From a virus, in the IMG/VR virus record IMGVR_UViG_3300048903_000061, positions 1 to 20,008 of that record: a stretch of DNA of 20,008 nucleotides; one strand, written 5' to 3'. A program made the position numbers and the translations under genes. Below, in pieces: positions 1 through 20,008 of this stretch; position 1 is the stretch's first letter; each line of letters begins with the position of its first letter. The notes under the pieces are model-generated. The model did no database searches, was not told the DNA's origin, and was given only the letters and a program-made list of their open reading frames with translations.

Positions 1-1062
1 CACCCCATCATACGATGAACCGCCGGACCCGCCGGAACCATAGTTGCTGGCATTAAATCCATTGCCGCCATTCGTTCCAGGAGCGCCACCGCCCATGATG
101 CTGGAGCCGCCCAGGCCAGAACGACAGCCGATCTGGTTATTCTGACTGTTGAAGAACCCGCCATCGCCGGGAGCGCCGGCCGCAGTCACATCGCCAGTAC
201 CGGGAGGACCACCGGCGCCGCCCAAGCCATTTTGCTGGGGAATGGAGGCCGAGAATTCGCCACCGAGCCCGCCCTTGGCGATGCACAGCGCGCCGACGCT
301 GGTATCGCCGCCAGGTTGCCCATTGTTGAAAGGAGATGCCCCCGGGACACCGCCAGCTCCACCAGCGCCGATGGTAACGGTTTGCGAGGCGCCGATCTGT
401 GCAGCCGTTGCCAGTGTGCGGCTGTAACCACCACTTCCGCCGCCGGCACCGATCATGTACAGGCCGGCTGCACCAAATCCCACACCACCGCCACCGCCGG
501 CGCCGACGCATTCGATGATGCAACATTCCGTCTGCGGCGTCGGAACGTATGAAATCGTTCCTGGCGTGCTGAAAATCTGTTTCCCGATGACGACGCCGCC
601 GCCGCCGTGTAACTGGTCATCAATGAACTGCTGCGAATAGAGAAAAATCCAATTACTCCCGTCGTAGATGAAATCGGTGTAGCACCCGCTGACCAGCTCC
701 CCGCCCAGAAGATTGCTGCCGTTCGAGGTTTTGACCAGCGTGTCGCCGAGGCCATCCATGTTGAGGGTGACGGAACTGGTGTTGGTCAGGCCCGATCCGA
801 CCTTAAGCTTGACCACCAGACCGGTGGGAATGGTCGTGTAGGTCTGCCCGGAAAGAAATGCCTGCGCGTTGGCAGTGCCGGTAGTGACAATCGAACCGTT
901 TTTCAGATTGCGATCTTTGGCATGCGCGGCCATTTCCGAGCGTGAGGAATTGTTGACCGACGCGCGGGTTTGCCCCTCGACCCAATTGATCAACGGATCG
1001 GCCGTTCCATTATCTGCAGCCGTTACCGACCAACTCTGAATGTCTTCACCGGGGCTTGGCAT
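1..1062 (-). CDS. Tail fibre protein with glycine-rich tip, C-terminus cut by window edge
   Basis: Reading the minus strand from the ATG at 1062 gives 354 codons with no stop before the window ends, so the C-terminus is missing. Residues about 10-50 carry a pattern typical of phage tail-fibre N-termini (DPLINWVEGQTRASVNN, then a SRSEMAAHAKDR stretch), which in known fibres lies near the virion-attached end. The middle (about 55-160) looks like a beta-rich shaft. From about residue 178 the chain becomes a glycine-rich sheet domain opening with IIECVGAGGGGG and continuing with VTIGAGGAGG and CIAKGGLGG. That is the pattern of the glycine-rich tip domains of phage fibres, whose polyglycine helices display receptor-binding loops. 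It starts 10 nt after the stop of the upstream 132-residue gene, with a weak AGGAA ribosome site. Fibre identity is well supported. The receptor is unknown. Confidence 0.8.
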   Translation of the reverse strand, partial: MPSPGEDIQSWSVTAADNGTADPLINWVEGQTRASVNNSSRSEMAAHAKDRNLKNGSIVTTGTANAQAFLSGQTYTTIPTGLVVKLKVGSGLTNTSSVTLNMDGLGDTLVKTSNGSNLLGGELVSGCYTDFIYDGSNWIFLYSQQFIDDQLHGGGGVVIGKQIFSTPGTISYVPTPQTECCIIECVGAGGGGGVGFGAAGLYMIGAGGGSGGYSRTLATAAQIGASQTVTIGAGGAGGVPGASPFNNGQPGGDTSVGALCIAKGGLGGEFSASIPQQNGLGGAGGPPGTGDVTAAGAPGDGGFFNSQNNQIGCRSGLGGSSIMGGGAPGTNGGNGFNASNYGSGGSGGSSYDGV

Positions 1063-1072
1063 GAGAGGGTTC

Positions 1073-1471
1073 CTAACTGAATATCTCGTCTGCGCGCGCT
1101 TGCGTCAGAATGCCGTCAGTCACGAGCGATGTTTTCAGCGTCGTGCATTTTTTCTTGTTCAAGTTGATCGAACTGTCGAACGCCACGACATCCCAATTTT
1201 TCGCATTGCCGCCGGTCTGCCGCCATGTCGTCGCTGTTGCGGCGCGATATTCCGCATTGGTGAACCGTCCGATGAACTCGGTGCTTGCAAGCGTTGTCTT
1301 CGGGTTGATTGGGATCGTAGCAATGACATTGTCGGCCGCCGCGATCTGTTGCGGCGTGGCTGACGCTTCGGGCTGATAACTCCATGTCGCGCGATCGTCG
1401 CCCTTTCCGATACTGACTGAGGTGATCGGACAGACCTCAGCGATGGCGTCGTGCAGTGTCCCAGCGTCCAT
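1073..1471 (-). CDS. Small protein between two tail-fibre genes, function unknown
   Basis: This encodes 132 residues. The ATG abuts the TAA of the large fibre gene (TAA then ATG with no gap), so translation is probably coupled. The N-terminal half contains TPQQIAAADNVIATIP, which resembles the helical segment of small proteins often found beside phage tail-fibre genes. The C-terminal half is polar, with a Lys/Asn cluster (NLNKKKCTTLK) and a final helix (GILTQARADEIF). No signal peptide or membrane segment is visible. Its position between two fibre genes suggests a fibre-associated or fibre-assembly role, but I do not recognise a defined family. The gene is convincing because it fills the space between its neighbours exactly. 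Confidence 0.65.
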   Translation of the reverse strand: MDAGTLHDAIAEVCPITSVSIGKGDDRATWSYQPEASATPQQIAAADNVIATIPINPKTTLASTEFIGRFTNAEYRAATATTWRQTGGNAKNWDVVAFDSSINLNKKKCTTLKTSLVTDGILTQARADEIFS

Positions 1472-3706
1472 TTACATTCTTCCATAAAAGAACAAGCCAT
1501 TTTGTTGATTGATGCCGACGCCTTGGTCGCCATAAAATGTAGTCGCTGTTGCTCCGGTCACTGCATATTCAAGCGCCTGGAAGAAATGAAAACCTAAACC
1601 CAAACCTATGGCTTCACCGATACACGTTGCAAATGTTGCCTGGTTCACCTGACTTGTCGTGCCTGAATAATTCAGAGCAGTATCAAACCCAACTCCAATG
1701 GAGCCGCCGCCAGTGCCGCTGACCGGACAATAGAACCGGGCGCCAAACGTATCTTCGCCAAGCCCACACACGTAGCTCGCTCGCATGTTGGCGCTACCAT
1801 TGGATGACCGCCAGGCAGCGGTGGCATAAGTCCACGAGTCGGTACTGTCCTTGGTCAACGACGCCACATCTATGCGATTATAGGCATTCCATACACCGAA
1901 AAATCCCGGTGTTCCGCCGGCATTGACGCCCCCGAATATCCAATCGAGTTGCGACGACGCATTGCTGCGCGTGGTGCCGACATAGGTGCCGCGCGAAGCC
2001 GCCGGCCCGTTGGTGATCGCGGCATTGTTGAGCAGAATGCCGTTGACCATTGTTAGCGCGGTGCCGGCAGATCGCGCCGTGTCGCTGGTCCAATCGGGGC
2101 CATGTCCTAGTCGGATCGTGCCCGCATCATTCCACACGAACCAATCGTTGACCTTTGATACGCCGATGGCAGCGGGGCTTTTGGTGGTGTCGGTGGTGGC
2201 AACGCTCAATTCCGTGAACGTTGTTGGCGTCATGGTGGTGCCGTTATAGATCGGCACCTGATCACCAACATATGGCGTGTAATAGATCGTCGTCTTTGCC
2301 GATTGCGTCGTGACCATCACCGGTGTGGCGGTCTGCAGCGTCAGCCGGCCTTGCGGCGGGACGGGGGTAGCGGTGCCACCAGCCACCGCATTTGCCTTGA
2401 TCTGTCCTGCAGTCGTTCTGTCCCATGTCACCGTCGCAGTGTCGGTGAGCACGCGCTCGCTGGTCAGTGTCGCGTCAGCCGTCGACGTGACGTATTCCGC
2501 GCCGATCGGCGCCGCGCCGATGTCGCTCAACACTGTCGCCGGCGCGACACCCTGGATCGTGGTTGCCGTCACCCAACGGGCATACTGCCCTGATGTGGGC
2601 GTACCGGAATTGCTGACATTGCCGCCGCTGCCGGTGGCGGTTAGATTGCCGCCCGAAAACGATAGCCCGGTTGAAACGTTGACAGCGGCCCAACTGTCGA
2701 CGCCGTTGCGATAGTAGATCGTGTTGGTGCCGGCGAGCGCTTCCAGCGCCGCCAGATCATTGGCCAGCGCCAGCGTCGGATTGCCAGCTACGCCGTTGCC
2801 GTTGCTGACCGTGATGCCGGCCGCCGGGCCGGTGATGGTGCGGCCGGTGAAGGTGTCGGCCGCCGTCTGCGTCAGCAGACCGTTGGTGTTGTAGGCAGCA
2901 AGCGCGGTAAGCGTGGCATCTTGTGCTTGGAATGGGCCGCCGGTGACATAACCTTGTGCTTTGACAAATGCAGTCGTGGCGATCGAAGTATCGCTGTCAG
3001 CCGTGGCCGGCGTCGGCGCCTGCGGATCGCCGGTGAATACCGGGCTGGCGAGTGGTGCCAAGCCCGCCGTGCTAACCGTATTGGTCAGATTACCGCCGCT
3101 GAACGAAAGCCCGGTTGAGACAACAACCGGCGACCAAACATTGCTGGCAGACCGATAGAAGATTGTGTTTGTGCCAGTCAGCGCGGCAATTGCGGTCAGA
3201 TCAGCATCGAGTGGCTGATAGGTTGCCGTTGCGGTTGCGGTAGTCAGATAGCCTTGCGCCTGCACATAGGCGGTGGTGGCGATCGAGGTGTCGTTATCTG
3301 CGGTCGCCGGTGTCGGTGCTTTTGGATCGCCGGTGAAGGTTGGCGAAGCCAGCGGCGCCCCCCCAATGTCGGAAAGCACTGTCGCCGGCGCCACTCCGGC
3401 AATGGTCGTAGCCGTCACCCAACGGGCATACTGCCCTGATGTGGGCGTACCGGAATTGCTGACATTGCCGCCGCCGGCGGTCGTGCTGGCCTTGGCCTCG
3501 CCAGGCGTCGAGAAGTCCCAGGTTATTGACGCCGTGTTGGTCAGCACCCGCTCGGCGGTCAGCGTCGGATCGGCAGTTGCAGTGATATACTCCGCACTGG
3601 TGGGAGCGCCACCGCCGCTGCCGCCGGTCGACGTGATCCCGAGCGCGTTTCTTGCGGTGTAGGGATCACGGGCGGCGTCGAAATCACGCCGCCACGGGAC
3701 ATCCAT
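1472..3706 (-). CDS. Large modular tail fibre protein
   Basis: This encodes 744 residues. The ATG overlaps the TGA of the upstream gene by one base (TGATG). The first roughly 440 residues are Thr/Ala/Ser-rich and built from four module types, each present twice in diverged form: an [18 protein letters not shown] unit, an [19 protein letters not shown] unit, a [17 protein letters not shown] unit followed by a T-S-I-A-T-T-A stretch, and an L-x-G-T-N-T-I-x-Y-R unit ending [13 protein letters not shown]. Such repeats are characteristic of trimeric fibre shafts. The last roughly 270 residues (from [19 protein letters not shown] onward) form a beta-rich aromatic domain ending in a short aromatic tail (NGLFFYGRM). 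I recall this domain from the C-termini of other phage fibre-like proteins, where it probably forms the distal, receptor-facing part. Fibre assignment is firm. The precise fold and receptor are not known. Confidence 0.8.
2565..2628 (-). repeat. 64-bp exact direct repeat inside the fibre gene, copy B
   Basis: This segment is identical base for base to 3411-3474. It encodes the [18 protein letters not shown] module of the fibre shaft. The flanking sequence has diverged, so identity is confined to this block, which suggests recent exchange or strong constraint. Confidence 0.9.
3411..3474 (-). repeat. 64-bp exact direct repeat inside the fibre gene, copy A
   Basis: This is the partner of 2565-2628 in the same orientation, with 846 bp between the two starts. 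Recombination between the copies would delete 846 bp (282 codons) in frame, shortening the fibre shaft without a frameshift. Confidence 0.9.
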
Positions 3707-5214
3707 CAGGCCACACTCCCATCATCCTGTGCATCCACGACCACGCCCTGCGCGTGGGTCCACTTGCTCGAGCGCGGAATGATGTGACGAAAGCGATGCA
3801 GGCGGGCCGAGATATAGACCGCCGCCAAGCCGGTGATTTCGATCGGAAAGGCTTGCGACCATACGACATTGTCTTGCAGTCGTTCGCTGGTACCGTCGTA
3901 GATCAAGCCCTCGGCACTATCAGCCAAAGGATAAACTTCGCCCACCATGGCGCGATTACCCGGTACCAAATGCAAGTCACCGCTTTCCAGGGTGGCCTGC
4001 AGATTGGGGCCGGCCAGTTCCGACAAATAGCCGTCAGGATTGATTGCCGCCACGCGCGGCCTACCACCCTGATAGGCAAAACTGTCCAACGGGCGCGGCT
4101 GTGGTGTTCCGGCCCATTCCAGCCATTCATCGCCGGGTTCCGGTCCCGTAGTGTCAAGATCGAGATTGGTCGAGGACACCGCCGACGATGCCCACATCTG
4201 CGCATTGATCTTCCACCTCGACCAACGCTGATTGCTCCAATTGAAGATGATGACGCTGTCGTAATAGTTGGCGGGCGAGCCGCTGGAGGCATGATAGGCC
4301 CAAGCGATGAACGGTCGCACCGCAGTAATGGCTTGGACGATATTCGCGCGGCCGATATCGCTGTGGGCCAAAAACCACTCGTTGACCTTCTCATGGCCGA
4401 TCGGGATCAGGGTTGAACCGGACAGAGCATAGAAACCATCCTCGGCTCGAAAATACAGCGTGTCGCCGATACTCGTGTATCCAAATTCAGAGATCGAACC
4501 GCGGTCGTACACCACCTTCGACAGCGAGAAAATAAACGTCGTATCACCGGGCAAGAATTGCAAAAGCCGGATGGCCCGGTCCTGGCAGACATAACCAATT
4601 TTATCGCCACTTATCCCCATAATGGGACCACCGTCCGGCATTTCCTGCTCGTCTGAAAGATTGATGCCGGGGGTCCAACTGAAGGGATCATTGATCCCCG
4701 ACCACATGATTTTCCTGCGGTTGGAGAGTAGCCCGCCCATGATCACGAAATCGCCGATGGTGCGAACGTTGTGTGCCTTTTCCCCCACGGGGAAGTTGGT
4801 CAGTGGAGCAAAATTCGTATTGGCATCGACATCACAGAACTGTGGCGTGTCCCCGATCTGGACCGCGATCAGGTATTTTCCGAACATGGTGAAGGACCAC
4901 AATTCACCAATCGGCACGGTGTAGCCGCTGCCCACCTCGACCCAGCCGGTAAACAAAGTCCAACGATAGAGCTTGCTGCGGGTACCGCCGTAAATGCGCC
5001 ACTCACCATCGGTGGTGCGCGCCGAGGTCAGTCCGACCACCGGCCCGGCCAGTGGCGGAGGGGGAATGATGCTGTCGGTGAACGGCACCAGATCCGGCAC
5101 CGGCATGTAGGAATTGATGCCGGGAAATACATTCTCAACGTCGTTGCAGAACTTGCTGTCAAGGGTGGCAATGTCTGGCCGCCACTCGTCCCACGGTACC
5201 GGTACTTTTGGCAT
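3706..5214 (-). CDS. Probable tail/head-closure protein, possibly P22 gp10-like beta-propeller
   Basis: This encodes 502 residues. The start chosen is the ATG at 5214, which overlaps the upstream TGA (TGATG). A TTG one codon earlier is also open but less likely. The chain is beta-rich with repeated short strand-turn-strand segments around Trp, Tyr and Gly ([72 protein letters not shown]), as in beta-propellers. Length, all-beta character and position after the head-tail adaptor and before the fibres fit a packaged-DNA stabilisation or tail-needle-anchoring protein of the P22 gp10 type. The match is by architecture and synteny, not a decisive motif. An alternative is another beta-propeller tail hub. 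No signal peptide or membrane span is seen. Confidence 0.6.
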
Positions 5215-5474
5215 CAATTCGGCTCCCGCGCCGCCTTAACCGCAGCTTGCAAATCGAGAAACTTCCGGGTGGCTTCTGGCGTCGTCGTTCGGATTTCCTC
5301 GCCGTCCTTGACCAGCACAACTGAGCCGCTGCGATTGCCGAGCATGTGTTGGAGTAATTGCGGAGTGTGATAGATCACCACCAACTCTTGGCCGCTGTCG
5401 AGAATGGCCTGTTGCCGCTCGGTCAATGGTAGAACCCCCATCACCTCGCCGTTACCGTCGTAAATCTTGAACAT
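5214..5474 (-). CDS. Small conserved-looking virion-cluster protein, function unknown
   Basis: This encodes 86 residues from the ATG at 5474. The ATG overlaps the adaptor's TGA (TGATG), and the stop overlaps the next gene's ATG in the same way, so it is translationally linked on both sides. The sequence begins MFKIYDGNGEVMGVLPLT and continues with a helical region (ERQQAILDSG), a strand pair (LVVIYHT, SVVLVKDGEEIR) and a charged C-terminal helix (EATRKFLDLQAAVKAAREP). It is soluble, without membrane or export features. The place between adaptor and putative head-closure protein suggests a connector or assembly role, but I do not recognise a family. Confidence 0.65.
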   Translation of the reverse strand: MFKIYDGNGEVMGVLPLTERQQAILDSGQELVVIYHTPQLLQHMLGNRSGSVVLVKDGEEIRTTTPEATRKFLDLQAAVKAAREPN

Positions 5475-6142
5475 CAAAAATAGTCCGCGGTTCGTACCGA
5501 GGGCGAGGTCGCGCCGGTGGTGAGCGCGGATAGCTGGATCAGTTCGGCAAATTTCTCGTCGCGCAATTGCTTGTGCGCGATTGCAGCCTCGCCGTTGCGG
5601 GCAAGGATGAACAGTTCGGTCAGCGCGCCTTCAAGGTACAGGTCGGGATGATCGCTGATCAGCCAGTTAGTACCATTATCGCCATTCTGGGTGCCGACAA
5701 TGCTGGGGATCTTCTGGTAGTAGTGGAATTCGTAGATGCCGTCCGCATTGTCGCGCGGGCGAGTGGTGAATATATCGCCGTCGATCGTGAACACCTTGGG
5801 GTTGCCGTGATCCTGCTCGATCCACGTCGATCGCAGATAGGCAGGGTGGACGTAGTCCAACTCCACCGACGGCGTTCTGCCGGTCCACAGCACCGTGCGC
5901 CAGAGCAGATAGTCATCCGGCACGAATGTCGAGCCCGGCATGATGACAAAGAACGGCGAGGACAAGGTGATGTCATCGGTCGTGAGCACAGCCATTGCTT
6001 CCTGCTGCCGGGTACGCAGCCGGCGATTGGCCACCGCCTCAAAACTGGTAACAGCGCGAGCGTAATTAGCGGCAAACCGCGAATGAAACAGCGAGCCGCT
6101 GAGCTCGGTCTTGAGCGAGCCGTAATTATTGATGATCGGCAT
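5474..6142 (-). CDS. Head-to-tail adaptor protein
   Basis: This encodes 222 residues. The pattern matches the adaptor proteins of podoviruses, which bind beneath the portal as a ring of twelve and extend the DNA channel. An N-terminal helical segment with Arg-rich residues (EAVANRRLRTRQQEAMAVL) is followed by a beta domain with an SPFFVIMPGSTFVPDDYLL strand, LDYVHPAYLRSTWIEQ, then PKVFTIDGDIFTTRP and YEFHYYQKIP. The diagnostic stretch is NWLISDHPDLYLEGALTELF, closely like the 'NWLL..PD.YLYGAL.E' signature of this family, followed by a C-terminal helix. An AAGG ribosome site lies ahead of the ATG. The 5' end overlaps the upstream small gene by 17 nt, and the stop overlaps the next start. Confidence 0.8.
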   Translation of the reverse strand: MPIINNYGSLKTELSGSLFHSRFAANYARAVTSFEAVANRRLRTRQQEAMAVLTTDDITLSSPFFVIMPGSTFVPDDYLLWRTVLWTGRTPSVELDYVHPAYLRSTWIEQDHGNPKVFTIDGDIFTTRPRDNADGIYEFHYYQKIPSIVGTQNGDNGTNWLISDHPDLYLEGALTELFILARNGEAAIAHKQLRDEKFAELIQLSALTTGATSPSVRTADYF

Positions 6143-6458
6143 TAGGCACTACCTTCTTTGGCCGGCCTGGTCCGCGTTTCACTGGCGGCGCGGTCAGGAC
6201 TGCGATCTGTTCCTCCAACGGCGGCGCCGGCGGCCCGGCATAGGCAAACGCGGTGAACTTGGGCGCCTCAACAAACATATTGGGTTCAGTCTTGATCTCG
6301 ACCCGGAAGGTGCGGTTGTTCTTGGCCTTGCCGATCATGTACGGATCGTCCACCGCCACCGGCACACCAATTGGAAATTCAATCCCGCACCATTGCACGG
6401 CTGGGGAACAGCCGTCTTCGCCGTCCCCCAGCCAGGTGAGGTAAACCGGATCGGTCAT
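6126..6458 (-). CDS. Small protein with AT-hook-like C-terminus
   Basis: This encodes 110 residues from the ATG at 6458, four bases after the stop of the upstream gene. An in-frame TTG at 6470 would add four residues, but it has no good ribosome site. The body is a compact beta-type sequence (VYLTWLGDGEDG, VQWCGIEFPIGVPVAVDDP, FRVEIKT), then a Pro-rich linker, and near the end the basic motif KRGPGRPKK. The core RGPGRPKK has the Gly-Arg-Pro centre of AT-hooks that sit in the DNA minor groove. It precedes the adaptor gene with a 17-nt overlap. The role is unknown. A DNA-contacting head or connector component, or a packaging-related protein, is possible. The AT-hook reading is from the motif alone and could be a chance basic tail. 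Confidence 0.7.
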   Translation of the reverse strand: MTDPVYLTWLGDGEDGCSPAVQWCGIEFPIGVPVAVDDPYMIGKAKNNRTFRVEIKTEPNMFVEAPKFTAFAYAGPPAPPLEEQIAVLTAPPVKRGPGRPKKVVPNADHQ

Positions 6459-6462
6459 CGGA

Positions 6463-7689
6463 TCATCCAATGTCGGCCGTTACGGGCAGTCCAGTCGTGT
6501 CGTCCACATTTCCGCTGATGGTTACCGGATTGGTCAGGTTATGAATAAAGATGTAGTTCTGCGCGAGTTGTGATTTCTGAATGCGGTTGTTGGTGATGGT
6601 GACATCCTGCGCGACGTTGGCATTGATGCTCTGGCACAGGATGCCATAACCCAGTTCCGAGCCAACGTGCGCGGCATCGAACAGGCACCGATTGTTATCG
6701 ATCACCACGCCAGAAAAACCGCCCCCTTCGGTCTGCAGGATGATGCAACTGGTGTCCCAGCTCACGATCGTGTTGTGCCGGATGATCAGGGACGTAAACC
6801 CGCCCGCGCCCTGAATGCCGTCAATATGCGATCCAGGGCCGGTGATGGAAAACAGTCCGTGAATGTAGTTGTCGTGAATGTTCATCCCGGTATCGCCGAT
6901 GACGATGCCGTTGACGTAGCCGCTGATGTCACAAAACCTAATCTCGATATTGGGGGCGAAGTCCGGCGAGATACCATTGGCCCCGCCAATCCCGGTCAAT
7001 AGGCACCGCTCGACCAGGCACCCCGACAAGGCCGCACCAACCGTGCTGATGGCGGCGCTGTCCTGACTGTTGATGATGCAATCTCGTATTATAACGTTGG
7101 GATGTCGGATAATGACCATGCCATTGTCGATCTGCCGCTTCTCGACAATCTGTCCGGCCGACGAAGTGTTGAAATTTCCGGTTGTGGTGGTGAACACTGT
7201 GCCCGCTGCGGGTCCGGTGTTGCTGGCGTTGGGCCAAGTGCCAGCGCTGCTGGTGTCCAGAGCGATGCTCTGGATATCCCGCCGCTGCACGACGTAGCGA
7301 ACGATCACCAGCGCAGAGCCGGCATTAGCCGGCGTTCCAGCCTGGTCATATTTCAGGGTTATGGAGGTCGGCCGCGCCAGCGGCAGCGACGACGGCATGG
7401 TCAGGGGTACCTTGACCACGCCCAGCGGGCCGATCGCCGTGCCCGCCGTGTAGGCCGATGGATTGGTGCCGCTGAAGTCGGACTGACCGATGACGATGTT
7501 GTTCTGCGTTCCGGCATTGAATGCCGTCGTGGTGTAGACGGTGATGTCGAGGACAACAGCATGTGGCGGCAACCCCCCGGCGAAGACGGTCGCCGGGGAA
7601 TTGTACGCCAGCCGGCTAGTGATGACCTGTGTGGCCTCGCGCTGGGCGTCCTGAGACGGGGTGTTGCTGGCGAAAAGCGTCGTGGCCAT
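6463..7689 (-). CDS. Capsid-proximal domain fused to a right-handed beta-helix
   Basis: This encodes 408 residues in two parts. Residues 1-135 align along their whole length with the 133-residue product of the gene just upstream: both have N-terminal PSQD, a GGLP turn, TTAFNA or QTAFNA, AIGPLGV, a PLAR/PLSR turn and a closing VRYVVQ/VRFVVP strand. After a Ser/Thr-rich linker, residues about 190-400 form a parallel beta-helix, visible as repeating short strands with Asn/Asp/Ile turns (GMVIIRHPNVIIRDCIINS, NIEIRFCDISGYVNGIVIG, MNIHDNYIHGLF, LIIRHNTIVSW, VVIDNNRCLFDA, VTITNNRIQKS). Such helices occur in pectate-lyase-like and tailspike proteins that bind or cleave polysaccharide. No catalytic residues can be assigned. 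Position two genes after the capsid gene suggests that the N-terminal domain anchors it to the virion. A GAGG ribosome site precedes the ATG. Confidence 0.75.
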   Translation of the reverse strand: MATTLFASNTPSQDAQREATQVITSRLAYNSPATVFAGGLPPHAVVLDITVYTTTAFNAGTQNNIVIGQSDFSGTNPSAYTAGTAIGPLGVVKVPLTMPSSLPLARPTSITLKYDQAGTPANAGSALVIVRYVVQRRDIQSIALDTSSAGTWPNASNTGPAAGTVFTTTTGNFNTSSAGQIVEKRQIDNGMVIIRHPNVIIRDCIINSQDSAAISTVGAALSGCLVERCLLTGIGGANGISPDFAPNIEIRFCDISGYVNGIVIGDTGMNIHDNYIHGLFSITGPGSHIDGIQGAGGFTSLIIRHNTIVSWDTSCIILQTEGGGFSGVVIDNNRCLFDAAHVGSELGYGILCQSINANVAQDVTITNNRIQKSQLAQNYIFIHNLTNPVTISGNVDDTTGLPVTADIG

Positions 7690-7714
7690 GATTGCCTCGC
7701 CCCAGGGGTATTGC

Positions 7715-8116
7715 TTACGGAACCACGAACCGAACCGAGAGCAGCCCGGTGCCGGCCGTGGCGGCGGTGCCGGTCTGCGTGTAGGACGCCGTCACCGTGG
7801 TTGCCCGTGACAGCGGAATGGCCGTTGTCGGCAAGGCTGGAGCCGCAACACCGAGCGGGCCGATCGCCTGCGCCGACACATAGGCAGTCGTAGAGGTGCC
7901 GGTGGGATCGGTAAACCCGACATTGAGGTTGTTAGTGGTCACCGCATTGAACGCGGTCTGAGTGTGGAAGGTAATGCCGGTGATCGCAGCATTGGCCGGC
8001 AGTCCGCCGACATTGATTGTCGTCGGGCTGTCGAAATTGATCCGGGCCAGCATGACCTGTTCAACACGATAGCCCATGTCCTGGGAAGGAACCGCAGTTT
8101 GGAGATTGGCAACCAT
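7715..8116 (-). CDS. Putative capsid decoration protein (stand-alone domain)
   Basis: This encodes 133 residues, almost entirely predicted beta, with conserved Thr/Ala/Gly-rich strands and no membrane or export signal. It follows the major capsid gene by 16 bases and has a strong ribosome site (AAGGAAAGGAAC ahead of the ATG), so high expression is expected. This is the usual place for head-decoration or minor capsid proteins. It is paralogous to the first 135 residues of the next gene, which indicates a tandem duplication. Decoration function is inferred from location, size, all-beta character and strong translation signal. No known decoration family is recognised, and a tail or spike base domain is an alternative. 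Confidence 0.7.
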   Translation of the reverse strand: MVANLQTAVPSQDMGYRVEQVMLARINFDSPTTINVGGLPANAAITGITFHTQTAFNAVTTNNLNVGFTDPTGTSTTAYVSAQAIGPLGVAAPALPTTAIPLSRATTVTASYTQTGTAATAGTGLLSVRFVVP

Positions 8117-8132
8117 TGTTGTGTTCCTTTCC

Positions 8133-9311
8133 TTAATCCGAAGCCGAGGCGAAGAAGCCGGTAACGACGCCCCATTGCTTCAGGGCGGTGCCAGCCTTGG
8201 GATGGAGTTTGTACATTTTCGCAACCCCATAGGCCGCCTCGATGCCGACGCCTTTGATGAATTGATAATCATCCTCCTGCCGGAAGGTAGGCTTCGCCAT
8301 CTGCGCATAGGCAATGGCCGCCGCCTGCTGGCCGCAGAGGAAGACCGGCTCGACCCTGGCACTAGCCGCGCCCGCCAATAGCAGATTGCCACCCGAAGGG
8401 ACGCCCCACGGGCCGGGATTTGCCGTCGTTCCCACAAAGCGAGAAATTTCCGGCACCAGGCGGACGATCACGCCGTCGTAGATCTGATCCCCGTCTTGAA
8501 ACAGCGGATTGTCGGGCGCACCATTGACCTGCCGGCCTTCTCTGGGCCGGGCATCCTTGTTCACCACCGCCAGATCAAGCTTAAGATCACGGAACGAACT
8601 CAGACCGGCGAAGCAGACATAATACTCGTAACCGTCGCGGGTTTTGTAGGGCCGAATGCGCGGGTCGGCATTCATCGCCACCCGCTTCATCAACGAGAGA
8701 CTGGCGGCGGTGAATTTGTCCGCGGTGGTGTCGACGTTGGACAGCGAAGTGACGAAGTTGCCGGCCGACAAGTTGCTGACCGCAGCGCCGAACAGGATGC
8801 GGTCGTTGTTGTCGGTCTGCCAGGTGTTGCGCTGCGCGACGGTGGCCAGGTCGAACTGGATGCCGTTAACACGGGTGCCGGCGGTCGGTTGGATTGCCGA
8901 TGGAAGGGCCATAAATGCCGCGATGATCTCGTCGCGGGTTACCTCCTGCAGCCAGTCCGAAAGTAGCGGCTTGGCCTCGCCGAAGGTGTCGGCGCTGTCC
9001 TTCTGCATTTCCGACTTCTTGGTGACCACGGCATTACGGGCCCATTCGACCCAGACGCGCATGCCGTAATCGTCGATCTCGTCCTCGAAACCAACCAACG
9101 GTCCGGTGGAAACGCCCTGCCCTCGCAGCCGAGTGACCAGCGGAATGTTGATCTGCTCGCCGCCGCTCTTGAGCTCCATGCGCCGGCGAATGATGCTGTT
9201 GATGTCCTCGCCCATGTAGGCCGAGAACATATTCTCCCTGACCCATTCACGATTGATCTGCTGCGTGTATTTGACCAACTTGTTGTTGGCTTGAACGGTG
9301 GAAACGGCCAT
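8133..9311 (-). CDS. Major capsid protein, N4 gp56-like family
   Basis: This encodes 392 residues and builds the icosahedral shell. It fits the N4 gp56 / Phage_capsid_3 type: an N-terminal helical arm (KYTQQINREWVRENMFSAYM), then RMELKSGGEQINIPLVTRLR with GQGVSTGPLVGFEDEIDDYG, the beta-type VWVEWARNAVVTK, and a long helix beginning EMQKDSADTFGEAKPLLSDW. Later parts (RDGYEYYVCFAGLSSFRDLK, DQIYDGVIVRLVPEI, LLLAGAASARVEPVFLCGQQ) match the family's expected HK97-fold core. Length is normal. It lies after the scaffold-like gene. The ATG is preceded by an AAAGGA site nine bases away, and the start is embedded in inverted repeats described separately. Family identification is from the sequence pattern and supported by neighbours. 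Confidence 0.88.
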   Translation of the reverse strand: MAVSTVQANNKLVKYTQQINREWVRENMFSAYMGEDINSIIRRRMELKSGGEQINIPLVTRLRGQGVSTGPLVGFEDEIDDYGMRVWVEWARNAVVTKKSEMQKDSADTFGEAKPLLSDWLQEVTRDEIIAAFMALPSAIQPTAGTRVNGIQFDLATVAQRNTWQTDNNDRILFGAAVSNLSAGNFVTSLSNVDTTADKFTAASLSLMKRVAMNADPRIRPYKTRDGYEYYVCFAGLSSFRDLKLDLAVVNKDARPREGRQVNGAPDNPLFQDGDQIYDGVIVRLVPEISRFVGTTANPGPWGVPSGGNLLLAGAASARVEPVFLCGQQAAAIAYAQMAKPTFRQEDDYQFIKGVGIEAAYGVAKMYKLHPKAGTALKQWGVVTGFFASASD

Positions 9312-9341
9312 GGCCGTCGGTCCTTTCTGCTGGGCCGTTTC
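9301..9341 (-). promoter_or_regulatory. Inverted repeats enclosing the capsid gene translation start
   Basis: A perfect 9-bp inverted repeat (GAAACGGCC at 9301-9309 and GGCCGTTTC at 9333-9341) would, in the mRNA, fold a hairpin whose 23-nt loop contains the ribosome site AAAGGA (9321-9326) and most of the ATG (9311-9309). Overlapping it is a perfect 14-nt palindrome, ACGGCCATGGCCGT (9304-9317), centred on the start codon, so the two structures share one arm and exclude each other. The repeats are seen directly. A role in setting capsid translation is inference. Confidence 0.6.
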
Positions 9342-9344
9342 CCC

Positions 9345-9370
9345 AACAAAAAACCCGCCACGCGGCGGGT
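9345..9370 (-). terminator. Factor-independent terminator ahead of the capsid gene
   Basis: On the minus strand the sequence reads ACCCGCC-GCGT-GGCGGGT followed by a T run (TTTTTGTT): a perfect 7-bp GC-rich stem, four-base loop and U-tract. It lies 25 bases after the scaffold-like gene's stop and just upstream of the capsid leader. With only about 33 bases between it and the capsid ATG, it probably terminates only part of the transcripts or acts as an mRNA end or processing site. Confidence 0.8.
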
Positions 9371-9395
9371 GATCAGGTCGGGAATTGCGGCCGGT

Positions 9396-10361
9396 TTATC
9401 GGGTGGCGAAGTTGTAAAGACTGGCGTCGCTCATATCGCCCGACTGCTCGAGGCGGCCCGACGAGGACGGCATCGAGGACAGCGAAGGCGGCAAGTTCAC
9501 ATTGGGTTGAGCACCATTGCCGCGTGGCTGATTTTGCTGTTGCCGCGCCCACCAGCGCCGGGCCATTTCTTCCTGCTCTTTTGGATCGTTGCGCCAGGCT
9601 TCCTGCTGCTTCTGCTTCCAGGCACCGGGGTCACCGATTTCCTGTTGCTGCTTGGCGTAGTTGAACCAATTGACCAGTGCGCCATAAGGATGACCGCTCG
9701 ACATGATCTGTTGAAAGATGAAATTGCCCTGCGGGCTGTGACGCACCTGCGCCATTGCCTTCAAGGCGGTTTCCACCGTTTCAACGCCAAACTGAACGTT
9801 GGCAAATTCCCGCGACATCGCGTCCTTGTTCGACATCACCTCCATCTGCATCTGCTGACGTAATGGATTGATGACGTTGTGAACGAGATATTGGTCGGGG
9901 TTGTCGTAGATCGTCTGCGGCATCTGCTGTTGCTGGTAGGCGAGCTCGCGCTGCTGCTGCTCGTATTGCAGCCGCTGCCATTGCTGCCGCATCTGGTCGT
10001 TCTCGGCCTGGATGCGGTTGCGCCGGTCACGCTCTTCCAGCAATTCCCGCAACGGTACGCGATGATCCTGACTTTGCGCCGCCTGCGGTTGACCCGTTGG
10101 CGGTTGTTGTCGGGGTTGCTGCGGGGGCGGCTGCTGCTGCGCAGTAAACCGGCCCTGCTCGTCGCGGGCACGTTGGCCACCTTCCTGTGGAGTTTGTGGA
10201 GTTTGTGGTGGAGCTTGTGGAGGCTCCGGGGAAGGTACCGGTGCCGGCTCGGAAGCCGGCTCGGGGTCGCTTATGGCACTGTCGAACAGTTGGCGATCGG
10301 TAACGACAATATCCTCGCCGCCACCCCCGCCATTGGTGGGGTTGGTGTCAGTGTCAGCCAT
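9396..10361 (-). CDS. Scaffold-like protein, glutamine- and proline-rich
   Basis: This encodes 321 residues and lies between portal and capsid genes, where podoviruses carry the scaffold that guides shell assembly and is then lost. The N-terminus is acidic and Pro-rich (repeats such as PEPPQAPPQTPQTPQ), followed by a DEQGRFTAQQQ motif that I associate with phage scaffold-like proteins. Residues about 100-200 are a long charged, Gln-rich coiled coil (VPLRELLEERDRRNRIQ through LAYQQQQ), then an alpha-helical region around PDQYLVHNVINPLRQQMQME and a second Gln-rich helical part. The last residues (SDASLYNFATR) are short and defined. The architecture fits a scaffold, although no family motif proves it. 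An AGAGGA site precedes the ATG. It is followed by the terminator at 9345-9370. Confidence 0.75.
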   Translation of the reverse strand: MADTDTNPTNGGGGGEDIVVTDRQLFDSAISDPEPASEPAPVPSPEPPQAPPQTPQTPQEGGQRARDEQGRFTAQQQPPPQQPRQQPPTGQPQAAQSQDHRVPLRELLEERDRRNRIQAENDQMRQQWQRLQYEQQQRELAYQQQQMPQTIYDNPDQYLVHNVINPLRQQMQMEVMSNKDAMSREFANVQFGVETVETALKAMAQVRHSPQGNFIFQQIMSSGHPYGALVNWFNYAKQQQEIGDPGAWKQKQQEAWRNDPKEQEEMARRWWARQQQNQPRGNGAQPNVNLPPSLSSMPSSSGRLEQSGDMSDASLYNFATR

Positions 10362-10382
10362 GGGTGTGGTGTCCTCTGCTTT

Positions 10383-10480
10383 GCCCGTATCGTGGACAGA
10401 CGAAACGCCCCATATCGCCGGGACGAGGCGGACGATCCTTATGCCGTGGGATCGAAACGGGCCCCGTATCGTGGGGCGGA
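10383..10480 (-). repeat. Three degenerate repeats in the portal-scaffold gap
   Basis: The gap of 125 bases between portal and scaffold genes (10362-10486) is the largest non-coding stretch in the window. It holds three related units on the plus strand: GCCCGTATCGTGG at 10383, GCCCCATATCGCCGGG at 10407 and GCCCCGTATCGTGGGG at 10461, each followed within about 20 bases by GACGA. CCCGTATCGTGG is exact in the first and third. The 10401 and 10453 units also share CGAAAC upstream. The third can fold (GCCCC/GGGGC) but has no T-run on the minus strand. The function is unknown: a protein-binding site, RNA element or promoter region is possible. Confidence 0.55.
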
Positions 10481-10486
10481 CGAGCT

Positions 10487-12508
10487 CTATTGCGGAATAT
10501 GCAACTGCGGCCCCGCCAGCGCCTGCGCGCGCTTGGTCTGGGCGTCCGCGACCGCCTTGAATTGCGCCAATTCGGCATCGAGCGCAGCCTTCTCGCGCGC
10601 CAGCTGCGCGTCGGTCATGGCCTCGAACTGTTTCAGTTTTCCTTGCTGCACCACCTTGGCGGCTTCCAGTTGCAAGTTGTCCTTGTTCTCTTGCTGCTTC
10701 ATCTGCAGTTCGGCCTGCTTCATCTGCATGTCGGCCTGCTGCTTCTGCTGCTCGGGGGAAGGCTGCTGCTGCGCCTGCGCGGCGGCGTCAGTGAATTTCT
10801 TCTTCACGTCGGCCGGCAATGGCGAGGTTTCAATCAGCACCTCCATCACCGCCTTGGCCGCATCCGGCGACAGCATCGGTGCGATTGCCGGCAAGGCCTG
10901 CGCAATGGCGTCGTAGGTGTCCTGCATGATGGTGATAGTGTCGGGGCCTTCGTCCAATATGATGTCGACATCCAGGTCGCCCACCGGATTGACCATCTGC
11001 GGCAGGCCGGTCTGCTGATCCATCTGCATCTGATTGAGGCCGACGAACTGCGGCTGGCCGTTCTTGTCGGTGACCCTGATCCAGCGTTCCGCGGTCCAGT
11101 ATTTGGTCGCGGCATTGAACAGCGCGGTGTAGACCCGGATTTTCCACGAACGCAATTGCGTCATGTAGGGGCCGAGTTCGGCAATGCCGGCCTGCTGAAG
11201 GAGATTGATGGCGCGACCGGACGAACCGCCAACACCACCAGCGCCTTGGCCGACCAGGGCGGGATTAGGCCCGAAGTTCTCGATTTCCGACTTGGCCTCG
11301 CGCAGCATTTCCAATTGTCCCATGACCGCGGCCTGCTTGGCTTGGTCATCGAACTGGATATCATCGATCGAGGTGTGGGACAGCACGATCCCGTCGGAGC
11401 GCGCGCCCTCGCGTCTAAGGGCCTCGACATTGTTGTCGGCGACTGCCGCCTTGGTGGCGCGGATGCGGCGGTTGTTGAGTTCGTGCAGCGCCTTCGATCG
11501 GCGCTGATTGATCTCGTCCTGCGCCGACATGAGGTTTCGGGGGAAGCCGTAGCGATCACCATCATGATCGATGGCCGCCGAGAACATGATGTATTTGCAC
11601 TGGCTCTCGTCGTACTCGTTGAAGAACGGCGAAGTGTCCTCCATCAGCTTGTTGGCGCCGGTGAACAGGCAGTAATTCCACACTCTCCCCGACTTGAACC
11701 AGATGTCCACCAGCCTGACTTCCTTGAAGTCGCGAGTGCCGTCCCGCATCCAGCGATTATCGCGGTCGGAATTAGTGGTGAGATCGGCGCCGGAATAGTC
11801 GCCTTCCTTGATCTTGTCGGCGTATTGCGGCATCAGGCTGATCAACACATCCTGATCGATCCACTTGCCCACGCCCATGTAGGTGGCGTCGGAAAAGTCC
11901 GGCTTCACGCTGCGCGGATCGTAGAAAAACCCGTCATTGTCCACGACGCCGAAAATCACATCCATGTCGGGCGGCTGGCCCGGCTGCTGTTGCGGCAATT
12001 GATTGCGGGATTGCCGCTGCTTCAAATTCAGTTCAATGCCGGCAAGGCCATCAATGGCGGCATTCTCGGATATGACGGGGGTTTTCTCGTTCCATTTGTT
12101 GCTGTCCATCAGGTAGCGCAGCACGGCGGTCGCAAGATCAGCGCCGCCCTGGTTCTGTGGTGTGCGCGGATAGGCCTTGGGATCCTGCCGCAACCGATCG
12201 ACCAGACCGACAATGCCGTCGATCTTGCGGCCGATGCGGTTGTACGTCACCACCGGCTGCTTTCTATCATTCAACGTTTTGATCTGCTCGGCGGTCCACT
12301 GCGCGCCGTGGCGATAGCGCCGGGCCTGCTGCTGCTCCTGAATTTCCAAGGTCTTGCTGTCGAGGTAGGTGCTGTAGGCCTTGCGGTACTTGCTCAGCGG
12401 CCAGAAGCCCGGACGCTCGTCGCCCTCGTCCGAACCCGAGGCCATCGGCCCAGGCTGAATGCCGCCGACAGAATAGCCGCTAGGGCTCAGTGCCGCTGTG
12501 AGTGCCAT
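10487..12508 (-). CDS. Portal protein, P22 gp1-like
   Basis: This encodes 673 residues and forms the dodecameric ring at one capsid vertex through which DNA is pumped and ejected. The pattern is that of P22-type portals: RKAYSTYLDSKTLEIQEQQQ and ARRYRHGAQWT at the N-terminus, NDRKQPVVTYNRIGRKIDGI, KTPVISENAAIDGLAGIEL, DNDGFFYDPRSVKPDFSDA, the SAQDEINQRRSKALHELN helix, SGRAINLLQQAGIAEL, then KYWTAERWIRVTD and LDVDIILDEGPDTITIMQDT. The last roughly 95 residues are a Gln/Lys-rich coiled coil (QQKQQADMQMKQAELQMKQQ onward), comparable in place to the barrel of some P22-like portals. The ATG overlaps the preceding gene's TGA (TGATG). Length is normal for the family. Confidence 0.88.
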   Translation of the reverse strand: MALTAALSPSGYSVGGIQPGPMASGSDEGDERPGFWPLSKYRKAYSTYLDSKTLEIQEQQQARRYRHGAQWTAEQIKTLNDRKQPVVTYNRIGRKIDGIVGLVDRLRQDPKAYPRTPQNQGGADLATAVLRYLMDSNKWNEKTPVISENAAIDGLAGIELNLKQRQSRNQLPQQQPGQPPDMDVIFGVVDNDGFFYDPRSVKPDFSDATYMGVGKWIDQDVLISLMPQYADKIKEGDYSGADLTTNSDRDNRWMRDGTRDFKEVRLVDIWFKSGRVWNYCLFTGANKLMEDTSPFFNEYDESQCKYIMFSAAIDHDGDRYGFPRNLMSAQDEINQRRSKALHELNNRRIRATKAAVADNNVEALRREGARSDGIVLSHTSIDDIQFDDQAKQAAVMGQLEMLREAKSEIENFGPNPALVGQGAGGVGGSSGRAINLLQQAGIAELGPYMTQLRSWKIRVYTALFNAATKYWTAERWIRVTDKNGQPQFVGLNQMQMDQQTGLPQMVNPVGDLDVDIILDEGPDTITIMQDTYDAIAQALPAIAPMLSPDAAKAVMEVLIETSPLPADVKKKFTDAAAQAQQQPSPEQQKQQADMQMKQAELQMKQQENKDNLQLEAAKVVQQGKLKQFEAMTDAQLAREKAALDAELAQFKAVADAQTKRAQALAGPQLHIPQ

Positions 12509-12696
12509 CAGTCGCCACCGTATTTTTTCCGGCCGATGTGAAGCACCGGCTTGCGCTTGTTGACGTGAGAAGGAAGCTTGCCGCCCTGGTCGGACGCGAC
12601 GAATTCCTGTGCCACCTTCTTCGGAATTTCGAGCGTGCTTTTTCCCGCCGCGGCGGCATGCATCGCCGCGCGCTGCGCTTGACTGCGCATCGGCAT
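12508..12696 (-). CDS. Small basic phage protein beside the portal
   Basis: This encodes 62 residues. The pattern [20 protein letters not shown] with [19 protein letters not shown] resembles a group of short phage proteins with an 'S-x-A-Q-x-x-A-M-x-A-A-A-x-G-K-S' start that I recall from packaging regions. A lysine/arginine-rich tail follows ([18 protein letters not shown]). There is a good AAGGA ribosome site seven bases before the ATG, and the stop overlaps the portal ATG. The function is not known. The basic character may indicate DNA or RNA binding, but that is inference. Confidence 0.75.
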
Positions 12697-12706
12697 GACA
12701 ATGTCC

Positions 12707-12844
12707 TTATTTCAGCAGTGGGACGCCGAACGACAGAAAGATGATGATCGCCACCACCAGGAGGGCAGTGGAAGCGATCACCACCACGGCGCGGGACACT
12801 CCCGGCGGCGTGGATGAGCTGGGCTTACGCCGACGCGAGGTCAC
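12707..12844 (-). CDS. 45-residue single-span membrane peptide
   Basis: The stretch between the terminase stop and the next gene contains an open frame of 45 codons starting at GTG (12844) and ending TAA. The product begins [15 protein letters not shown], with a cluster of four basic residues, then one hydrophobic helix of about 22 residues ([20 protein letters not shown]) and ends FGVPLLK. That is a typical single-pass membrane protein, positive end inside. It fits the gap closely: nine bases after the terminase TGA and ten before the next ATG. No strong ribosome site is seen at the GTG, and coupling to terminase termination is possible. A holin-like, pinholin or virion-membrane role are options, none proven. 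No other lysis gene except the giant peptidase is in the window. Confidence 0.6.
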
Positions 12845-12853
12845 GCCACCATC

Positions 12854-14326
12854 TCAAAAGGTTTTCCAGTCTGCCGGCTGAACGCTGTCGCCGCCCATCT
12901 TCTTGTAGCCGGAAATGTCCTCTGGCTTGGGTTTTTCTATTGTTGGAACATAAGGCCGGCTCATACAGGCATATCTGCAGCAATCGGCTGCGTGATCTTC
13001 CGAGTCCGTGAGCAGATCCTCAGGATGATCCGCGTCGTGTTGAAGAAAGGGGATTGTTCTGATGCTGTCGACGCAGGTGGAGAAGAACACGATCATCGGC
13101 CGGCCCTCGTCGTCGCCCTCCAGGCGCGCACGTAGCTGATCCCAGCCACCCATTGCACCACGCTGCGCCACCCGCTTGTTGTCGGCGCGGCGGAACCAGA
13201 CCGTACCCTTGGAGCCTTGCGCAATTCGTTCGGCGATGGAGGGGCCGCCGTCCTCTGCGAAAGCGCTCGGGTCAAGCACGCCATATGAAATAGTGTCTCC
13301 ATCTTCCTTCCTGGCGATGTCCTTGCCGACATAGTCGGCGTGGCGCTTAATGCCGACATTGGGCTTGCCCGGCACCATGCCGTAATACTCGCGGTAGCAA
13401 ACCAGGCACCCCCGAGGGAGAATAAACACCCCACTTTTTTCGCTTGACAGTTCGTAATCGTCCTGAACCACGGCGTACCACTGCACGCAGAACGGAGCGG
13501 CACTGCCCCAGTCCATGGCGCGAAAACGCATCCACGCCTTCGGGATCTCGAACGGCCGGATGACGTGCTTGTCGTTCGACCAGTTGTCGAAAAAAGCACC
13601 GATCGCCACCGACCAATCACCGTCAAGCCAGGCCCGCACCAGTTCAGCCGAGCCGGCCGAGCGTAACCTTTGCTTATAGGCCTCGGTGTCGATGTACTGG
13701 TTATTCTCCACCCGCGATGGGATGTAGATGCGCTCGAGGCCGCTCAGTGGGTCGACAATGATCTCGTGTCCCAAGGGTGCAGGATCAACGTAGCGTGCTC
13801 GCACCCAGTGGTGCCCGACACCACCAGGGTTGCCGGTCGCCCGGAGGCCAACAGGTACTCCTGCGCCTGATCTAAGTGTGGCCATGAGTTTAAGGACTGG
13901 CGCCGGGCTCGGGAAATTGCCAACCTCCTCGACGTAGATCCGCGTGTACGAGTGGCCCTGGTACTGGTCCGCATCGGCGTCCCTTTCCAGATAGGCAAAG
14001 CGCAGCCTGGCGCCGTTCTTGGCGCGCCAGCGCTTCTCGGTTTCGTTGAAGTCCCAGCCGAGCGGAGCATAGATTTCCTTGGAGCGTTCGATCGTCTCCA
14101 CCAGTTCCGTTCGCGTGCGCCGGATCATCAGGCCGATCGCGTGCTCCTTGTACAGTCCAGCGTGCTTGGCCCACTCGCCCAGCATGGCGTCGGTCTTGCC
14201 GCCGCCGCGGGCGCCGCCGAAAAAAATCTCGAATACCGGGCATTCGAGCAGACACCACTGCGCGGGATTTAGCCCGGCACTCCAGACGATCTGCTGTTCC
14301 ATGCGATCACTGCAGCGTGCCGCCAT
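12854..14326 (-). CDS. terL: Terminase large subunit
   Basis: This encodes 490 residues, the ATP-driven motor and nuclease that cuts and packages the phage DNA. An N-terminal ATPase is visible: Walker A GGARGGGKT at residues 37-45, Walker B RIYVEEVG around 129-136 with the catalytic glutamate pair, and LRATGNPGGVGHHWVR at about 161-175, a coupling-type motif. The C-terminal RNase H-like nuclease has the acidic residues in FRAMDWGSAAPF (Asp 272), YGVLDPSAF (Asp 352) and DSEDHAADCCRY (Asp 444 and Asp 448). The start is uncertain. The ATG at 14326 overlaps the small terminase gene by 20 nt. An in-frame ATG at 14302 (MEQQIVWSAG), four bases past that stop, is an alternative. Neither has a good ribosome site, so coupling is likely. 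All key catalytic positions are present. Confidence 0.92.
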   Translation of the reverse strand: MAARCSDRMEQQIVWSAGLNPAQWCLLECPVFEIFFGGARGGGKTDAMLGEWAKHAGLYKEHAIGLMIRRTRTELVETIERSKEIYAPLGWDFNETEKRWRAKNGARLRFAYLERDADADQYQGHSYTRIYVEEVGNFPSPAPVLKLMATLRSGAGVPVGLRATGNPGGVGHHWVRARYVDPAPLGHEIIVDPLSGLERIYIPSRVENNQYIDTEAYKQRLRSAGSAELVRAWLDGDWSVAIGAFFDNWSNDKHVIRPFEIPKAWMRFRAMDWGSAAPFCVQWYAVVQDDYELSSEKSGVFILPRGCLVCYREYYGMVPGKPNVGIKRHADYVGKDIARKEDGDTISYGVLDPSAFAEDGGPSIAERIAQGSKGTVWFRRADNKRVAQRGAMGGWDQLRARLEGDDEGRPMIVFFSTCVDSIRTIPFLQHDADHPEDLLTDSEDHAADCCRYACMSRPYVPTIEKPKPEDISGYKKMGGDSVQPADWKTF

Positions 14327-14612
14327 TGATTTTGGGCGGCGGCAGCGCCGGCACCTTGTATCGTTCCAACCACTGCTCGCGCGTCAATGTGGCCGGCACC
14401 TCGATTACGAAATTGTGCGTCACCTCGGCGCGCAATTCCGTCCTAGTCAGGTCGGGAATGATCTTCTTCAACAAAATGTCGATCGCGCGCACCTGCGACA
14501 TTTCCAGCGCAATCTTGCCGTCGATGTGCTCCATCAGCCGGCCGATCAGCTTCGACGCGCTGATTTTCTTGCGCGAGGTTTCGGTGTAGACGCGGTTTTT
14601 CTTGGCGGCCAT
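14307..14612 (-). CDS. Putative terminase small subunit
   Basis: This encodes 101 residues from the ATG at 14612. The frame opens further upstream, but that ATG sits one base after the preceding gene's stop, whereas the upstream extension would overlap that gene by about 70 bases. A basic start (MAAKKNRVYTETSRKKISA) leads into a helical DNA-binding-like part (SKLIGRLMEHIDGKIALEMS, then QVRAIDILLKKIIPDLTRTE). This resembles the helical core of small-terminase-like phage proteins that recognise phage DNA and load the large subunit. The C-terminal tail is short and Pro-rich (LPPPKINGGTLQ). Placement directly before the large terminase, overlapping it, strongly supports the role. Direct sequence evidence alone is moderate. 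Confidence 0.7.
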   Translation of the reverse strand: MAAKKNRVYTETSRKKISASKLIGRLMEHIDGKIALEMSQVRAIDILLKKIIPDLTRTELRAEVTHNFVIEVPATLTREQWLERYKVPALPPPKINGGTLQ

Positions 14613-14613
14613 G

Positions 14614-15450
14614 CTAACCACCCATGCCGGCGTCGGGCGTCGCGCCGGGATCGTGGAACCACTGCGTGGCCCCCGGCCAACCAAAGGTCAGCGGCTGCCC
14701 CATCCCCGACTGCAGCATGTTGGGCACGCCATAGGCCGTTCCCGCGCCGAGAGCCGTGGCTCGCCCTGGCATGCTCTGCTCGCCGCTGTTACCGCCGCTC
14801 GGAACCCATCCGGCCGGCCCGCCCATGCCAACGCCGCCGCTCTGGGTGTCGATCAAAAACCCGTTGCGCATGACCCAACCCGGTCCCATGCCCAACAGAC
14901 GCCAGTTGTTGGTGGACAGCCCGCCTTGGCCGAAGGTTTGGCTTTGCGGCACGCCGCGCGGGTTGTTCCGGTAAAGGTCCTCGATTTTGAAAAAGCCGCC
15001 CTTGTCATTGGGGAAGTCGTAGCCCTGAGTTTGTCGCCCGTATCTGCTGCCATATCGCGGCGACAGCCCGCCCGCCAGTTGCTGGATGTTGATGCCAGCA
15101 TCGGCTGCCACCTTTCGCGGGTCGTCCGCTCGGGGCTGACCGGAGGCGTCGAAGTATTGGTTCATGTCAGGGGAGTGGGCGAATTGCTGACCGGACGCCC
15201 CCGCCCTGCCCGCAAGATCGCTTGGAGCCCAGGTACCGAACTGCGCCTGCGACGGATTTAGCAGATCGCGAGCGGCGGTGTTGACGTTCGACTGCGCTGC
15301 ATTCTGAAAGACCTGAGAGAGATAGGTGGGTTCATTGTACGAGCCGCCGGGGCCGGCAAACATCGGGTCGAGGAACAGCGGCTGCGGTTGATCCTCCTGC
15401 GCCATCTGCAGCAAGGACGGGGCGCCAGCGCCCAGCATAGGATCGGCCAT
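14614..15450 (-). CDS. Unrecognised Gly/Gln/Asn-rich protein upstream of terminases
   Basis: This encodes 278 residues and I do not recognise a family. It is soluble and low in charge, rich in Gly, Gln, Pro, Asn and Ser, and contains clustered aromatics (GSYNEPTYLSQVFQNAAQS, GLSPRYGSRYGRQTQGYDF, GGFFKIEDLYRNNPRGVPQS, TNNWRLLGMGPGWVMRNGF). It lacks a signal peptide or membrane segment. It has the best ribosome site in the window, TAGGAGG six bases before the ATG, overlapping the stop of the giant gene, so strong translation is expected. A virion-structural or ejected protein would fit that signal and the giant neighbour. That is inference. Confidence 0.65.
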   Translation of the reverse strand: MADPMLGAGAPSLLQMAQEDQPQPLFLDPMFAGPGGSYNEPTYLSQVFQNAAQSNVNTAARDLLNPSQAQFGTWAPSDLAGRAGASGQQFAHSPDMNQYFDASGQPRADDPRKVAADAGINIQQLAGGLSPRYGSRYGRQTQGYDFPNDKGGFFKIEDLYRNNPRGVPQSQTFGQGGLSTNNWRLLGMGPGWVMRNGFLIDTQSGGVGMGGPAGWVPSGGNSGEQSMPGRATALGAGTAYGVPNMLQSGMGQPLTFGWPGATQWFHDPGATPDAGMGG

Positions 15451-15453
15451 TGT

Positions 15454-15460
15454 TGCCTCC
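15454..15460 (-). promoter_or_regulatory. Strong ribosome site overlapping the giant gene's stop
   Basis: On the minus strand the stop TAG of the giant gene runs directly into AGGAGG-style sequence (TAGGAGGCAACA then ATG). It is a near-consensus site with good spacing. It fixes the start at 15450 and implies more protein from that gene than from its neighbours. Confidence 0.8.
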
Positions 15461-18400
15461 TAATAACTCTTGTTGCCGATGATCACGCGCCGTGACGGCC
15501 GGCGAATGGCATCGTAGCCCAGCTGCCGGGACAGCTCGTTCGGGCTTTGGTCGATCGCGGGGACTTCCGGTGCTTCGTAGTCTCCCGGCTGCGTGATGTC
15601 CCGCATGCGCGACTGCCCCAGCGCGATCAGCGCCGGATCGTTGAGCATCCTTTGCCAGTTGGCATTGAGCCGCAGTTGGCCACTGTCGACCATATCCATC
15701 AGAGTGGGTGCTGGGTCTTGCGCATTGCGTATTGCTTGCTTGATCCCGCCCTCAAGGCCCCTGTAGCGGCCGGGATAATCCGGGGCTGTTACCTTGGGCC
15801 AGCGGCCGATCCTGGGATCGCCCCTGCCCGGTTGCGGCATGTGCGCCAGCACCGTGCCCGGCTCGTCCGGCACGATGACTTCCGGGCCTTCCTCGCCGAC
15901 GAGATAAGGCTTGCCTTTTTTCACCGGGCCGCCTTCAGCGCGGGCCTCAACCGGCTCGGCCTGCGGCGTAGCTGCAACGGCCGGCGATGATACGTCCGGC
16001 GAGGTGGCAACATCGGAGCCGATACCGCGGCCCGGATTTGCGGTCACGTAGTTGGTGGCGACAAATTTGCCCGCGCTCGTGTCATTCCATCCCTTGCCGA
16101 AATTGCCGACCGCGATGTCGAACTGGTTCAGGTCAGGATTTGCATTCCCCCTGAACTCGCCGCCAGTGTCGTCGACGCGGCCCATGACATTGTTGAGCGT
16201 GTAGGTCTTGCCGTCGATCGGGCTGGTGTAGGTGATGTTGCCGATAAACATCGTCTGCCCGAACTGGCTGGGATGGCCGGCAAGTGAAACGACATCGGCT
16301 CGACCGCTTCGGATGTCATCGAGGGTGGTCAGTGCATTTGCTCTTGACCCGATCATCGGGCCTTCCGTGCCCTTCGCACCCGAAGCACCGGGCGCATAGA
16401 ACGTGAAGATTTTGCTGCCGACGACGCTGCGCCCAGGTTGCCCGCCCATTGAGCCGCCCTCTCTGGCAAGTTCAATGGCGGCGATCTCGTCGCGCGATGA
16501 TCCGCGCACGCCGCGCGCTTCCGCGGTGCTGATGGGATTGAGTTGTGACAGCATGCTGAGCAGCGAGCTGGGCAACGAGGCTTGCTCGGTGTCAGCCCGA
16601 TCGGTGTCAGCAACCCGGAACGGCTGATCCAACGCCCCTTGCCGGCCGGGTGCGTAGACCGGCGCGGGCGGGCCCTGTGCCGGATGTGCGGCCGGTTGGT
16701 AGCCCTGCATTGCCTGATCAATAGCTTCAGCAATCTTGCTTTGGACCTTTGACCACATATTGATCCCAAACACCGTATAGTTGGGGCCATAACCCATCGC
16801 GGTCGCGGTCTTGATAGCCGTATTCAACATTGCGGCCCTGGCCATGGGAGCGGGAACCCCAGCCGCCATCAATGCTGCCCTTCCTGTCGCTCCCTTCGCT
16901 TCGGCTTGCTCCCTGGTGGTTTGGGGTCCTATCCCCTTTATGGCCTGGGCGGCGATTGCCTCTATTGCGCGATTTAACATCATGGGGTCCGCGCGGCCCC
17001 GCGCCGGCGGTGTGAAGGATGTCGGCGCTGCTGGCTCATCTGTTGGCGCGTCGGGCGGCAAATTGGTTGGGGCGGGCGGCGGGATATCGGCCGGCGGGCG
17101 GGGCGGGGCGGGCTGCTGAGCCTCCTGCGGGGGTGGCGCGACAGCACCCTCGCGCGGGAGCGGACCCGGCCTTGGCAACGGCACTTGAGTTTGCTGCTGC
17201 CCCGGTATCAGCCCGCGAGCGGCAGCCTCTTGTCGGTTGCGCGCATCTATTGCGCGCTGGTCCTGCTGCTCCTGCGCGCTCGGTCGGTTGCCGCCAGCGC
17301 CACGCGCGTCGCTCAACTCGATGTGAGGTTCATCGAAAATTCGGCCGTTGCGAACGCCCAATGTTTGAAGCCCAAACTCACGAGCATGGGCGCGTACATA
17401 ATCCCGCGCTCGACCGTGTTGAAAATCGATGGCTCGGCCATGACCGTGATTGGAATTACCGGGCCGGGCTGCTGGGCCAAGGCGACCGCCTTGATAGCGC
17501 GTATAGACACTTTCTTGCGACGTGCGCGGGTCCATCAGATGTTCATGAGCTTCGCCGCGGTGCGCCGGACGATATCCGCTGCTAGCGGTCAATTCATCGC
17601 GGACATATTGCGGCGTGCGCGGGTCGGCGAGCAGGCGATTGATATTCGCAATTAAGCGCGAGTCCAAGTCGCTCACATTGTTGTCACCGGTGCGAAAATT
17701 CGGCTCGATCCCGGCTTGTCGGGCGGTGCGGAAGTCAACGCCAGGGCGGCCTTGCGGATAATCGGTGCGGCCACTGTCGCGATAATAGGGATTGCTTCTG
17801 TTGTCGGTTTCCGACCTAGAATAGATACCATTTTGTCCAATGACGGCACCGGGCTGGGCGGGAATGTTGCCTGGCGGGGTGATCCCCGGCCGATCTGTAG
17901 TCGGGGTGCTACGATCTCCCTCTGGTTCGGGCGCGTCGTCATCGTGCTGCGGCTGGTCGCCTGGCGGTTGGGCCTCGGGCTGCTGCTCGCGCGGGCCGAT
18001 CGGCGCAGTCGGCTGCTGCGAGAATGGAGCCTGCGGCGCTTGCGGCGGCAGCATATCAACCAAACTGGGCTGGCGGGATTGCTCTTGTTGCTGCTCTCGT
18101 GCGGCCTGCTGCTGCGCCTCTTGCACGGCCTGTTGCACGGCCTGTTGCACTTCCGGCGAAATCGGTAGCGCTGGTGGCGGCGCGTCCTGCTGTTGCTCGA
18201 CTGGTGCGGTCGGCTGCTGTTGCCCCGACGGGGCTTCCTGCTGCTGCTGTGCTGCTTCCTGTTGCTGCTGTGCCTGTTGTTGTTCCTGCTGCTGTTGCTG
18301 TGCGGGCGCCTCTGGCTGTTGCTGCGGGGCTTCCTGCTGTTGCTGCGGCGACTGCACTTCCGGCGCTGGTGGTTGCACTTCCGGAGCAGGTGGCGGCGCT

Positions 18401-19968
18401 ACAACCTCGACATTCTGGACTTGTTGCTGGGTTGGGTCGTGAACCAACGGGCCGACATTCAAGCCGGTAACACCAAAAACGGGCGACCCTCGCGACGGCC
18501 CGGCGACAAGGCTATCGATCCCCAATTGGGTGGCGAGACTATCGGGGCCCCGGCCCTGCTCGCCGCGCGCCTGCATGTCGAATGCGGTGGTAGGCATCCC
18601 AAACGGCATGCCGGTAGGTGAGTTGATATCGACCCAATTATTGGGATTGAGCGCGGTGTAGATGCTGCTGAGCAATCCGGGTTCGCGCCCGCTGGTGGTG
18701 GGCGGCCCCATATCGGCATAGGGCGAACCTTGGAAGTCGGTGACATCCGATGATGTTCGGTCGGATGTCTGACTGGGACCGAAGTCGGCATAGGGCGAGC
18801 CCTCATAGTCGGTGGTTGGCGTCTGCTGACTGCCGTACAGATCGCCGGCGATAATGTTTGCCGCAGTGCCGTAATCGGTCGTCTCGGCTGCGCGCTGGCC
18901 GGCATCGATGATGGCCGCCGCATCAGGACCGCCCTCGTCGGTGCCACGGCTCGCCGCGTAATCGCTGCCGATGCCGCCCCTACCGCCTCCACCTCCACCT
19001 CCACCTCCACCTCCACCTCCACCTCCCTCGTCGCCGCCCTTGCTGCCGGCGGCTGCCGCAACCGACTGGGTCTGTGACGGAGCATCCGCATCCGGTGTGG
19101 CCGGGGCGCCTTGCGAGGAAGGCTCGGCATCCTGCAACCCGCCGGGATCGGCATCGGGCAAGCTGTCGGACTTGGATGGCGCCTCGGGCTCGGCATCCGG
19201 CGCGGCTTCGGGCGCAGAGGGCGCAGAGGGCGCAGCGCTTCTGCCGCCCGCGTCGTCATTACCCTTGCTGCTGCCGTAGAAGCCGCCGCCCGGAACGCTG
19301 CCTACCGTGCTGGTCGTGCCGGCGGGAGTATTGAAGCCACCGAAGCCGCCACGGCCGCCGCCGCCTCCGCCGCCGCCGCCACCGCCGCCGCCGTAACTGC
19401 CGCCGCCTCCACCGCCTCCGCCACCGCCGCCGTAGCCGTCGCCGTAGAACCCGCCGCCGCCACCGCCACCGCCGAGAGGCCCGCCGCCACTGTAGGTGCC
19501 GAAGGTGCCGCCCAACCCGCCGCCGGTGCCGGCTGCGCTGTAAGTGCCGGCCGAACCCCAGTCGCCGCCGCCCGTGGTCACGCCAGGATTGGGGCCGGCA
19601 ACATCCACGAACGTCGGATTGGGCGCGTTCATGCCGCCGTAACTGGTGGCCTGGAAACTGCCCCAGTCGCCGCCGCCACCGGCTCCCGTGCCGGCCGTCG
19701 AGGCATCATAGGCGGTACCCGCCCAGCCGCTGAGATCGCCGGATGCATTGAAGCCGGAGGCATCGAACGAGCCGGAACTGCCCCAGTCGCCACCGCCGGT
19801 GGTGGCGCCGCTAAAGCCGCCGTCAAACCCGCCACTGAAGCCGCCGCCACTGTCGCCGGTGAAGCCGCCGCCGCCGCTGTCGCCGCCGCTCGAGCCGCCC
19901 CAGCATAGCCGCAGATTTCGCGGCAACCATTCATCCGGCTGCGCGCGATCCCACGGGCGGTGGTTCAT
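15460..19968 (-). CDS. Giant low-complexity protein with M15-type peptidase and 3D-like domain
   Basis: This encodes about 1502 residues from the ATG at 19968, which has an AGGA site ten bases upstream. The frame stays open to the window's right edge, and a TTG at 19998 would add ten residues. Residues about 25-330 are Gly-rich with TGGGDWGS-type repeats. About 510-670 is Gln/Pro-rich. About 750-890 is an M15 peptidase (D-Ala-D-Ala peptidase/L-Ala-D-Glu endopeptidase type): SSGYRP, then SNHGHGRAID matching S-x-H-x-x-G-x-A-x-D, then DEPHIEL, giving likely zinc ligands His841, Asp848 and His882. After a helical region, about 1183-1300 resembles a 3D domain (GRVDDTGGEF, Asp1267, and FDIAVG, Asp1284). 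A VGEEGPEVIVP motif near 1355 recalls C-terminal motifs of tape-measure and tail lytic proteins. It probably degrades peptidoglycan, either carried in the virion for entry or as an endolysin. The Gly and Gln repeats argue for a virion protein. Confidence 0.75.
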   Translation of the reverse strand: MNHRPWDRAQPDEWLPRNLRLCWGGSSGGDSGGGGFTGDSGGGFSGGFDGGFSGATTGGGDWGSSGSFDASGFNASGDLSGWAGTAYDASTAGTGAGGGGDWGSFQATSYGGMNAPNPTFVDVAGPNPGVTTGGGDWGSAGTYSAAGTGGGLGGTFGTYSGGGPLGGGGGGGGFYGDGYGGGGGGGGGGGSYGGGGGGGGGGGGGRGGFGGFNTPAGTTSTVGSVPGGGFYGSSKGNDDAGGRSAAPSAPSAPEAAPDAEPEAPSKSDSLPDADPGGLQDAEPSSQGAPATPDADAPSQTQSVAAAAGSKGGDEGGGGGGGGGGGGGGGRGGIGSDYAASRGTDEGGPDAAAIIDAGQRAAETTDYGTAANIIAGDLYGSQQTPTTDYEGSPYADFGPSQTSDRTSSDVTDFQGSPYADMGPPTTSGREPGLLSSIYTALNPNNWVDINSPTGMPFGMPTTAFDMQARGEQGRGPDSLATQLGIDSLVAGPSRGSPVFGVTGLNVGPLVHDPTQQQVQNVEVVAPPPAPEVQPPAPEVQSPQQQQEAPQQQPEAPAQQQQQEQQQAQQQQEAAQQQQEAPSGQQQPTAPVEQQQDAPPPALPISPEVQQAVQQAVQEAQQQAAREQQQEQSRQPSLVDMLPPQAPQAPFSQQPTAPIGPREQQPEAQPPGDQPQHDDDAPEPEGDRSTPTTDRPGITPPGNIPAQPGAVIGQNGIYSRSETDNRSNPYYRDSGRTDYPQGRPGVDFRTARQAGIEPNFRTGDNNVSDLDSRLIANINRLLADPRTPQYVRDELTASSGYRPAHRGEAHEHLMDPRTSQESVYTRYQGGRLGPAARPGNSNHGHGRAIDFQHGRARDYVRAHAREFGLQTLGVRNGRIFDEPHIELSDARGAGGNRPSAQEQQDQRAIDARNRQEAAARGLIPGQQQTQVPLPRPGPLPREGAVAPPPQEAQQPAPPRPPADIPPPAPTNLPPDAPTDEPAAPTSFTPPARGRADPMMLNRAIEAIAAQAIKGIGPQTTREQAEAKGATGRAALMAAGVPAPMARAAMLNTAIKTATAMGYGPNYTVFGINMWSKVQSKIAEAIDQAMQGYQPAAHPAQGPPAPVYAPGRQGALDQPFRVADTDRADTEQASLPSSLLSMLSQLNPISTAEARGVRGSSRDEIAAIELAREGGSMGGQPGRSVVGSKIFTFYAPGASGAKGTEGPMIGSRANALTTLDDIRSGRADVVSLAGHPSQFGQTMFIGNITYTSPIDGKTYTLNNVMGRVDDTGGEFRGNANPDLNQFDIAVGNFGKGWNDTSAGKFVATNYVTANPGRGIGSDVATSPDVSSPAVAATPQAEPVEARAEGGPVKKGKPYLVGEEGPEVIVPDEPGTVLAHMPQPGRGDPRIGRWPKVTAPDYPGRYRGLEGGIKQAIRNAQDPAPTLMDMVDSGQLRLNANWQRMLNDPALIALGQSRMRDITQPGDYEAPEVPAIDQSPNELSRQLGYDAIRRPSRRVIIGNKSY
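18200..18360 (-). repeat. Gln-codon repeat tract in the giant gene
   Basis: On the minus strand this stretch is dominated by CAG and CAA codons in runs (encoding QQQQQEQQQAQQQQEAAQQQ and similar, with Ala, Pro and Glu spacers). It is a degenerate triplet-rich tract likely to be disordered. Mixed codons argue against simple slippage, so it appears selected as protein. Confidence 0.75.
18986..19026 (-). repeat. Hexanucleotide tandem repeat coding for polyglycine
   Basis: The six-base unit CCTCCA (plus strand; TGGAGG on the coding strand) is repeated nearly seven times without error over 41 bases, giving about 14 consecutive glycines near residues 314-328. Since the unit is six bases, copy changes add or remove two glycines and keep the frame. 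Exact identity of all copies suggests recent expansion. Confidence 0.9.
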
Positions 19969-20008
19969 GTCAGGATTTTCCTGCGTCGCGTGCCGCAACT
20001 TTCCCAGC

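Follow-up and report, generated by a model that had tools for sequence, protein, structure and literature searches.

In the 20,008-nt stretch of viral DNA analyzed here (IMG/VR record IMGVR_UViG_3300048903_000061, positions 1 to 20,008; hereafter the window), the major capsid gene is followed by two paralogous genes, P0001 and P0002, whose products have a cement-type predicted fold, and the second continues into a domain predicted to be a parallel beta-helix. The explanation that we favor, with moderate confidence, is that P0002 is an accessory head appendage whose helix binds, and perhaps cleaves, host exopolysaccharide. This explanation draws on the paralogy, the predicted cement fold, the synteny with the capsid gene, the optional nature of the second copy, the mobility of the helix, and the presence of helix relatives in polysaccharide loci, all of which were established by computation. 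The relevant features of the window are as follows:

8133–9311, minus strand: major capsid protein, 392 aa, HK97 type, Phage_capsid_3 (PF13252, phrog_334)
7715–8116, minus strand: P0001, 133 aa, predicted jelly-roll capsid cement protein (deco1), from model matches and synteny
7285–7689, minus strand: P0002 residues 1–135, second cement-type domain (deco2), from paralogy with P0001 and the model
7234–7284, minus strand: P0002 residues ∼136–152, linker of low confidence (pLDDT <50 over residues 138–168)
6466–7233, minus strand: P0002 residues ∼153–408, right-handed parallel beta-helix module, from structural matches and homologs
6126–6470, minus strand: 114-aa protein with no family match, placed by synteny
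5474–6142, minus strand: SU10-type head-tail adaptor, 222 aa (PF24175, E = 1e-18)
1472–3706: tail-fiber gene, with probably a further one at 1–1062

The capsid gene upstream of P0001 matches PF13252 (E = 5e-37; 128 bits against a curated cut-off of 23), and its product matches the major head protein family phrog_334 (E = 1e-49). Among solved structures, the nearest relative is the capsid protein of cyanophage Pam1 (7eel_A, E = 9e-52), followed by 9vye and that of GP4 (8h89_A, E = 4e-5); judged by sequence, the protein is of the HK97 type and related to the capsid proteins of Pam1 and N4 gp56. The intergenic gaps are short, 16 bp from the capsid gene to P0001 and 25 bp from P0001 to P0002, and the placement of the pair directly after the major capsid gene, as proposed in the preliminary description of this locus, is thus upheld. 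P0002 is encoded between the genes for the cement protein and the adaptor, outside the tail-fiber part of the genome (tail fiber at 1472–3706). Contigs of three further assemblies (L001, L002, and L003) carry the same fused gene, intact and with 100% identity, so the fusion is not an assembly artifact; these contigs and the window represent one virus population, the only one from which the fusion is known. Elsewhere in the window, a 1512-aa Gly/Gln/Pro-rich open reading frame (15460–19998, minus strand) has no Pfam match, and includes a stretch that by eye resembles an M15-type peptidase (HGHGRAIDF … EPHIEL).

P0001 and residues 1–135 of P0002 are, by sequence comparison, paralogs: BLASTP aligns them with 57 of 124 residues identical (46%; 66% positive; E = 1e-31), and they share the landmarks PSQD, GGLP, TAFNA, AIGPLGV, PLSR/PLAR, and VRFVV/VRYVV. 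The coordinates, paralogy, and landmarks given for the two reading frames in the preliminary description are all borne out. The AlphaFold model of P0001 has eight strands (mean pLDDT 78.8), and its four best PDB matches are all phage-head chains: Pam1 7eel_H (Z 10.6), KHP40 7dou and KHP30 7dn2 (both Z 10.2), and GP4 8h89_J (Z 10.0), with the next matches at Z 8.8 and down; the BPP-1 cement protein (3j4u_H) is found at Z 8.0. The P0002 model is of moderate confidence overall (mean pLDDT 68.2), with the blocks of its N-domain mostly at 70–89 and their strands in the same order as in the P0001 model. This N-domain matches 8h89_J (E = 7e-4), 7eel_H (E = 1e-3), and 7dn2 (E = 7e-3), as well as free-standing viral proteins of 128–143 aa in BFVD. 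As far as the models allow, the two N-domains therefore agree in PDB neighbors and strand order, which speaks against the non-superposing N-domains that the earlier proposal had named as refuting it, and its view of both as capsid-decorating domains accords with these models.

According to the GP4 paper (PMC9698820), the cement proteins of the podophages Pam1, GP4, and KHP30/KHP40 are alike in topology and sit as trimers on threefold or quasi-threefold axes. In the models, both N-domains are two-sheet jelly-rolls within the 120–155 aa of Pam1/GP4/KHP30-type cement proteins, and a profile of the family alignment (A1, 31 sequences) matches one solved cement protein, that of KHP30 (7dn2), weakly (E = 0.041). 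Both are accordingly modeled as predicted capsid cement proteins, and since the capsid proteins of Pam1 and GP4 are also relatives of the one encoded in the window, cement anchor and lattice belong together. Neither Ig-like domains for the two models nor a tailspike head-binding domain for the two N-domains occur among the matches listed. Neither protein has a PHROGs match, P0002 has only a sub-threshold match in Pfam, and P0001, P0002, and the helix alone find no match among 50,697 phage records.

Scans of IMG/VR and GTDB genomes with this family yield more than 100 relatives, mostly of 130–145 aa. Where a capsid gene of the window type was detected (96 loci), a family member lies at most 700 bp from it in 89 (median gap 16.5 bp), and two of the seven exceptions are the window itself, read on its opposite strand; the P0001 family is thus encoded beside HK97-type major capsid genes like those of Pam1 and GP4. 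The second copy is less constant among relatives that share the gene order. In L008, whose cement protein is 93% identical to P0001, the plain cement gene is followed directly by the 114-aa gene, and in L092 directly by the adaptor gene with no second cement copy, while L090 and L091 encode a bare second copy without the helix. The second cement copy is for these reasons an optional add-on, and the question raised earlier, whether the pair stays beside N4 gp56-like capsids, can be answered with yes for the plain copy but not for its partner. In a maximum-likelihood tree, the P0002 N-domain groups with the free-standing deco2 proteins of L090 and L091 (support 93/88, marginally below the strict threshold). 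Deco1, which is always kept, and deco2, which is optional, thus probably stem from an older duplication, after which deco2 probably acquired the helix in some lines or lost it in others.

A scan of 127 loci, with patterns that favor the canonical YTQTGTAA/FNAxTTN motifs and may miss diverged fusions such as P0002, yielded no second example of a cement domain extended at length beyond its C-terminus. Two BFVD proteins, A0A3Q9R6H7 (371 aa) and A0A248SJJ0 (354 aa), pair a cement-like part of ∼125 residues with ∼220 more residues; extended cement forms may therefore exist, and these two are possibly other cement fusions with different cargo. Two helix-free copies of the family occur near each other in L034, L035, L061, L031, and L106, and in L034 and L061 the second of them is strongly diverged (YAGQNSNATAG in place of YTQTGTAATAG). 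Members directly after a gp56-like capsid gene in a further set of loci (L036:5631–6164, L028:7851–8381, L063:2483–3034, L049:7860–8396, L055, and L067) have a signal-peptide-like hydrophobic N-terminus (e.g., MLKKFLAGALFALLALAFAVPASALS), an odd start for a presumed cytoplasmic head coat protein. The family also draws an annotation as "Rz-like spanin" (phrog_20969, matched by 22 of the 31 members), which we judge to be a misannotation, given that the members are encoded beside the capsid gene and are predicted to fold like cement proteins.

Phage beta-helix enzymes usually sit on tailspikes, and P0002 could accordingly be an ordinary tailspike attached at the tail or neck, with a cement-like jelly-roll re-used as a trimerizing base on the adaptor or tail. 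The gene for P0002 is located a short distance upstream of that for the head-tail adaptor, the P0001 model also resembles jelly-rolls of the R4C baseplate, the 7-7-1 tail fiber, and the lambda tail tip (Z 7.0–8.7), some BFVD matches of the P0002 model are named tail fiber, and an optional gene would suit a spike as well. We nevertheless regard this placement as unlikely: the N-domain is paralogous to a protein fixed beside the capsid gene, its best matches are head cement proteins, the genome has separate tail-fiber genes (1472–3706 and probably 1–1062), and a related helix in another phage, L004, is also carried by a protein encoded shortly after the capsid gene. A head location, which the preliminary description had also preferred for the fused protein, is on homology and synteny the best reading of P0002. 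The same description assumed that less of the fused copy is produced; this finds no backing in the predicted Shine-Dalgarno pairing, which is no weaker for that copy (−7.1 vs. −5.9 kcal/mol).

The helix part of P0002 comprises ∼255 residues (starting at about 147–153 and ending at 408), including an N-terminal cap common to its homologs, so that the parallel beta-helix recognized earlier stands in fold, while its length had been underestimated at about 210 residues. Its model superposes on the alginate lyase PsAly (6kfn) at Z 23.1 (rmsd 2.5, 231 residues aligned, 15% identity), followed by the Dettilon tailspike (6f7d, Z 21.9), the Vibrio polysaccharide lyase RbmB (9ozl, Z 20.9), the pneumococcal adhesin PfbA (Z 20.3), and other tailspikes (Z 18–20). 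These matches point to a pectate-lyase-fold beta-helix of the carbohydrate-enzyme type. PF13229 (Beta_helix) is matched by five of seven scanned homologs (best E = 2e-16), the window copy not being among them. The polar residues that are invariant in the phage helices and their rhizobial relatives include Y275, H277, H288, and D290, within the motifs NYIH and H-x-D-G-I, and no Lys or Arg is invariant across the same set. The catalytic residues of PsAly are Tyr184 and Lys221 (PMC6796002). This Tyr/Lys pair is not evident among the invariant residues, and, with no invariant Lys or Arg, the lyase chemistry of PsAly could not be assigned to the P0002 helix.

Homologs of the helix occur in phages on anchors other than the cement domain. 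The L004 helix is 86% identical to that of P0002 in protein and 87% in DNA, and it follows an unrelated N-terminal anchor of 90 residues encoded two genes after a capsid gene, whose product has no similarity to the capsid protein of the window. The DNA match between P0002 and L004 starts at the domain edge, where the linker ends, and stops near the stop codon. L139 encodes a capsid protein with 97% identity to the L004 one, and there the anchor stands alone as a 91-aa protein. In L005 and L087–L089, a helix ∼71% identical to that of P0002 comes after a run of glycines that ends a third anchor part, encoded close to the terminase gene, and a helix-free relative of this anchor is found in L144; a helix-free relative thus exists for each of the three anchors. 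These sequences mark the helix as a mobile module that two further phage lineages also carry. A recent recombination accident without a role could likewise leave a fusion confined to one virus population and joined by an exchange that the 87% DNA identity to L004 marks as not ancient. Such an origin is very improbable in our estimation, given a reading frame that is intact and identical in three further assemblies, breakpoints at a domain edge and a stop codon, and the joining of the same module to other C-termini in two other lineages.

Remote relatives of the helix (28–35% identity) are secreted-type proteins on Pararhizobium and Sinorhizobium megaplasmids, where the neighboring genes encode Wzz, CpsD, O-antigen ligase, and glycosyltransferase. 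Among seven genomes searched, two Bradyrhizobium genomes also carry distant relatives, as parts of larger proteins. In several proteins of Bradyrhizobium genomes (L130–L135), a P0002-like helix is followed by repeated beta-rich units, Ig-like by eye; some are at least 660–740 aa as read, and several lie near each other on one contig. The packaging and capsid genes additionally have prophage-like relatives in Rhizobiales genomes, which together with the rhizobial helix relatives points to an alphaproteobacterial host, and the uncultured phage of the window is probably rhizobial. A head-borne helix might instead give stability or non-specific stickiness, toward soil particles or another phage protein, with no recognition of host glycan; consistent with this, no complete lyase signature is kept between the phage and rhizobial helices, and pectate-lyase folds occur as adhesins too (e.g., PfbA). 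This alternative seems to us quite improbable, since relatives of the helix reside in host polysaccharide clusters, host and phage proteins alike retain the His-x-Asp-Gly and NYIH motifs, and the module has been captured repeatedly, in three phage lineages, which suggests that an interaction with the host is under selection.

Under the favored explanation, P0001 would be the main cement protein, forming jelly-roll trimers on the threefold or quasi-threefold axes of a Pam1-like HK97 shell, and P0002 would be a paralog whose C-terminus gained a mobile pectate-lyase-fold helix. Its N-domain could occupy some of the cement positions, either in homotrimers or in trimers shared with P0001, and a flexible linker would let the helix project from the head. 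We infer that P0002 is assembled into the virion, is displayed outward, and binds glycan, with possible cleavage; the displayed helix would engage the exopolysaccharide of a rhizobial-type host and may assist the initial encounter or penetration of the slime, ahead of tail engagement. In BPP-1 the C-terminus of the cement protein is surface-exposed, and a 22-residue C-terminal fusion gave infectious phage according to an unpublished note of the authors (PMC3863775). In KHP30, by contrast, the extended C-terminus lies at the bottom of the trimer, toward the shell (PMC9698820). Given these two geometries, outward display of the helix is plausible, not certain, and on a KHP30-like arrangement it may need the linker predicted to be disordered (residues 138–168, pLDDT <50).

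The cement proteins of Pam1, GP4, KHP30/KHP40, and BPP-1 (Bbp16) resemble P0001 in predicted fold, size, and a related HK97 capsid neighbor, but these are described as single proteins without enzyme-like cargo, whereas the window encodes a paralog pair, one member with a C-terminal beta-helix. T4 Hoc, T5 pb10, N4 gp17, and phi29 gp8.5 are likewise optional head decorations thought to aid host contact, partly via glycans (PMC7602432); their cargo consists of Ig-like domains or a helical spike, in contrast to the pectate-lyase-fold helix predicted for P0002. The nearest solved relatives of P0001 are the cement proteins of Pam1, GP4, and KHP30, while N4's own decoration protein, gp17, differs in being described as Ig-like (PMC7602432). 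In lactococcal 936 phages, a glycan-binding module is carried by a repeating virion protein, as predicted for P0002, although there the carbohydrate-binding modules are on the major tail protein and the neck passage structure rather than the head (PMC6669499). Flexible capsid fibers have been described for phage 7-7-1 of Agrobacterium (PMC12796354).

The tailspike depolymerases of Dettilon, HK620, and LKA1 share the general right-handed beta-helix type with P0002, which differs in having no tail-anchor domain recognized among the matches listed, a small helix (∼255 residues), a gene in the head module, and a cement-type anchor. PsAly (6kfn) and RbmB are among the closest solved folds (Z 20–23), yet are only 11–15% identical. 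Beta-helix glycan enzymes are textbook parts of tailspikes. Optional head proteins for host contact and glycan modules on the tail or neck are already known; in the literature searched, whose coverage is incomplete, with many subscription papers outside it, neither a pectate-lyase-fold helix on a cement protein, as suggested here by sequence, nor any other beta-helix joined to such a protein was found.

A broader proposal, which we put forward tentatively as a little short of an even chance, is that a mobile, host-derived polysaccharide-processing helix has been added C-terminally to small virion proteins in at least three phage lineages, turning one cement paralog into a head depolymerase or lectin at many icosahedral sites. 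The available loci provide a comparison set, with cement alone, a bare second cement copy, a second copy that bears the helix, and two further anchors to which this helix is attached, that makes the question directly testable. A head lattice protein with a helix would, if confirmed, be a natural scaffold for capsid display. As a paralog of the predicted head coat protein carries a helix of the sugar-handling type, it is probably the head of this phage that contacts or trims host slime, a task that mostly falls to the tail, and if this is true, the phage could work on capsule or slime via dozens of head-borne modules.
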